DNA from: Polyangiaceae bacterium
GTDB lineage: Bacteria > Myxococcota_A > Polyangia > Polyangiales > Polyangiaceae
NCBI GenBank assembly: GCA_029941785.1
Contig: JAPYTK010000008.1
Coordinates: 1-57,811 of the forward strand
DNA: 57,811 nucleotides
Direction of reading: 5' to 3'
Shown here piece by piece: positions 1-57,811 of the stretch. A program made the position numbers and the translations under genes. Below the pieces are notes generated by a model. The model saw nothing but the letters and a program-made list of their open reading frames with translations. It searched no databases and was not told where the DNA came from. Position 1 is the first letter of the stretch, and each line of letters starts with the position of its first letter.

Positions 1-844
1 GGGCGGCTTCAGCTGGCGAGGGACAGGCGTCGATGAGGATGCCAAGCATCCGGCTGATGCCAATATTTTGAGTCGCGCTCGAAACCATGATCGGGAAAAT
101 GAGCCGTTGTCTGACAGCATCCTTCAGCCCGGCGATCAACTGCTCGTCGGTGAGTTCGCCTTCCTCGAGGTACTCTTCCATGAGAGCTTCGTCGTTTTCG
201 GCGACATTCTCGACGAGTGCATTGCGGTATTCCGCTGCCAGGTCAGCAAAGCCTGCATTGATGTCTTCTACTGTAGGCGCATCGTTGCCCTCGGGAAAGG
301 TCAACTGTTTCATCTGCAAGATGTCGATGATGGCCCGGCTGCCGTCGCCCACGGGAATTTGAAGCACCGTGGCTGAGCGGCTGAAACGCTCTTGAAGTTT
401 GGCGACAATTTGGGGGAAATCGATACCGTTCCTGTCGACGTGATTCACGAGAAAGAGCGATGGGGTGCCCCGCTTGTCGGCGTAGCCCCAGGTGACCTCG
501 GTCCCGACTTGGACGGGGTCTGTCGCGTTGAGCACGAAAAGGCAGGCGTCGGCCACGTGCAGCGAGGCGCTCACCTCGCCAACGAAATCGGGATAACCCG
601 GCGTGTCGAGGAGGTTGACCTTGTGGCTCTTGTACTCGGCGTGCATCTTCGTCGCGAAGATTGACATCTCTCGCTTGTGCTCGCTCTCGTGGTAGTCGCT
701 CACGGTCGAGTGTTCGAGGACGGATCCTAGGCGGCTGATGGCGCCGGTCGCAAAAAGCATGGCTTCTGCGACCGATGTCTTGCCGCTGCCCTGGTGTCCG
801 ACCAGGGCGATATTCCGAATGGCAGATGTTTCGTAGACCTTCAT
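1..844 (-). CDS. EF-G-like translational GTPase, N-terminal part (cut by window edge)
   Basis: The reading frame starts at ATG 844 and runs off the left edge, so about 281 N-terminal residues are visible. GAGGGAG sits a few bases upstream as ribosome binding site. GTPase motifs are clear: P-loop GHQGSGKT (16-23), DTPG (80-83) and NHVD (134-137, in place of NKxD). The spacing and the REMSI switch-like segment near residue 60 match the FusA2-type EF-G-like family rather than canonical EF-G, whose switch reads RGITI. Such proteins are thought to bind ribosomes, but their role is unsettled. It lies 176 bases downstream of the CDP-alcohol transferase on the same strand, so it may have its own promoter. 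The family call is sound; the exact role is not determined. Confidence 0.85.
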   Translation of the reverse strand, partial: MKVYETSAIRNIALVGHQGSGKTSVAEAMLFATGAISRLGSVLEHSTVSDYHESEHKREMSIFATKMHAEYKSHKVNLLDTPGYPDFVGEVSASLHVADACLFVLNATDPVQVGTEVTWGYADKRGTPSLFLVNHVDRNGIDFPQIVAKLQERFSRSATVLQIPVGDGSRAIIDILQMKQLTFPEGNDAPTVEDINAGFADLAAEYRNALVENVAENDEALMEEYLEEGELTDEQLIAGLKDAVRQRLIFPIMVSSATQNIGISRMLGILIDACPSPAEAA

Positions 845-950
845 CAATGTGCTCCCTCGGTGTCGCCTTTGTCCTCGGGATGCCCGATGGGCAAGGCTGC
901 GACACCCAATGCCCTGAGCGGGCACCCCTCAATCGAAGAGACGGGACATT

Positions 951-975
951 TATCAGCGTGTAAGCGTGGCTGATA
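951..975. other. Inverted repeat between operon end and EF-G-like gene
   Basis: TATCAGC (951-957) and GCTGATA (969-975) form a perfect 7-base inverted repeat with an 11-base loop. It lies 46 bases past the stop of the CDP-alcohol transferase and about 107 bases upstream of the EF-G-like start. There is no clear T-run, so it could be a weak terminator of the upstream operon or an operator for the next gene. Confidence 0.3.
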
Positions 976-1020
976 GGTGAAAATGCACGGCTGCAGTCCG
1001 AAGAATGGCGATCGCAGACT

Positions 1021-1980
1021 TCACGCCCCGCGTAGCGCGGCGAGGGCCTCCTCATATCGGCGCTCGCGGTTCTTCCGGCTGAGCTCCAAGGCGACCGCGA
1101 TCAGATTCATGGGGCCCAGGAGAATGGCGTAGGCGATCCATATTCCGCGGATGTCGAGCGGGACCGTCCACGCGGCGACCGTCAGGACGAAGAGATGGGT
1201 CCCAAAGCCAATCCAGCTGAGGAGTCGCATGGTTGGGCGAAAGCAGGTGCGAAACAGCTGTCGTTCTTCTTCGTTGCGAGGTCGCCGCGCGTCGGCGACC
1301 CATGGCTCCATGATTTTTTGTTGGGGTTTCGTCCAGTTGGCCCATATTTGGAGCAGCAGGGCCTCCATGCGCCGCCCGTCCGCGGCCGCTTGCGCGCTCA
1401 TGGTGGTCATCTCCTCGCTCATGAGCAACGTGCTTCCGCCGAGGCTAAAATCGGGGCAGCTCGCGTGGAGGTAAATGTTCTTTCCGACGTCGTACAGGTT
1501 CGCGTGCCAGATCAGGCTGAAGGCGGCGCCCCAACCGAGCGTCCACACCCAAACTGGGGCGTAGCCTGCATGGAGCAAGCAGGCGGTCATGGCGCACAGC
1601 ACGCTGATAGGAGCTACGGTGTCCATCATTCCGTCGATGGCGCGGCCGAGCGGTGAGCTGATCCCTCGTAGTCGCGCGAGTTGCCCGTCCGCGCAGTCGA
1701 GGATGATCGAGAACAGCAGCAGAGTGCCGCCGAGCGTGCACCACCATGGCGAGCCGATGGTGCTCAGGGCGATGGCGCAGCCGGCCAGGACGCTGAACAA
1801 GCCCGACAGGAGCGTGACCTGGTTAGGGGTGATCGGCAGCGGCAGCAGGACCGTGACGAGCAAGCCCGCGAGTGGGCGGTGCCAATAATAATCGATGGGC
1901 TCTTCGACGTCCCGGGGCTTGAAGCCTGCTCGGGTAGCCCGCCAGGCTGCGATCAGTCCCATCCACCGGTCTCTTGGCAA
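1021..1980 (-). CDS. CDP-alcohol phosphotransferase family membrane enzyme
   Basis: 319 residues with the complete CDP-alcohol phosphotransferase signature DxxDGxxARx8Gx3Dx3D: D95, D98-G99, A102-R103, G112, D116 and D120. The four Asp residues bind the catalytic metals. Several hydrophobic segments surround the motif, as expected of this inner-membrane family. These enzymes displace CMP from a CDP-linked alcohol with a second alcohol to make phospholipids or phosphodiester solutes. The start at 1980 overlaps the preceding nucleotidyltransferase by 28 bases; an in-frame ATG at 1962 is an alternative. The coupling suggests that the neighbour makes the CDP-alcohol used here. The substrate is not readable from the sequence. 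Confidence 0.88.
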   Translation of the reverse strand: MPRDRWMGLIAAWRATRAGFKPRDVEEPIDYYWHRPLAGLLVTVLLPLPITPNQVTLLSGLFSVLAGCAIALSTIGSPWWCTLGGTLLLFSIILDCADGQLARLRGISSPLGRAIDGMMDTVAPISVLCAMTACLLHAGYAPVWVWTLGWGAAFSLIWHANLYDVGKNIYLHASCPDFSLGGSTLLMSEEMTTMSAQAAADGRRMEALLLQIWANWTKPQQKIMEPWVADARRPRNEEERQLFRTCFRPTMRLLSWIGFGTHLFVLTVAAWTVPLDIRGIWIAYAILLGPMNLIAVALELSRKNRERRYEEALAALRGA

Positions 1981-2726
1981 AGCGCCGCCGCGCGCGCGAG
2001 GTCGGCGTGATCATCGATTTCCGTCCAAAGAGCCGAACCGATGTCGAAGGCATCGAGCTGCCAGCCTGCGCGCAGCATCTCGTGGTAGGCGTCTTCGTAA
2101 TAGGCTTGCCTCTCCCCCCGGCGGTGCACCAAGTCGTCGATCGTTTCGAAAAGAAGCTCGCCATCTTGCGCGGCGATATGCTCGACGCCAATCGTCTCCG
2201 CCTCACTTTCCTCGACGGTGAGCCATTTGCCCAAGGCGGTCACATGCGTGGTGGTGTCGGTCGTCGAGAGCTTGGCCTTCATCGCCTCGGCGTCGAGTAC
2301 GGCTTTGCGATCGTAGGCGAGCAGGGAGCGGGCATCGTCCCCCGCGAGCTGGGCGATGAGTGTCGGGTCGAGCAGCAGATCGCCGTCCATCTTGATGAAG
2401 CTCTTCGCGGCAAGCGCGTCCCTGGCCGCGAACAAGGAGTGTGCGTTGCCGTGGGTGTCGAAGGCCTCGTTGAAAACGGTGCGAAGACGGGCTTGGCTGG
2501 CGCGTGCGGTGAGAAAGGCGTCGATTTGTTCGTGACGGTAGCCGGTGACGACGATGATTTCATCGAGTCCGGCCCGTTCGCAGGCGGTGAGGAGCCGATC
2601 GAGCAGCGGCTTGCCGCCGACCTCCACCAACACCTTCGGCCGGTCGGCCGTCAATGGCATCAAGCGGGTCCCCATTCCGGCGGCGAGAATGACGGCCGTT
2701 TTCGTACGGTTGGCGTTGGCGGGCAT
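1953..2726 (-). CDS. Sugar/alcohol-phosphate nucleotidyltransferase
   Basis: 257 residues from ATG 2726, with an N-terminal nucleotidyltransferase fold. The signature G-x-G-T-R-x-x-P-x-T followed by RPK (residues 17-31) and the metal-binding segment KMDGD (112-116) are present. The family transfers NMP from an NTP to a phosphorylated sugar, polyol or choline-like alcohol. The start lies 8 bases past the oxidoreductase stop, and the end overlaps the CDP-alcohol transferase. That arrangement recalls inositol-1-phosphate cytidylyltransferase paired with DIPP synthase, or LicC-type enzymes. The inference is that this enzyme makes the CDP-alcohol for the next gene. The frame stays open far upstream, but the conserved domain begins only here. 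Confidence 0.85.
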   Translation of the reverse strand: MPANANRTKTAVILAAGMGTRLMPLTADRPKVLVEVGGKPLLDRLLTACERAGLDEIIVVTGYRHEQIDAFLTARASQARLRTVFNEAFDTHGNAHSLFAARDALAAKSFIKMDGDLLLDPTLIAQLAGDDARSLLAYDRKAVLDAEAMKAKLSTTDTTTHVTALGKWLTVEESEAETIGVEHIAAQDGELLFETIDDLVHRRGERQAYYEDAYHEMLRAGWQLDAFDIGSALWTEIDDHADLARAAALCQETGGWD

Positions 2727-2734
2727 GTTGCGGT

Positions 2735-4408
2735 TCAGGAGGACGTCGGCACGGGGATGGCGAAGGGGGCGTCTCGTGGTGCGCCCAGAGCTTTCGCTAC
2801 GACCTTGGCGGCATGGTGTCCACCCAACATGGCACCGACGATGCCGTGCCCGGCCCGCGTCGAGACGCCGCAGAGAAACATGCCGTCGATGGGCCCTTCG
2901 TAGCTTGGTCGACGCTCGAGGAATTGCTCTGGCGTGCAGGCGAGGCCGTAGCCGGTGCCGGCGCTCGCTCGCGTGTAACGCGTGTGAGACACCGGGGTCG
3001 CGGATTCCCGAAAACAAACGCGATCTTTGGCAGCCGGAAACAAGGCGAGGAATCGGCGCACCATATCGTCCTCGACTCGCTGCTTGAGCTCGCGGTAGCG
3101 CTCGCTCTTCTTGTAGCGCCACCCGTCGATGGCTTCGGGCTGCACGCACCATTTGCGGGGATCGCCTTCGACCAAGGACATGACCTCGACGTTCGTCATC
3201 CCTGCGGGCGCGTGTCCCTTCGTGTTCGGATCCTTGATCGATGCGCTCGTGATGTAGCACCCGGCCGTCTCGATCGTGTCGCTGCGGCGCGCGCGCTGGT
3301 AGGCGGCCTCGACGTCGTAATCGTCGAATTGCCAGTAATTCGTGGCGCGCATGCCATCGTCGCGCAGATCTCCTTCCACGCCGAGGAAGGTCATGAACAG
3401 TGCGCCTGCCATCTGGTAGGAATCGGTCCGCTTGCGCCAGGCGCTCGGCAGATGGTCGCGGGGCAACAACTCCAGCAGGGTGCGCTTGAGGTCGGCCGAG
3501 GAGAGCACGCACTTGGCCCGTACCTCGTGCTGGGTACCTCGGCGGGCCTCGGTCCTCACCCCTACCGCTCGGCCGTCCTCGACCAAGATGGTCTCGATGC
3601 CGCAGCGCAGGTGAATGCTCCCGCCACGAGCTTCGATGGACTCGGCGAGACGATCGCTGATGATCTGACCACCGCCTCGCGGGTAGTAGGCTCCTTTGAA
3701 GTAGTGCGCAGCGAGGCCGCAATGGAGGACGGCGGCTACCTCGCTCGGAGGCAGGGCGTAGTCCCCGTTTTGTCCGAGGATCACGGCACGAAGCTTGGGG
3801 TCTTGGGTGCAGCCGTCCAAGAATTGCTTCATCGTGGCCTTCTGGTTGAAGGCGAGCGTGCGGCCGCTCGTGACGATCTCGACGAGGGTGCGAAGCGAGA
3901 GCTTACCCGCGTTGTTCTCGATGCGTTGCCCGATGCGACCGACCTGTTCGACGAGCTGCACATAGCGATCGATGCCTCTTTTTTCAGCCGGAAAGAGGTC
4001 CAGCAGGCGTTCGCGGTAAAGCTCGAGATTTGCAGGAATCTGAAACCGCAAATCGGGAAAGACCAAGGTGTCGAAACCATTGCGATCCATGGACTCGAAG
4101 TCGACATTCACGCCGACACTTTCGAGCAGTTTCGGCATGACGCCGGCAGGGCCACAGTCGCCGACGTAGTGCAGTCCAATGTCAAAACAATAACGGTCCA
4201 AGTTGCTGCCGCGCGAGAACTGGGTGGCGCAGCCTCCCGCCACATAGTGCGGGTCGAACAGGGCGACGCGAACCCCCCGTGTGCTGAGCGCGGCTCCCGC
4301 CATGAGGCCAGCGGTCCCCGCGCCGATGATCGCCACGTCGACTTCCGTCGGCGGCGGCGAGGCGGTGCGGGCCTTCGTCATGTAGGTTGGATCGTGAACG
4401 TGCTTCAT
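2735..4408 (-). CDS. FAD-dependent phytoene desaturase / retinol saturase-like oxidoreductase
   Basis: 557 residues from ATG 4408; an in-frame ATG at 4381 is an alternative. The dinucleotide-binding motif GAGTAGLMAG with a downstream acidic residue (VALFD) opens the protein at about residues 28-46. The C-terminal FAD motif GMFLCGVSTRAGHGIVGAML is also present. Together these place it in the CrtI / RetSat / carotenoid isomerase group, which desaturates, saturates or isomerises polyprenyl or polyene chains. It starts 13 bases after the dikinase-like gene and ends 8 bases before the nucleotidyltransferase, inside an apparent five-gene operon. No phytoene synthase or other carotenoid gene is nearby, so a lipid or polyprenyl substrate is possible. 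The substrate is unknown. Confidence 0.82.
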   Translation of the reverse strand: MKHVHDPTYMTKARTASPPPTEVDVAIIGAGTAGLMAGAALSTRGVRVALFDPHYVAGGCATQFSRGSNLDRYCFDIGLHYVGDCGPAGVMPKLLESVGVNVDFESMDRNGFDTLVFPDLRFQIPANLELYRERLLDLFPAEKRGIDRYVQLVEQVGRIGQRIENNAGKLSLRTLVEIVTSGRTLAFNQKATMKQFLDGCTQDPKLRAVILGQNGDYALPPSEVAAVLHCGLAAHYFKGAYYPRGGGQIISDRLAESIEARGGSIHLRCGIETILVEDGRAVGVRTEARRGTQHEVRAKCVLSSADLKRTLLELLPRDHLPSAWRKRTDSYQMAGALFMTFLGVEGDLRDDGMRATNYWQFDDYDVEAAYQRARRSDTIETAGCYITSASIKDPNTKGHAPAGMTNVEVMSLVEGDPRKWCVQPEAIDGWRYKKSERYRELKQRVEDDMVRRFLALFPAAKDRVCFRESATPVSHTRYTRASAGTGYGLACTPEQFLERRPSYEGPIDGMFLCGVSTRAGHGIVGAMLGGHHAAKVVAKALGAPRDAPFAIPVPTSS

Positions 4409-4421
4409 GGGCAAGTGGGCT

Positions 4422-7400
4422 TTAGCCCGAATTCGATGGTTCTTCCACCGTGCGTTGCGGTCGATGTGGGGGCGATCCCGCGCGGTCGATCCTCTCATGA
4501 CTGATGACGCTCCGTCCGCGCGGGCCATCGAGGTACACGCCGATGGGCTCGGCGAGCCGGACATGGCGAACGAGTTCATCTTCGAACACCGCCTCGTGTT
4601 CATCGAGCCAGCCCAGATCGAGCCAGCTTTCGGCGCTATCGCGGACGGTGAGGTAACCGATTCGGCGAGCGGTGACGTTCCGGAAGAAGTGCGTGCCCTG
4701 AGAGGGCTCGACGTGGCGGCCCTCCATCGGCTGTTCGACAATCACGCGAACACCGGAGATGTTTGGCCAATGAACGCTGATACCCAGATACGGGTCGGAG
4801 CTGCCCCATCGGCCCGGTCCGACCAGCATGTAGTGTCTTTGCTCCTTTGCGAGGCGATGATTGATCTCGTCGATTCGTTCGATCACCGCTCGTCCCATGG
4901 CAGGGTCTGTACGATGAGCGGTGACATAGACGATGTCCCGCACGGTTTCGATCGAGCCGTGACCTAGTGACATGTCGGTGCGGCAAAGCAGCGCGGCATC
5001 GCTGACATTGTCGAAGTCGACCGGCGCCGCTCCGAGTTCGCGTTGGGCCATCGGTCGCACTTGAAGGATGTAAAGGCGCGGGTCTTGCCTCTTGACCCTT
5101 TTCGGCATGGAACGACCCCAGTCCGCCATGTCGAGCGCAAATTCGATTTCGACCTCCGCACCGATCCGTTCGCGCAACAAGGCGAGGATCTCGCTGAGCG
5201 CGAGCGAGACGGGGACGGCGTTCCATTTGAGAAGATTGTTGAAGGTCACGACCCGCGGACCGGCAAGCTTGAGATTTTCCCGGATGACGTCATCGTCCTC
5301 GCAATACACGCTGCCTGCGAGGCTTAGAGGGCCGTCCTGTTGCGCCACTTCGAGCGGGTGACGCTTCAAGCTGGCTTCGGCATCCGTCGTCACCGGGAGG
5401 TCGGGATGTGACAAATCCACGGCCCAAAACTCTCGTTGCGAAGCGCGATGGACCGATTCGGCGTTCGCGTATTGGGGCAGCACGGTCGGGGAGGCCGGGG
5501 AGAATCGCAGGCTCGATCCGCCTCCTACGACGATGTGTCCGAGGCCCAAGGCGACGTGTGCGACTCCCTCTTCAGGTTTCTGTTTTCCGATCGGGTAGTC
5601 GTTGTACGACTGTGCGACGCCTGACATGTGCGGGTAAAAACGATCGCCATAGCGTTTGCCGACGACCTGCTGAATCACGATGGCCATCTTCTGTTCGTCC
5701 ACTTCGTGGGGCGTGCCCGCGACATAGGTGCGTGCCTCCCGCCAGAAGACGGACGCGTAGACGGACTGAATGGCTTGGCATAGTTGAGCCAAACGCTCCG
5801 CGGGGTCCGCGTGGTTGTTCGGCAACATGTACGTTGCGTAGACACCCGCAAAAGGCTGAAATCGTGAGTCTTCGAGCAAGCTGCTGGACCGGACCGCGAG
5901 CGGTCCTTTGAGCTCGTTGACCGCGGCCCACAGATCACTGACGACCTCGCTGGGCAGGTCGATGTCCCGCCACATCGAGGTGACCTCGTCGTCACTTCGG
6001 GCAGCGAGGACCCGGGGCATGTCGAGCTTCTCGAGGCAGTGGTCGTAGACATCGGTGCCGATGACCACGGTTTTGGGAATACGAATCTGCAGCCCTTCGT
6101 AACGATCGAGTAGCCCATAGCGGACGATCAGGGCGCTGACGAAAGCGATGCCCCGCCCTTTGCCACCTACGGAGCCACGGCCCACCCGCACGAATCGATT
6201 GTGTGGGCCGGTGTACCGTGCCGAAAAATCCGTGATGACCCCTTCTTGCTCGCGCTGGTGGGCTTGTTGAAGGACCGCGACGAGCTCCTCTCGTAGGACC
6301 TCGATGTCCTTTCGGTCGTCGAAGACACGTGGGCGTAGCCGATGCGCGAGTTCGAACATGCTGCGGGCCATGAACCACAAGGAGAAGTGGTTCCGGGTCG
6401 CGTGGAACATCATCGATTCCGCGGGCACGTGCTGCAGGGCTTCTTCCATTTCGTAGGTGTCGCGTGCCCGTGCGACTGGTGTTCCGTCGGGGAGCCGGAA
6501 CACGAAATCACCAAAACCGAGAGCTTGGCTGAGGAAGGTCCTCACCCGGGGTCGAAAGTCGTGCGATTTCTTCACCAGGTGTGCCGCGCCGAGCGGTTTC
6601 GTCAGGGTCGCGAGGTCGGTCTCCGCGGATTGAAACAAGATGGGCAGCTCGGGCTTCAGTTCCAGCACTCGTTTGGCCAGCCTGATACCACCGCGTGGGT
6701 CGATCTTGCCCCCTCGTGGAATGCGAATATCGCTCATCAGTGCGCAAACATGGCCGGCGTGACGCTCGAACAGGAGCAGGCCCTGTTCGTAGTCGCGCGC
6801 GAGCACGATCTTGGGCCGGGCGCGCATACGCAACAGTCGGTGAAAACGATTGAGCCCCTCCGCGATCAACGAGCCGGAGTGACTGAGCAGCTCCGGGTAA
6901 AGCATGCTGAGAAAGTTGGAGTAGGCGTCGATGTCATCTTCTACAACCAAGATGACCTGCACGCCCGCGGTGTCGGTGTCGTGTTTGACGTTCCGCGCAT
7001 CCTCGACGAGCTTGATGGCAGCGATGAGTAGACCGGCATCGCCCGCCCACTGAAACACCCAGTCGATGGTGTGGGGGATTTGTTGGTTAGGAAAGTGCTG
7101 CAGGTCAGCGGCGTCGAAGAGAAGCAAGATGACCGGGAGGTCTTGGTGCTTCCGTTTGATGATACGGCTCAACTTGCGTGCGTCGGTATCCCCGATGCGG
7201 ACGACGGTGATCACGAGATCGAAGTGACGACTCTCGAGCAGCCGGAGCGCTTCAGACTTGCTCGCGGCATGACTGAGGCGCGGCGCCGAGGAGAGATTCA
7301 GCTCGGAATACTCGAGGAAGAGGCGGTCACTGAGTGAACCGTCCTCCTCGAGGACAAAGGCATCGTAGGCCGAAGAGACGAGGAGGATTTCTCGTACGCG

Positions 7401-7457
7401 AAAGGGCATGAGCTGCCCGAAGCGCCGATGCCACGGCACGACCGGGAAGCTTTCCAT
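4422..7457 (-). CDS. PEP/pyruvate-binding (PPDK-N) protein with two receiver-like domains
   Basis: 1011 residues, preceded by a strong AGGAGG (7465-7470) seven bases before ATG 7457. Residues about 22-150 look like a degenerate receiver domain lacking the acidic pair (LLVSSAYD). Residues about 166-312 form a second receiver with VVEDD (171-175), probable phospho-acceptor D243 (MSDIRIP) and K296/K297. From about residue 430 follows the ATP-grasp half of pyruvate phosphate dikinase / PEP synthase, with VGGKGRG and VRSSSLLED. I see no phospho-histidine swivelling domain and no PEP/pyruvate TIM barrel, so full dikinase chemistry is unlikely. It may phosphorylate a partner or act as a regulated ATP-grasp enzyme. 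It lies directly downstream of glutamate dehydrogenase. Confidence 0.82.
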   Translation of the reverse strand: MESFPVVPWHRRFGQLMPFRVREILLVSSAYDAFVLEEDGSLSDRLFLEYSELNLSSAPRLSHAASKSEALRLLESRHFDLVITVVRIGDTDARKLSRIIKRKHQDLPVILLLFDAADLQHFPNQQIPHTIDWVFQWAGDAGLLIAAIKLVEDARNVKHDTDTAGVQVILVVEDDIDAYSNFLSMLYPELLSHSGSLIAEGLNRFHRLLRMRARPKIVLARDYEQGLLLFERHAGHVCALMSDIRIPRGGKIDPRGGIRLAKRVLELKPELPILFQSAETDLATLTKPLGAAHLVKKSHDFRPRVRTFLSQALGFGDFVFRLPDGTPVARARDTYEMEEALQHVPAESMMFHATRNHFSLWFMARSMFELAHRLRPRVFDDRKDIEVLREELVAVLQQAHQREQEGVITDFSARYTGPHNRFVRVGRGSVGGKGRGIAFVSALIVRYGLLDRYEGLQIRIPKTVVIGTDVYDHCLEKLDMPRVLAARSDDEVTSMWRDIDLPSEVVSDLWAAVNELKGPLAVRSSSLLEDSRFQPFAGVYATYMLPNNHADPAERLAQLCQAIQSVYASVFWREARTYVAGTPHEVDEQKMAIVIQQVVGKRYGDRFYPHMSGVAQSYNDYPIGKQKPEEGVAHVALGLGHIVVGGGSSLRFSPASPTVLPQYANAESVHRASQREFWAVDLSHPDLPVTTDAEASLKRHPLEVAQQDGPLSLAGSVYCEDDDVIRENLKLAGPRVVTFNNLLKWNAVPVSLALSEILALLRERIGAEVEIEFALDMADWGRSMPKRVKRQDPRLYILQVRPMAQRELGAAPVDFDNVSDAALLCRTDMSLGHGSIETVRDIVYVTAHRTDPAMGRAVIERIDEINHRLAKEQRHYMLVGPGRWGSSDPYLGISVHWPNISGVRVIVEQPMEGRHVEPSQGTHFFRNVTARRIGYLTVRDSAESWLDLGWLDEHEAVFEDELVRHVRLAEPIGVYLDGPRGRSVISHERIDRAGSPPHRPQRTVEEPSNSG

Positions 7458-7485
7458 GACGAATCCTCCTCGTTTGGGTTTTCGC

Positions 7486-8826
7486 TCAGACGATGCCTTG
7501 ATCGAGCATGGCGTCGGCGACCTTGATGAAGCCCGCGATGTTGGCGCCCTTTACGTAGTCGGTGAAGTCGCCCTCGGTGCCGTGCTCGACGCAGGCTGCG
7601 TGAATCGATTTCATGATGTGATGAAGCTTGCCGTCGACCTCTTCGCGCGTCCAATGGATGTGGGTGGCGTTTTGCGACATTTCCAGTCCGCTCGTGGCGA
7701 CGCCCCCCGCGTTGGCCGCTTTGCCGGGGCCGTACAAAATCTTCGCATTGGTGAAGACCTCGACGCCTTCGGGGACCGTGGGCATGTTTGCACCCTCTGA
7801 CACGCAGATGCAGCCATTTTCGACCAAGGTCTTGGCGTCCGCTTCAGAGATTTCGTTCTCGATGGCCGAGGGGAATGCCATGTCGCATGCGACCTTCCAG
7901 GGCCGGGAACCCTCGAGGTATTCCACGCCCTTGTGAGCTTGTGCATATTCGCGAATGCGCCCGCGCCGCTGGTTCTTGAGGTCCATGATCCACGCGAGTT
8001 TCTCTTCGTTGATGCCGTCAGGATCCACCACCGTGCCTGCGGAGTCGGACATCGTGACGACCTTGGCGCCTAGGTTGAGGAGTTTCTCGACGGTGTATTG
8101 CGCGACGTTGCCCGAGCCGCTCACCGTGGCGACCGCACCGGCGAGATCGCGACCACGAGCGTTCATCATCTCTTGGGCAAAGTACACCGCGCCGTATCCC
8201 GTGGCTTCCGGTCGGATGAGCGAGCCGCCCCAGCCGAGGCCCTTGCCTGTGAGCACACCGGTAAACTCGTTCGAGAGCTTCTTGTACTGGCCGAAGAGGT
8301 AGCCGATTTCCCTGCCGCCCACACCCACGTCCCCGGCAGGGATGTCGGTGTTGGGGCCGATGTGCCGGTACAACTCCGACATGAACGCCTGACAGAAGCG
8401 CATGACCTCACCGTCGCTCTTGCCCTTGGGATCGAAATCGCTGCCCCCCTTGCCACCGCCGAGGGGCAAGGTGGTTAGGCTGTTCTTGAAGACCTGCTCG
8501 AAGGCGAGGAATTTCAGGACGCCGATGTCCACGCTAGGATGGAAGCGCAGCCCGCCTTTGTAGGGGCCGATTGCGCTGTTCATCTCGATGCGGAATCCGC
8601 GATTGACGTGCACTTCGCCGTGGTCGTCGACCCACGGTACGCGGAACATGATGACCCGCTCGGGTTCGACGATACGGTGCAAGATCTTTGCTTGGCGGTA
8701 GGCCGGATTCTGCTCGATCACGGGCCAAACCGTGTCGGCGACTTCCTGCACGGCCTGATGAAATTCGGGCTGAGCCGGGTTCTTGGCAATGACCTCGTCC
8801 ATGAAGGACTGAGCGGCGGTCGACAT
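7486..8826 (-). CDS. gdhA: NADP-type glutamate dehydrogenase
   Basis: 446 residues, the usual length for hexameric bacterial GdhA (about 447). The substrate and catalytic segments GPYKGGLRFHPSV and LPLGGGKGGSDFDPKGKSD are intact, as are AGDVGVGGREIGYL and the coenzyme-domain motif GSGNVAQY. It performs reversible reductive amination of 2-oxoglutarate with ammonium. A GAGGAGAT ribosome binding site precedes ATG 8826. It is the first gene of a tight run on the minus strand; the next gene begins 28 bases after its stop. The divergent cytochrome gene starts 125 bases away. Confidence 0.95.
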   Translation of the reverse strand: MSTAAQSFMDEVIAKNPAQPEFHQAVQEVADTVWPVIEQNPAYRQAKILHRIVEPERVIMFRVPWVDDHGEVHVNRGFRIEMNSAIGPYKGGLRFHPSVDIGVLKFLAFEQVFKNSLTTLPLGGGKGGSDFDPKGKSDGEVMRFCQAFMSELYRHIGPNTDIPAGDVGVGGREIGYLFGQYKKLSNEFTGVLTGKGLGWGGSLIRPEATGYGAVYFAQEMMNARGRDLAGAVATVSGSGNVAQYTVEKLLNLGAKVVTMSDSAGTVVDPDGINEEKLAWIMDLKNQRRGRIREYAQAHKGVEYLEGSRPWKVACDMAFPSAIENEISEADAKTLVENGCICVSEGANMPTVPEGVEVFTNAKILYGPGKAANAGGVATSGLEMSQNATHIHWTREEVDGKLHHIMKSIHAACVEHGTEGDFTDYVKGANIAGFIKVADAMLDQGIV

Positions 8827-8898
8827 CGTGGATCTCCTCGCGTAACTAAGCTGACCGTTTTAGGGTTAGGCGGTGACCCCCCAATTCGTTTCACGAGG

Positions 8899-8925
8899 TT
8901 GGCACCGATTGCAGAGTGTTACAAT
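8899..8925 (+). promoter_or_regulatory. Weak sigma70-like promoter candidate for the cytochrome gene
   Basis: TTGGCA (8899-8904) and TACAAT (8920-8925) lie on the plus strand, about 27 bases ahead of the cytochrome start. The 15-base spacer is short, so this is only a candidate. It sits in the 125-base divergent region shared with gdhA. Confidence 0.28.
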
Positions 8926-8951
8926 GGCTGTGAGAGCTTGAGCGAGACAAG

Positions 8952-10427
8952 ATGGAACGAACGACACGGAAGCGATTGACGCAGTGCGGCACGAGGTTTG
9001 CGTTGACCGTCGTGGCGGCCTTGGGGGGGATGCTCTTCGTCGGCTGTGGCGACTCGACACCGCTCGATTCGGGAGGCGAGAGTTCTTCGTCCACGCCGCC
9101 AGCTCCCCCCTTGCCGGGCACGCAGATGCCGCAGAGCGAGCAACGACCAGGGGACCCCGCGAAGGGTTACGAGGCGCTGATCACAAAGGGCTACGTGAGC
9201 TGCGGGGTGCCGTACAGCGTGTACAAGTTGGCGTTTGGGGAGGCGCCCGAGTGGCTTCGCCTCGCAGGTCGGACCGGAAAGAACGAGACCTTGCCTTACT
9301 ATTACACCGCCTTCACGACCCCGACGGGCGTGGATGTCGTGGCGCCCAACTGTCTCGTCTGCCACGGCGCCACATTCAAGCAGAGTGTGGTCGTCGGCCT
9401 CGGACAGCATGCCTCTGACTACACGGGTGATCCGTCCACCCAGGCGGAGGCTGTCGGCGCGCTCCTGACCGATCCGGCCGAGAAGCTCGAGTGGCGCAAG
9501 TGGGCGGATCGGGTCAAGGCGCTGGCTCCTTTCATCCAGATGCCTACGCGTGGGCCGACCCCTGCCGACAGTATCGCGGCGGTGCTCATCGCTCACCGTG
9601 ATCAAGCCACTCTCGCGTGGTCGAAGGAGCCACTACTTGGTTTGCCGCCGGCGCACGTCATCCCGGTTGACGTGCCGCCTTGGTGGCGGATGAGCAAGAA
9701 GAACGCCATGTTCTATACCGCTGCCGGTCAGGGGGATCACGCGCGGATCATGATGAGCGCCTCGACGCTCTGCACCGACAGCGTCGAGGAAGCTGAGGCT
9801 ATCGACGCGTACTTCCCCGACGTGCGAGCGTATCTCTATTCGCTCACGCCGCCTCCCTACGAGGGGGAGATCGTTCAAGAGAAAGTCGTCAAAGGAGAGG
9901 CACTTTTCGGTGAAAACTGCGCGCGGTGCCATGGGGTTTACGGAGCGGAGGCGAGCTATCCAAATCTGTTGATCGCGATGGAGGATGTCGGCACGGACAA
10001 GTGGCTCGCGACGGGGGCGGCTCAGTACGCCGAGGAGTACGTCACGTGGTTCAATGGGTCCTTCTACGGTCAGCTCGGCACGCTGAAGCCGTTGCCAGGT
10101 TACATGGCGCCGCCTCTCGATGGAATTTGGATGACTGCGCCCTATCTGCATAACGGCGCGGTGCCCAATCTCTGGAGCTTGCTTCACAGTCCTTCGCGCC
10201 CCGATCGGTGGCAACGCAGTTTCGACGATGGCGACTTCGACGAGACCTTTGTCGGCTGGCGTTTCCTATCGCTCGAGCCCGCCGAGGTGGAGGGGGCAAG
10301 CCCGTCGGAACGTCAGCGTATCTACGACACGACGGTCATGGGCTACGGGAACGGCGGTCATGTGTACGGCGACGCGCTCAGTGATGAGGAGCGCTGGGCA
10401 CTCATCGAGTATCTCAAGACGCTGTGA
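8952..10427 (+). CDS. Di-heme c-type cytochrome lipoprotein
   Basis: 491 residues with a lipoprotein signal (hydrophobic stretch, then LFVGC with Cys 32) and a Ser/Pro-rich linker. Two CxxCH heme sites are visible: CLVCH at 134-138 and CARCH at 323-327. The C-terminal half resembles the cytochrome c peroxidase / di-heme oxidoreductase type, including the LDGIWMTAPYLHNGAVP segment typical of that group. The protein should sit in the periplasm anchored to a membrane and transfer electrons or reduce peroxide. Its stop overlaps the GTG start of the next gene (GTGA), so the two are translationally coupled. The exact enzymatic activity is not certain. Confidence 0.82.
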   Translation: MERTTRKRLTQCGTRFALTVVAALGGMLFVGCGDSTPLDSGGESSSSTPPAPPLPGTQMPQSEQRPGDPAKGYEALITKGYVSCGVPYSVYKLAFGEAPEWLRLAGRTGKNETLPYYYTAFTTPTGVDVVAPNCLVCHGATFKQSVVVGLGQHASDYTGDPSTQAEAVGALLTDPAEKLEWRKWADRVKALAPFIQMPTRGPTPADSIAAVLIAHRDQATLAWSKEPLLGLPPAHVIPVDVPPWWRMSKKNAMFYTAAGQGDHARIMMSASTLCTDSVEEAEAIDAYFPDVRAYLYSLTPPPYEGEIVQEKVVKGEALFGENCARCHGVYGAEASYPNLLIAMEDVGTDKWLATGAAQYAEEYVTWFNGSFYGQLGTLKPLPGYMAPPLDGIWMTAPYLHNGAVPNLWSLLHSPSRPDRWQRSFDDGDFDETFVGWRFLSLEPAEVEGASPSERQRIYDTTVMGYGNGGHVYGDALSDEERWALIEYLKTL

Positions 10428-11107
10428 CACGTTGGGATACACCGCATTGGATCGCCATTGGGCTGACCATCGGTCTCGGCATCGGCTCGGGTCTGAGTCT
10501 GCGTCGGAGCGACCCGTCAGCGCGGGCAGGGGCACTCAGGGCGCTCGCCCTGGCGCTCGTTCTCAGCGGCACGGCGGTGGTGGTCGCCGATCGGCTACGG
10601 GGCGTGCCTTGGCATTCGGCGGCACCCCTTCACCTTTGTGATTTGTCCGTGTTCCTCGCGGCAGCGGCCGCGCTGCGTCCTCGCGAAGGGCTCGTGGCCA
10701 CGGCGTACTTCTGGTGTCTCGCCGGGGCCTTTCCAGCCATGCTTTGGCCCGACCTCGCTTACGATTTTCCGCACCATCGATTCGTCCTCTATTTCGTTCA
10801 GCACGGCCTGCTGGTGGTAGCCGCCTTGACGTTCGCTCTGGCGCTGCCGTTTCGCGCCGCGTTTCGTCGGGCTCTGCATGCTTGGCTTGCCATGAACGCA
10901 TGCGCGCTCGTCGTGGCAGGCATCAACGTTCGCTTCGGCTTCAACTACATGTACCTCAGCCGGCCGCCAGGCGCGGGCAGCCCGCTCGATGTGTTCGGGC
11001 CGTGGCCGGGCTACATCGTGGGGGGGGAACTGGTCGCCGTGGTGCTGTTCGCGGTCTTGGCCTTGCCGGTTTGGTGGTGGGCCAAGCGAGAGGCTGTTGG
11101 TGACTAG
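10424..11107 (+). CDS. YwaF/TIGR02206-like integral membrane protein
   Basis: 227 residues starting at GTG 10424, overlapping the cytochrome stop by four bases. Several membrane-spanning segments are visible. Conserved features of the YwaF family are recognisable: PLHLCDLSVF (about 68-77), a central segment ending in FVQHGLL, and NYMYLSRPP (about 173-181) followed by FGPWPGYI. The molecular function of the family is unknown. Coupling with a di-heme lipoprotein suggests a shared membrane-associated role, but that is inference from position only. Confidence 0.78.
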   Translation: MTRWDTPHWIAIGLTIGLGIGSGLSLRRSDPSARAGALRALALALVLSGTAVVVADRLRGVPWHSAAPLHLCDLSVFLAAAAALRPREGLVATAYFWCLAGAFPAMLWPDLAYDFPHHRFVLYFVQHGLLVVAALTFALALPFRAAFRRALHAWLAMNACALVVAGINVRFGFNYMYLSRPPGAGSPLDVFGPWPGYIVGGELVAVVLFAVLALPVWWWAKREAVGD

Positions 11108-11111
11108 GTTC

Positions 11112-11142
11112 AGCTTCGGCGACCGTCCGCGCGCCGAAAGCT
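11112..11142. terminator. Hairpin between convergent genes
   Basis: AGCTTCGGCG (11112-11121) pairs with CGCCGAAAGCT (11132-11142) with one bulged A and a 10-base loop. It sits between the convergent ends of the YwaF-like gene (11107) and the lipoprotein gene (11188), so it could serve both. There is no T-run. Confidence 0.4.
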
Positions 11143-11187
11143 CGGGCGAGATGCTCGATGCTCTGCCGATCCCCTCAGGTCGTTTGC

Positions 11188-12099
11188 TCAGGGGCCGATG
11201 ACGAGCAGGTGTTGTCCGGTCGTCTTGCTGCGGCCGCCAACTCGCGTTCGCAGGTCCACATAGCCCTCACCCACCTCGCTGACGCGGAAGACGCGCCACG
11301 GTTTCTTCTCGGCCCTGCGATCCAGTGCGAAGTCCCCTGGTGTGGGCTGCTGCAGCGAGTTCGGAATGGCGATGACATCGAAGCGCTTGACGGTCCGCCG
11401 TCCCTTGGCCCGATCGAGCCACTCGACGTCGACCGAGGCGCATCCCGGCGGCGCGTGTTTGACCCGTGCTCGATGAAATTCGCCGTAGCGTGCGGCCACG
11501 ACGCTGCCGGGCTTTGGGCAAGGTGACCCCTTCGCTGCGCGGGCCATGGCCTTGAAGAATTGCGTGTCGAAGCGACGTGCATTTTCTTGTTTCGCGAACA
11601 ACTGGCTGATGTCCGCCCGGGTCGCGGAGCCGGGGAGGATGAGTCGCGCCTGTTCGATGTTGTGAGGTGTGGCGAGGGCGTCGAGCGCGCGGATGACGCC
11701 GTGGTCGACGCTTTCAATTCGGCAAGCGGTCCAGGTCTTGGCGTCGATCTGGCAGATCGCGTAGGCGCCGACTCGCGGTACGACCTTGGCGCCGAGGCGC
11801 CACGCACGGCTGAGCATGACTTCGTCTGTCCGAGTCTGTGTCTTGCCCTGGAGCGGCTGGCCGTATCGATAGTGAAGGCTGGCGGCTTCGACCCGGGACA
11901 CGACGCCTTCCCGGAAGCTCGTCGGCTGGTGGGCCACCACGACCGCCTCGCCCGGACGAAGTGGACCTGCCGGTGAATGCTCTCGTGCCGCCGCGGTAGC
12001 CGCTGTGGAGGCCGTGCCGTTAGCGCCGGGGGCCGGTGGCTGCGACGGGCAGCCCGCGACTAGAGGCAAGACGGCGACCCCGATGAGCATGGCGCGCAT
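11188..12099 (-). CDS. Lipoprotein with possible Tudor/SH3-like barrel domains
   Basis: 303 residues. The signal peptide ends at a lipobox (LVAGC, Cys near residue 17) and is followed by an Ala/Thr linker. The middle (about 50-150) and the C-terminal half (about 195-290) each begin with a Pro-Gly-x-x-V-x-A-type strand and contain alternating strands, as in PGSVVAARYGEFHRARV. That is reminiscent of Tudor/SH3-like barrels but weak. No catalytic motif is seen. It is convergent with the YwaF-like gene and divergent from the Cys-rich gene at 12243. I do not recognise a family; the lipoprotein call is the firm part. Confidence 0.65.
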   Translation of the reverse strand: MRAMLIGVAVLPLVAGCPSQPPAPGANGTASTAATAAAREHSPAGPLRPGEAVVVAHQPTSFREGVVSRVEAASLHYRYGQPLQGKTQTRTDEVMLSRAWRLGAKVVPRVGAYAICQIDAKTWTACRIESVDHGVIRALDALATPHNIEQARLILPGSATRADISQLFAKQENARRFDTQFFKAMARAAKGSPCPKPGSVVAARYGEFHRARVKHAPPGCASVDVEWLDRAKGRRTVKRFDVIAIPNSLQQPTPGDFALDRRAEKKPWRVFRVSEVGEGYVDLRTRVGGRSKTTGQHLLVIGP

Positions 12100-12242
12100 G
12101 TCGAAGAACTACGCGAGTCCACGCGCGATGTCATGGCTCAGCTTCAACGCCTTGCCATTGTAGGTGTTGCTCGGCGAGTGAGCCTCGACATAAAGGGGGA
12201 GGTCGTGTTACGAGCCTCGGCGCGTCGTCCCGCGAATTCGTC

Positions 12243-12743
12243 ATGCACCGTCTCCTTTTCCCCTTTTTGGTTTGTTCCGTCGTGGCTTGCGGCGAAGGCG
12301 CGCGGGGACAGGCGGCGCCGGACGGTTCCGCGAGGGGTCGGGTTGCGGTGGGATCGGCGAGTGCGGCTGCGCCTACGGCTGCCGTCCCCAGTGCCGCCGT
12401 AGGCATTCAGGCAGGTGAGGGCACGGACACGGAGCCCTGCTTGGTGCACTGTGCACAGCGCGGCCTGTGCGACCGCAAAGATGGCCAATGCGTGGCCACC
12501 ACGGAGCAACACTGCAGAGCCTCCCGTGCCTGTTTGGACTGGGGAGCCTGCATGGAAAGAGCCGGAGACTGCGTCGCCACGCGCGACGAAGACTGTCAGG
12601 CTGCATGGGTCTGCAAACTATCGGGAAAGTGCTCGGCTCGTGACGGGGTCTGTCGGGCGACCCGGGACCGCGATTGCAAGAAATCGACGGCATGTCGTTT
12701 CAAGCGCCGTTGCCGCGTGCGCAAAGGCCGCTGTACGAGGTAA
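12243..12743 (+). CDS. Cys-rich repeat lipoprotein
   Basis: 166 residues with a short signal peptide and lipobox (SVVAC, Cys near 16), then an Ala/Gly-rich linker to about residue 60. The rest carries about four imperfect Cys-rich units of 25-30 residues. Each has a C-x2-x-G-x-C core followed by G-x-C-x-A-T-x3-D-C, for example GKCSARDGVCRATRDRDC. The Cys residues probably form disulfides outside the cytoplasm. Function is unknown. The S4 protein gene begins 10 bases after the stop and may be co-transcribed. No clear ribosome binding site was seen for this ATG. Confidence 0.7.
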   Translation: MHRLLFPFLVCSVVACGEGARGQAAPDGSARGRVAVGSASAAAPTAAVPSAAVGIQAGEGTDTEPCLVHCAQRGLCDRKDGQCVATTEQHCRASRACLDWGACMERAGDCVATRDEDCQAAWVCKLSGKCSARDGVCRATRDRDCKKSTACRFKRRCRVRKGRCTR

Positions 12744-12752
12744 AATCGGCGG

Positions 12753-13154
12753 GTGAGTGAAAAAGTCGTTTCGCCCAAGCCCCCCGCAGCGACCGAGGTT
12801 GAAGGGGTTCGCGTCGATCGCTGGTTGTGGGCCGCGCGCCTCTTCAAGACGCGTTCTCTCGCGACCAAGGCGGCGGCTGGCGGCCACGTGAAGGTTGGGG
12901 GCGAGGTTGTGAAAGCATCGAAAATCGTCCGGGCTGGAGATTCGATCGATGTGCTCACGCCGGGAGGTCCCCGCGTCGTCGACGTCGTCGCGCTCAGCGA
13001 GAAGCGTGGTTCGGCTGCCGTTGCTCAGGCCCTCTACATCGATCGGACGCCTCCGCCCGAGCCTCACACCGATCCTGTGGCGAGGCGCGAACGCGGCGCG
13101 GGTCGCCCGAGCAAACGCGAGCGGCGCTTGCTCATCCGGTTTCGTCGTCGTTAG
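12753..13154 (+). CDS. S4-domain RNA-binding protein (Hsp15/HslR-like)
   Basis: 133 residues starting with GTG. The S4 domain (about 19-75) is clear: RVDRWLWAARLFKTRSLATK, then the GGHVKVGGEVVKASKIVRAGD loop, as in Hsp15, which binds 50S subunits carrying nascent chains. The tail is basic (ending RERRLLIRFRRR), also like Hsp15. The stop overlaps by four bases with the stop of the convergent gene on the minus strand (shared TTAG). The family assignment is strong; whether it truly acts as a heat-shock ribosome rescue factor is by analogy. Confidence 0.88.
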   Translation: MSEKVVSPKPPAATEVEGVRVDRWLWAARLFKTRSLATKAAAGGHVKVGGEVVKASKIVRAGDSIDVLTPGGPRVVDVVALSEKRGSAAVAQALYIDRTPPPEPHTDPVARRERGAGRPSKRERRLLIRFRRR

Positions 13155-14944
13155 TTTTCTGGGTTCGTTCCCACGGCCGAGGCCGTGATGTTCCACTCGA
13201 AGCCGTCGAGCAGCGCGAGGGAGTCCCAAAGGTTGTCCGTGACATCGAAGATCATCAACTCGAGCGTCATGGTTTCGCCGGGCGTGATCGGCGCGGTGGT
13301 CTTCAGCCACTTGGTCGCTCCCCCATAGTTGTTGAGCTGGAATCCTGTGCCGGCGAGCTCAGCGGGTCCGTCGGGGCACATGTAACAGCCCTTGGGTGTG
13401 CAGACGTCGAAGAAGCCATTGTTCACGCTGACCGGATTGTTCTGGCTGTCGAAAGAAATGTTCTTGTCAGCGGGAATATTTTGCGCCGTGGAGGTGAGCA
13501 AGGCGAGGTAAAAGTCATTGAAGGTCGTGCAGGCGTAGGTCCAGTATTCGGCCGAGAAGAAGCGGAAGCGATACGCGAAGGACAGCGCGTTGGTCGGAAC
13601 GCGCAGCTGCACGCGCAAGTTGATCGAGTCGTTCGCACCAGAGCCCGCTGGACACACGCCATTGCAGCTCGCCGAGGCAGGCAAGCTATTGTTGTGTGCG
13701 GCCAAATATGCGGCCGGCGGCGTGCTGTATGACCCGAAGTCGCCACCCTGCGTAGGAGCCGTCCAACTCGGATCGCTCTGGTCGCGCATGCGGCCGCTCG
13801 ATATTCCCGCCATCGTGCTGCCGACCTTGGGAACGACGCCTCCCGTGCCGAAGTCGGTCAAGACCGCGGCTTGCCAATTCTTCATGTTGCTCAGTTCGGT
13901 GGCGTTCGGAGTGGTCCCGTTCGCGAGCTTGAATTCGGCGCTGAGAAGTCCCCACTTCTTCTGCGGTAGGGGGGCGTTGGCGGTCGTCTTCTGGCAGATG
14001 TCGATGGCCTCGGCCAGTTTGTCCGCCGTGACGTTGCTGAACGTCGCGTTCGAGCTGCACGCCGCAGCGGGTACGCTGTCGCTCGTCGCGGGATCGCAGT
14101 CGTCATCGACCATGTTGCCCACGAACTCGAAAGCGCCGGGATTGACGAGCTTGGGATCGCCACAGGCTTGTCCCATCTTGTCGCAGCAATCGCCGTCACA
14201 AACGGTCCAGCCATCTTGATCGAGGTCGGGACTGTCATCGGTCTGGCCATTGCAGTCCTCGTCCTTGCTGTTGGCGCAAATCTCCGGCGCGGGGATCACC
14301 CAGCCCGAGCACAAACTCCACGCCGTGCCGTCCTTGCTGCACGTCTGGCTGCCTGATTTGCATTCACCGATGTTTTCCGTGCCCGGGGGGCCGGGGTAAC
14401 AGCTTTGCATGTTGCCTGGGGTGCAGGAGCAGGCCATCGGTTGCTCGCAACCATTGCTCGGATCGCCGTCGCAATCGAAGAATCCCATGTCGCAATCGCC
14501 GACGGTGCACATTCCGTTCTCGCAGGAGGCGGCAATGTTGGGCGGCGTGGGGCAGACCTGGTCGCAAGCACCGCAGTTGTTCATGTCGGTCGTCAGGTCG
14601 AAGCACGTATCGGTGCAGCAGCTCTTTCCGGCCTCGCAGGGTTGGTCGTCCGCGCAGCCCTCGACGCAGTCGCCATCGACACAGACGGTGCCAGGAGGAC
14701 AGTCGCCGTTGGCGTTGCAACCGAGCGATGGGCCTCCTCCGCTGCCGCTCACGGTGACCCCGGTGTCCGCGGAGGAGTCGGTAGCGCTGCTGCTCATCGT
14801 CGCGCCGCCCGCTCCGCTGCTCGTGACGGTACCGCCGTCATCGTATTGTTGCTTGTCCGACGTCGCTTCGCCGCTCGCGCCGCAGGCCGCGATGGGTCCA
14901 GCGGCGAGAGCCGTGATCCACAATAGTGCTCGAGTGTGCTTCAT
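13151..14944 (-). CDS. Secreted lipoprotein with choice-of-anchor L-like domain
   Basis: 597 residues from ATG 14944; the frame is open further upstream, but the signal peptide begins here. The lipobox IAAC (Cys near 21) is followed by a Ser/Thr/Gly linker. Residues about 75-190 are Cys-rich, with short motifs such as DCPPGTVCVDGDC. An acidic calcium-binding-like stretch (EDCNGQTDDSPDLDQDG) follows near 235-255. The last 300 residues match the choice-of-anchor L type common in Myxococcota, with SINLRVQLRVP and SFAYRFRFFSAEYW. A surface role is likely; nothing enzymatic is visible. Confidence 0.72.
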   Translation of the reverse strand: MKHTRALLWITALAAGPIAACGASGEATSDKQQYDDGGTVTSSGAGGATMSSSATDSSADTGVTVSGSGGGPSLGCNANGDCPPGTVCVDGDCVEGCADDQPCEAGKSCCTDTCFDLTTDMNNCGACDQVCPTPPNIAASCENGMCTVGDCDMGFFDCDGDPSNGCEQPMACSCTPGNMQSCYPGPPGTENIGECKSGSQTCSKDGTAWSLCSGWVIPAPEICANSKDEDCNGQTDDSPDLDQDGWTVCDGDCCDKMGQACGDPKLVNPGAFEFVGNMVDDDCDPATSDSVPAAACSSNATFSNVTADKLAEAIDICQKTTANAPLPQKKWGLLSAEFKLANGTTPNATELSNMKNWQAAVLTDFGTGGVVPKVGSTMAGISSGRMRDQSDPSWTAPTQGGDFGSYSTPPAAYLAAHNNSLPASASCNGVCPAGSGANDSINLRVQLRVPTNALSFAYRFRFFSAEYWTYACTTFNDFYLALLTSTAQNIPADKNISFDSQNNPVSVNNGFFDVCTPKGCYMCPDGPAELAGTGFQLNNYGGATKWLKTTAPITPGETMTLELMIFDVTDNLWDSLALLDGFEWNITASAVGTNPEN

Positions 14945-15019
14945 GGCCACTTCGTTCCCTCCGTCGATGTAGGTCATTGTCCAGGTTTGACCACCTGGCC
15001 GGGGACTTGGCACACACTT

Positions 15020-15041
15020 CACAGTATGAATGGCTACTGTG
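15020..15041. promoter_or_regulatory. Palindromic operator candidate in a divergent promoter region
   Basis: CACAGTA (15020-15026) and TACTGTG (15035-15041) form a perfect 7-base inverted repeat with an 8-base spacer. It lies 75 bases upstream of the minus-strand anchor L gene and 133 bases upstream of the plus-strand metalloprotease. No regulator gene is adjacent. Confidence 0.35.
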
Positions 15042-15174
15042 TCAAGTTCAGCCGGCCGGACAGCCTGTTTTCAGTAGGACGATGGCGGTGTATGTACGCA
15101 TGTTCATGACCTGCGTTGCGGGGTCGCGCGCACCGGCCAATCCGGTCTAAGGTGCGTCGTTACAAGGGAGAGCC

Positions 15175-18100
15175 ATGCACAAGATCCGTACCCTACTGTT
15201 TGTCGTCACCGGTCTCGCGCTGCTCGCCGCGTGCGCAGAGGAGCGAGACCCGATTCATCGCGTTCAGCCCAACGCGCTCTCCAAGACTTTCTTTGTCGGT
15301 GCCATCGCCGATAGGACAGACGATCCTGAGTTTTACATGAGGACCTCGGTGGTGGATGTCGATGCTGGGGCGGGGGCCGATGGGATGTTCACCAGCTCCG
15401 ACGCTCAACCCACGGTGCGCGTGCGTTTCGAGATCACCGAGAAGCTTTTGCTCGCGCGCCTGAGTTACGAGCGAATCGAGGACACTGACTACGCGGGCGT
15501 CAAGAACACGGAAAGTGGCCAAATTGTCGCTGGCTATGCCGTGGAGAAGCACTTCGACATTCGCCGCGACTACAACCCGAGCACCGGTGAAGAGTACAAC
15601 GTCGTCGTCGAAAACGATGCCGATCGCGCATGGAACGAACGCGAGCATTTTCGCGTCGACTGGTCACGCAACCTGGTGACGGATGGATACGAGCTCGACA
15701 CGCTCGCTCAGCTGGGCATCTATTATGGCGTCGAGTTCGAGGCGATGGCCTATTACGTCAGCGAGCCCGGTCATCCGGATGCTCCGGTGTTCGACACGAA
15801 ACGTGGCTATTTTGACGTGACGAACAAGGCCTATGCCAAACCGCAGACGATCGAGGATCCATGGTGGGGGACCTTCCCTGCGTGCTGGCTGGTTGGGTAC
15901 TTTCCGCAGACCAACTGCAATCCGAGCGAGTTGACGCTCCGGCAGTCGTATCTTCGCGTGGTTGATAGTGACTATGAGACCCTTGTGTACGACGGCACGA
16001 AGATGGATATGTTCGGGGTGTTTACCGTGGATCGCTATGGCTACGATCGGGGGCACGGCATCGTCGACGATCGTTGGCAGCGTTTCGCGGCCCGGTGGGA
16101 CTTGTTCGAGCGGAGTCACGTCGATCCTCCCGTGCTCTGCGCGACCTCAACGACAACTCCGGTCGGTGCTGATCCTCATCGAGACGAGGATGGGGATGGT
16201 ACGGAAGACGAGTGCGCGACCGTGGGCCGAGGGTCCCGCTGCGATGCCGTCACACACTCGTGCACGATTCCGGTGCGGGATCGCAAGCTGCGGACGGTGG
16301 CCTGGCATGCGGGCCCGGGTCATCCGGCCGATCTTTTCGCGAGCAGTGCCGAGGCGCTCGCTTCCTGGAACGATGCGGTTCGCGTGGCGCTACTCGGAGC
16401 GCGGCTGGTCGAGTGTCAGCGTACCGGTGAGGCGGATTGCGCGGCGCAGATGGGCTGGCCCGCGGTGTGGTCCGATGACTTCGTCCCGCCACGGGGTGAC
16501 GCTTCGCTGGCAGAGGTGCGCGATGTGTTCGTCATGTGCCACAACCCGGTGGATCCAGCGGCCGGTGACGATGTTGCGGTTTGTGGGCCGGCGGGAACCG
16601 CGCCGAGGCTGGGCGATCTTCGCTACAACCTGATCAACGTGATCCAGGATGTGGAGGCGATGTCTCCGTGGGGGATCATGATGGATGCCGAGGACCCCTT
16701 GAGTGGTCAGAAGATCAGCGGCAGCGTCAATGTGTGGGGCGCGGTGATCGATCGCGCCGCGGCGAGTATTGTCGAACTGCTGGCTTTGCTCAACGAACAG
16801 ACGGCGCCCGAGTCCTTCATCAAGGGCGAGGACGTGTCCGATTGGGTTGCGAGCAATCAGCTCGGAGCGGCTGCCGATCGTCGGGGGATGGCCATGAGTG
16901 CACAAGAGGTGGCGAGCCGAAAGGCGGCGTTCGATCCCGCGGTGCTCGCTCCTTACTGGGCCGGGCTTGCTTCTCCCCACGGTCCAGCCGGTCCGAATGG
17001 CAAGAAGATGCACCCGCGACTGCGCCATCGATTGCGAGCCAAGGCGTTGACAGATCATGGGCGACTTGGGCCTGGAAACGCTGCCTTGAGTCAGCGCGTA
17101 CGCTCGCTCAGGGGCAGCGCTCTCGAAGCACAACTCGTGACCCCGGAGCAGCTGCAATCGGCGGGCTACGATCCCAAGGGCGACGTGGGCCCCGAGGCGC
17201 TTCGTCGGGCTTCTCCGTTTGGGGCCAAGCATCCGGTGAACCGGCGTGCTTGGCGAAGGGCCAAGCGTATCGGTCACGCCAAGCGACACGCCTGCCGTCT
17301 CGAAGGTCCCGAGCCTGACAGTCTGCTGGGCCTCGCCAAACGAGCGCGGACGTTGTTTCCGCTGCCCGATCCGAACGATCCGGCGGCCGTCCAGGCGCAT
17401 CGCGACCAAGTTTATCAGTGGGCCCGGGAGGGCTTCAATCGGGGCGTCATGGCGCACGAGATTGGCCACTCGATGGGCCTTCGTCACAATTTCTCGGCCT
17501 CCTTCGACGCGCTCAATTACGCGCCAGAGTATTGGCAACTCCGAACGGCGAACAACACCGCGCCGGACGACTGTCAGCCCGGCAACCTCGATGGGGCGAG
17601 CTGTACGGGGCCCCGCTGGCGTGATCCACTTACCACGGAGGAAATCGAAGGCAATATTGGTCAATATGCCACTACCAGCGTGATGGATTATCCCGGCGAC
17701 TCGAGCCAAGACATGATCTTGCCGGGCAAATACGACCGGGCGGCGGTTCGTTTTATTTACGGGGGTACGGTCGACGTGTGGGCTGACGAGGGCGTGAGCG
17801 TGCTCGATGGCGCGCCCGAGCAGGCGAAGGCTTACGAACTGACGGCTTTCACGACGGCACCCGGGCTCTTTGGGGTGTACTACTTTCCACCGATCGACGT
17901 CGCCGATCCCTACGCGTTCGTGCACTACAGCCGCTACGCCGATCGCTTCGATCTCGTCCGCGATTGCGCTCCCGATCCGGAGGCCCCGTTAGGGACGCGC
18001 TGCGGCCAGGCTCCGCTCGAGCTGGCCGACTACCGAGACTTGACCGATTTCGTCGACGACCCGGATTACGTTTCGTTTGATTGGGCACGCCAGGCGCGGG

Positions 18101-19497
18101 CGCTCGCTCCTGGCGGGCGTGTTCGTCGCGGTTATATGTTTTCTTCGGACGAGTACAGCGACGCTGGCAACGTACCGACCTTCACGTCCGATGCCGGAGC
18201 GGATGCCTACGAGCAGGTGCGCTTCCTGGAGAGCCAATACGAGAATCGTTACGTGCTCGACGCGTTTCGGCGTGGTCGTGTGCAGTTCAATTCGGATGAC
18301 GTTTCCTGGCGCCTGCAGGCCCGTTATCTCGACAACATTCAGCAGATCGCCAAGACCTTTGCTTTTGGCGCCCTGCTCGACGGTGATCCGACCGCCCCGA
18401 GTGCGGGGTTTGACGATGATGGCTACTACGGGCCTCTCAGTCTGGCAGCGAGCGCTGCTTTCGATCTGTTCGCCCGGACCGCCACGCGGCCCGAGCCCGG
18501 CTTCTATTGCCCCGCCTCCTTGTGTTATGGCGTGCAGCCCTTCGGCGTTTCGACCGAGCTGTACACGGCGGATCCCGTCGCGCTGCCCGATGTGTACCTC
18601 TACGATTTCAGGGTCGCTCTCGGCGACGGCCGCTATCTGCACAATGATTACGATTACGCGCAGGGCTACTTCTGGGGTGACTACCAGACCCAGGTCGGCA
18701 CCTACTACGACAAGATTTGGGCGACCTATTACTTGGCAGAGGCTTACGACTATTTCATCTCCAGTGCGAAAGAGGACTTTACCGACTCGCGGTACAAGAA
18801 CGTGAGCTTTGCCACGGTTTACCCCAGCCAGGTCCGGCGCCTGTACAGCAACCTGTTGACCGGTGACTTCGATGCCTACGCGCCCCACGCGCTCCCGGAG
18901 ACCTTGCCCAATGACACCCCCTTGGTGCAGGTCAGCTATCCCGATTACCTCGCGGTAGGAGACACGCCTGCTCGGCCGAGCGGTGCGCTGCTGATCGATC
19001 CCAATCACGCTTTCAACGAGCAGATTTACGCGATGGTCTGGGGTTCGATCTTCTTTCCAAGCAACTGGTCTCAGCAGTGGGTTCACGAAGCGCGGATCGC
19101 CATGCTTCCGAGTGAGACGCCCGATTGGCCGCCGAACGAGATCGTCGCTTTCACCGATCCGGTGTCGTCAATCACCTACCGGGCGCGCAACTACGGGACG
19201 GAGACGGTGGCGGGTCAGGTCGTGCAGCGCGCCGCGGGCGCTCGCATGTTGCAGTGGGCCAATCGCTTGCTGACCGTGGCCTACATCGTGAGCCGAGACG
19301 GGCAAGGGGAGGCCATCCTCGACGCCCAAGGTCAGCCCACGCTGATCGTCGATGGAAATGGTCAGCCTCAGCTCGACGTCACGAACGTCGGGGCCGACAA
19401 GGCGCTGGCTCGTTATGTGGATCAGATCGACACGTTTCGAGAGCTCACCGCTCACTTCGAGCAGTCTCTGACGGACGAAGATCTGCCGCAGCCCTGA
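15175..19497 (+). CDS. Large metzincin-type zinc metalloprotease lipoprotein
   Basis: 1440 residues. The signal peptide ends at LLAAC (Cys near 20), and AAGGGAG precedes ATG 15175. The zinc site HEIGHSMGLRH begins at H761 and is followed by SVMDYPG as a likely Met-turn, which is the metzincin arrangement HExxHxxGxxH plus SxMxY. The rest is long and acidic, with a Cys-containing insertion near 320-365 carrying a DEDGDGTEDE-like calcium motif. It should be exported and lipid-anchored and may degrade extracellular protein. It is much larger than typical metzincins. I cannot name a peptidase family with confidence. Confidence 0.82.
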   Translation: MHKIRTLLFVVTGLALLAACAEERDPIHRVQPNALSKTFFVGAIADRTDDPEFYMRTSVVDVDAGAGADGMFTSSDAQPTVRVRFEITEKLLLARLSYERIEDTDYAGVKNTESGQIVAGYAVEKHFDIRRDYNPSTGEEYNVVVENDADRAWNEREHFRVDWSRNLVTDGYELDTLAQLGIYYGVEFEAMAYYVSEPGHPDAPVFDTKRGYFDVTNKAYAKPQTIEDPWWGTFPACWLVGYFPQTNCNPSELTLRQSYLRVVDSDYETLVYDGTKMDMFGVFTVDRYGYDRGHGIVDDRWQRFAARWDLFERSHVDPPVLCATSTTTPVGADPHRDEDGDGTEDECATVGRGSRCDAVTHSCTIPVRDRKLRTVAWHAGPGHPADLFASSAEALASWNDAVRVALLGARLVECQRTGEADCAAQMGWPAVWSDDFVPPRGDASLAEVRDVFVMCHNPVDPAAGDDVAVCGPAGTAPRLGDLRYNLINVIQDVEAMSPWGIMMDAEDPLSGQKISGSVNVWGAVIDRAAASIVELLALLNEQTAPESFIKGEDVSDWVASNQLGAAADRRGMAMSAQEVASRKAAFDPAVLAPYWAGLASPHGPAGPNGKKMHPRLRHRLRAKALTDHGRLGPGNAALSQRVRSLRGSALEAQLVTPEQLQSAGYDPKGDVGPEALRRASPFGAKHPVNRRAWRRAKRIGHAKRHACRLEGPEPDSLLGLAKRARTLFPLPDPNDPAAVQAHRDQVYQWAREGFNRGVMAHEIGHSMGLRHNFSASFDALNYAPEYWQLRTANNTAPDDCQPGNLDGASCTGPRWRDPLTTEEIEGNIGQYATTSVMDYPGDSSQDMILPGKYDRAAVRFIYGGTVDVWADEGVSVLDGAPEQAKAYELTAFTTAPGLFGVYYFPPIDVADPYAFVHYSRYADRFDLVRDCAPDPEAPLGTRCGQAPLELADYRDLTDFVDDPDYVSFDWARQARALAPGGRVRRGYMFSSDEYSDAGNVPTFTSDAGADAYEQVRFLESQYENRYVLDAFRRGRVQFNSDDVSWRLQARYLDNIQQIAKTFAFGALLDGDPTAPSAGFDDDGYYGPLSLAASAAFDLFARTATRPEPGFYCPASLCYGVQPFGVSTELYTADPVALPDVYLYDFRVALGDGRYLHNDYDYAQGYFWGDYQTQVGTYYDKIWATYYLAEAYDYFISSAKEDFTDSRYKNVSFATVYPSQVRRLYSNLLTGDFDAYAPHALPETLPNDTPLVQVSYPDYLAVGDTPARPSGALLIDPNHAFNEQIYAMVWGSIFFPSNWSQQWVHEARIAMLPSETPDWPPNEIVAFTDPVSSITYRARNYGTETVAGQVVQRAAGARMLQWANRLLTVAYIVSRDGQGEAILDAQGQPTLIVDGNGQPQLDVTNVGADKALARYVDQIDTFRELTAHFEQSLTDEDLPQP

Positions 19498-19671
19498 GTT
19501 GTTTCGCGCGTTCGCGCTGAGTTGGTCGTCGAGTTCTCGCGTCGTGTGGTGCCGATGAACGACTCGGATGCGTGTGTACAAATACATGAAAGTATGGGTT
19601 AAGTTATGCACAATCCCGGCCCAGTCTGGCTCTCAGCGACTCGTCTGCGGCAGAAAATGACGCGCTAGCGC

Positions 19672-19719
19672 TTGACAATGTAACGCGATGCGTTATTTTG
19701 GTTCTGACGCAACGCGTTA
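19672..19719 (+). promoter_or_regulatory. Promoter with two TetR-like palindromic operators
   Basis: TTGACA (19672-19677) is followed by TAACGCGATGCGTTA (19681-19695), a perfect palindrome with 6-base arms and a 3-base centre. A second site, TGACGCAACGCGTTA (19705-19719), differs in one arm base and ends next to the AGGAGG ribosome binding site. Centres are 24 bases apart. The layout suggests repression by a dimeric regulator covering the promoter and the start region of the gene at 19733. Confidence 0.6.
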
Positions 19720-19732
19720 AAGGAGGGTTCCC

Positions 19733-20230
19733 ATGAGCAAGCTATCCAATAAACTAGTCAAGAGCCGCAAGGCCTGGGTTCGTCAGACGACCGCGCTCGG
19801 TTCGACCACGCGCCGAGCCTCGGAGGCATTCGCCGCAGACACCGTCGATGCGGCCACGAAGTTCGGCAAATTTGCACGAACGGAAGTCAAGCATTGGGCG
19901 GGCTACATCAAGTCTACCTCGCCCGAAATCGCCATCCCCACGGTGCCCGCGCCCGATCTCTCGGCCAGCGACTTGGAGCGTACTCTCCTCACGCGGCTGA
20001 TCGCGACGCTCGAGGGCTTGCTCGTGCGTGCCCACGCTCGTCTCGAGGCCCTCGATGGTCGGGGAGAGGCTTTACCCATCGCCGATTACGAAACACTCAC
20101 GGCTCGTGCCATTCTCGCGGAGCTGGACGAACTCGACGCCCATTCATGTCGTGCTTTGCGCGCATTCGAGGCGAAAAACAAGGCTCGAACGACGGTTCTC
20201 AAGGCGCTCGATCAGCGCCTTGCGGCCTGA
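19733..20230 (+). CDS. Small helical protein, possibly phasin-like
   Basis: 165 residues, Ala-, Lys- and Thr-rich at the N terminus. It has no signal peptide or membrane segment and looks helical almost throughout (for example LERTLLTRLIATLEGLLVRAHARLEAL, in two pieces around residue 90). The strong AGGAGG lies seven bases before the ATG. The composition and length recall phasins or other amphipathic coating proteins, but no signature is visible, so this is only a suggestion. It is a single-gene unit convergent with the lipoprotein at 20239. The two operator palindromes just upstream mean it is probably inducible. Confidence 0.6.
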   Translation: MSKLSNKLVKSRKAWVRQTTALGSTTRRASEAFAADTVDAATKFGKFARTEVKHWAGYIKSTSPEIAIPTVPAPDLSASDLERTLLTRLIATLEGLLVRAHARLEALDGRGEALPIADYETLTARAILAELDELDAHSCRALRAFEAKNKARTTVLKALDQRLAA

Positions 20231-20238
20231 GTCTTCGC

Positions 20239-20904
20239 CTAGTCGTCTTCGAAGTACTCTTCCACACACCGCATGAAGGCCTCGCAATCCGGGGCCTTCG
20301 CGCATTTTGTGGCATGTTTCGCGATGACGCTTCGGTCCGCCGCGCGTTCCATCCGATCGTCGCAGTCGTCGCGACACATCAGCTCGTTGTCGGGCAGACG
20401 CTTCTTCGCTTGGCTCGGGCGACGCACGCGCTTTTCTTGCGTGTCGATGAGCTTCGCCACGCAAGCCGTCCCGCGCGCGCACAGGTCGTCACATGCTCGA
20501 CCGGGCGACCAGGGCGCGGGCGGAGTGTCTCCATCGGCGGTCTTCGGGGCGTCTTCGTCGGAACTTTCGGTTTTCGCCGTGGCGGCATCGGCACCTTCGT
20601 TCGTCGTCGCATCCGCTTTCGTGGGAGCGGTCTTGTTCGCGTCGGCTTGTCCGGCTTCGGTTGATTTGGCATCGCTCGGACCATCGACCTCGCCTTCCGA
20701 GGCAGGGTCGCTGTCGTCGGTCCGTGACAACAAGCCGTCCACCAGCTTCTCGGCAAAGCGCAGACTATCGCTCTTGTCAGCTGCATCGCTGCCAGGGACG
20801 GCCTCGGGGGCCGGGACCTTGGGCGGGGGGGTCGGTCGAGCTTGGCAGCCGCATAACAGGCCTGCGATCACAACCAGCGGAGTCGTAGCGCGAGAATAGC
20901 TCAC
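20239..20904 (-). CDS. Lipoprotein with acidic linker and Cys-rich C terminus
   Basis: 221 residues. The signal peptide ends at LLCGC (Cys near 20). Residues about 25-130 form a Pro- then Asp/Glu/Thr/Ala-rich low-complexity linker. The last 85 residues hold eight Cys in a pattern C-x3-C-x5-C, then C-x3-C, then C-x6-C-x6-C, which suggests a small disulfide-bonded helical domain. No family is recognised. It converges with the operator-controlled helical gene, leaving only eight bases between stops. Confidence 0.65.
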   Translation of the reverse strand: MSYSRATTPLVVIAGLLCGCQARPTPPPKVPAPEAVPGSDAADKSDSLRFAEKLVDGLLSRTDDSDPASEGEVDGPSDAKSTEAGQADANKTAPTKADATTNEGADAATAKTESSDEDAPKTADGDTPPAPWSPGRACDDLCARGTACVAKLIDTQEKRVRRPSQAKKRLPDNELMCRDDCDDRMERAADRSVIAKHATKCAKAPDCEAFMRCVEEYFEDD

Positions 20905-20964
20905 GAGGACTATTTAGCAGGAGGTAGGGGCTGGGGCCTAGTTGTGATCACCACAGGGCGCACT

Positions 20965-22005
20965 ATGATGGGCAGCGTGAAGGCACGAAAACAGGTCGTC
21001 CTCGTCACGGGGGCTGGCGGCGAGGTTGGAAATGGCTTGATTCATCGTCTCGCAAAAACCGAGGGCTATGACATCTTGGCTCTCGATCTCAAGCCCTTGG
21101 ACGAAGCGACGGCGGCGAAGTGCCAGGCCCAGATCATCGGAGACATACTCGACGAGCGGCTTCTCGAGCGACTCGTGAGCGAATACGAGATCCACGCGAT
21201 CTTTCATCTCGCAGCGCTCCTCTCGACGCGCGCTGAATTCACTCCCGAGACGGCTCATGAGGTGAACGTCAAGGGCACGCTCAACTTACTCAAGCTCGCC
21301 GTCGAGCAAGCGCGCTGGCACGGGCAGAGGGTCAAGTTTCTCTTTCCCAGCTCGATCGCGGTCTATGGCCTGACCAGTCTCGAAGAAAAAGAGAAGGCGG
21401 GCGCCGTCGCGGAGGGCGACTGGACACAGCCGACGACAATGTACGGCTGCAACAAGCTGTATTGTGAACACTTGGGACGGTACTACGCGCGCCACTACCG
21501 CCAACTAGCTGTAGAGAGTGGCCAGCAGGGGGTCGACTTTCGGGCGATACGGTTTCCAGGTCTCATCAGTGCCTTCACCTTGCCTCACGGCGGGACGAGC
21601 GATTACGCCCCGGAAATGATCCACGCTGCCGCTCGATCCGAGCCGTACGCGAGCTTCGTCCGTGAGGACACCCGCATCCCCTTCATGGCGATGCCCGACG
21701 CCATCGATGCGCTGCTCGCGCTGATGGAGGCACCCCTCGATAGACTGAGCAATCACGTCTACAACATCACGGCTTTTAGTCCTTCGGCTGGCGAATTCGC
21801 TGAGCTGGTGCGCGGAGCCTTCGATGGGGCGGAGATCCGTTTCGAGCCGGACGTGCGACGTCAGGCGATCGTCGACACCTGGCCTGCTCGCGTCGACGAC
21901 AGCCGCGCTCGGAACGATTGGGGGTTTGCGCCGGCTTACGACTTGCAGCGCTGCTTCGAGGAGTATCTGCTGCCGAACATCCGGCAGCGTTACGCCGATG
22001 ATTGA
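20965..22005 (+). CDS. Short-chain dehydrogenase, L-threonine 3-dehydrogenase-like
   Basis: 346 residues from ATG 20965 (a second ATG follows at 20968; a GTG frame extension to 20944 is possible). The Rossmann motif TGAGGEVGNG lies at about 15-24. The extended-SDR catalytic pair is Y160 and K164 in YGCNK. The segment LPHGGTSDYAPEMIHAA followed by DTRIPFMAMPDAIDAL is typical of SDR-type threonine 3-dehydrogenase, which oxidises L-threonine to 2-amino-3-ketobutyrate with NAD. UDP-sugar epimerases are the main alternative. The gene ends three bases before a tandem repeat that abuts the convergent cytochrome gene. Confidence 0.8.
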   Translation: MMGSVKARKQVVLVTGAGGEVGNGLIHRLAKTEGYDILALDLKPLDEATAAKCQAQIIGDILDERLLERLVSEYEIHAIFHLAALLSTRAEFTPETAHEVNVKGTLNLLKLAVEQARWHGQRVKFLFPSSIAVYGLTSLEEKEKAGAVAEGDWTQPTTMYGCNKLYCEHLGRYYARHYRQLAVESGQQGVDFRAIRFPGLISAFTLPHGGTSDYAPEMIHAAARSEPYASFVREDTRIPFMAMPDAIDALLALMEAPLDRLSNHVYNITAFSPSAGEFAELVRGAFDGAEIRFEPDVRRQAIVDTWPARVDDSRARNDWGFAPAYDLQRCFEEYLLPNIRQRYADD

Positions 22006-22008
22006 GAC

Positions 22009-22056
22009 AGGGCTCTTCGGACCTAGGGCTCTTCGGACCTAGGGCTCTTCGGATCT
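22009..22056. repeat. Three tandem 16-base repeats at a convergent gene junction
   Basis: AGGGCTCTTCGGACCT occurs at 22009-22024 and 22025-22040, with a third copy at 22041-22056 differing by one base (GGATCT). The last copy overlaps the stop codon of the minus-strand cytochrome gene. It fills the space between the two convergent genes. Confidence 0.85.
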
Positions 22057-23581
22057 AGGGCGAGACGATTCGGGGGGCGCGGGTGAGCGAGGTCAAGAAG
22101 ACACGTAACTTGGCGCGCTTGCTCTCATTGAGTGCGGCGAAGGCATCGCGGCTACGCTGGGCCTCGCCGCTGTGCTCGAGGATGGCGACTTCGAGTTCGG
22201 GCGCGTGAGCATCGTGTAGATAGGGCCGGCTTCGAGCGATCCCCCACAGCGGCGGCGTGCGAAATTTCGCGGCGCTGACACCGCGATAGGGTCGCGCCTC
22301 GCGTAGGTTCGGTCCGACGATGTGGCGTTTCAAGTCGCTATACAGGTAGACGAGATAATCGCTGTTCTTGTCGGTCGCCGGTTTGCTAAGCCGCCGATCG
22401 GCACCGTGCTTCGCGAGATCGATGGACAGTACGGTTCGCCGATCACGTGAGGGAAGGGTGTAGATCGCGGAACGGAGAGGAAGGGAGGGGGTGTGGCATT
22501 TCGCGCAGCCGATCTTGTCAAACAGCTGTTGGCCGTTCGTCCAATCGGCAACCCGTGCAGGGTTGTTGGGCATCCCTACTTCGGGCAGCTCCTGCATCGC
22601 GACGAACATGGTGAGGGCGGTGACTTGGCCTTCGGTGATTTCATGGGGCACGCCGTCGCCGTCCGGATCCAAGGGCCTGGAATTAGAATTTCCGCGACCG
22701 TAGCGGCCGATCCGATCTGGGCTACCGTGACGGACGAGAAAATCGGACTCCATGCCATGGTGCAAGAGAAGTTCGTCCTCGACGAACTCACGGATCGTGC
22801 TCGCGTGCCCTTTCCAACCGAAGGGTTTGACGACAAGATCAGGATCGATACCGGCCAATTCGCGGGCGTCGACAGCGCCGTTGGGCATGGCGCTGAGGAA
22901 GCCGAAGCTCACACCCTTGCTCTTTAGCTCGCGTCGCTGACGGGCCCCCTGTTGCTCTGCGCCAGCGACCAGTGCTTTGCGCTGCCCCCTCAACTCCTCG
23001 CTCATTTCTCGGGCGAGCAGTTCGATCACACCAGCGCCCGTGAGCGGGGGTGGGTTGCGTTCCAGTGCACTGCGCACGTCGTCGCCGTCGCCGTCGAGAT
23101 AGCTGTTGTCCGCCGCATCGCCGGCTCCGGCTGGGCCCCCTCGGCGGTGGCAGTCTGCGCAGCGGTACGCGTCTGGACCCCCGCGCCGTCCCGTTTGCAC
23201 GCGCCGCAGGCCGGGGGCGTCTTTGGAGCCAAAACCGTCGGCTCGGCGGAAGCGGTAATGAAAGAGTTGGGCGCCGTACTGATAAAGATCGGCTGGGGGA
23301 ACCGTGTTGGCGTCGATCGCTTCTTGTTCAATTCGCGTCGACGCCATCAAGGAGCCAGGGTTGGCCGCCTCGATGAACCGATGCTCGCGCCGTCTGGCAT
23401 CGGCCGCGAGGCTCTCACGAGCTTGTTCTCGCTGGTTGGCAGGCAGGTGGGGGCTGTAGATGCCAAGTGTACGTGCCGTGCTGTCCGCTACCCCTTGGCC
23501 TCGTTTATCGAACATGGCTCGGCCCCACATGATGGCCATGAAGACGGCGACACCGGCGATGAGAAAGCGTTCAAACTTCAT
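22055..23581 (-). CDS. Di-heme oxidoreductase (c-type cytochrome, putative peroxidase)
   Basis: 508 residues with an N-terminal membrane segment or signal anchor (about 6-20). Two CxxCH heme sites are at 141-145 (CADCH) and 358-362 (CAKCH). The segments DPDLVVKPFGWKGH and PPLWGIARSRPYLHDAHAPE are typical of the putative di-heme oxidoreductase family (DHOR), exported and related to cytochrome c peroxidase. Its start overlaps the upstream paralogue by four bases (ATGA). The two share order and heme positions, so they arose by duplication. Substrate and redox partner are unknown. Confidence 0.85.
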   Translation of the reverse strand: MKFERFLIAGVAVFMAIMWGRAMFDKRGQGVADSTARTLGIYSPHLPANQREQARESLAADARRREHRFIEAANPGSLMASTRIEQEAIDANTVPPADLYQYGAQLFHYRFRRADGFGSKDAPGLRRVQTGRRGGPDAYRCADCHRRGGPAGAGDAADNSYLDGDGDDVRSALERNPPPLTGAGVIELLAREMSEELRGQRKALVAGAEQQGARQRRELKSKGVSFGFLSAMPNGAVDARELAGIDPDLVVKPFGWKGHASTIREFVEDELLLHHGMESDFLVRHGSPDRIGRYGRGNSNSRPLDPDGDGVPHEITEGQVTALTMFVAMQELPEVGMPNNPARVADWTNGQQLFDKIGCAKCHTPSLPLRSAIYTLPSRDRRTVLSIDLAKHGADRRLSKPATDKNSDYLVYLYSDLKRHIVGPNLREARPYRGVSAAKFRTPPLWGIARSRPYLHDAHAPELEVAILEHSGEAQRSRDAFAALNESKRAKLRVFLTSLTRAPRIVSP

Positions 23582-25065
23582 CGCTCGACTCGGAGTTTGG
23601 GTTCCCGGGTGAGGGACAAGAGGAAGATGTGGATATTCGCCCGTTGCTCGTCGCTGAGTTGCTCGTAGCTCGCACGCTGTGTGGCCGCCTCGCCGCCGTG
23701 AGCGCGAATCGCTTCGTCGAGCGTACTCGCGCGCCCGTCGTGCAAGTACGGTGCCGTTTCGGCCACGCCCCAGAGCGGACGGGTCAGAAACACGCTGCGG
23801 CCAATGCCCGGCTGTCCTTGGACGACGTCGGCGAGTTCTTCGCCCATGTCGTGTCGCTTGAGATCGCTGAACAGTTGAACGACGCCTACCTCGCCACGGG
23901 GGGGTTCACCATCGGTGATGAGCTGGATGCGAGTACCCGCGCCGCCGGTGGTGTCGGGCTTTTCCTGCCAGATGACCGAATTGAGTCCCAATGCGCGGCG
24001 GTGACAATCGACGCAGCCCACCCGGTCGAACAGCTCGCTACCCCCAGCCCACCGCCGTTGGAGGCTCGGGTCGTGCGGCGGGATCAGGACGGGGACTTCG
24101 AGCAAGGCCATGTACACGGCGAGCGCTGTAAGCGTACCTTCTTCCATTTCCCGTTGAACCTCGTCACCATCCGGATCCCACCACCGTTCGCCCGCGCCGA
24201 GCAGCTCGGGAGTAGGGTTGTCCTTGTGGGCGAGCGCCATGGTGTGGCTTTGAACGCCGAAGTGGATGCGGGCGGCTCGCTCGCCAAAGCGTCGCAGCCG
24301 TGCCGTATGTCCCTTCCAGCCGAAGGGCTTGACGACGAGGTCGCTGTCGACGCCTCGTACCTCGCTCGTATCGATTTGCCCTTCCGCATCGGCGCGGATG
24401 GACCCAAACAACACGCCCTTGGTCATCAGCGGGATGGTGACCCCTTGCTTCTTCTCTTGCGCCATCCGTTCGGCTTTCGAGCGGAGCCACTGCAAGTCTC
24501 GAGTCATTTCCACGCCGATCGCTTGAACCATCCCGAGGCCCAACACGGCGGGCGGGTTACGCACCACGGCCGAGGAGATGCGAGCGCCGTCCCCAAAGTA
24601 AAACGCGTTTTGGCTCGCCGAGCCCGCACCGTTCACACCACCCTGAAAATGACAGCCTGCACAGGAGAAGCTGTCGAGGCCCCCGCGTGCTTTTTGATGG
24701 ACCCTCTGCAAGCGAGGCGTCTCGCTGTCGCCGAAGCCATCGACGCGGCGGTGTTCGTGCTCGAAGGTGCTGTCGCCGAACTGAAAGAGCTGCTCGACGT
24801 CGTACTTGTTGGCGTCGATGTCCTTCTGCAACACGAAGATGTGCTCGGAGTCTTCGCCCCGATCGGAGGCCTCGAGGAACTCTTCCATTTGTTCCCTTTC
24901 GGCCAGTTCGATCGCGCTGCTGACCTTCGCGTCGAGCTCCTTTGGTGACGGGGCTCGGCCACGGGGCCACGGAACCGGATGGGAAGCGAAGCCGATTCCT
25001 GCGAGCAGGCACGAGAGCAGGGCGCTCAGGCAGATCCCCACCACTTGCTTCTCCTGCGTCTTCAT
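23578..25065 (-). CDS. Di-heme oxidoreductase paralogue
   Basis: 495 residues from ATG 25065 (ATG 25077 is in frame, adding four residues). A signal peptide (ALLSCLLAGIGFA) is followed by a charged region. Heme sites are CAGCH at 135-139 and CVDCH at 351-355. It shares SDLVVKPFGWKGH and RPLWGVAETAPYLHDGRA with the downstream gene. The proximal heme region and C terminus are better conserved between the two than the N terminus. It is the first gene of the pair and is divergent from the HIT gene, with only 48 bases between their starts. Confidence 0.85.
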   Translation of the reverse strand: MKTQEKQVVGICLSALLSCLLAGIGFASHPVPWPRGRAPSPKELDAKVSSAIELAEREQMEEFLEASDRGEDSEHIFVLQKDIDANKYDVEQLFQFGDSTFEHEHRRVDGFGDSETPRLQRVHQKARGGLDSFSCAGCHFQGGVNGAGSASQNAFYFGDGARISSAVVRNPPAVLGLGMVQAIGVEMTRDLQWLRSKAERMAQEKKQGVTIPLMTKGVLFGSIRADAEGQIDTSEVRGVDSDLVVKPFGWKGHTARLRRFGERAARIHFGVQSHTMALAHKDNPTPELLGAGERWWDPDGDEVQREMEEGTLTALAVYMALLEVPVLIPPHDPSLQRRWAGGSELFDRVGCVDCHRRALGLNSVIWQEKPDTTGGAGTRIQLITDGEPPRGEVGVVQLFSDLKRHDMGEELADVVQGQPGIGRSVFLTRPLWGVAETAPYLHDGRASTLDEAIRAHGGEAATQRASYEQLSDEQRANIHIFLLSLTREPKLRVER

Positions 25066-25103
25066 TGGATCGACCATAGTACAGCCACGGGCGGACTGTA
25101 TTA

Positions 25104-25124
25104 GTGTCACATCATGAGTGACAC
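25104..25124 (+). promoter_or_regulatory. Hairpin with the HIT gene start codon in its loop
   Basis: GTGTCAC (25104-25110) and GTGACAC (25118-25124) are perfectly complementary with a 7-base loop that contains ATG 25114. In mRNA this could restrict ribosome access; in DNA it could be an operator serving both divergent genes. Confidence 0.4.
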
Positions 25125-25551
25125 ATTGTTTACGCGCATCATGGAGGGGCAGATCCCCTGTCACAAGATCTACGAAGACGAACGCGTGTTCGCGTTTCTC
25201 GACATTGGACCGTTGAGCGAGGGGCACACGCTCGTCATTCCCAGGGAGCCGGCGGCGACGCTCGATGCCCTGAGTGACGAGTCGGCCGCTGCTGTGGGGC
25301 GAGCCTTGCCCCGAATCTGCCGCGCGGTCCAAGCTGTGACGGGATGCGCTGACTACAACGTGCTCCAGAACAACGGCGCGGCGGCTCACCAAGCGGTGAA
25401 TCACGTGCACTTTCACATCATTCCCAAGCCTGCCGCGGACGCCGGTCTTGGGATTGCTTGGCCGGCTGGGAAACTCGATACGCAACAGGGGGCAGTCCTG
25501 GCCGAGCGCATGCGTGATCTGTTGTCCGGATCGCCCATGGATGGATCATGA
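25114..25551 (+). CDS. HIT family nucleotide-binding protein
   Basis: 145 residues with the histidine triad HVHFHI starting at H97 (H97, H99, H101), preceded by the usual NNGAAAHQAVNHV segment. The N-terminal KIYEDERVFAFLDIGPLSEGH also matches the Hint/HinT branch. These are hydrolases of nucleoside phosphoramidates or adenylylated compounds in the cytoplasm. The length is slightly above the roughly 110-140 typical of the branch. The start codon lies in the loop of a perfect inverted repeat. Confidence 0.92.
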   Translation: MSDTLFTRIMEGQIPCHKIYEDERVFAFLDIGPLSEGHTLVIPREPAATLDALSDESAAAVGRALPRICRAVQAVTGCADYNVLQNNGAAAHQAVNHVHFHIIPKPAADAGLGIAWPAGKLDTQQGAVLAERMRDLLSGSPMDGS

Positions 25552-25588
25552 ATGATCTACGTATCAGGCCGCCTGGTCGAAAATTATT

Positions 25589-25609
25589 ACGTGACTGAAT
25601 GAGTCACGT
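25589..25609. terminator. Perfect inverted repeat downstream of the HIT gene
   Basis: ACGTGACT (25589-25596) and AGTCACGT (25602-25609) flank a 5-base loop, 38 bases past the HIT stop. No T-run follows, so this may be a terminator or an operator for the protease gene that starts 130 bases downstream. The surrounding DNA is unusually AT-rich for the window (about 25575-25670). Confidence 0.4.
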
Positions 25610-25739
25610 CGTCATCGACGCGAGGGTTCTTGGTATAAGTTTAATAATTACATAGTGTTGCCTGTGTTATCGCGTCTCCATGCGGAGTTCGTTAAATTAG
25701 GCCAACTGGTCGGCATCTATCTTGCTGGTTCCTATGGTC

Positions 25740-27371
25740 ATGACGAAGCCTGCACGCATGCTGCACCGCCCCGAAGGCCGCCTGATCGCCGCAATCTTGG
25801 GCGCGATCGGTCTCATGGGTTGCAACATGATCACCGGCGCGGACGAAATCCTCATCCAAAACGCGATGAACGATGATGGCGGGGCTGACGTGAGCTCTAG
25901 CGGATCGGGGCTGGCGGGGACGACCGGCCCGGGGTCGCCGACCTCCGGCTCGGCAACGACGAGCGGCGTCGGCGGATCCGATGGACTGCCCGAGGCCCAG
26001 ATGGTCGGTGCACCGGGAGTGAATGTGACGCGGATCGTGCTCAATCAGGCTGTGAGCCGTGAACTGATGATTGATGGGCAGGCGAGCAGTTCGAGCGTGC
26101 CGGTGTTGGCTGGACGCAAGGGCCTTGTTCGTGTTTTCTATGGAACAGACCCGTCGTATGACGGGCAAGCGGTCACCGCGCGACTCCGCTTCGAGGGCGG
26201 AGAAGTCATCGAGAAGCTTGTCGATCTCAGCAGCACGGTCAGCGAGTCGGCCCTTTCATCAACCATCAATTTCGAGCTGGGTCCCGAGCACATCGTCGCC
26301 GGTGGGGCCTATCGGATCGACCTGTTGCAACCGCGGGAAGACGCGAGCCTTGATCATTCGTCGGCGCGTTTTCCGACCGACAGTTCGGCGATGCAGGTGC
26401 ACGGTGCGCAGTCGGCGCCGAAGCTGACTCTCATGATCGTTCCCATCAAGTACAATGGCGACGGCTCTGGCCGCTTGCCCGATACCTCGAACGCACAAAT
26501 CCAGAAACTGACGGAGCGTTTCTACGCGATGTACCCAGTGCGCGAGGTCGATGTGAAAATCCGGTCCAGCATCAACTGGAGTCAGAAGGCGTCATCGGGT
26601 GGCAATGGATGGGGCAATCTTCTCAACGCGATCGCCGATCTCAGGTCCAACGATGGCGCGGAATTCAACACCTACTACTTTGGTATGTTCAACCCGGCGA
26701 GCACACGCTCGGCCTATTGCGGGGGCGGCTGTGTCGCGGGGCTCGGATTTCTTGGGAGTCCGGGGGCGCCGATGACCCGCGCTGCGATTGGCCTGGGTTT
26801 TGGTGACGACATGGCGATCCATACGGCGCTCCACGAGGTGGGCCACAATCATGGCCGGGAGCATGCTCCGTGCGGCAACCCTGCGAATGTTGATCCAAGC
26901 TATCCTTACGGGGGCGGTAGCATCGGCGTGTACGGCTACGATCTCATCACGACCCAGCACTACGCGCCCAGTGGTTTCAAGGATGTGATGAGCTATTGCC
27001 AGCCGTCCTGGATTTCTGACCACAATTTCGCACGTAATTATCAGCACGCGAGCATGCTCGGTGGGGCGCAGGTCGTCGTGCCGCCGGCGCTGATGAACCG
27101 AAGCTACGAGCGGGTCGTGCTCGACGGGAAGGGGAGTGGGGCGTGGATCGATCCGATCGTCTTGGAGCATCCGCCGCTCGCGGAAGCCATCGATGTCACG
27201 GTCCAAACGACCCAAGGTCCCGAGATCGTGACCGGGGAACTGCTGCGCTACGACCACTTGCCTGGCGGCGTGCTGTATCTACCACCTACCGCGGCGCCTT
27301 TCGCAGCGAGCACGAAGTCGATACAAGCGCAGATCGACGGCAATCCCGTGATCGTCGCGCGCGCCAAGTGA
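25740..27371 (+). CDS. M66-like zinc metalloprotease lipoprotein
   Basis: 543 residues from ATG 25740 (ATG 25734 and ATG 25758 are alternatives). The lipobox GLMGC is followed by a Ser/Thr/Gly linker to about residue 85. The zinc site HEVGHNHGREHAPCG begins at H365, with DVMSYC about 50 residues later as Met-turn. This extended motif resembles the M66 (StcE-like) group of secreted proteases, some of which cut mucin-type glycoproteins. The protein should be lipid-anchored and exposed. It is convergent with the CBS protein, with only four bases between stops. Confidence 0.8.
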   Translation: MTKPARMLHRPEGRLIAAILGAIGLMGCNMITGADEILIQNAMNDDGGADVSSSGSGLAGTTGPGSPTSGSATTSGVGGSDGLPEAQMVGAPGVNVTRIVLNQAVSRELMIDGQASSSSVPVLAGRKGLVRVFYGTDPSYDGQAVTARLRFEGGEVIEKLVDLSSTVSESALSSTINFELGPEHIVAGGAYRIDLLQPREDASLDHSSARFPTDSSAMQVHGAQSAPKLTLMIVPIKYNGDGSGRLPDTSNAQIQKLTERFYAMYPVREVDVKIRSSINWSQKASSGGNGWGNLLNAIADLRSNDGAEFNTYYFGMFNPASTRSAYCGGGCVAGLGFLGSPGAPMTRAAIGLGFGDDMAIHTALHEVGHNHGREHAPCGNPANVDPSYPYGGGSIGVYGYDLITTQHYAPSGFKDVMSYCQPSWISDHNFARNYQHASMLGGAQVVVPPALMNRSYERVVLDGKGSGAWIDPIVLEHPPLAEAIDVTVQTTQGPEIVTGELLRYDHLPGGVLYLPPTAAPFAASTKSIQAQIDGNPVIVARAK

Positions 27372-27375
27372 CGCG

Positions 27376-27888
27376 CTACCCTCCGAAGGGGGCGCGGGGG
27401 AAACTGCCCGGCTCTGGCGGCACGTTGAGTACGCGACTCGGGAATAGCTCGACCATCCAGTGAATGATGTCTCGCATGCCCACGACGCCCACGGGACGTC
27501 CTTGGGTGTCGACCAACGGAATGTGCCGGTAACCCTCAATACTCATTCGATTGAGGGCGTACGCGATTGTCGCGTCCTCGGGCAAGGTGTCGGGCGACGG
27601 CGTCATGACTTCGCGCACGGTGACCGCGGCGACATCCAGGTCCGTGCCGGCAATTCGCCGCAGAACGTCCCGCTCCGTAAAAATGCCCAACAGCTGTTCG
27701 CCTTCGACGATCAAGGCGCAACCCACGCTGCGCTCGTTCATCTGGCCGATGACTTCGCCTACTGAACTCTCCGGTCCGAGCATCAACGATGGCCGCCGCG
27801 GCACGTCACGTAACGGCGCCTCGACCATTTCTCCCGGCTCTTCCTGCGGCTCCGCGTCTTCGCTGTATGTTTCGTTATCCCCCGCCAT
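27376..27888 (-). CDS. CBS-pair protein
   Basis: 170 residues from ATG 27888, chosen because GGAGGGG lies just upstream; the frame extends to 27927. Two CBS motifs are present at about 35-87 (ending GIFTERDVLRRI) and 100-150 (RHIPLVDTQGRPVGVVGMRD). Such stand-alone pairs bind adenine nucleotides and act as energy sensors, but the partner is unknown. It lies 94 bases downstream of the DsbA-like gene on the same strand. Another CBS pair in this window is fused to the ligase at 28889. Confidence 0.85.
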   Translation of the reverse strand: MAGDNETYSEDAEPQEEPGEMVEAPLRDVPRRPSLMLGPESSVGEVIGQMNERSVGCALIVEGEQLLGIFTERDVLRRIAGTDLDVAAVTVREVMTPSPDTLPEDATIAYALNRMSIEGYRHIPLVDTQGRPVGVVGMRDIIHWMVELFPSRVLNVPPEPGSFPRAPFGG

Positions 27889-27982
27889 GAATGTCCCCTC
27901 CATCAATGTCGCCCCTTCGTTAGACATTATACCCCGGGGCGTGCCGTCGCGGGGAGCCGATTCGCCGGTGGGAGCTAGAGGC

Positions 27983-28777
27983 TCATGGTTTCGCCTTGTT
28001 GACCGCCTTGCCTATCAAGGCATCGAGCTGGTGCGGAGCGGCGACGTCCGCTCTCATGCCGTCGATGAAGAAGGTGGGGGTACCGGGGACTCCGATGCGG
28101 TTGGCCTCCTGAAAATCGCGATCGACGCGTTTTCGCGTCTCTGGATCGTCGAAGTCCTTTTTGAACTTGCCCAGGTCGAGTCCGAGCTGGCCGGCATAAC
28201 GATCGAGGTCCGCTCGCGATAGGGCGTTTTGATTCTGAAACAGCAGATCATGCATGGGCCAGAACTTCCCCTGGTTGCTCGCCGCCTCGGACGCGAGCGC
28301 CGCGTTGCGCGCGTTGTTGTGCATCGGTAGTGGGAGGTGCTTGAACACGAAGCGGATCTTGTCCTTGTATGTCGCCATCGTCGATTGGATCGGCTGGATC
28401 CACTGGGAGCATGCCGGACACTGGAAATCGCTGAAGACGGCGACCGTAACAGGCGCGCTGCTTGGCCCCTTGCTCGCTGACCCCGTGTAATCCAGCGCGT
28501 GTTTGCTGCCCACCAAGGCTCCGGTGGGGTAGCCGCCCTGCCCAGGGGGTGGTCCGCCTTGGGGCGGCGGAGGTGGTGGGGCGGCGGGAGGGGGGACGGC
28601 CACCGGCGCGGAGTCGTTCGCGGGGCTTGTCGCTTGGGGAGCACCGGCAGCCCTGGCGATGAGGTCGTCGTAGCGTTCGTTGGGGACGATGCGATAATTC
28701 ACCATGAAGTAGGTCATGCCGACGAGGGCGCCGGCGCCGAGCATCATGGCGACTTGGCTCTGTGTGGGATTGCTCAT
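27983..28777 (-). CDS. Membrane-tethered DsbA-like thioredoxin-fold protein
   Basis: 264 residues. One N-terminal membrane segment (about 9-26) is followed by a Pro/Gly-rich spacer (about 57-85). The thioredoxin domain holds C120-P-A-C123 in DFQCPAC, then a helical insertion, and the cis-Pro region GVPGTPTFFIDG. This is the DsbA-like (Thioredoxin_4) arrangement, so it should oxidise or isomerise disulfides in the periplasm. That fits the many Cys-rich exported proteins here. It is divergent from the GCS2-CBS gene, with 111 bases between starts. Confidence 0.88.
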   Translation of the reverse strand: MSNPTQSQVAMMLGAGALVGMTYFMVNYRIVPNERYDDLIARAAGAPQATSPANDSAPVAVPPPAAPPPPPPQGGPPPGQGGYPTGALVGSKHALDYTGSASKGPSSAPVTVAVFSDFQCPACSQWIQPIQSTMATYKDKIRFVFKHLPLPMHNNARNAALASEAASNQGKFWPMHDLLFQNQNALSRADLDRYAGQLGLDLGKFKKDFDDPETRKRVDRDFQEANRIGVPGTPTFFIDGMRADVAAPHQLDALIGKAVNKAKP

Positions 28778-28888
28778 GAACTCTGTCTATGCATGATTGT
28801 AGTCACTTATCGCGTGATGCCTACCGTTTAGGAGGCACCGCGGGGGATTGTAGGGTGCTGTACAGAGGTGTGGTAACGTGGGGCGCCT

Positions 28889-30829
28889 ATGGGTAGTGAC
28901 GCCGTCGCGACGGGCGCTGACGACAAACGGATGCGGGAGTTTACCCGAGCCGTCTTGGCCGATATGCAAGGGCTGGAGACGCTCATCGAGCGCGGCAGGA
29001 TCGAGACGGGGATTCGCCGGATCGGAGCTGAGCAGGAGATGTTCATCATCGATGCCGCTCGCCAACCGGCCCCTCTCGCCCCTCAAATCCTCGATTCCCT
29101 AAAGGACGATCCGCGGCTGACGACGGAACTGGCTCGGTTCAACCTGGAGGCGAACCTCACCCCACAGTTGTTCGGGGGCAACTGCCTGCGCCGGATGGAA
29201 GAAGAGGCGAGCAGCGTCATCGCCCGGGTGGCAGAGGAGGCGCGACAATACGATGCTGGCATCGCGCTCACGGGGATCTTGCCAACCCTGCGCCAGTCGC
29301 ATCTCGGGCTTGATAACATGTCGCCCAATCCCCGCTATCACGAGCTGAATCGAGCCACGAGCGCGCTCGCAGGCGGCGCTTTCAACATTGTGATCAAGGG
29401 CCTCGACGAGTTGGACATCACGCATGACAACGTGATGCTCGAGGCTGCGAACACCAGCTTCCAAATCCATTTTCAGGTTGGGCCCGAGGAATTCGCGCCG
29501 CTGTACAACCTCGCTCAGGCGATCAGCGGTCCGGTGCTTTCCGCGGCCGTCAACTCACCGCTCCTGTTTGGCCAGCGTTTGTGGAACGAGACGCGCGTTG
29601 CGCTGTTTCAGCGTTCGGTCGATGTACGTTCCCAAGCTCACAAGCAGCGCGCCAATCCTCCTCGGGTGAGTTTTGGTAGTTGTTGGATCGACAAGTCGAT
29701 CGTCGAAATTTACAAGGACGACATTACGCGTTTTCGGGTGATGCTCTCGACCGATGCACTCGACGAGGATCCGTGCAAGGTCATCGCTGACGGCGGAGCG
29801 CCGGAGCTTCATGCGCTTCGGATGCACACAAGCACCGTGTGGCGGTGGAACCGCGCCTGTTATGGCGTGTTTGGTGGTCAACCTCACCTGCGTATCGAGA
29901 CGCGTATTTTGCCGGCCGGTCCGACGGTGCTCGACGAAATTGCCAACGCAGCGTTGTTTTACGGCTTGATGGCCCAACTTTCTCTTGAGCACGAGCGCAT
30001 CGATGCGGTGATGGAATTCGATGCTGCGAAAAACAATTTCTTTGCCGCCGCGCGCCACGGGCTCGCTGCCCAGTTTACTTGGATCAACGGCGAGGTCTTC
30101 ACGGCTCGCGACCTGATTGTGGGCGAGCTGTTGCCGAAGGCCCGCGCTGGCCTTGCCGCGCACGATATCGATGCGGCGGACATCGAGCGTTATCTCGGAG
30201 TGATCGAGGCACGCGTGGAGTCGCAACAGACCGGATCGCAATGGGCCCTCAGGTCCGTGGCCGCCATGAAAGATGCGCCGGTCGACGTTCGGATGCGCAG
30301 CTTGACGGCTGCGATGCACACCAACCAACAATCGGGCGAACCGGTTCACGAGTGGCCTCTCGCGCCGCTGTATCGCACCCGCGATTGGTTCCCTAGTTAT
30401 CGTACGGTCGGGCAGTTCATGACGACGGAGGTGTTCACCGTTCGACCGAGCGATCCGGTGGATCTGGCGGCGCGGATGATGGATTGGCGACAGATTCGTC
30501 ACGTGCCGGTCGAAAATGACCAAGGGATGCTGGTGGGATTGCTGTCCTTCCGGGCACTGCTGCGACTCTGTGCAAAGGGCAGCCGCGCAGGAGACAGTCT
30601 CACGAACGAGGCGCAAGAGCTGTGCGTGGCGGACATCATGCTCGCCGAGCCAATCACGGCCAAGGTGGACACGTCGACGCTCGTCGCGCTCGATTTGATG
30701 CGCGACGGCCATATCGGGTGTTTGCCTGTCGTCGACGATCACGGCCGCTTGGTGGGGACGGTGACGGTCGACGACTTGCTCGAGATCGCATCCAAGGTGC
30801 TCGTCGACTTTCTTCGCGGCGAAAGTTGA
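28889..30829 (+). CDS. GCS2-type glutamate-cysteine ligase fused to a CBS pair
   Basis: 646 residues. Residues about 15-490 match the GCS2 carboxylate-amine ligase family: RIGAEQEMF near 44-52, HDNVMLEAANTSFQIHFQV near 180-198 and RIETRILPAGPT. These enzymes join glutamate to cysteine or another amine with ATP. From V507 a CBS pair follows, with VGQFMTTEVFTVRPSD, RHVPVENDQGMLVGLLSFR, then ADIMLAEPITAK and CLPVVDDHGRLVGTVTVDD. GCS2 proteins are normally about 370-450 residues without CBS domains, so this is a regulatory fusion. Nucleotide control of thiol synthesis is a reasonable inference. Confidence 0.85.
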   Translation: MGSDAVATGADDKRMREFTRAVLADMQGLETLIERGRIETGIRRIGAEQEMFIIDAARQPAPLAPQILDSLKDDPRLTTELARFNLEANLTPQLFGGNCLRRMEEEASSVIARVAEEARQYDAGIALTGILPTLRQSHLGLDNMSPNPRYHELNRATSALAGGAFNIVIKGLDELDITHDNVMLEAANTSFQIHFQVGPEEFAPLYNLAQAISGPVLSAAVNSPLLFGQRLWNETRVALFQRSVDVRSQAHKQRANPPRVSFGSCWIDKSIVEIYKDDITRFRVMLSTDALDEDPCKVIADGGAPELHALRMHTSTVWRWNRACYGVFGGQPHLRIETRILPAGPTVLDEIANAALFYGLMAQLSLEHERIDAVMEFDAAKNNFFAAARHGLAAQFTWINGEVFTARDLIVGELLPKARAGLAAHDIDAADIERYLGVIEARVESQQTGSQWALRSVAAMKDAPVDVRMRSLTAAMHTNQQSGEPVHEWPLAPLYRTRDWFPSYRTVGQFMTTEVFTVRPSDPVDLAARMMDWRQIRHVPVENDQGMLVGLLSFRALLRLCAKGSRAGDSLTNEAQELCVADIMLAEPITAKVDTSTLVALDLMRDGHIGCLPVVDDHGRLVGTVTVDDLLEIASKVLVDFLRGES

Positions 30830-30876
30830 GCTTCGCCGCCGCCCGGGTGTGGGCCGCCACGTCACCGTGGGACGGC

Positions 30877-32538
30877 TTATTCGTAGTAGGCGAGGTAGGA
30901 GCTGAGTCGGATCCGTCCGCCGGCCGGTAGGCCACCGTTGTAGTTGCCCCGGTAGTTCATGGTGTTCGTCTCTCCGAGATTGACGTCGCTCGTGATGTCG
31001 ACCCGCCATGGCTGCACCGCGAGTCCTGGGCACCAAACGGCTCGACTCGGCGCCCAGTTGCCGTATTGACCCGGCACCACGCCTTCGTCGATACGATCCG
31101 CACAGCCCAGGGCTTTGCCTGCTTGCCCCGCGTGGCTCTTCGTGTGTTCGACGGCATTGACCGTAAAGGTGTGTTCGTGATTGCACCATTCGGCGCAATT
31201 GTTGCCGCCGCTTTGGCCGTGACCGGTGAGGATGGCGACCAGCTCGACCCTCTTTGTGCTCACTGGTGGTGTGAAGTCGATGGGCGTGTACTTGTCATTG
31301 TAGGTGGCCGAGAAGTCGCCACCGCCGAACAGAGGCGTGACCGCGACCGGCCGCATGCCCGCTCCCGTGTTGGCGAGGCGAAAGCTCACGCGCATCGTGT
31401 TGGCGTTCATGTTCCAGAGCATGCCGAAGCGCACCTTGCGGGTGCCGCCATTGGTAACGAGGCCCAAGAATGGCGTGGCGTCGACCAGCCACCGGCGTGT
31501 GCCGGGGCGCGAATAGGGAGTGATCCACAGTCCGATCTGGTGTCGCGTGCTGCAGTCGTCGTTCTCGCACAGTTCGAGGTACGCCTCGTAGTCCCACTCT
31601 CCGCAGTCGCCTCCTTTGGGGCCGCAGCTCGCGCTGATGTCGAGCGTCATTTGGTCGTAGCTCCCCATCTTTGAGGCGTCCGGAAACGTGACTTCGTAAA
31701 GCTCGTTGTTCTTGGTGACGAGCTGATTGTCGAGGAGCACGACGTCGTCGATCGTCTCGGTCGCGGCTTTTGCATCCCGATCGAAGACGAAATTGTAATA
31801 ACGCGGGAGGAAGGCGGCCATCATGATGTCCCCGCTGAAGCCGCCGCCCACGATGCGGCTGAGCGAGCCACCGGGATCGAAACGCTGGTGGCGATCGATG
31901 CCGAAGGTGAACACGATGTTTGGCGCGATCCCCTGATAGTAAGCGCCGGCGCTGCCTGCGACCGCCGTGGGCGCGGTGGTGACATAGTGAATGCGAGGCG
32001 ACCACCAGTCGCGGTCTTGCGGTGACATGACCGCGAGGGCGGCGTCGAACTTCGCCTTCATCTGCTGCAGATCGGTCGTGCGGCTGCCGTCGCTGCTGTA
32101 CGAGCCGAAGAAGTAGTGCACGTTGGGGGGCGTTTGGGCGAAGAGCCCGGCCGGATCGGAGCCCCAGATTTGGTCGCCATGGCTGTGTGCGAAATAGTTG
32201 ACGAAGACGTAGCTGTCGCAGCCGGTGAAGTTCTCGGACAGCGTCCAAGGGCCGTCCAGAGTTTGAGCGGTGAAGTCGCCGGCCACGTCGCCGAACTTCG
32301 AGCCGGTGTCGTTGGGGAGGAAGGGCTGGCTCGACATGCCCAGGACGTCGCAAACCGTAGGTGTGGCGCCTCCGGCCCCGCCATGGGCTGAACTCGAGGC
32401 CGTGCCGCCAGCGCCGTCCGAGGAACTCGTTGTTGTCACGGCATCGTCGTCGGTGACGGTTTCTTCGATGGTGCACGAGCTGCCCGCGACGAACAGGGTC
32501 GTGAGCAATGCCGTCGTCAGAATCCAGGTCGTACGCAT
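30877..32538 (-). CDS. PNGase F-like lipoprotein with redoxin-like N-terminal region
   Basis: 553 residues from ATG 32538; the lipobox GSSC (Cys near 22) precedes a Ser/Ala/Gly linker. Residues about 75-240 (VAGDFTAQTLDGPWTLSENF, then YVFVNYF) resemble a peroxiredoxin-like fold, tentatively. The C-terminal 300 residues match the two jelly-roll domains of peptide-N-glycosidase F. CGEWD carries the counterpart of catalytic D60, and CAEWC that of E206 with its disulfide. NWAPSRAVWCPGLAV mirrors NWAPDRAGWCPGMAV. The counterpart of E118 seems to be Met (GMLW), so activity is uncertain. It would act on glycoproteins outside the cell. Confidence 0.82.
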   Translation of the reverse strand: MRTTWILTTALLTTLFVAGSSCTIEETVTDDDAVTTTSSSDGAGGTASSSAHGGAGGATPTVCDVLGMSSQPFLPNDTGSKFGDVAGDFTAQTLDGPWTLSENFTGCDSYVFVNYFAHSHGDQIWGSDPAGLFAQTPPNVHYFFGSYSSDGSRTTDLQQMKAKFDAALAVMSPQDRDWWSPRIHYVTTAPTAVAGSAGAYYQGIAPNIVFTFGIDRHQRFDPGGSLSRIVGGGFSGDIMMAAFLPRYYNFVFDRDAKAATETIDDVVLLDNQLVTKNNELYEVTFPDASKMGSYDQMTLDISASCGPKGGDCGEWDYEAYLELCENDDCSTRHQIGLWITPYSRPGTRRWLVDATPFLGLVTNGGTRKVRFGMLWNMNANTMRVSFRLANTGAGMRPVAVTPLFGGGDFSATYNDKYTPIDFTPPVSTKRVELVAILTGHGQSGGNNCAEWCNHEHTFTVNAVEHTKSHAGQAGKALGCADRIDEGVVPGQYGNWAPSRAVWCPGLAVQPWRVDITSDVNLGETNTMNYRGNYNGGLPAGGRIRLSSYLAYYE

Positions 32539-32563
32539 GGTGCCTCTCGCTCGATGGTGACAA

Positions 32564-33736
32564 TCAGTCGTCGCTACGATACGGCGCTCCGAGGCCTGCC
32601 GCCATCTCCTCGAGGCTGATCCGGCCATTGTTGTCCCGATCCAAGGCGTTGAACACCGCGGCGCTGCCGTTCCATTCTTCCCGGTCGATGAATCCGTCGC
32701 CATCGTAATCCCAGGTGCCGAAAAGAGCGATGGTCGAGTCTTCCGCTTCGTTGTCTTGGCGTTGTCCGATCCAGTTGACGAGCTGCTTCTCTTGGGCGAC
32801 GACCGCCCAGCTGAGGTTCTTCACGCCCGCGGTGAGCTTGGATCGGCTGACTGGGTCGTTCCCTTGCAGGGTGTCGAAGCTCGCTTGATCGATCGTCAGT
32901 CGCTCGACCGATGCGTCTCCGTTAGTGCCAACGGCGAGTTGGACGCTCCCGTGGCGGGTGGCCAGCTCGTCGATGAGCTTGGGCGGGAGGCACAGCAAGT
33001 CGCAACCGGCCAGAGCCAGCGCTTGCTCTTCGCTCCGAAAGGTCGACGGCATCAGCTTGGTGTCGTAGTTGTGGGCCCGCAAGTAGGCATGCATTTGCGC
33101 GGCCCTCTGGACGCCGGGATCTTCTTCCGGGGAGAACGCGTCGACGCCGTCGTTCTTCTTGTGCCAGTCGGTAATGCGACCCACGCTGGGTGCAATGATC
33201 GCCGCTCCAGCGTCTGCGGAGGCGGCGACCTGATGCATGCCGAAGACGAGCGTCATGTGGCACTGGATGTCGTTCTTCTCTCGCAGTTTGGCGGCCGCTT
33301 CGATCCCTGCCCAGGTGGCGGGGATCTTGAGCATGATCCGTGTCTTGTCGATGCCGGCTTGCTCGAAGAGGTCCATGATGGTGCGAGCCTTGTCGATCAA
33401 GGTTCGTCGTTTGAAAGCCAAACGGCCATCGACCTCGACGCTCAGTTGGCCATCGATCAAATCCAGGATGCGTTTGGCGAACGCGACGGGCAGACGCTCC
33501 ACGGCGCGTATGGCAACGAGCTTGCGGTTGCCCGCCTTGCCGACCTTTTCTTGGGCGCTCTGAATGGCTTCGTCGACGATCTCGGCGTGTTGGGGCAGCT
33601 GCGCAGCGGCGGTGAGCCGGGAGGCGCTCAGGTTGACGTGCTGGCTGCCGTATCGCGTGATCGTCTCAAGCTCGGCCGTTTCTGGAACGATGGCGGAGAG
33701 CTTAGCGAGCTCGGTGAGCAGGGACGGGTCTGACAT
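32564..33736 (-). CDS. Divergent transaldolase with C-terminal EF-hands
   Basis: 390 residues. The transaldolase barrel is clear: catalytic Lys 137 in RIMLKIPATWAGIEAA, phosphate-site R187 in APSVGRITDWH, and EVDGRL near 101. The hallmark DATTNPS loop is replaced by GSQHVNLSA (30-38), and the ADTG motif near residue 19 reads PET-A, giving Glu for catalytic Asp. Two canonical EF-hand loops follow, D343-E354 (DYDGDGFIDREE) and D366-E377 (DRDNNGRISLEE). Transaldolase-EF-hand fusions are known in other bacteria, but the loop change is unusual. Aldolase activity is doubtful. Confidence 0.82.
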   Translation of the reverse strand: MSDPSLLTELAKLSAIVPETAELETITRYGSQHVNLSASRLTAAAQLPQHAEIVDEAIQSAQEKVGKAGNRKLVAIRAVERLPVAFAKRILDLIDGQLSVEVDGRLAFKRRTLIDKARTIMDLFEQAGIDKTRIMLKIPATWAGIEAAAKLREKNDIQCHMTLVFGMHQVAASADAGAAIIAPSVGRITDWHKKNDGVDAFSPEEDPGVQRAAQMHAYLRAHNYDTKLMPSTFRSEEQALALAGCDLLCLPPKLIDELATRHGSVQLAVGTNGDASVERLTIDQASFDTLQGNDPVSRSKLTAGVKNLSWAVVAQEKQLVNWIGQRQDNEAEDSTIALFGTWDYDGDGFIDREEWNGSAAVFNALDRDNNGRISLEEMAAGLGAPYRSDD

Positions 33737-33812
33737 GCCTCTGGAGCTAACGCATCCCCGTCGAGGCGGCCAGCGCTTGCCCCGCGGCGCATACAGCGAT
33801 AGCTAGCGGCTC

Positions 33813-34301
33813 ATGGCGAAGCGCGCACGGCACTACTGGCTCATGAAGAGCGAAGAGGACGTCTACTCCATCGACATGCTGAAGAAGGATGGCACGACGT
33901 ATTGGGATGGCGTTCGCAACTATCAGGCTCGAAACTTCATGCGGGATGCTATGAAGCTCGGCGACTTTGTGCTCTTTTATCATTCAAACTCCGATCCGAT
34001 GGGCGTGGCGGGGCTGGCCGAGCTGAGCCGGGAGTCTCACCCCGATCCGACGCAATTCGACAAGAAGAGCAAGTACTTCGATCCGAAGTCGACGAGAGAG
34101 GAGCCACGTTGGCAACTCGTCGACATCGCATTTGTGGAGAAGTTCAACCGCGTCGTGACTCTCGCGGAGCTAAAACAAGAAGCTGCGCTCGAGGACATGC
34201 TCGTCGTGCAGCGAGGGCAGCGTTTGAGTATCCAGCCCGTCGACAAGGGCCACTTCAAGCGGGTCCTGGCGATGGCGGGCGCAAAGACGAAGGTTCGCTA
34301 A
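33813..34301 (+). CDS. EVE-domain protein
   Basis: 162 residues, essentially a single EVE domain. The start HYWLMKSEEDVYSIDML, then YWDGVRNYQARNFMRD, GDFVLFYHSNSDPMGVAGLAE and DPKSTREEPRWQLVDIAF are the family's hallmark segments (human THYN1-like). EVE domains have a PUA-like fold and are linked to recognition of modified DNA or RNA bases. No restriction or modification gene is adjacent. It is divergent from the transaldolase, and the cyclase-fold gene follows on the same strand after 152 bases. Confidence 0.93.
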   Translation: MAKRARHYWLMKSEEDVYSIDMLKKDGTTYWDGVRNYQARNFMRDAMKLGDFVLFYHSNSDPMGVAGLAELSRESHPDPTQFDKKSKYFDPKSTREEPRWQLVDIAFVEKFNRVVTLAELKQEAALEDMLVVQRGQRLSIQPVDKGHFKRVLAMAGAKTKVR

Positions 34302-34356
34302 ATCGCGACACGCCACGGGGGCGCCCATCATGCGCCCGCCCTGACACTCTCGCGAT
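34302..34356 (+). terminator. Nested inverted repeats after the EVE gene
   Basis: An outer stem ATCGCGA (34302-34308) / TCGCGAT (34350-34356) encloses an inner stem GGGCGC (34319-34324) / GCGCCC (34332-34337). It starts directly after the EVE stop codon. There is no T-run, but the position favours a terminator. Confidence 0.5.
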
Positions 34357-34453
34357 CGGGCCCCAGGATTAACGCTTTCATCGGGAGGGGTAGCTAGCGC
34401 GCGGCTATGAGTGTACCTGTCAGAGGCCGTTTGATGAGGCCGGTCGGAGGGTC

Positions 34454-35338
34454 ATGAGCGCCGAGGACGAAGAACGAAGAACGCTGCTGATCCTGGCTGA
34501 CATCAGCGGTTACACCCGTTTCATGACGGCCAATGCCAAGGCCTTGGCCCATGCCCAGCTGATCATTACCGACCTCATAGAGACCATCTTGGCGGGTGTG
34601 GAGTACCCCATGGAAGTCTCCAAGCTCGAAGGCGATGCCGTTTTTCTGTACTGCATGATCGATACGGAAGAGTGGGCAGACCCAGCGATCCATGCCCGCC
34701 TGTGCGACCAGTTGCTCGCCTCGTTCGCGGCATTTGCCGACCGGGTCGTCGAACTCAACCATGGTCGCGTGTGCGTGTGCAGCGCCTGCTCGGCCATCGA
34801 CAAGCTGCGCTTGAAATTGGTCATGCATGTGGGGACCGCGCTGTTTCACAACGTGGGTGATTTTCGCGAACTTGCTGGCGTCGACGTCATCCTCGTCCAC
34901 CGGCTCATGAAGAACTCGATTCAGGCCGATGAGTACATGCTCGCCACCGACCCCGCCTTCGCTGAATTGTGCTTTCCGGAGGATTATCAGTGGTCACGGG
35001 GGCGGGAGGAATACTCACAGCTCGGAGAGGTGCCGATCCACATCCATATTCCTGAGCGTGAGCGACAGGCTTGTCTCGCGCGGCTTCAGCAGAGGCCGCT
35101 CAGCGAAAAGATCATCTCGAGTGTTGGTCGCTTCAGTCGCAGAGTGTTGGGGGCTCAGCCCATCATTTGGGGCCTGCGCAAACTGCCCGCCTTCAAACAC
35201 CTGCCCCAGGTCGCCGGGCGCGGCACGCGCATCGTCCAAGCCACGCTTCTGCTCGTCATGACGCCGCTGGTGCTTGCTGTGGGGATGTGCGCTGTCGTTG
35301 TGCGAGAGGTGTATAGGCACGGCTCGCGCGGCTCCTGA
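34454..35338 (+). CDS. DUF2652 protein with class III cyclase fold
   Basis: 294 residues. LLILADISGYTRFM (11-24) and SKLEGDAVFLY (56-66) are the DUF2652 hallmarks. They align with the class III nucleotidyl cyclase core, with metal-type D16 and D61 and a Lys (K57) at the adenine-selecting position. The later VHRLMK keeps an Arg but not the usual Asn of the VNxAxR motif, so catalysis is uncertain. A C-terminal hydrophobic helix (about 262-285) suggests membrane attachment with the domain in the cytoplasm. It ends eight bases before the convergent lipoprotein gene. Confidence 0.78.
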   Translation: MSAEDEERRTLLILADISGYTRFMTANAKALAHAQLIITDLIETILAGVEYPMEVSKLEGDAVFLYCMIDTEEWADPAIHARLCDQLLASFAAFADRVVELNHGRVCVCSACSAIDKLRLKLVMHVGTALFHNVGDFRELAGVDVILVHRLMKNSIQADEYMLATDPAFAELCFPEDYQWSRGREEYSQLGEVPIHIHIPERERQACLARLQQRPLSEKIISSVGRFSRRVLGAQPIIWGLRKLPAFKHLPQVAGRGTRIVQATLLLVMTPLVLAVGMCAVVVREVYRHGSRGS

Positions 35339-35346
35339 TCGGGTTG

Positions 35347-35877
35347 TTACAGCGTCTCAGGAATCGTGACATTGAAAACGGGGCTGGCGGAAGGCTCCGA
35401 CTCGCCGGGTAAGAACACCGTGAGCCCGGGGCCAACGAAGGTATAACGGACGTTGACAGTGACGACCTCGCCGTCCGCGATGGTGATCCCCTGGCACCTG
35501 GCCATTCCGAGCTCCGCGCAGATCAGGTGCTCTCCCGGAAGCAGGGCCTGTTCGTAGGTCCCAGAAAATTCGACGGTCTGCATGCTCCCCGCCTGATCGA
35601 TCAGAGTCTGGGCCGCCTCCTGGGTGGTGATGGCCGAGGTCGCTTCAAATAACAGAAGCTTCCCGTCGGAGAGTAGGCACTCGCTGCAGCTTTCTGCCAC
35701 GTCCCCATCGTCGCCCTCATCCGCGGCCGCTCCCGCGATTCCGGTTTTGATACGATATTCGGTGGCTGCTTTTCCAGTGGCCAAGCACCCCGATTGGTCG
35801 CATTCGCTGTCGCAAGCCAACACACCAAGCGTGAGCACAAGAGCCCCTACAATACCGACTGACTTTGCCATTCTCAT
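35347..35877 (-). CDS. Small lipoprotein
   Basis: 176 residues from ATG 35877, chosen for the AAGGAG eight bases upstream (ATG 35871 is an alternative). The lipobox GVLAC is followed by CDSECDQSGC, a short Cys cluster. The rest, about residues 45-176, seems beta-rich with one further Cys pair in SCSECLL. No known domain is recognised. It is the second gene of a two-lipoprotein operon, 22 bases downstream of the next entry. Confidence 0.65.
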   Translation of the reverse strand: MRMAKSVGIVGALVLTLGVLACDSECDQSGCLATGKAATEYRIKTGIAGAAADEGDDGDVAESCSECLLSDGKLLLFEATSAITTQEAAQTLIDQAGSMQTVEFSGTYEQALLPGEHLICAELGMARCQGITIADGEVVTVNVRYTFVGPGLTVFLPGESEPSASPVFNVTIPETL

Positions 35878-35899
35878 TGGCTTTTCTCCTTGGTTGTTA

Positions 35900-36574
35900 T
35901 CAGGACTCGCTGACGACGATGTCGACCTTGGTCTCACTCGGGTAGCTCACCACACCGCTCGCGGCGCGCACCTCACCGGTGACCTGAGCGTCGAGCTGGC
36001 AGGAGCCCTTGGGGCCGGGGTTGCACTTCACGTCGTCGAAGTCGAAAACCTCAGGCCACACATTCGTGCTGAGCGTGTAGTCCCCGTCCACCGCAACCCG
36101 CCGTTGGTAGCACGCTTGTGGCCCGGGACTCTGGGGCTCGAAGAAGCAGCCCTCGGGCATCTCGGCGTCCTCGAGCAACGCGCCATTCCACTCGATATCG
36201 TAGGAGCCGCCCGGCGCGATCATGATCACCGGTGGTATGGCGCAAGCCGCCGCGCACACGCCGGCGTTGTCCTGCAAGTCTTCGCAGGTGAAGGCGCAAT
36301 CGCCGTTTTTCCACACGCGATCGGTGCCATCGGGATCGGTGACGGACAGCTCGATGTCAAAGGAGCACCCTACGCCAGTCAGAAAGATGGGCGCGCTGCC
36401 TTCGTTGCGGACCGTCGCTACGACGGCCCCAGGCAAGGGCTCGTCCTCAAAGCTCTGGCAGGACGGGCCGGCGCCGCCGCTCCCATCGAAGTCGGTGATA
36501 TTGGAGCCGCATGCAGCGGCCATGAGGCTCGCCATCGCCACGAGGACGATCTTGTGTTGTCGTGTGATGTTCAT
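35900..36574 (-). CDS. Lipoprotein, beta-rich
   Basis: 224 residues. The lipobox MAAAC (Cys near 22) is followed by a Gly/Ser linker. The mature part contains about eight Cys (GVGCSFD, GDCAFTCEDL, CAAACAIPP, CYQRR) and looks like a beta sandwich, with a segment APGGSYDIEWNG. No family is recognised. It is the first gene of the pair and is divergent from the MYXO-CTERM-type gene at 36874. Confidence 0.65.
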   Translation of the reverse strand: MNITRQHKIVLVAMASLMAAACGSNITDFDGSGGAGPSCQSFEDEPLPGAVVATVRNEGSAPIFLTGVGCSFDIELSVTDPDGTDRVWKNGDCAFTCEDLQDNAGVCAAACAIPPVIMIAPGGSYDIEWNGALLEDAEMPEGCFFEPQSPGPQACYQRRVAVDGDYTLSTNVWPEVFDFDDVKCNPGPKGSCQLDAQVTGEVRAASGVVSYPSETKVDIVVSES

Positions 36575-36873
36575 GTTGCTTCATGATAGCAATGGTCGTG
36601 CCGTTGCGTTAACCCCCGGGCTTCTTGCGCTGCTGCTATCGATCCTGCCCAAGTGCGCAAATTTCGGACATTCCACTCTGCGCTCGCGATCGCGATGGCA
36701 CATCGTGGCACAGCGGTGGCTACGCTCCAAAAACGAACTGGCGTTTGACACGCCCGATGTGCCGTCATTCGTCCGCATCGGGCCTCGAGCGAGAGGCTGA
36801 CCAATCGTGCATTCGACCGACAGCGTCTCGTGGACCCTCGAAATGGGTCCTGATCCGGACTAGACTTGGACGG
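36575..36873. other. 299-base divergent intergenic region
   Basis: No gene is visible here. It contains AAGTGCGCAA (36651-36660), a short element also found upstream of the cytochrome operon at 47157. A long inverted repeat GCCCGATG (36752-36759) / CATCGGGC (36776-36783) directly follows TTGACA at 36745-36750. A smaller hairpin GGACCC (36832-36837) / GGGTCC (36845-36850) lies 24 bases before the plus-strand start. These are candidates for regulatory sites. Confidence 0.4.
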
Positions 36874-37605
36874 ATGGGCAAGCTGTTCGGTTGGCTGGCG
36901 GTGCTGGGCCTGTGTTCGATCGCGGCGACGGCAAGCGCGGCGATCAAGACGCTGAAGCAGGATGGCTTCACGGACGGCGACAAAACCTATTTTCAGGATG
37001 GCTTTGTGGCCGGCGAGGCCGCCGCGGTCACCCTGGGTCCGGTCGATGGCGATTTTCAGATCTTGAGCATCGATTTCCTCTTTGGTGGCGCCGCCGAGAC
37101 CGAGGAAGTCAATCTGACCATCTTTCGTGACCTAGGCGACGTGGAGCCGGGCGAGGTGTTGTTCGACCAGGGCTTCTTCGTGACCGGCAAGGACGATGCA
37201 ACCCAGGAGATGCCCATCGCGATCGACGACATCTTCGTGACCGGAGGAGGGATGATCCGGGTTGCCTTGTCGTTCACGCATGACGGCCTTCCCTCGGTGG
37301 CGCGCGATTCGGACGGCGTTCAAGGGACGAACTGGATTTTGACCGATAAGTGGAACACGGCGTCGGATCTGGGCGTGGCCGGCGACTGGGTGATCCGCGC
37401 CACGATCAACACTCAGGACGACGGTACGTCGGGCAGCGGAGGCGCTGGCGGCGCCAACGCAGACGATCATCGCGAAACGTCGGCAAACAGCGGATGCTCG
37501 GTGGGCCAGCTCGACGCGAGCGGGTCGTGGTCGGCCTATGGTCTTCTCGTCTTGGCTGCGGGGGCTGCCGCGCGGCGCCGTCACCGCGGGACGCGGAAGG
37601 GGTGA
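36874..37605 (+). CDS. Exported protein with MYXO-CTERM-like anchor
   Basis: 243 residues from ATG 36874, where a classical signal peptide ends at about AASA (near 22). The body is beta-rich with many Asp/Gly and no Cys. The end holds a single Cys after a Gly-rich linker, a hydrophobic stretch and an Arg cluster (SGCS, then YGLLVLAAGAAARRRHRG). That is the layout of the MYXO-CTERM surface-anchor signal of Myxococcota. Its TGA overlaps the ATG of the RCC1 lipoprotein (TGATG), so the two are translationally coupled. Confidence 0.75.
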   Translation: MGKLFGWLAVLGLCSIAATASAAIKTLKQDGFTDGDKTYFQDGFVAGEAAAVTLGPVDGDFQILSIDFLFGGAAETEEVNLTIFRDLGDVEPGEVLFDQGFFVTGKDDATQEMPIAIDDIFVTGGGMIRVALSFTHDGLPSVARDSDGVQGTNWILTDKWNTASDLGVAGDWVIRATINTQDDGTSGSGGAGGANADDHRETSANSGCSVGQLDASGSWSAYGLLVLAAGAAARRRHRGTRKG

Positions 37606-38942
37606 TGAAGAGCGCGCCGTACATCGTGTTGATGGCCCTCGGCGCGGCGTCGGGTTGCATCTCCGGTCTCGACACGAATCCCTCTGGCGCGGGCGGGACG
37701 ACGAGCTCATCGGGGGGCGGCGTGGCGCCGATCGACGTGTGCAAGGGTGGTGTCGAGCGCACGCTTTGCGGGCCGCACGTCGCAGTGGGCGACTCGCATA
37801 GCTGCGCCTTGCGCGCGGGCGGGGAGGTGCGCTGTTGGGGCCTCGCGATTCATGGGCAGCTAGGCTACGCAAACACCACGAATATCGGTGACAACGAGAA
37901 GCCGCGAGCCGCGGGCTCGGTTCAGCTCGGCGCGGCGGTGGTGCAGCTGACGGCCGGCTACCACCACAACTGCGGCTTGTTCCAATCAGGAAGTGTTCGC
38001 TGTTGGGGGCGATCGAACTTCGGTCAACTAGGCTACGGGAATCTCATGACGATCGGTGATGACGAGAGACCGGATTCCGTCGGCGCAGTCGATCTAGGAG
38101 CCGCCGCGGTGGGAGTTGTCGCCGGTCATTTTCACACCTGCGCCTTGTCGGACACCGGCGGCGTTCGCTGCTGGGGGAAGGCCGAGCATGGGCAGCTGGG
38201 CTACGGGAGCACGGAGACGATCGGTGACGACGAGACGCCTTCGAGCGCCGGGGAGGTGGACGTGGGGGGCGTCGTCGTGCAGCTCGCCGCCGGCCACGCG
38301 CACACCTGCGCGCTGCTCGAGACGGGCAAGGTTCGCTGCTGGGGGCAATCGAATGATGGCCAACTCGGATATGGCAACACCAACACCATTGGCGACGATG
38401 AGACGCCTTCGAGCGTGGCGGAGGTGGACGTGGGGGGGGTCGTCGTGCAGTTGGCCGCGGGCTACGCGCATACCTGCGCTCGGTTGGCGGCGGGGACGGT
38501 TCGTTGTTGGGGAGCGGGGCAATACGGTCAGCTCGGGTACGGCAACACGCAGACGATTGGTGATGACGAGGTGCCCTCGAGCGCGGGCGATGTCGATGTA
38601 GGTCTTCCGGTCGTCGACATCGCAACGGGCAACGAACATAGCTGCGCCGTTCTGGTGTCGGGGAAGGTCCGTTGCTGGGGCCGTTCAAAGGATGGCCAGC
38701 TCGGGTACGGCAACACGCAGACGATTGGTGATGACGAAGTGCCCTCGAGCGCGGGGGACGTGGACGTGGGGAGCGGCGTCGTGCAGCTTTCCGCCGGGGG
38801 TTACCATGGCTGCGCCTTGCTCGTATCGGGAGGAGTCAGCTGCTGGGGCCGGTCGAATTACGGGCAGCTCGGTTATGAGAGCACTGCCACAGTCGGCGAT
38901 GACGAGCCGCCGTCGAGCGCTGGCGAGGTGTTCATCGACTGA
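37605..38942 (+). CDS. RCC1-repeat lipoprotein
   Basis: 445 residues from ATG 37605. The lipobox GAASGC is followed by a short Gly/Ser linker. From about residue 60 there are seven units of 52-56 residues with the RCC1-like core H-x-C-A-L, G-x-V-R-C-W-G and G-Q-L-G-Y-G. Each unit carries two Cys, at the HxCAL and RCWG positions. Seven blades match a complete beta-propeller. Conserved Cys suggest disulfide-locked blades outside the cell. Neighbouring units are so alike in DNA that recent duplication or gene conversion is likely. Confidence 0.88.
38529..38759 (+). repeat. Near-identical RCC1 repeat DNA, 168-base period
   Basis: About 63 bases starting at 38529 recur at 38697 with only a few differences (GAGG to GAAG, GGGCGATG to GGGGACGT). 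The intervening unit length is 168 bases, or 56 codons, so copy number can change without shifting the frame. Confidence 0.75.
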
Positions 38943-38943
38943 G

Positions 38944-39582
38944 TCACTCCGCTTGCCGTTCGCCCGTTATTTTCCACACAATCGTGCCGCAATCGTTTTC
39001 GGTGGGTTCGTCGTAGAGGTTCTCGGTGCTGGTTCCGCTGAACTCCGTCGGTGATGTGAAGGTCCATATGTCCGCGAGGGTATGTACGAGTTCACGACCG
39101 GTGGCGTCGTTACGAAAGTAACCCGTCGAGGTGATCTTGTTTCCGACTTTCGTGCCTTCGTAGACGAATTGCGGCTCATGATCTGTCGTCTCTGAGTAGA
39201 CGTCGATGCCGTTCACCGTGATGTCGACGGTGCGCAACAAGTAGGTCACCTGTTCGTATTTTCCGCAGACTTTTTCGGCTTGTACGCCCGGGCTGGCGTC
39301 GATCGCCCAGCGGCCATTGATGAGCGTGGGCGCGTTGCACGCGCCGACGAGACAGAACTCATCCGCACTGCAGGTTTTCAGCTTGCCGATCTGCACGCCA
39401 TCGCAGTCGTATTCGATAACGGTGTCGCCGCTGCATTCCGTCGTGTGGCAGGACACACATTTCTGATCCTCGAGGATTGAACCTTCCGGACAACCGAGTT
39501 GCGGCTCGTCGAAGCAGCCCGAGGAGCCGAGCAGCCATAGGGCGAGGAACCACGCCCGCTTGTGCTCAACTCTCGACTTCAT
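38944..39582 (-). CDS. Cys-rich lipoprotein
   Basis: 212 residues from ATG 39582 (the frame is open further upstream, but the signal peptide begins here). The lipobox GSSGC is followed by about ten Cys in the first 80 mature residues, including QKCVSCHTTEC. The CVSCH looks like a heme site, but it lies in a Cys-dense domain with neighbouring Cys, so disulfides are more likely. The C-terminal half is beta-rich. It is convergent with the RCC1 gene; the stops are one base apart. Confidence 0.6.
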   Translation of the reverse strand: MKSRVEHKRAWFLALWLLGSSGCFDEPQLGCPEGSILEDQKCVSCHTTECSGDTVIEYDCDGVQIGKLKTCSADEFCLVGACNAPTLINGRWAIDASPGVQAEKVCGKYEQVTYLLRTVDITVNGIDVYSETTDHEPQFVYEGTKVGNKITSTGYFRNDATGRELVHTLADIWTFTSPTEFSGTSTENLYDEPTENDCGTIVWKITGERQAE

Positions 39583-39708
39583 CAGACAGTTCAAGGGTTT
39601 TGGATGATAGCCCAATCGGCGCGGCATAGAACAGCGGCGAATCGCCGAATGCCCCGTCCGCTCATGTTCTGCCCCGCCTGGGACGAGTGATGCTCCGCGG
39701 CGGCTGCT

Positions 39709-40836
39709 TTACCAGTGGCCGCGAAGGAGGATCCCTCCGGGGCTTGCTCGCACGTGGAGAGCCGGCCGTTTCGCCGCCGGCCGTCGCGCGGCTTGGTTGC
39801 TCACACTGGCTGGTTCGCCGGGCTCGGTGAGGTACAAGGTCACTCCAATGCCGCTCGTGAGGCCGCCAGCGACCAGCAAACCGATGGCGATGACCCCCGC
39901 TCGCTGTGCTGCGTCGCGCAGTGGTTTGCCTTCTGGCGTGCACGTGTTGCTGTCAGAGAGCCCGGCGGCCTGGCCACAGAAGTTGTTCGACGCACTGTTC
40001 TTCACCAGGGCATGAACGCCCACGCTCGCACCTGCGATGAGCAATGCCCCCCCGGCGCCGCCGACAACATAGCCCGCCATCCGTTGAGCGAAGCCAGGAT
40101 CGGGCGGGGTAGGCGGTGGGAGCGGAGCAGGGCGAGCTGCCGTAGGGGCGTTCGGAGGCTGCTCGGGCATCGAGGGATCTGACAGCTCGACTGGCTGCAA
40201 GCGGGGCACCTCCACCGTGATCACGGTCGGTTCATTAGGCACGGTGATCGCGGTGGTCCACGGGATGCGCCCGGGCGCGCGCACTTCAATCGTGTGCTTC
40301 CCACTGTCGAGGGGTATGGCCGAACCCCACAGCGACGCGCTGACCCGTGAGCCATTGCGAAGAACTTCTAGCTGGTCCGTGCGGCTTTCGGATGGCACGG
40401 AGATGACGAGTTTCGCGAGTTGGATTTGTAGGGCCTCAGCCGCCGTGGTGGCGACCTGCAGCACCCTGTCATCGTTCTGGAGTCGCGCGATGTGGGCCGA
40501 CTGCCGGAAGCTCGCCCAAGCGCTAGCGAGGCGTTGAGTGACCCAGTAGCATCGTCCGAGGTTGAACGCTGTGCTCGCCGACGGGGCCAAATGGTGGCTC
40601 TCGGCGAATTTGGGGCAGGCCAAGTCGTAGTCTTTCGCCTTCATTGCAGCGAGGCCTTGGTCGAAGAGTGCCTCTGCGACGGCGCGATCGGCGGCCGAGA
40701 TTCGCGGTTCTCGCCCTTCAGCGTGGGCGATCCCGCACTGAAGAGTGACAACCACGGCTGCCCAAGCCGCGAGCAACCGAGGCGACGGTAAACGAAGCAC
40801 CCGCGAAGTATGCCTCAACGATGGTCGATGAGCCAC
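39709..40836 (-). CDS. TPR/PEGA-type protein coupled to the Ser/Thr kinase
   Basis: 375 residues with an N-terminal signal segment ending near AHAEG. Residues about 48-135 contain TPR-like helices (ALFDQGLAAMKAKDYDLACPKFAES). Residues about 140-215 resemble a PEGA-type beta domain with HTIEVRAPGRIPW. A Pro-rich segment precedes two hydrophobic stretches near 255-278 and 313-335. The gene starts 22 bases inside the end of the kinase gene, so the two are translationally coupled. Such pairs are common in Polyangia. The role may be to sense the periplasm or membrane on behalf of the kinase; this is inference. Confidence 0.72.
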   Translation of the reverse strand: MAHRPSLRHTSRVLRLPSPRLLAAWAAVVVTLQCGIAHAEGREPRISAADRAVAEALFDQGLAAMKAKDYDLACPKFAESHHLAPSASTAFNLGRCYWVTQRLASAWASFRQSAHIARLQNDDRVLQVATTAAEALQIQLAKLVISVPSESRTDQLEVLRNGSRVSASLWGSAIPLDSGKHTIEVRAPGRIPWTTAITVPNEPTVITVEVPRLQPVELSDPSMPEQPPNAPTAARPAPLPPPTPPDPGFAQRMAGYVVGGAGGALLIAGASVGVHALVKNSASNNFCGQAAGLSDSNTCTPEGKPLRDAAQRAGVIAIGLLVAGGLTSGIGVTLYLTEPGEPASVSNQAARRPAAKRPALHVRASPGGILLRGHW

Positions 40837-42407
40837 GGTACTTCGGTCGACGGGGTGGCGCTAGGTGCCGGTTTTGGGCTTGGGTCTTGAGCGGAGGTGG
40901 CTGGGCGGGTCGAGGGCAGGGGCGCTGCGGTCTTGGAGCGTCGACGCGGCGCGATGGCGCTTCGGGTGCGTCCCGAAGCGGTTGTCGTGGCGATCGTCGA
41001 TGGTGCAGGAGTGGAGGGGGGAGTCAACGCCTCGGCCGAGAGAGGTGGCTTCGCGATGGTGTTCGTGACGGGCGTCCGCGGTATTGCCGCCTGTGCAGCT
41101 GGGGCAGCGTTGGGTTGCGTCACGGTCGAATCCGAGTTCGTCGTATCGCGGTCCCAGAGAAAGCCGAAGGCCAATAGGCCCCCGAGCGTCAATGCCGCCA
41201 TCATGGGCATCGTGCTGCGTGGCCTTAGGGCGCTCGGTGGAGGGTCGGAGTCCACGCTGTTCGCAGCGCCGCCGAATGTACTCGGTGGCGTCGTGGGTTC
41301 AGGCGTAGGTGCCGCCACATCGGGGTCGGTATCGTCGTGACGAATGGTGTCGGCAAAGGATACGGATGACGGGGCTCGCTCGGTGGTCGAGGTCGCAGAA
41401 ACCCGATCGGCTGAAGGGGCGGGTACACCCTTGACAGCGGTCGCGAACGCGTCGCTCATCGCTTTGGCTGATTCGAATCGCGCGTCCGGATTCTTGTCGA
41501 GAGCCTTGCGAAACCACATGTGAAGGGCCTCTGGCAAATCTTGGATATGCGAACTTACAGGCTCAAAATCAGCTGTCGCGATGTCGATCAATGTCGCACC
41601 CGCCGTTTCCCCGAGAAACGGCAATCGACCACTCAGTGCTTCGTATGTTGTCACCGCCAAGGCCCACAGATCGGCCTCTGGTCCGACGTTCTTCGTCGAT
41701 CGAATTTGACCCGGACTCATGTAGGGCGTCGTACCGAAGGTCGCCCCAGATCCGGTGATGTGACTCGTTTCCGGAGCCTTGAGTTGTTTGGCGAGTCCAA
41801 AGTCGAGGACTTTTGTGAACAAGCCGTATCCGGTTTGTACCAAGAACAAATTGGCTGGCTTGATATCTCGGTGCACCAGTCCGAGCGCGTGCGCGCGATC
41901 CAGCACCTCGGCAACTTGCGCGAGCATGCACGCCGCTTCGTCGACGCTGAGGGGGGTCTCGTCGAGCCGATGGGCTAAGCTTGCACCTTCGAGATGTTCC
42001 ATGACGATGAAGGGAACACCGCTTTCCATCAAACCGTGATCAAAGATCTTCACGACGTGCGGGCTTTTGATTTGCGCTGCCGCTCGTGCCTCTCGTTTGA
42101 ATCGGCGGATGGCTTCCGTGCCGTCGGTGCCGCCGCTGCTTAACGATCCGGAGATGAACTTGACTGCAACCTCTATAGCGAGCGACTTGTGCTTCGCGAC
42201 CCAGACGCTGCCCATTCCCCCCTCGTCCAAGAGACGGACCAGTTCGATGTTGTCGGTGACTTTGACGCCTGCGGCGAGCGTTGGGTGGTTGCCTGGTGCG
42301 CGGTCCGAGTCTTGCTCTACGGCCCCAAGGAGTTGCTCGATGGAGTCATCACCTTGGGGCAGGCTACGTTCACCGGGTCGTTTTTGCCTCTTCACGCTAC
42401 CGGCCAT
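40815..42407 (-). CDS. PknB-type Ser/Thr protein kinase
   Basis: 530 residues. The kinase domain (about 56-315) has a Gly loop (LLDEGGMGSVW), K83, the catalytic loop HRDIKPAN with D181, and DFG at 202-204. The activation segment ends in MSPGQ (230-234) where MSPEQ is usual, so the APE-type Glu is Gly, which may weaken the activation-segment salt bridge. A membrane segment (MMAALTLGGLLAFGFLW) near 398 separates the cytoplasmic kinase from a Pro/Thr/Ser-rich external tail of about 110 residues. An AGTGCG/CGCACT inverted pair lies nine bases upstream of the start. Confidence 0.9.
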   Translation of the reverse strand: MAGSVKRQKRPGERSLPQGDDSIEQLLGAVEQDSDRAPGNHPTLAAGVKVTDNIELVRLLDEGGMGSVWVAKHKSLAIEVAVKFISGSLSSGGTDGTEAIRRFKREARAAAQIKSPHVVKIFDHGLMESGVPFIVMEHLEGASLAHRLDETPLSVDEAACMLAQVAEVLDRAHALGLVHRDIKPANLFLVQTGYGLFTKVLDFGLAKQLKAPETSHITGSGATFGTTPYMSPGQIRSTKNVGPEADLWALAVTTYEALSGRLPFLGETAGATLIDIATADFEPVSSHIQDLPEALHMWFRKALDKNPDARFESAKAMSDAFATAVKGVPAPSADRVSATSTTERAPSSVSFADTIRHDDTDPDVAAPTPEPTTPPSTFGGAANSVDSDPPPSALRPRSTMPMMAALTLGGLLAFGFLWDRDTTNSDSTVTQPNAAPAAQAAIPRTPVTNTIAKPPLSAEALTPPSTPAPSTIATTTASGRTRSAIAPRRRSKTAAPLPSTRPATSAQDPSPKPAPSATPSTEVPWLIDHR

Positions 42408-42415
42408 TTTACGTC

Positions 42416-42435
42416 AAGTGCGAGAAGCGCGCACT
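42416..42435. promoter_or_regulatory. Inverted AAGTGCG/CGCACT pair upstream of the kinase
   Basis: AAGTGCG (42416-42422) and CGCACT (42430-42435) face each other nine bases before the kinase ATG. The same half-site occurs at 47197, 47227 and 36651, upstream of other genes. Confidence 0.35.
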
Positions 42436-42531
42436 GTCTATCGTGGCTTAGGCATGGGGAGCTGCATTTCGGGGCGGTGAACTCGGTCCAGATCGGAAGG
42501 GTGCGTAGACGATGACCGAAGAGGCACGGCC

Positions 42532-42554
42532 GGCTGACGGCATGCCCGTCAGCC
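42532..42554 (-). terminator. Perfect 9-base hairpin after the Kazal-like lipoprotein gene
   Basis: GGCTGACGG (42532-42540) and CCGTCAGCC (42546-42554) pair perfectly around the 5-base loop CATGC. It directly follows the stop codon of the minus-strand gene at 42555. No T-run follows, as is common in GC-rich genomes. Confidence 0.6.
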
Positions 42555-43289
42555 TCAGGGTGCGTGCATTTCGAAGAGCAGGGCTCCCTCAAAGCACTCG
42601 GTGCACGGAAGGCCGTTTAGCATCGCATCGTTCGCCTTGACGCAGTCGCAATTCGGCGTAGCAAGACATTCGCTCGGTATCGGTCGGCATTCGTAATATG
42701 CGGGCGGTGGGCCTTCGGGCGTGGCGATGTAACAGACGGTCGTGCCGATCGGGCAATAATGGGGACCGCACGGAAAATAGCCCGGGGGCGCGGGGCAATT
42801 GTGCAATGCCGAGGGGCTTGTTCCGGCGGCCGCCGCCTTGCAGGCGTTGTCGTAAAGAACACCGTCGCAGCCACAAGTGGGCATACCGCCACGATCTGGG
42901 CAGCTCGCGGGAAGGGGCTGGCATTTGGGATTCTTGTCGAAGTTGCCGCAGAAGGGGTGCCTGTACTGACAATAGCCTCCTACTTCGCACAAGAGAGGAC
43001 AGGGCTTCGGGATGTATTGGCCGTCTCCTAGGGGCGTGCACGTGTTTGGCGGTCCTCCGCCCGCGGACGCGTTGCTGCTCGTGGTGCTGCTTACCGATGC
43101 GCTGCTCTGCGAAGCGCTCAGGCCGCCGGTTCCCGCCGTGCTCCCCATGCCGCCGACGTTGGACGTGCCTCCGGTTGCTGCGGAACTGCTTGACGGGGCG
43201 ACATTGACTTCGGCGCCGCAGGCGAACAGCCCGCCAGCGGTCGTGGTAACTGCGAACATCAATGCGTAGGCATACTTCGGTATCGACAT
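42555..43289 (-). CDS. Cys-rich lipoprotein with Kazal-like segment
   Basis: 244 residues from ATG 43289, preceded by GAGGAG. The lipobox LFAC (Cys near 24) leads into a long Ser/Thr/Gly linker up to about residue 78. The rest is Cys-rich (about eighteen Cys) with the fragment CGCDGVLYDNAC (about 142-153), typical of Kazal protease-inhibitor domains. Other segments, such as GYCQYRHPFCG and FPCGPHYCPIGTTVC, look like small disulfide knots. Protease inhibition is possible; otherwise the role is unknown. A 9-base hairpin follows the stop. Confidence 0.68.
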   Translation of the reverse strand: MSIPKYAYALMFAVTTTAGGLFACGAEVNVAPSSSSAATGGTSNVGGMGSTAGTGGLSASQSSASVSSTTSSNASAGGGPPNTCTPLGDGQYIPKPCPLLCEVGGYCQYRHPFCGNFDKNPKCQPLPASCPDRGGMPTCGCDGVLYDNACKAAAAGTSPSALHNCPAPPGYFPCGPHYCPIGTTVCYIATPEGPPPAYYECRPIPSECLATPNCDCVKANDAMLNGLPCTECFEGALLFEMHAP

Positions 43290-43473
43290 CGAAACTCTCC
43301 TCCGCGAAAACAACACGGCAACATTGTACGTAGGCTGTTTTAGGACATGCCCAACACGGAATTGTACCAAGAAAAGTGTGCGTGCACTCAGCTGAATCGC
43401 GGCACCGTTTGGCCCCTCCTGCCGTACTTGCGCGCGCCGTTCTTACGGCACACGAGTCGCTACGTTGCCGGTG

Positions 43474-44997
43474 CTAGCCGTAAAAGGCCTTCATTTCCGG
43501 GAGCGCACCGCCGGTATCGATGCCCATGGCGTGGACGATGCCGGCGTACGAGTCGCCTTCTGCTGCCTCGACATTGGTGTTCGGTGCGCCGGTGTCCGGA
43601 TCGTAACCGTAGGTCTCACCGGTGGTTGTGTTCACGCCGCCAAGCACGGTGTTACCTTTGAGCATGGGGGAGACGGCCACCATGCCGTTGTTGAGGTCGT
43701 GGCCCGTTCCAAAGGTGTTCGAGCCGCCGATGCGGTTCTTGGTCCGGCCGAACTCGGTGGCGCAGTAGATGAGGCTTCGATCCCAGTAGCTCTCGCCGGT
43801 GTCGCTGTCGAACTCCGACTGCTTGAGTAGGCGGATCAAGTTGTCGATGACTTTGGCCATGCGATTCCACATCCACGACTGCGTCGCCCGGTGCGATTGG
43901 TGGGAGTTGTCGAAGGACAGGGGGGGGTTGAGGATTTCGGTTCCGGCCTGACCATCGTCTTTCAAGGTGATGTTGAAGTTCGGGCCGATGGTCACCGAGA
44001 CGGACACGCCGTGCTTGATGAGCAGGTAGGCGAGCGCGGCTTGGGCCTCGAGCGGATCGAACAGCAAGTTGGGAAAGGCGGCTTTCACCTTGTTGAGTTC
44101 GGCCACGTCGGCCGCGTCGTCAGGTAGCAGGCCGTATTCACCCAGCGGGTAATCGGGGTCGGAGAGCAACTGGAGCTTGGCGATCAGGTTGGCTGCCTCG
44201 AGCTTGGGCTGGATGATGTTGCGCTGCTCTTTCCAGCGCTGCAGTTTTTCGCTCAGTTGGAAGGTCTTGTAAAATGAGGACTCCGGATCGAGTCGTTGAT
44301 TGCGCAGCTCGCGCGCGACCTCCAGCAGCTTGCCTTTGGGCACGTCCTGCAGCTCCGAGCCGTCGCTCACCTTGAGCCCGCGCGAGCCGTCGAGCGCGAG
44401 AGGCCACAGGGTGGGCACGGCCACAGGCTCCATGTAGGCCCACTGAGGCAGGGTTGTGTCGTCACCGTGGGCCGCGTAACCGAGCGACCCCATGTTGACG
44501 TTGGCGATGGGGCAATCCGCACCGTAGGCGTGGGCGATCGCCTCCTGAAGGGTGCGGCCGTTCCAGGCACCGTTGCCGGTGATGGACCGCTTCTGCGCCA
44601 CCGCGTGATTGACGCTGGTTCCGGTCAGGGTCGATACCAGCATGTCCTTGTGGTGGCTCTTGACGAAGGTCGAGAGAGCGCCCGTGATGTCCGTGCCAAA
44701 GAGGTTGGCGGACCAATCCACGGCGCGAATGTTCGAGCCTAAGGGTTGCTTCACGTTGGCATCGGGGAAGCAATTGACGACATTCGAATCTGCGGCTTCG
44801 CTGTGGGTGAACGGCAAGAAGCTGTCGATGATGGACGCGCCACCAAAGGCGCCGACGACGATGAGGAATTTTCGATCCGGGTTGCCTGTCGGCGCCGAGT
44901 GGGCTGCGCGACGTCCAAGCAAGGAGGGCAGGGCCGTGACGCCCGCGGTCGCGCACAGGGCGCTGATGAGATGACGGCGTGAGAGTTTCTTCATCAT
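43474..44997 (-). CDS. DUF1501-family exported protein
   Basis: 507 residues. It begins with a twin-arginine-like signal (LSRRHLISAL, cleavage near 35). The body shows the DUF1501 landmarks: FLIVVGAFGGAS near the mature start, a central HGVSVSVTIGPNF segment, and CATEFGRT followed by GTGHDLNNGM near the end. The family has an alkaline phosphatase/sulfatase-like fold, but its activity is unknown; members often lie beside cytochrome-like proteins. It is the last gene of the three-gene operon at 47157-43474, eight bases after the lipoprotein. Confidence 0.82.
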   Translation of the reverse strand: MMKKLSRRHLISALCATAGVTALPSLLGRRAAHSAPTGNPDRKFLIVVGAFGGASIIDSFLPFTHSEAADSNVVNCFPDANVKQPLGSNIRAVDWSANLFGTDITGALSTFVKSHHKDMLVSTLTGTSVNHAVAQKRSITGNGAWNGRTLQEAIAHAYGADCPIANVNMGSLGYAAHGDDTTLPQWAYMEPVAVPTLWPLALDGSRGLKVSDGSELQDVPKGKLLEVARELRNQRLDPESSFYKTFQLSEKLQRWKEQRNIIQPKLEAANLIAKLQLLSDPDYPLGEYGLLPDDAADVAELNKVKAAFPNLLFDPLEAQAALAYLLIKHGVSVSVTIGPNFNITLKDDGQAGTEILNPPLSFDNSHQSHRATQSWMWNRMAKVIDNLIRLLKQSEFDSDTGESYWDRSLIYCATEFGRTKNRIGGSNTFGTGHDLNNGMVAVSPMLKGNTVLGGVNTTTGETYGYDPDTGAPNTNVEAAEGDSYAGIVHAMGIDTGGALPEMKAFYG

Positions 44998-45005
44998 CCG
45001 GGTTC

Positions 45006-45683
45006 CTAGTAAAAGAGCGACTCCATCATCGTGAGGACCGAGTAGCAGCTGAGGCTGGCCCAGTCCTGGGCTGGAGTGGCGCTGCCCGCCTCGATGACCT
45101 GGGGGTACAGATCACGCAGATGGGCGGCTTCGTTGTCCTTGGGATTGCGCAGGTGGATCCGTTGAAACAGCGTGGTGATCACGGCCGACGTCGACTCCGC
45201 GTTGATATCGACCAGGGCGCCGTTTTCGACCTCGAGCTTGAAGATCTTGGCGGAGCCGAGATCCTTGAAGTCCAAGACGGCGCGTTGGGTGCAGCCGCTC
45301 AGCGCGAGGCGATCGACCGCGAGCGGCGTGGTGATGGCCGAAGCCTTGAGTGGCTCATAGACGCCTGCTCCGTAGGCATCGACGCCTCCGAGCGCGATGG
45401 CGTGGACGTTGGCGCAATTGTATTGTCCGAGCTCCTGGCACAGTTGATCCGTGGGCAAGGCCAAGGCCGCGCTAAAATCCTTGAGCAGGCGGCCCTTGGT
45501 CTTGAACTTGATGGCGTGCTTGGCTGAGATCGGCGGGGTCACGATGCCGCCGCCGCTTCCGCCGCTTCCGCCGCTTCCGCCGCTTCCGCCGCTGCCATCA
45601 TCGACAGGGTCTTCGCCGCAGCCGGCACAGGCGCCGAGCGTCGTCACCAGGGACGCGATGAGGAGGCCGTATCTAAGGTGCAC
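45006..45683 (-). CDS. Lipoprotein linking cytochrome and DUF1501 genes
   Basis: 225 residues. The lipobox is at GACAGC (Cys 19 or 22), followed by an acidic segment and a Gly-Gly-Ser repeat (about 32-46) encoded by 9-base tandem repeats. The mature domain (about 55-225) has no recognised family; it contains a few Cys and looks mixed alpha/beta. The gene overlaps the cytochrome by 11 bases and lies eight bases before the DUF1501 gene, so all three are likely made together. It may connect the cytochrome to the sulfatase-fold protein. Confidence 0.68.
   Translation of the reverse strand: MHLRYGLLIASLVTTLGACAGCGEDPVDDGSGGSGGSGGSGGSGGGIVTPPISAKHAIKFKTKGRLLKDFSAALALPTDQLCQELGQYNCANVHAIALGGVDAYGAGVYEPLKASAITTPLAVDRLALSGCTQRAVLDFKDLGSAKIFKLEVENGALVDINAESTSAVITTLFQRIHLRNPKDNEAAHLRDLYPQVIEAGSATPAQDWASLSCYSVLTMMESLFY
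45552..45596. repeat. 9-base tandem repeat encoding a Gly-Gly-Ser linker
   Basis: GCCGCTTCC is repeated four times exactly (45552-45587), with a fifth imperfect copy to 45596. Read on the minus strand it encodes GGS units. Copy-number change keeps the frame and would only lengthen or shorten the lipoprotein linker. Confidence 0.9.
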
Positions 45684-47157
45684 CGTAGGCCTCCGTCATG
45701 ATCAAGTCGTGGAGCATTTTCTCGATGGAGTAGGCGTGCTTGCCTTTGAGGTCTTTCCAGAGATTGTCGAACTCCGCGTCGCTCTCCGAATCGGTGCCCA
45801 CGAGCAGCTTCCAGTAGTCGTTTACCGCGGCTTTCGCGAACTGATCGTGATTGGCCGCGATCTGGGTCCACTCGTTGAGGTCTGCGTAATCCTGACCGAG
45901 AACCTGGCCGTTCTCCGGTGTATTGCTCAGCTCCGGCATGGACGGGTCGTCGCCCCAGAGCTCCTCGAGGCGGTTGTCGACGTACATGGCGCGTCCGATG
46001 GGGTCGCCGCCTTGCGTCATGCCGCCGGTGAGCCCGTTGTAGTTTCGGTAAGCGTAGGTGAGCGGGTCGAGCGTGGAGTGGCACTGCGCGCACGCTTCGT
46101 CCTTGACGCCCTTGTTGTCGTAGTCCTTCGGTTCGCCGGTGACGGGGAACAGACCTTCCACCCGGGCGATGTCGTAGCCGAGGTAGGCGCGGTACGCCTG
46201 GGCGGCTGCGTTTCGCGGAAGCGGGGTGAACATGACGAAGTAGTCCAGAAACCACCGGCTGGTGATGTTTCCGTTGCGGCGCTCCAGCTGCATCGGCTCG
46301 GTGCAGCCATTGCCACAGGGTGGGCCGGCCGGGATATCCGCCACTGTCGCGTAACTCGTCTTGGGCTCGTCGGGATCTGTCAGATCGACGCTTCGCTGGA
46401 CGAAGAAATCAGCCGTGATCACGCTTCGTGCGTCGTTGTCGTCGATTTGCGACCAAACGTAGAGATTGTAGTCGTTGTAGTAGTCGGCCAATCGAATGGT
46501 GCTGTAGGCATCTTCTCCCGCCTTGAGCGAGCCCACGGGCCGGATCTTCGGATGGGCGAGTCGCCACACGGCGCCGTTTTTTCCCAGCCATTCTTCGGTG
46601 TCGACGCAGGACTCAAGCGTGGCGTGCAAGGCGTCGAGCTGCGCCGCGGCGTCCAGCGCGACAAAGGCTTGCATGTCGTCGTAGCTCGGTGAGTGACCGC
46701 AAAAGTCGAGGTACACTTTGCGGAAAACGTGGCGAGGGGAATACACGCAGATGGGGTAATCCAGTTCGCTCACGTCATCCGGGCAGTCGAGATCGCCGGG
46801 CGTGCTCATGCTGTCGCCGGGACGCGAGCCACCGAGGATCTCGTCCAAGTTGTCAAAATCGTCGCCATCGCTGTCGAGCCCCTCGACGCTCGCCAGCGCT
46901 TCGGGCAGTTCGGTGAGGAACTGCGCCTCGCTTATGTTTTGCCCGGATAGCGCGGCCTTCACTGCGTCGCCGTAGCTGTTCCATGCTGGCGGCGAGGTGT
47001 TGCTGTGACAGACCGCACACGGCGCGGGTCCGCTCGTGCAAAAGGGGCTGTTGTTATAGGTCTCGCAGAAGCCGGCCGGAGCCACCACCTTCGCCGATGC
47101 TGTGCCAGCGATGGCTGACAGACCGAGTCCCAAGATGATAGCGGAGAGCGTGCGCAT
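45673..47157 (-). CDS. Di-heme cytochrome-like exported protein (DUF1592/DUF1588-like)
   Basis: 494 residues with a signal peptide ending near AGTASA (22). Two CxxCH sites are visible: CAVCH near 47-51 and CAQCH near 355-359. The first region carries an acidic DSDGDDFDNLDEI (calcium-type) motif. The later region with LDPLTYAYRNYNGLTGG resembles the cytochrome-associated DUF1592/DUF1588 or PSCyt proteins found beside DUF1501/DUF1552 genes in Planctomycetes and Myxococcota. It is the first gene of the operon. The role is probably electron transfer linked to an unknown oxidation. Confidence 0.72.
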   Translation of the reverse strand: MRTLSAIILGLGLSAIAGTASAKVVAPAGFCETYNNSPFCTSGPAPCAVCHSNTSPPAWNSYGDAVKAALSGQNISEAQFLTELPEALASVEGLDSDGDDFDNLDEILGGSRPGDSMSTPGDLDCPDDVSELDYPICVYSPRHVFRKVYLDFCGHSPSYDDMQAFVALDAAAQLDALHATLESCVDTEEWLGKNGAVWRLAHPKIRPVGSLKAGEDAYSTIRLADYYNDYNLYVWSQIDDNDARSVITADFFVQRSVDLTDPDEPKTSYATVADIPAGPPCGNGCTEPMQLERRNGNITSRWFLDYFVMFTPLPRNAAAQAYRAYLGYDIARVEGLFPVTGEPKDYDNKGVKDEACAQCHSTLDPLTYAYRNYNGLTGGMTQGGDPIGRAMYVDNRLEELWGDDPSMPELSNTPENGQVLGQDYADLNEWTQIAANHDQFAKAAVNDYWKLLVGTDSESDAEFDNLWKDLKGKHAYSIEKMLHDLIMTEAYGAP

Positions 47158-47196
47158 GCTAGCGACCGATCATACACGAATTGTGCCAATCGCATA

Positions 47197-47245
47197 AAGT
47201 GCGGAATCTAGGTGGACCGTGCGATGAAGTGCGCAATTTTTGTCC
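47197..47245 (-). promoter_or_regulatory. Two repeated AAGTGCGSAA elements upstream of the cytochrome operon
   Basis: AAGTGCGGAA (47197-47206) and AAGTGCGCAA (47227-47236) lie 30 bases apart, about 40 and 70 bases upstream of ATG 47157. A TATGAT-like hexamer lies closer to the start on the minus strand. The spacing of three helical turns suggests paired binding of one regulator. Confidence 0.4.
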
Positions 47246-47309
47246 ATCTTTGTGTGCCTCAAACGTGTGCCACAAACGTTGCCGTCACACGGTCGAGGGC
47301 CGCGGGCCA

Positions 47310-48470
47310 TCATGCGGCATCTCGCGCCATGAGCTGTGCCTTGAGTTCCTTGGCGGCCATCGCATAGCCTCCGTCTCCGCCATCGATGAAGTGGAGGTGC
47401 TCGCCGTCCTTGAAGCTATCGACATAACAGGTCATCAAGGCACCATCGGAAACGTGCATGCCGTAACAAATCTCTCCCTGGTCGTGCAGTTGCCGACAGA
47501 GCTTTTCAATATCGACGATCTGCTCGGGCGTGCAGTCCAAGGTCATTCTGAGTTTGTCATCGAATTTGAGATGATCGGAGTGTGTTGGGGTCGCTGCGAC
47601 GTAGTGGCGGGTCGATGAAAACCATCGAAAGACGCCAAGACCGAAAAGGAGCGATGCGATGAGCGTTTGCACCATGCGCAGGACCAAGAGAAACCGACTC
47701 GTCTGATGCTTGAGGTCATGGTTGAGCATTTCTCCAAGAGGGCGATAACGCATGGCACCGATGTTCACCGGGTTGCCATGCTCCAACTTTCCGTCGAAGA
47801 TCTTGGTGAGCCCCTCGAGAAAGATGGCATAGCTGCGCTGCTCCGCTTCGCCCACCGCCGCCACGAGCAACGACAGGACTTGGCCGTTCTGCGATGTTAG
47901 GGGTCGCCATCGGCAGGAGAGATTGGTCAGGTCGGTGTCCTCTGATCCGCCTTGAGGAACATCATAAGCGGAGCCCTCTCCTTTGACTTTTTCTTCGGCG
48001 CGAGTCAGACCGCCCCCCCTGAACATCGCCAGAGACATTTGCGAATTCAGTGCGTACTTGGCGACCTCTACAGCAAATCCTTCAGCATGAAGCTCGTCGA
48101 TCGACACCATGCCCACGCGCAATTCGAGATCGAATCGGCTCAGAGCGATATGGCGCAGAGCGCTGAGCTCGAGCTCGACCTCAGTCTTCACGTCGCCTGG
48201 GATCAAGGCCGTCGCGCCGTCGCCACCAAACACGAAGGGAAAGTCAACGTTCGGTAGCGCGTTCTGGATGGCCACGATGGTCGCTGCCCCTACGGTGTTG
48301 ACGTCCTTATATCGCCCGGCCTCAATGGCGCGGGTAGAGCCCTTCACATCGGAAACCACTATCCACGAGCCGCTCGGAGCAGCTTGGTAGTGCACATTGT
48401 CATTCACGTCCTTGAAATCCGGAAAGGACGGCATTTTCTCGAAGAAGTCGGGACCGGTGTGCATGAGCAT
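47310..48470 (-). CDS. DUF3095 protein with cyclase-like fold
   Basis: 386 residues from ATG 48470; the frame is open 95 residues further upstream but without the family. Hallmarks are WIVVSDVKGSTRAIE (D41) and FPFVFGGDGATALI (D84), which correspond to the two metal-binding Asp of the class III cyclase fold. A hydrophobic stretch near 275-295 (LRMVQTLIASLLFGLGVF) may be membrane-associated. Catalysis is unproven for the family. It is divergent from the chitinase-like gene, with 252 bases between. Confidence 0.82.
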   Translation of the reverse strand: MLMHTGPDFFEKMPSFPDFKDVNDNVHYQAAPSGSWIVVSDVKGSTRAIEAGRYKDVNTVGAATIVAIQNALPNVDFPFVFGGDGATALIPGDVKTEVELELSALRHIALSRFDLELRVGMVSIDELHAEGFAVEVAKYALNSQMSLAMFRGGGLTRAEEKVKGEGSAYDVPQGGSEDTDLTNLSCRWRPLTSQNGQVLSLLVAAVGEAEQRSYAIFLEGLTKIFDGKLEHGNPVNIGAMRYRPLGEMLNHDLKHQTSRFLLVLRMVQTLIASLLFGLGVFRWFSSTRHYVAATPTHSDHLKFDDKLRMTLDCTPEQIVDIEKLCRQLHDQGEICYGMHVSDGALMTCYVDSFKDGEHLHFIDGGDGGYAMAAKELKAQLMARDAA

Positions 48471-48722
48471 GTCGCGCGACGTGGTGGCTGCGGGCCTTCC
48501 CCCGAAACCGTCGTCTCCGTTATGACTACAACTGCCCTGAGTAGCGACATAGGGCCATTCACTTCGGCACCGAGGTTTCTCGTCATCACCGTTGACGTTT
48601 GGGCAACGCGGCAGCGGTCTCTGTTTGGCCGACACTCTGTCGGGTCGGGAAACTCTTCGTGACACAACCGCCGTATTTCGTGCTCCTTGTTGGTGAACCC
48701 ACCCTCCAAGGAGAGCCTGACA

Positions 48723-49835
48723 ATGAATTTCCCCCATCATTTCCTGTGTGTACACCTTCTTCTCGCGGGGCTGCTCACGGCTTGTGGCGGTCCTGCGACT
48801 TACGAAACGGGGCCGGTAGGTGACGTGGAATCACCCGAGACGGGGCCAGAGGATGAGCTTGGCGTGGTGACGCCCGATACCACCAACACGGGATCGAGCG
48901 ACAGTTCGATCGCCTTTTTGACCACGGTCTTTCCGGACGAGGCCTCGTGGGAAAGCGTGTTCGTGGTCGCGCACACCAACGCGAACTGCAACGGCAAGGA
49001 GATATTGAGCCGCGCCCATTTTCTCGAGGCAGCAGGCAAGTACCCTGGTTTCTGCGGTAGCGATTCGGACGAGGTCAACGTTCGTGAACTCGCGGCCTTC
49101 TTGGCCAACGTCTCTCTCGAAACGAACGGAGCCGCCCCCGGCGAGACGAACGGCGGTCTTTGTTTTGCGAGTGAGGTCGGCTGTGATGCTGAGGGAGCTT
49201 CGTGCGACTATTGTAGCGGCTTGACCGCCCCGTGGAACACCGCTCCGCCTCAGTGTCCCTTTGGCTATTACGGGCGCGGGGCGCTGCAGATCACGAACCC
49301 GAAGAACTACCATGACACGAGCATGCTCGTCTTTGGTGACGATCGTCTGTACCAGAATCCGGATGCCATCTTGGAAGGCGCGACCGCGTGGGAAGCTTCG
49401 TTGGCGTTTTGGTCCGGGGTCGAGGGCGGACTTTTGTCGTCGGCTACCTCGGTTCAAGGCCGAACGACCTGTCATCAAGCCATCGTGGACAGTGGCGATT
49501 TTGGCAAGACCGTGGAGGTGATCAACGGGAACCTCGAGTGCGGCAATCCCGGAGCCGCGTTCGTCGCAAAGACGGCCAAGCGGGTCGCGTACTACAAGGC
49601 CTACTTGGCGCTCTTCTACAACCGCTTGGGATTGTCCGCACCAGCGGGGGTGTCGAAGACCAGCTGTGCGTCGGAAGGCGGGGCTGCGGCCGACACGAAT
49701 GCAACGCGCTGCGGATCGGAGTGGTCCGTAGCGGACAGCACATGTGGCGATAGCTGCACCACCGATGATGACTGCGTGAATCCGGGCGAGAGTTGTTTCG
49801 CGGATCTGAGCCTCGAGCCCTGCGGGCTACAGTAG
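48723..49835 (+). CDS. GH19 chitinase/muramidase-like lipoprotein
   Basis: 370 residues from ATG 48723 with AAGGAGAG upstream. The lipobox LLTAC (Cys 21) is followed by an acidic linker to about 60. The glycoside hydrolase 19 core (about 65-310) has AAFLANVSLETNG with candidate general acid E133, a second Glu (E141 or E151), and YYGRGALQITNPKNY. The C-terminal 45 residues hold eight Cys and may bind carbohydrate or form a small disulfide domain. It is lipid-anchored and should hydrolyse chitin or peptidoglycan. Confidence 0.88.
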   Translation: MNFPHHFLCVHLLLAGLLTACGGPATYETGPVGDVESPETGPEDELGVVTPDTTNTGSSDSSIAFLTTVFPDEASWESVFVVAHTNANCNGKEILSRAHFLEAAGKYPGFCGSDSDEVNVRELAAFLANVSLETNGAAPGETNGGLCFASEVGCDAEGASCDYCSGLTAPWNTAPPQCPFGYYGRGALQITNPKNYHDTSMLVFGDDRLYQNPDAILEGATAWEASLAFWSGVEGGLLSSATSVQGRTTCHQAIVDSGDFGKTVEVINGNLECGNPGAAFVAKTAKRVAYYKAYLALFYNRLGLSAPAGVSKTSCASEGGAAADTNATRCGSEWSVADSTCGDSCTTDDDCVNPGESCFADLSLEPCGLQ

Positions 49836-50031
49836 CTCATTGAGATCAACCTCGCGCTGCATGGCGTCAGCGTCACGCCGCCTCCGCCAGCGTTGGGCAA
49901 TAAGCGAACAGCTGTAAGGGAGCAATTCTCGCGCAATCTTCCCCATGTTGATGTGGGCAGCCGAGCGGGCACCACTCTCGAAGACGGTTTGGATCAGGGC
50001 TATGCTCAGGAGAAGTGGCAAAGGACGTGGC

Positions 50032-51336
50032 ATGAGCAATCTGTTGTCGGTGTGGCGGGTCAGCTTGCTGTCCTTGGTGGTGGGCTTGGGAGCTTGCGGC
50101 GGTGGTGAAAGTACGACGCCAAGTGGCGCTGGGGCCGCTGGCGGAAGCACCGGTGAGGGCGGACATGGCGGCGGGGCCGCGGGGGCGGGCGGCGATGGAG
50201 GCGCCTCTGGCTGTGTCATTCGGGTCGAGCTTGGCGGGAGCGAGGAGGCGGGATGCGGCGACGCGGCAGCGCCATGCGGCAGCATCACCGGGGCATTGAA
50301 AGAGGCGAAGGCTGGCTGTCGGGTGCAGGTTGCACCTGGGACCTATACGGCCGCGACGGGTGAGGCGTTTCCGCTCGAGTTGCTTGCCGGCATTGAGCTT
50401 GCCGGGGAGGGGGCGGGCGTGACGGTGATCGACGACACCGCTGGCACGGCGAGCAAGACCTATCCAACCTGTCACAATGACATGATCCCCGTGCTCGTGT
50501 CGGCGGGCACCGGCGTGCACGTGCACTCTCTCACGGTGGCGGGCCGGACCAACAGCAACAAGGCGGCCACTGTGCTGGTCGTTGGCGGCGACGTGGAGAT
50601 CGCCGATGCGGTGATCACCGGGGGGCAGGACGGTATTTTCGTGCAAGCGGGCTCGGCCCATTTGCACGATCTCGAAGTCTCAGGAGCTGGACATGCCGCC
50701 ATCAAGCCGGCTGGCACCAGCACGGTCATCGTCGAAGGCGTCGACATTCACCACAACAAGGACGCCGTGGAGCCTATCTGCGAATCGACGGTGACGGTGA
50801 GCGCATCGAAGATCCACTGTAACGGAAATGGGATCGAAGCGCTCGGGCGCGCGACCACCACGGCGATCGACAACCACGTCTCCCACAACAACATTGGCTT
50901 TGTTGCCAGGGGAGGCGACACGAGTATGACGCTCCGCGGTAATCTCATCGAGAAGAACAAGTACGGCGTAATGGAGATCTTCGGGCAGGTCGATCTGGGC
51001 TCGAGCAACAGGCTCGGCGGAAACACTCTAACGAACAATCGGCACGTCGGTCTCTATGCCAAGGTTGTGGCAAAGGACATTTACGCCATTGGCAACAATT
51101 GGCAGCCGGATGTGGACGGCGCGGACGGGAGCGGAAAGTACACCGGGGATGTTTCCTTCTCGGCGAGCCCGAGCCAATGCCCGAAGGTTCCGCTCGCGGA
51201 GATCGATACCGCGTGGGATGCGGCCTGCGAGCAGGGATTTGAGATGGCCGCGACGTACCAAAACGTGGCCATTGACGACGGCACCTGCCAAGCGGGCACC
51301 GCGATGGCGGTGGGACGGGTCATCGTCTCGGAGTGA
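50032..51336 (+). CDS. Right-handed beta-helix lipoprotein
   Basis: 434 residues from ATG 50032 (an AAGGA lies upstream; the frame is open earlier). The lipobox GLGAC precedes a Gly-rich linker with many Ala. From about residue 60 an APGTY motif and repeated GNxIxxN-like strands (GGDVEIADAVITGG, HDLEVSGAGHAAIK, GNLIEKNKYGVM) suggest a right-handed beta-helix of the DUF1565/pectate-lyase-like type. No catalytic signature is visible. The Cys at both ends may cap the helix. Surface attachment is likely; the ligand is unknown. Confidence 0.78.
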   Translation: MSNLLSVWRVSLLSLVVGLGACGGGESTTPSGAGAAGGSTGEGGHGGGAAGAGGDGGASGCVIRVELGGSEEAGCGDAAAPCGSITGALKEAKAGCRVQVAPGTYTAATGEAFPLELLAGIELAGEGAGVTVIDDTAGTASKTYPTCHNDMIPVLVSAGTGVHVHSLTVAGRTNSNKAATVLVVGGDVEIADAVITGGQDGIFVQAGSAHLHDLEVSGAGHAAIKPAGTSTVIVEGVDIHHNKDAVEPICESTVTVSASKIHCNGNGIEALGRATTTAIDNHVSHNNIGFVARGGDTSMTLRGNLIEKNKYGVMEIFGQVDLGSSNRLGGNTLTNNRHVGLYAKVVAKDIYAIGNNWQPDVDGADGSGKYTGDVSFSASPSQCPKVPLAEIDTAWDAACEQGFEMAATYQNVAIDDGTCQAGTAMAVGRVIVSE

Positions 51337-51449
51337 AGGCCTGCTTGCGCGTGCGGCGATGTCTTGACGGTGCCCCGTTTCCGCATGCCCATGCGCCGTC
51401 ATCGCGACGTGCTCCTTGACCCCTACTGGCCCCTAAGAGTTAATGCGCC

Positions 51450-51644
51450 ATGGTGAAAATTCAATGGATGTTGGCGTTGTTCGTGGCGGTTGCGACGCTC
51501 GGTGGCTGTTCGGTAAACGAAGCGGCGACGAAGAAATGCAACAAGGACAAAGACTGCGCGGCCTGCTGCAAGGCAAACGGCGCGACCGGCAACGCGAGCG
51601 GTACCGTCAACGGCGAGTACGGCTGCAAGTGCATGGGCGGCTAG
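51450..51644 (+). CDS. Small Cys-rich lipoprotein
   Basis: 64 residues with lipobox LGGC (Cys 20). The mature part of about 45 residues carries CNKDKDCAACCKANG and GCKCMGG, six Cys in all, which suggests a compact disulfide knot. No family is recognised. It is followed by an 8-base perfect hairpin. The short length and proper signal support a real gene. Confidence 0.65.
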   Translation: MVKIQWMLALFVAVATLGGCSVNEAATKKCNKDKDCAACCKANGATGNASGTVNGEYGCKCMGG

Positions 51645-51668
51645 CCGCGTCATCAGTGGACGCGAGGT

Positions 51669-51690
51669 CCTTCGCGATGTAGCGCGAAGG
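51669..51690 (+). terminator. Perfect 8-base hairpin after the small lipoprotein gene
   Basis: CCTTCGCG (51669-51676) and CGCGAAGG (51683-51690) pair around the 6-base loop ATGTAG, 25 bases past the stop. No T-run follows; its position suggests a terminator. Confidence 0.55.
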
Positions 51691-51787
51691 GGGATCACCG
51701 ATGGTGTCCATCATCTTAGTGTGTGAGAAAGAACGTTTTTGGATTTCGAGGTCGGCATTCGGCTCGGAACGGCAATAGGAGATTGAA

Positions 51788-52348
51788 ATGAAGTTGCGCG
51801 ATCTGGTTTTGGCCCTGAGTTTGGTTGTCGGCACCTGTTTTGGTTCGCTCGGATTGGTGGCATGTCAAGAAAAGGCGCCCACGTACTCTGTTGGCGACAA
51901 GGTTGACGTCGAGTGGAAGGGCTCGTGGTGGAAGGCGGAGGTCCTCGACGCGAGCGACGGGAAGTACAAGATCCACTACGTCGGCTGGGCGTCGAGTTGG
52001 GATGAGTCGGTACCCCTCGCGCGCATGCGAGCCAGAACGGCTGGCGCCAAAGAGGGAACGGCGACCAAGGCACCGGTCAAGAAGCGGGCGAAAGCCGAGA
52101 CAAAGCCCGCGAAGGCGCCTGCTGCGGTTTCTGCAGCCGCGTCGGCTGCTGCTGCGACGGCTTGGAAGGTCGGCGACAAGGTTGACGTCGAGTGGAATGG
52201 CGCATGGTGGCAGGGCGAGATCCTCGAGGCGGCCGACGGGAAGTACAAGATCCACTACGTGGGCTGGGCAGCGAGTTGGGATGAGAGCGTGGCCCCGAAG
52301 CGACTTCGCGCCCGCACGGAAGGCTCGAAGCGAGGAGCGGGCAAGTAG
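51788..52348 (+). CDS. Lipoprotein with two Tudor/Agenet-like domains
   Basis: 186 residues from ATG 51788, preceded by AGGAGA. The lipobox GLVAC is followed by two near-identical units of about 48 residues (about 34-80 and 127-173): VGDKVDVEWKGSWWKAEVL, GKYKIHYVGWASSWDESV. This resembles Tudor-knot/chromo-barrel or Agenet modules, which in eukaryotes bind methylated residues or RNA. The linker is rich in Lys and Ala. The aromatic residues W, Y and W are kept in both units. A lipoprotein with tandem Tudor-like barrels suggests peptide, glycan or polymer binding on the envelope. Confidence 0.75.
   Translation: MKLRDLVLALSLVVGTCFGSLGLVACQEKAPTYSVGDKVDVEWKGSWWKAEVLDASDGKYKIHYVGWASSWDESVPLARMRARTAGAKEGTATKAPVKKRAKAETKPAKAPAAVSAAASAAAATAWKVGDKVDVEWNGAWWQGEILEAADGKYKIHYVGWAASWDESVAPKRLRARTEGSKRGAGK
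51893..52285 (+). repeat. Near-identical repeat DNA inside the Tudor-like gene
   Basis: Bases 51893-51918 recur exactly at 52172-52197. A further stretch from 51955 recurs at 52234 with few changes. The offset is 279 bases (93 codons). The degree of identity at silent sites suggests a recent duplication or gene conversion. Confidence 0.75.
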
Positions 52349-52357
52349 GGGCGGGAC

Positions 52358-52406
52358 CGGGGCTCCAGTCTCAAGGCTCGGGGCTCCGGCGTCAGGCTCT
52401 GGGCTC
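52358..52406. repeat. GGGCTC-rich repeats at a convergent junction
   Basis: CGGGGCTCC occurs at 52358-52366 and 52379-52387, and GGGCTC again at 52401-52406, overlapping the stop of the minus-strand PLD gene. The setting and words resemble the tandem array at 22009-22056. Confidence 0.6.
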
Positions 52407-53010
52407 AAAGTAGCAGCTCGTCGAGGGGCTCGGGACAATGCTCGCGCACGGCGCAAGCACCGCATGGCTTGCCGGTCCAGATCGCCTCGAAGCGTTGCTG
52501 CATCTCGTCGAGCATCATGTCGTCGGAGGTGAGGATCCCCGCCTCGAAGTTGCGTCTCTCGTCGGCCTTGGCCCCCAAGCCGGCTCCCGTCAGGTTGGCT
52601 GAGCCGAGATAGAGCAGCTGGCCGTCCACGGCGATCATCTTCATGTGAACGCGCGGACAGTGACGGATTTGCAGGCTCTCATCGAGCTCGTTCATGTCGG
52701 CGAGGCGGGCGCGAAACGGTCCGGATGGCAGCGCGCCGTGTAGCAACCTCAGCTCGACGTCGCGGGTCGCGAGATCGGCCAATAGCTCCAAGATCGACAC
52801 ATAGTGTCCCTTGGCCCGCGCGAGGGTGCCCGCCGGCGCCTCGACGTGTAGATCCTTGACGTTCGCGGTGGCGATCCACACGCTGACGGTGGCGTGGCGC
52901 AAGGCTTCGTCGATGACCTTCTCGTAGTGATCGCGATCGCAAATGAGCGTGACGGGCAGCTGCTCGTGCATCGGGCGCAGGTTAGCGTCTTTCGAGGTCG
53001 ATGGTTTCAC
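52405..53010 (-). CDS. Phospholipase D-like protein with Cys cluster
   Basis: 201 residues. A single HKD-type motif is visible: H122-M-K124 in VHMKMIAVDGQLLYLGSANLTG. Only one motif is present, so catalysis would need a dimer, as in the Nuc endonuclease. The C terminus holds C183-x2-C186-x5-C192 (CGACAVREHC), which could bind a metal. There is no signal peptide, so it is cytoplasmic. Single-motif PLD proteins include nucleases and uncharacterised enzymes. An alternative start is M14. It is convergent with the Tudor-like gene. Confidence 0.78.
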   Translation of the reverse strand: MKPSTSKDANLRPMHEQLPVTLICDRDHYEKVIDEALRHATVSVWIATANVKDLHVEAPAGTLARAKGHYVSILELLADLATRDVELRLLHGALPSGPFRARLADMNELDESLQIRHCPRVHMKMIAVDGQLLYLGSANLTGAGLGAKADERRNFEAGILTSDDMMLDEMQQRFEAIWTGKPCGACAVREHCPEPLDELLL

Positions 53011-53187
53011 AATGTGCAGCGCGCGTCGGGCGACGAGAGTCCGTATGCTGACAAGATGCGGCCGCTGCCGGGTCGTTCATCGAACTCCCGCCGCTGAGAA
53101 GCAACTTCAAAGTGACGTTGCCGTGTCGCATAATGAGCCATGCGCTGCGCGAGGTCGTCCGTCCGTGCGCCGAGGCCCTGATGTCGA

Positions 53188-53233
53188 GCTGCGGCTTGCC
53201 TTCTTAGCGCCACACCCTGCCTAGCGCCGCAGC
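53188..53233 (-). terminator. Long-loop hairpin after the PAF-AH-like gene
   Basis: GCTGCGGC (53188-53195) pairs with GCCGCAGC (53226-53233). The 30-base loop has small internal repeats. It lies 12 bases downstream of the minus-strand stop at 53245. Confidence 0.35.
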
Positions 53234-53244
53234 GCGAGCCGTGG

Positions 53245-54459
53245 CTACCTGCTGTCGAGAGTGACCCCAGGCTCTGGCAGCAGGCTGTTCGGATCATCGG
53301 CTTGTCCAAGCAGATGGCGCCGAAGAAAGGTGAGCACGAAGGCGTTGATGATCGGATGCGCCTGAGACGAATCGATGTTGTCCGGCGAGCATCCATCGGA
53401 AAAGGCGTCTGCGCCGATGCCGATCAGACCGATCAATTCGCACATGTCAGAGAACGTGAAGTGTCCGGCCGCTTCGATGGACATCAGGTAAGCTGGGGCG
53501 CCAAGCTTCTCGAAGGGCTCAACGGCTTCGGAAGCATAAGGTGTAGACGTGTCATCGCGTCCGGCTTGAATCATGATCGGGATGTCGATCTGAGATAGTC
53601 CGTCGTCCGCAAACACGAGCGCCCCGCCTGGAGCTTGGGGCAAGGCCGCGAGGAAACGATCGTCCTTCTGCGACGGGGGGAAGGGAGTTTCCGGCGGCCA
53701 CTCTTTGCAGAACAGGTCGTCGGGGTTGGCTTTGCACAAGGCGTCGCCCGTGGCGCTGTCGATGATTCCGCCCGCGATCCTATAGGTTGTAAACCCCCCG
53801 AAGCTGTGGCCTGCGATCGCCACCCGCGAGGGGTCGGCGGCATAACCGAGATGGCTATCGGGCCACGAGTCGTTGAGCTCGAGAAGGGTGTCGAGCGTGC
53901 GCGAGACATCACCGGGCCGAAGGCGCGCAGCCTCGAGCAGGGACAAGGCCAGATCCTTGTTGAGTTCCTCCGCAAAGGTGTTGCCCACGTGGTCTGGTGC
54001 CGCGACGATGAACCCATGGCTCGCGAGAAACTCGGTCAGATAGATGCTCTGCAGTCGGGTGCCGCCAAAACCATGTGAAAAGACGACGACCGGGTGCGGC
54101 GAACCATGATGGTCGACCGGCGCGTCGCGAACCACCCCGAGTGGTGATGGGTATTGCGCCGCCACCAAGGTGCCGATCCTCAGTTCGTAGGCGGTCGGGG
54201 TGTCGGATGCCGTGACCGTCGCCGGATACCAGATCTCGACGGGAAATTCGCGGCCGTTGCCGTCCATGTCGGTCACCGCTTCGATGGTCGTGACACCGAC
54301 AGCGTAGGGGCCAGCGCCCGTTGCCGGCATTTGCTTCAGCGCAGGCAGCGGAGCAGGGGGCGGCGTTGTTTCCGGATCCTCCGCCGCGCAGGAGCAACCG
54401 AACAACACGCCGACGAGCCATAAGGCGCGCGTGGTGGGGGAGGTGATGGCGAATGTCAT
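53245..54459 (-). CDS. PAF-acetylhydrolase-like alpha/beta hydrolase lipoprotein
   Basis: 404 residues from ATG 54459. The signal ends at LFGCSC (Cys 22 or 24). The alpha/beta hydrolase core has FSHGFGG (128-133), nucleophile elbow GHSFGG with S219, a later IMIQAGRDDTSTP segment for the acid, and AGHFTFSDM for the His. EFPVEIWYPA near the start is typical of the PAF-acetylhydrolase-like group. It should be anchored outside and hydrolyse a lipid or ester. It lies downstream of the alpha-toroid lipoprotein on the same strand. Confidence 0.85.
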   Translation of the reverse strand: MTFAITSPTTRALWLVGVLFGCSCAAEDPETTPPPAPLPALKQMPATGAGPYAVGVTTIEAVTDMDGNGREFPVEIWYPATVTASDTPTAYELRIGTLVAAQYPSPLGVVRDAPVDHHGSPHPVVVFSHGFGGTRLQSIYLTEFLASHGFIVAAPDHVGNTFAEELNKDLALSLLEAARLRPGDVSRTLDTLLELNDSWPDSHLGYAADPSRVAIAGHSFGGFTTYRIAGGIIDSATGDALCKANPDDLFCKEWPPETPFPPSQKDDRFLAALPQAPGGALVFADDGLSQIDIPIMIQAGRDDTSTPYASEAVEPFEKLGAPAYLMSIEAAGHFTFSDMCELIGLIGIGADAFSDGCSPDNIDSSQAHPIINAFVLTFLRRHLLGQADDPNSLLPEPGVTLDSR

Positions 54460-54625
54460 CGTGCGTTGCGTTGAAGGATGAACCACAAGGGGAGTGAGTG
54501 TCGCTGTTGGCAAAAGGACTCGCGCGGAGCGTCTCGGTGCAAGGAGCCATTGTGCCCTGCTGCAGCGTACACCCTATCACTATTGCCTTTTGGTTGGAGG
54601 CACGCACTTTGCGCCGCACGGGCCT

Positions 54626-55792
54626 TTACGGAGGTGTGGGGCTGCCAGGTGTGCTTGCGGTGAGTGCGGCCTGCATCACCTCGGCGATGCGGCTGCCGTA
54701 GGGGCTTTGCGAGACCAGACGACGCTCGGTCAAGCCTGACACGGCACACCACGTGTAGTGAATGATGTCGTAGGCGTCGTCGCTCTTTTCTACTTCGCCC
54801 CAGCTACCGTCATCGTGCTGCGAGGCGAGTAGGAAGGCGGTTCCTTGTCGCACCATGGCGTCGTTAGCCTCGGTCCGACCGGTGGCCCGGAAGATGTCGA
54901 TGAACTCTCCAATGAGCTCGACGTCTTCTTCCACGAGGGCGTAATCGAAATTGTCCCGTAGAAAGCGCATCACCCAGGGGACCTGCTTTGGCTCGAACGG
55001 TATGCGACCGTAATCGGAGAGGACGTAGATCACGTGGGTGAGGAGGTAGGCGTGGTCCTGAAACACGTCCCAGTCGTCATCGAGTAGGCCGGACGTGTAG
55101 TCGCGCTTCGCCAGGAAGCGGAGCAAGCGCGGAAGTTCGGAGCGCATGGTGAACAGTTTTGGGGCCGTGAAGTGGACGCGTTCAATGATGTAGCTGTCGA
55201 TGAGTGCGGCGTAGATGCTGTCTTCGTCCTTGCGCATGTTGACGTCGCTGGTTTCTGCGATGGCCCAGAAGTCGTCGTACGTGCCATAGGCTTCCCGGGC
55301 GCGTGCCAACAGGGCAGGGGACTCCACATTCAGGGCTTTCAGCCAGGTCAGCAGGTCGAGCAACTCGAGCAGGGTCTCGGCGTCGAGCGCCACGGTCCGA
55401 TAGTGGGGGCTTACGCGTGTGGCGACCTCGCGGCCGTGAATGCGCGCGCGGGCACGAAGCTGATTGTTGGCGGCGGTGGTGGCAACCTCCGCGAAGAGCT
55501 GCACGGCATCGACGCCGACCTCATCGATGTGACCGGGTGAGGCCAGGTAACTCGCCATCCAGTCCAGGCCCCTCATGACGGCTTCGTCGCGGCGCGAAAG
55601 TTCGGAGGAAGGAATCGACCGCGCCGTCGTTGACAGTGGGCGAGTGACGGTAGCGGCCCGGGAGCTGGGCCCAACAGGATGTGAGCCTGTCGCGCCGCCA
55701 CAAGCGCTCGCGCCGATCGCGAGCACGAGCAAGATGGCCGCCAAGGCATGTGCCCTTGTGGCAACGAAGGCGAGATATCGTGCAGCGGTCAT
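54626..55792 (-). CDS. Lipoprotein with alpha-toroid-like C-terminal domain
   Basis: 388 residues. The lipobox GASAC (Cys near 31) precedes a Ser/Thr linker. The remainder is almost entirely helical. The end has AFLLASQHDDGSWGEV and DAYDIIHYTWCAVSGL, the QxxDGSWG-type motif of the alpha/alpha toroid fold found in terpene cyclases and prenyltransferases. The catalytic DxDD motif of terpene cyclases is not seen, so enzymatic activity is doubtful. It lies 166 bases upstream of the PAF-AH-like gene and could form one unit with it. Confidence 0.68.
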   Translation of the reverse strand: MTAARYLAFVATRAHALAAILLVLAIGASACGGATGSHPVGPSSRAATVTRPLSTTARSIPSSELSRRDEAVMRGLDWMASYLASPGHIDEVGVDAVQLFAEVATTAANNQLRARARIHGREVATRVSPHYRTVALDAETLLELLDLLTWLKALNVESPALLARAREAYGTYDDFWAIAETSDVNMRKDEDSIYAALIDSYIIERVHFTAPKLFTMRSELPRLLRFLAKRDYTSGLLDDDWDVFQDHAYLLTHVIYVLSDYGRIPFEPKQVPWVMRFLRDNFDYALVEEDVELIGEFIDIFRATGRTEANDAMVRQGTAFLLASQHDDGSWGEVEKSDDAYDIIHYTWCAVSGLTERRLVSQSPYGSRIAEVMQAALTASTPGSPTPP

Positions 55793-56013
55793 TGCTTGTC
55801 ACGTACCAGGCGAGTGACAGAATGCAAGACTGGACGGGATGTTCGGCGCCGCTCGCTGAGCCACAGAACGTGGCCGAGGAACGTCCCATCGCTTGTGACA
55901 TAAGACGCTGGCGCCGCTTCGTCGAGCGGTGACCTATGCATGAGCCTTTCTCCTGAGCCGGTCTTTATCGGTACGGAGCGCCGGCTAACTTGGCTACTGT
56001 ACGCTTGAGTTTC

Positions 56014-57132
56014 ATGACCGACGTTCAACTGGCTAGCCATTTGGGTCCGAACCTGTCTTTCATCGTGGCGTGGACTTACACCGCGCTCGTGTTGGCGGCT
56101 TTCGTTGTCTGCGTCGCTCGTGTTCGCAGCTACAACAAACGCGGCGCCCAAGCACGCGCAGCTCACGATCCGGACGATTCCGAGCAGGGTTGGAGTCAGC
56201 TGTTGTCACCGGGACCGACGATCGTGGCCGGTGCGGTCGAATATGCAAAAGGCGAAGAGCAGGCGGTTCGTGTAGAAATTACGCAGGAAGCGGAAGAGTA
56301 CGAGAATTCTGGCTCATACAGCCATAAGTGGATCGAGAAGGAGCGCGAGGTATCCGTGCGTCCCTTCTACCTGCGCCTCGCGAACGGACTGCGTGTTCGC
56401 GTCGAGGCGACCAAGGAGCTGTTCTTGGTCGACGACATGGACGGCGTCGTCTTCTACAACACGCGGAAACGGGATCGCATCGTCGAGCTCGTCGTCGGCG
56501 AAGAGGTGACGGCGGAAGGCGTGCTGCATCGGGACCACGACCCGGAGGGCAAGGGCAGCGGTTATCGCGACACGCGTGGTTGGGTCTTACGGCCGGCCGG
56601 CGGAGGACGGATCTCGATCTCGTCTCATCCGCTGGAGATGCGATTCAAGCGCTGGGCGAGCTTCTACAGAAAATTCGCGCTGCTTGCTTTCGTGATGCTG
56701 GCCGTCGGGCATATGGCGTTGAGCCATTACCACCTCGCGACCTGGAAAGGACGGGTCGCCACGGCGACCGTGAAGTCGAAGCGGCACTTCACGACGAGTT
56801 GTAACGAGGGATCGACGTGTCATCACTACGAGCTCAAGACGAAGCTGCCTTGGGGCGCGCGCTACGTGGCCGAGATCAACCGCTCGGGCTGGTCGAGACT
56901 CACTGCGGGCAGCAAGGTTCCCGTGTTGCATGTGCGCCGCGGCAGCCTTCAATACGGGGCCCGGTCGACGGTCGGGTACTGGGCGCTGTTCATAGGCGGG
57001 ACGCTGCTCGTGCTCGTTGCGATCATGTTTACGATGAAAAGGCGTGGTCATCACGCATGGTTCGAGGGGGACGTCGTCGACAAGAGTGGGGGCCGCATCG
57101 CCAAGAACACCGGCTTGTCTGACCCCATGTGA
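56014..57132 (+). CDS. Membrane protein with GIDE-like and DUF3592-like domains
   Basis: 372 residues from ATG 56014 (a TTG start eight codons upstream is possible). One membrane helix near 20-36 is followed by a region like the GIDE/E3-ligase-like domain of bacteria (EVSVRPFYLRLANGLRV, ELFLVDDMDGVVFYN). A second helix near 222-240 precedes a DUF3592-type beta domain (WKGRVATATVKSKRHF, GSKVPVLHVRRGS). A third helix is at about 320-345. No RING or catalytic motif is seen. A hairpin follows the stop. Confidence 0.68.
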   Translation: MTDVQLASHLGPNLSFIVAWTYTALVLAAFVVCVARVRSYNKRGAQARAAHDPDDSEQGWSQLLSPGPTIVAGAVEYAKGEEQAVRVEITQEAEEYENSGSYSHKWIEKEREVSVRPFYLRLANGLRVRVEATKELFLVDDMDGVVFYNTRKRDRIVELVVGEEVTAEGVLHRDHDPEGKGSGYRDTRGWVLRPAGGGRISISSHPLEMRFKRWASFYRKFALLAFVMLAVGHMALSHYHLATWKGRVATATVKSKRHFTTSCNEGSTCHHYELKTKLPWGARYVAEINRSGWSRLTAGSKVPVLHVRRGSLQYGARSTVGYWALFIGGTLLVLVAIMFTMKRRGHHAWFEGDVVDKSGGRIAKNTGLSDPM

Positions 57133-57133
57133 G

Positions 57134-57148
57134 CGGGGCGCTGCCCCG
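57134..57148 (+). terminator. GC hairpin between convergent genes
   Basis: CGGGGC (57134-57139) and GCCCCG (57143-57148) pair around a 3-base loop, one base past the stop of the plus-strand gene. It may terminate transcription from both sides. Confidence 0.5.
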
Positions 57149-57203
57149 GCGTGAAGCTCGCCAGGATCGATTCAGAGTCTCGGCCACTCATCGCGGCGAA
57201 GGG

Positions 57204-57811
57204 TCAGCAATTGGGACAGCTGCACACCAGTTCGTTCGCCTTCGCAGCGCAGGTGTCGAATGGTTTAAGGCACACCGACGCGCCCATGCAGCCACACGTC
57301 GCGCTGCTGTTACATTCTCCGGGCAGGTCGACGCAGTGTCGACCTCCACCGATCTTGGCCTGCTTCGTGACGCAGACCTGAGTGGGGCTGCATTGCTTGC
57401 ACGTCGATATGAATTCGCATTGCGTCGCGGGTACGCACGGGCCCCAACAGGTGCCGACGACAGAATTGGTTTCGCCGACGGGACATATGGGCTGTACGGA
57501 CTTGCACAGGACGTCCGCCCACTTGCAGTTGAATCCGGCCACGCAGCGCCCCACCTCGCATTGCGCGACTAGGGGCAAGGGGAGTTTCTGAATGGCGCAG
57601 GTCGTCGCCTTGCAGAGCTTCTGATTGCACAGGGGCGCGGGGGAGTTGCTCGGGAGCCCCATGCAGTCGCAACAGTTGTTGATGAGTTTACAGTCCTGAT
57701 CGCTGGCGCACTCGGCCTTCGCCATCGCCATCTGGCCGCCGCCCATTCCGCCAGTTTGGCTCATGCCGCCCATGCCGCCGGCTTCGCTCGTGCCGCCCAT
57801 GCCGCCGGCTT
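57204..57811 (-). CDS. Cys-rich exported protein, C-terminal part (cut by window edge)
   Basis: The frame is open to the right edge, so the start lies outside and about 202 residues are visible. The first part is Gly/Met/Ser-rich (GGMGGMSQTGGMGGG), a low-complexity linker. From there about 24 Cys occur in short units such as CASDQDCKLINNCCDC and CNSSATCGCMGASVC, implying many disulfides. The layout matches the other Ser/Gly-linker lipoproteins here, so a lipoprotein signal probably lies just beyond the edge. Function is unknown. Confidence 0.68.
   Translation of the reverse strand, partial: AGGMGGTSEAGGMGGMSQTGGMGGGQMAMAKAECASDQDCKLINNCCDCMGLPSNSPAPLCNQKLCKATTCAIQKLPLPLVAQCEVGRCVAGFNCKWADVLCKSVQPICPVGETNSVVGTCWGPCVPATQCEFISTCKQCSPTQVCVTKQAKIGGGRHCVDLPGECNSSATCGCMGASVCLKPFDTCAAKANELVCSCPNC

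Follow-up and report, generated by a model that had tools for sequence, protein, structure and literature searches.

The window analysed here, 57,811 nucleotides of contig JAPYTK010000008.1 from a Polyangiaceae bacterium (GenBank assembly GCA_029941785.1), carries the gene for a dikinase-like protein directly downstream of a glutamate dehydrogenase (GDH) gene, gdhA. From N- to C-terminus, the protein is laid out as a receiver-like domain, a second receiver domain, a middle region, an ATP-grasp domain of the pyruvate phosphate dikinase (PPDK) type and a C-terminal domain predicted to be of the swivelling type. The features are as follows:

4422..7457, minus strand: dikinase-like ORF, 1011 aa, intact from ATG to stop codon, layout kept in relatives
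6978..7400, minus strand: receiver-like domain 1, residues ~20-160; best Response_reg stretch at residues 60-112, no acceptor Asp
6513..6965, minus strand: receiver domain 2, residues ~165-315; D243 codon at 6729-6731
6228..6512, minus strand: middle region, residues 316-410; weakly DUF5752-like, with H352 and N356-H357-F-S conserved
5040..6185, minus strand: PPDK-type ATP-grasp domain, residues ~425-806; PPDK_N match, with K433, R523, E772 and Q799
4494..5024, minus strand: C-terminal domain, predicted swivelling type (AF2 model), residues ~812-988; H923 codon at 4689-4691
7486..8826, minus strand: gdhA, glutamate dehydrogenase, 446 aa; ELFV_dehydrog and ELFV_dehydrog_N matches

The gdhA gene lies upstream of the dikinase-like ORF on the same strand with a gap of 28 bp, and a gene for an FAD-dependent oxidoreductase, with a likely start at 4408, follows 13 bp 3' of the ORF. 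Given these short gaps, the ORF looks like a member of an operon; a scan of positions 4200-9000 for promoters and terminators yielded nothing above chance. The layout is kept in relatives at 36-49% identity from two phyla, and as such the ORF is neither a chance reading frame nor a broken one. No other PPDK_N gene was found in its own genome assembly (completeness 98.84%). The search for anti-phage families returned none, and the viral contigs searched contained no relative of the dikinase-like protein. The initial annotation had taken the place of the gene between gdhA and lipid-type genes as a hint of a metabolic switch. The tie to gdhA is real, in that it recurs in relatives, but the lipid-type genes are not shared: downstream of the gene in the two nearest relatives are a family-less ORF followed by a metallophosphatase gene (L026) and uvrC (L027).

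Response_reg is matched above the Pfam cut-off in the ORF, with two stretches at a loose threshold, and the profiles of the two receivers match each other at 91.5% (hhalign). Receiver proteins were also matched by Foldseek and VIA, which supports the presence of two receiver domains; residues 166-315, for instance, align with receiver domains such as Spo0F (6ifh) at a VIA-align Z of ~15. The acceptor position of receiver 2 is D243, which is invariant in 19 aligned sequences together with E173, D174, S277 and K296, i.e., the acidic pair, the acceptor Asp, the Ser/Thr and the Lys are all in place. In receiver 1, the residue aligned with D243 is V85, and its column is acidic in 0 of the 36 filled rows of our 42-row family alignment. 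The description given initially, of two receiver-like domains preceding the ATP-grasp domain, the first without a phosphorylation residue and the second keeping D243, is thus borne out. Within the middle region, a DUF5752 stretch at residues 353-404 remains below the Pfam cut-off (E 0.0083), and H352 is kept in 37 of the 42 family rows, the remaining five being gaps.

The ATP-grasp half of PPDK is present as had been proposed, with PPDK_N (PF01326) matched at residues 429-806 (E 6.4e-35) and with K433, R523, E772 and Q799 each found in 42/42 family rows. In a phmmer alignment counted by hand in the 5fbs chain numbering, R523 falls opposite Arg117 of rifampin phosphotransferase (RPH), and Arg117 is described as interacting with the alpha-phosphate (PMC4844700). 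Going by its GGK motif, K433 would be the equivalent of RPH Lys22, and as far as the sequence can tell, the ATP-grasp domain looks active. Pfam searches found no match to PEP-utilizers or PEP-utilizers_C anywhere in the ORF and none to the PEP/pyruvate-binding domain (PF02896), the C-terminal domain being modelled as a different fold; no substrate-binding domain of the RPH/HpeHI kind was found by Pfam on the dikinase-like chain either. The NCBIfam models for RPH and PEP synthase match within residues 451-646 only, and TIGR01418 scores 24.5 bits against a cut-off of 739.75 bits, far below what a PEP synthase requires. Of the domain searches that had been suggested, those for PPDK_N and Response_reg thus returned matches, whereas that for PEP-utilizers did not. 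With no PEP/pyruvate domain found, the initial view stands that this domain is missing and that we have a regulated ATP-grasp protein for which the usual route to PEP is unlikely.

The further statement that the protein has no swivelling His domain is, in contrast, probably wrong. Residues 812-988 match no Pfam family, and the structure prediction that had been recommended gave a mixed outcome. The C-terminal domain modelled alone with AF2, with nine Bacteroidota relatives in the alignment, is of the swivelling type (pLDDT 83.7, pTM 0.83), whereas the full-length model is poor (pLDDT 59.6, with the His loop below 50), so that no domain contacts were taken from it. Foldseek alone found no match for the C-terminal model at E 0.001. 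A second look with VIA-align, which covered Foldseek's 1000 best chains, placed RPH at the top (5fbu residues 756-867, 112 aligned, rmsd 3.3) with a Z of 7.0, a value in the range that VIA calls middling. Rows 1-5 are the His domains of RPH and of the PPDKs 5jvn, 5jvl, 2r82 and 5lu4 (PPDK Z 6.9-6.2), rows 7 and 8 are EI-Ntr (5t12) and another PPDK (1kbl), and the other rows listed are chaperonin, LD-carboxypeptidase/MccF, PA-type, aconitase and carbamoyl-phosphate synthetase small-subunit chains; all of the matched domains belong, we presume, to one "swivelling" beta/beta/alpha fold in SCOP. That the matched RPH and PPDK stretches are the mobile His domain is supported by the PEP-utilizers stretch of another protein, which aligns at the same region of RPH (762-863) and with PEP synthase 2ols 355-466. 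In the full-length model, residues 406-989 align with RPH 5hv1 (VIA Z 16.4) and with the ATP-grasp and His domains of PEP synthase (2ols 10-467; Z 15.9, rmsd 8.3), and residues 405-990 align with the same two domains of PPDK (5lu4 10-511; Z 14.2, rmsd 8.1).

The C-terminal domain carries the motif S-x-G-[TSA]-H-F, of which G921, H923 and F924 are present in 42/42 family rows and S919 in 41/42. In the AF2 model, H923 opens the helix that follows strand 903-909, with strand 934-937 coming next. The catalytic His of swivelling domains is likewise found at the start of a helix after a strand. The ends of the full-length alignments to RPH differ in register, with one pairing 926 with 828, which would put H923 at His825, and the other pairing 923 with 829, four residues off. 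When the C-terminal domain was compared by hhalign to the swivelling domains of nine PEP-synthase/RPH-like proteins (9 of the 16 loci tried gave a usable domain), no profile match was obtained (probability 0.9%), and the score of 15.3 lies among those of 60 column-shuffled controls, which reach 22.9. Swivel domains are reported with a T/SxxGGxxxH motif (PMC12167813), and this motif, of the GG-x-x-x-H type, is absent from the C-terminal domain. With neither a Pfam match nor the motif of the PEP-utilizers mobile domain (PF00391), and with no profile match, we name the domain swivelling-type and do not assign it to PF00391. Its model suggests that it is probably a diverged swivelling-type phospho-His domain, in which H923 would be the phospho-His residue.

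A search of 187 genomes sampled from the window's phylum gave some match in 51 and full-length copies, the window's included, numbering 27 in 25 genomes. A GDH gene lies within 1 kb of 19 of these 27 copies; five neighbourhoods, all near contig ends (G149, G109, G077, G121 and G035), are undecidable, and the remaining three (G030, G034 and G100) are clearly without, their flanks being free of GDH for at least 2.5 kb in both directions. For 18 of the 27, a gdhA sharing 50% identity or more with that of the window was found within 929 bp, and for one more, the copy on G008 contig 10, the GDH located at a distance of 989 bp has ~36% identity. On contig 107 of G179, the copy is flanked by two GDH genes, one to each side, and the other copy in G179 comes with a gdhA of its own. 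The G078 copy, broken across two contigs, one fragment of it lying 464 bp from gdhA, is outside the 27. At the level of whole genomes, GdhA proteins with 50% identity or more to that of the window occur in 24 of the 25 with a full-length copy versus 33 of the 162 without, these being raw counts in which kinship is ignored and in which G078 and genomes with only partial or distant relatives are counted as lacking the protein. Twelve gdhA neighbourhoods from genomes without the dikinase-like protein contained no relative of its core.

Outside of this phylum, matches covering almost the full length of the protein at 36-37% identity were found at nine Bacteroidota loci. A single search seeded with six peptides yielded all nine, which are close kin rather than nine independent cases, and in each of them gdhA is next door and divergent. 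Three plasmid-collection records also hold a dikinase-like gene (Phocaeicola massiliensis, Parabacteroides distasonis and Prevotella sp.); gdhA is likewise divergent and adjoining in P. massiliensis and in P. distasonis, which is annotated, and the unannotated Prevotella stretch has no GDH within 6 kb. GdhA is a recurring neighbour across both phyla. Four arrangements were seen, namely a tandem led by gdhA, a tandem in which gdhA comes second, a divergent pair and a convergent pair, and the 30 linked rows placed on a quick tree with some open forks need at least seven changes of arrangement, which argues that the GDH linkage has been re-made or else kept through rearrangement. A comparison of 29 linked with 14 unlinked GdhA sequences for a candidate target site found five differing columns, which relatedness explains equally well, and none is claimed. 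Neighbours other than GDH were sampled at some loci only; NADH-dehydrogenase-like genes are common to some of the Bacteroidota loci, and the relatives of the window's copy differ in this.

Among relatives, the front end varies and the core of ATP-grasp and C-terminal domain is constant. The open frames in 8/9 Bacteroidota loci run to ~1400 codons, and the extra N-terminus of two of them contains, by eye, three similar copies of one unit; in the two scanned, this extension matched no Pfam family above cut-off, and no kinase domain came up. The P. distasonis protein (WP_041525632) does not have the extension. Two relatives, L028 and L033, have the core preceded by ~290 other residues where the receivers would be, with neither a receiver nor a DUF5752 match, and are the sole relatives of this receiver-less kind found in the 187 genomes. 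A resemblance of their N-terminus to RecA/KaiC, noted by eye, was not supported by Pfam or NCBIfam. In both cases gdhA is the gene immediately upstream, at distances of ~30 and ~300 bp, and two further relatives, with a nucleotidyltransferase domain at the C-terminus, have no gdhA within the sequenced stretches examined. As such, the association follows the core in two architectures and not in every one.

From the architecture, the residue conservation, the predicted swivelling fold and the gdhA linkage, all observed or computed here, we infer all of the reactions, phosphotransfer to GdhA included, as well as the target and the direction in which control would act. The best reading, which we put forward tentatively, is a response regulator whose two-domain dikinase output would act on GdhA. 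A histidine kinase would phosphorylate D243 of receiver 2, with receiver 1 as a putative pseudo-receiver that relays or modulates the signal. No kinase was found among the nine neighbour genes scanned; in P. distasonis, a gene for a HAMP histidine kinase lies ~5.5 kb from the dikinase-like gene. Phosphorylation of D243 would free the ATP-grasp domain, which through K433, R523, E772 and Q799 would use ATP, with AMP left behind, to phosphorylate H923 of the swivelling domain. Since the chain combines an ATP-grasp domain with a probable His carrier and has no acceptor domain that could be recognised, a partner would be needed, and the neighbour recurring across both phyla makes GdhA, encoded next door, the candidate. 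The His domain would swing to it, and GdhA would be phosphorylated or otherwise switched. In its widest form, a two-component signal would control nitrogen assimilation through a protein kinase made from the PPDK toolkit, which would phosphorylate GdhA via a swivelling phospho-histidine from the window's phylum to the gut Bacteroidota, the sensing front end being swapped between lineages; this wider form is possible but doubtful.

The protein could instead be a small-molecule dikinase, the phosphate going from the His domain to a metabolite for which the middle region or an insert in the C-terminal domain is the binding site, with GDH as a mere pathway neighbour. The conserved H352 and N356-H357 of the middle region would suit such a role, and the phosphate ends on a small molecule in known relatives, namely RPH (PMC4844700) and HpeHI (PMC12167813). 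Pfam, however, names no PEP/pyruvate or other substrate domain, and with L028 and L033 doing without a receiver or DUF5752 match, the middle region may not be constant; we regard this explanation as unlikely. A non-catalytic or mainly allosteric regulator, whose ATP-grasp domain senses adenine nucleotides and whose C-terminal domain binds GdhA, would account for the GDH linkage and for a C-terminal sequence that departs from the usual phospho-His motif. A pure binder would nevertheless be expected to lose some of K433, R523, E772, Q799 and H923, which are kept in every family row, the distant ones included, making this reading unlikely. An intact receiver and an invariant His on one chain also bring to mind an ATP-grasp "histidine kinase" passing phosphate from ATP to H923 and then to the receiver's D243, on the same or on a second molecule, in a His-Asp relay made up of a single protein, with which the long Bacteroidota frames, lacking a kinase domain in the two scanned, would be consistent; the two gdhA-linked receiver-less cores suggest that D243 is probably dispensable for the shared function, and we consider the relay improbable. 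An ordinary PEP synthase or PPDK, as the PPDK_N match and the public annotation "PEP/pyruvate-binding domain-containing protein" would have it, or a decayed remnant of one, is very improbable given the missing PEP/pyruvate domain, the TIGR01418 score and a whole layout conserved across phyla.

A PSRP-type kinase-pyrophosphorylase (PF03618) was also considered as a regulator and rejected. It is present in the window's own genome but does not track the dikinase-like protein, with a match, counted by hand, in 7/25 genomes with a full-length copy versus 101/162 others, and the regulatory Thr position of PEP synthase, two before the His, is Gly here.

Compared to known systems, the response regulator proposed here shares with RPH and other PPDK_N dikinases an ATP-grasp domain with an Arg117 equivalent (R523) and a putative Lys22 equivalent (K433), as well as an invariant His on a swivelling domain, predicted in our case. 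It differs from them in its N-terminal receivers, in having no substrate-binding domain that we could find and in a His domain that comes directly after the ATP-grasp domain and does not have the usual motif. Similar to HpeHI, CreHI and PpsAB (PMC12167813), the ATP-grasp and acceptor-binding parts would be on different chains; in those systems the swivel is on the acceptor chain, whereas ours has it on the same chain as the ATP-grasp domain, and the partner that we propose is a protein, GdhA. The combination of REC and PPDK is itself in print, as a "Bacteroides-like" response-regulator combination in Heimdallarchaeota (PMC5847659) and with PPDK listed among the effectors of aspartate-less receivers (PMC4395418). 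These one-chain proteins are probably of the same family as ours, and the passages concerned give no partner, His domain or function for them. No paper describing the GDH link or the cryptic C-terminal His domain turned up in a literature search that covered few subscription journals. Should GdhA prove to be modified by it, the dikinase-like protein would be a PPDK-type dikinase with a protein as its target, and a function would be at hand for response regulators of a class so far listed in print without one. A gene near gdhA has come up before: trans-acting gene(s) downstream of gdhA reportedly affect GdhA activity in Bacteroides thetaiotaomicron, to go by the title of a 1996 study by Baggio and Morrison, and the gene in question, downstream as reported there, may be the dikinase-like gene or another.

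Two further proteins are encoded in the window's own genome (G000):

L086:3997-5115 (+), PSRP-type kinase-pyrophosphorylase, PF03618, G000 contig 97
L087:3428-6031 (-), frame of 868 codons resembling rifampin phosphotransferase (RPH) and PEP synthase, G000 contig 6

PSRP-type kinase-pyrophosphorylases are regulators of PPDK and PEP synthase; G000 has one, although neither of these two enzymes turned up in its ordinary form in the assembly. The 868-codon frame yields no PPDK_N match; its C-terminal part is similar to RPH/PEP-synthase-like proteins, and a PEP-utilizers match is present. This frame seems to have lost the catalytic His, because it reads GGMLWPSAELARE at the site where a relative, L068, shows GGMLSHGAVIARE.

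Relatives of the protein under study occur in other arrangements:

L025:4858-6006 (-), receiver part, 383 aa, G001
L024:5408-7147 (+), ATP-grasp/C-terminal part, 580 aa, G001
L023:5217-8390 (+), ATP-grasp/C-terminal core fused to a nucleotidyltransferase domain
L032:3759-5909 (-), ATP-grasp/C-terminal core fused to a nucleotidyltransferase domain

The two parts in genome G001 are separate genes that lie on two different contigs. The fusion gene of L023 directly follows a gene for the core without receivers.

In the Bacteroidota locus L003, redox subunits are encoded downstream:

L003:11484-17020 (+), NuoF-like and NuoG/molybdopterin-like redox subunits

L004, L005, L007 and L009 have ORFs at the corresponding downstream place that resemble those of L003 in size and order, the only features compared.
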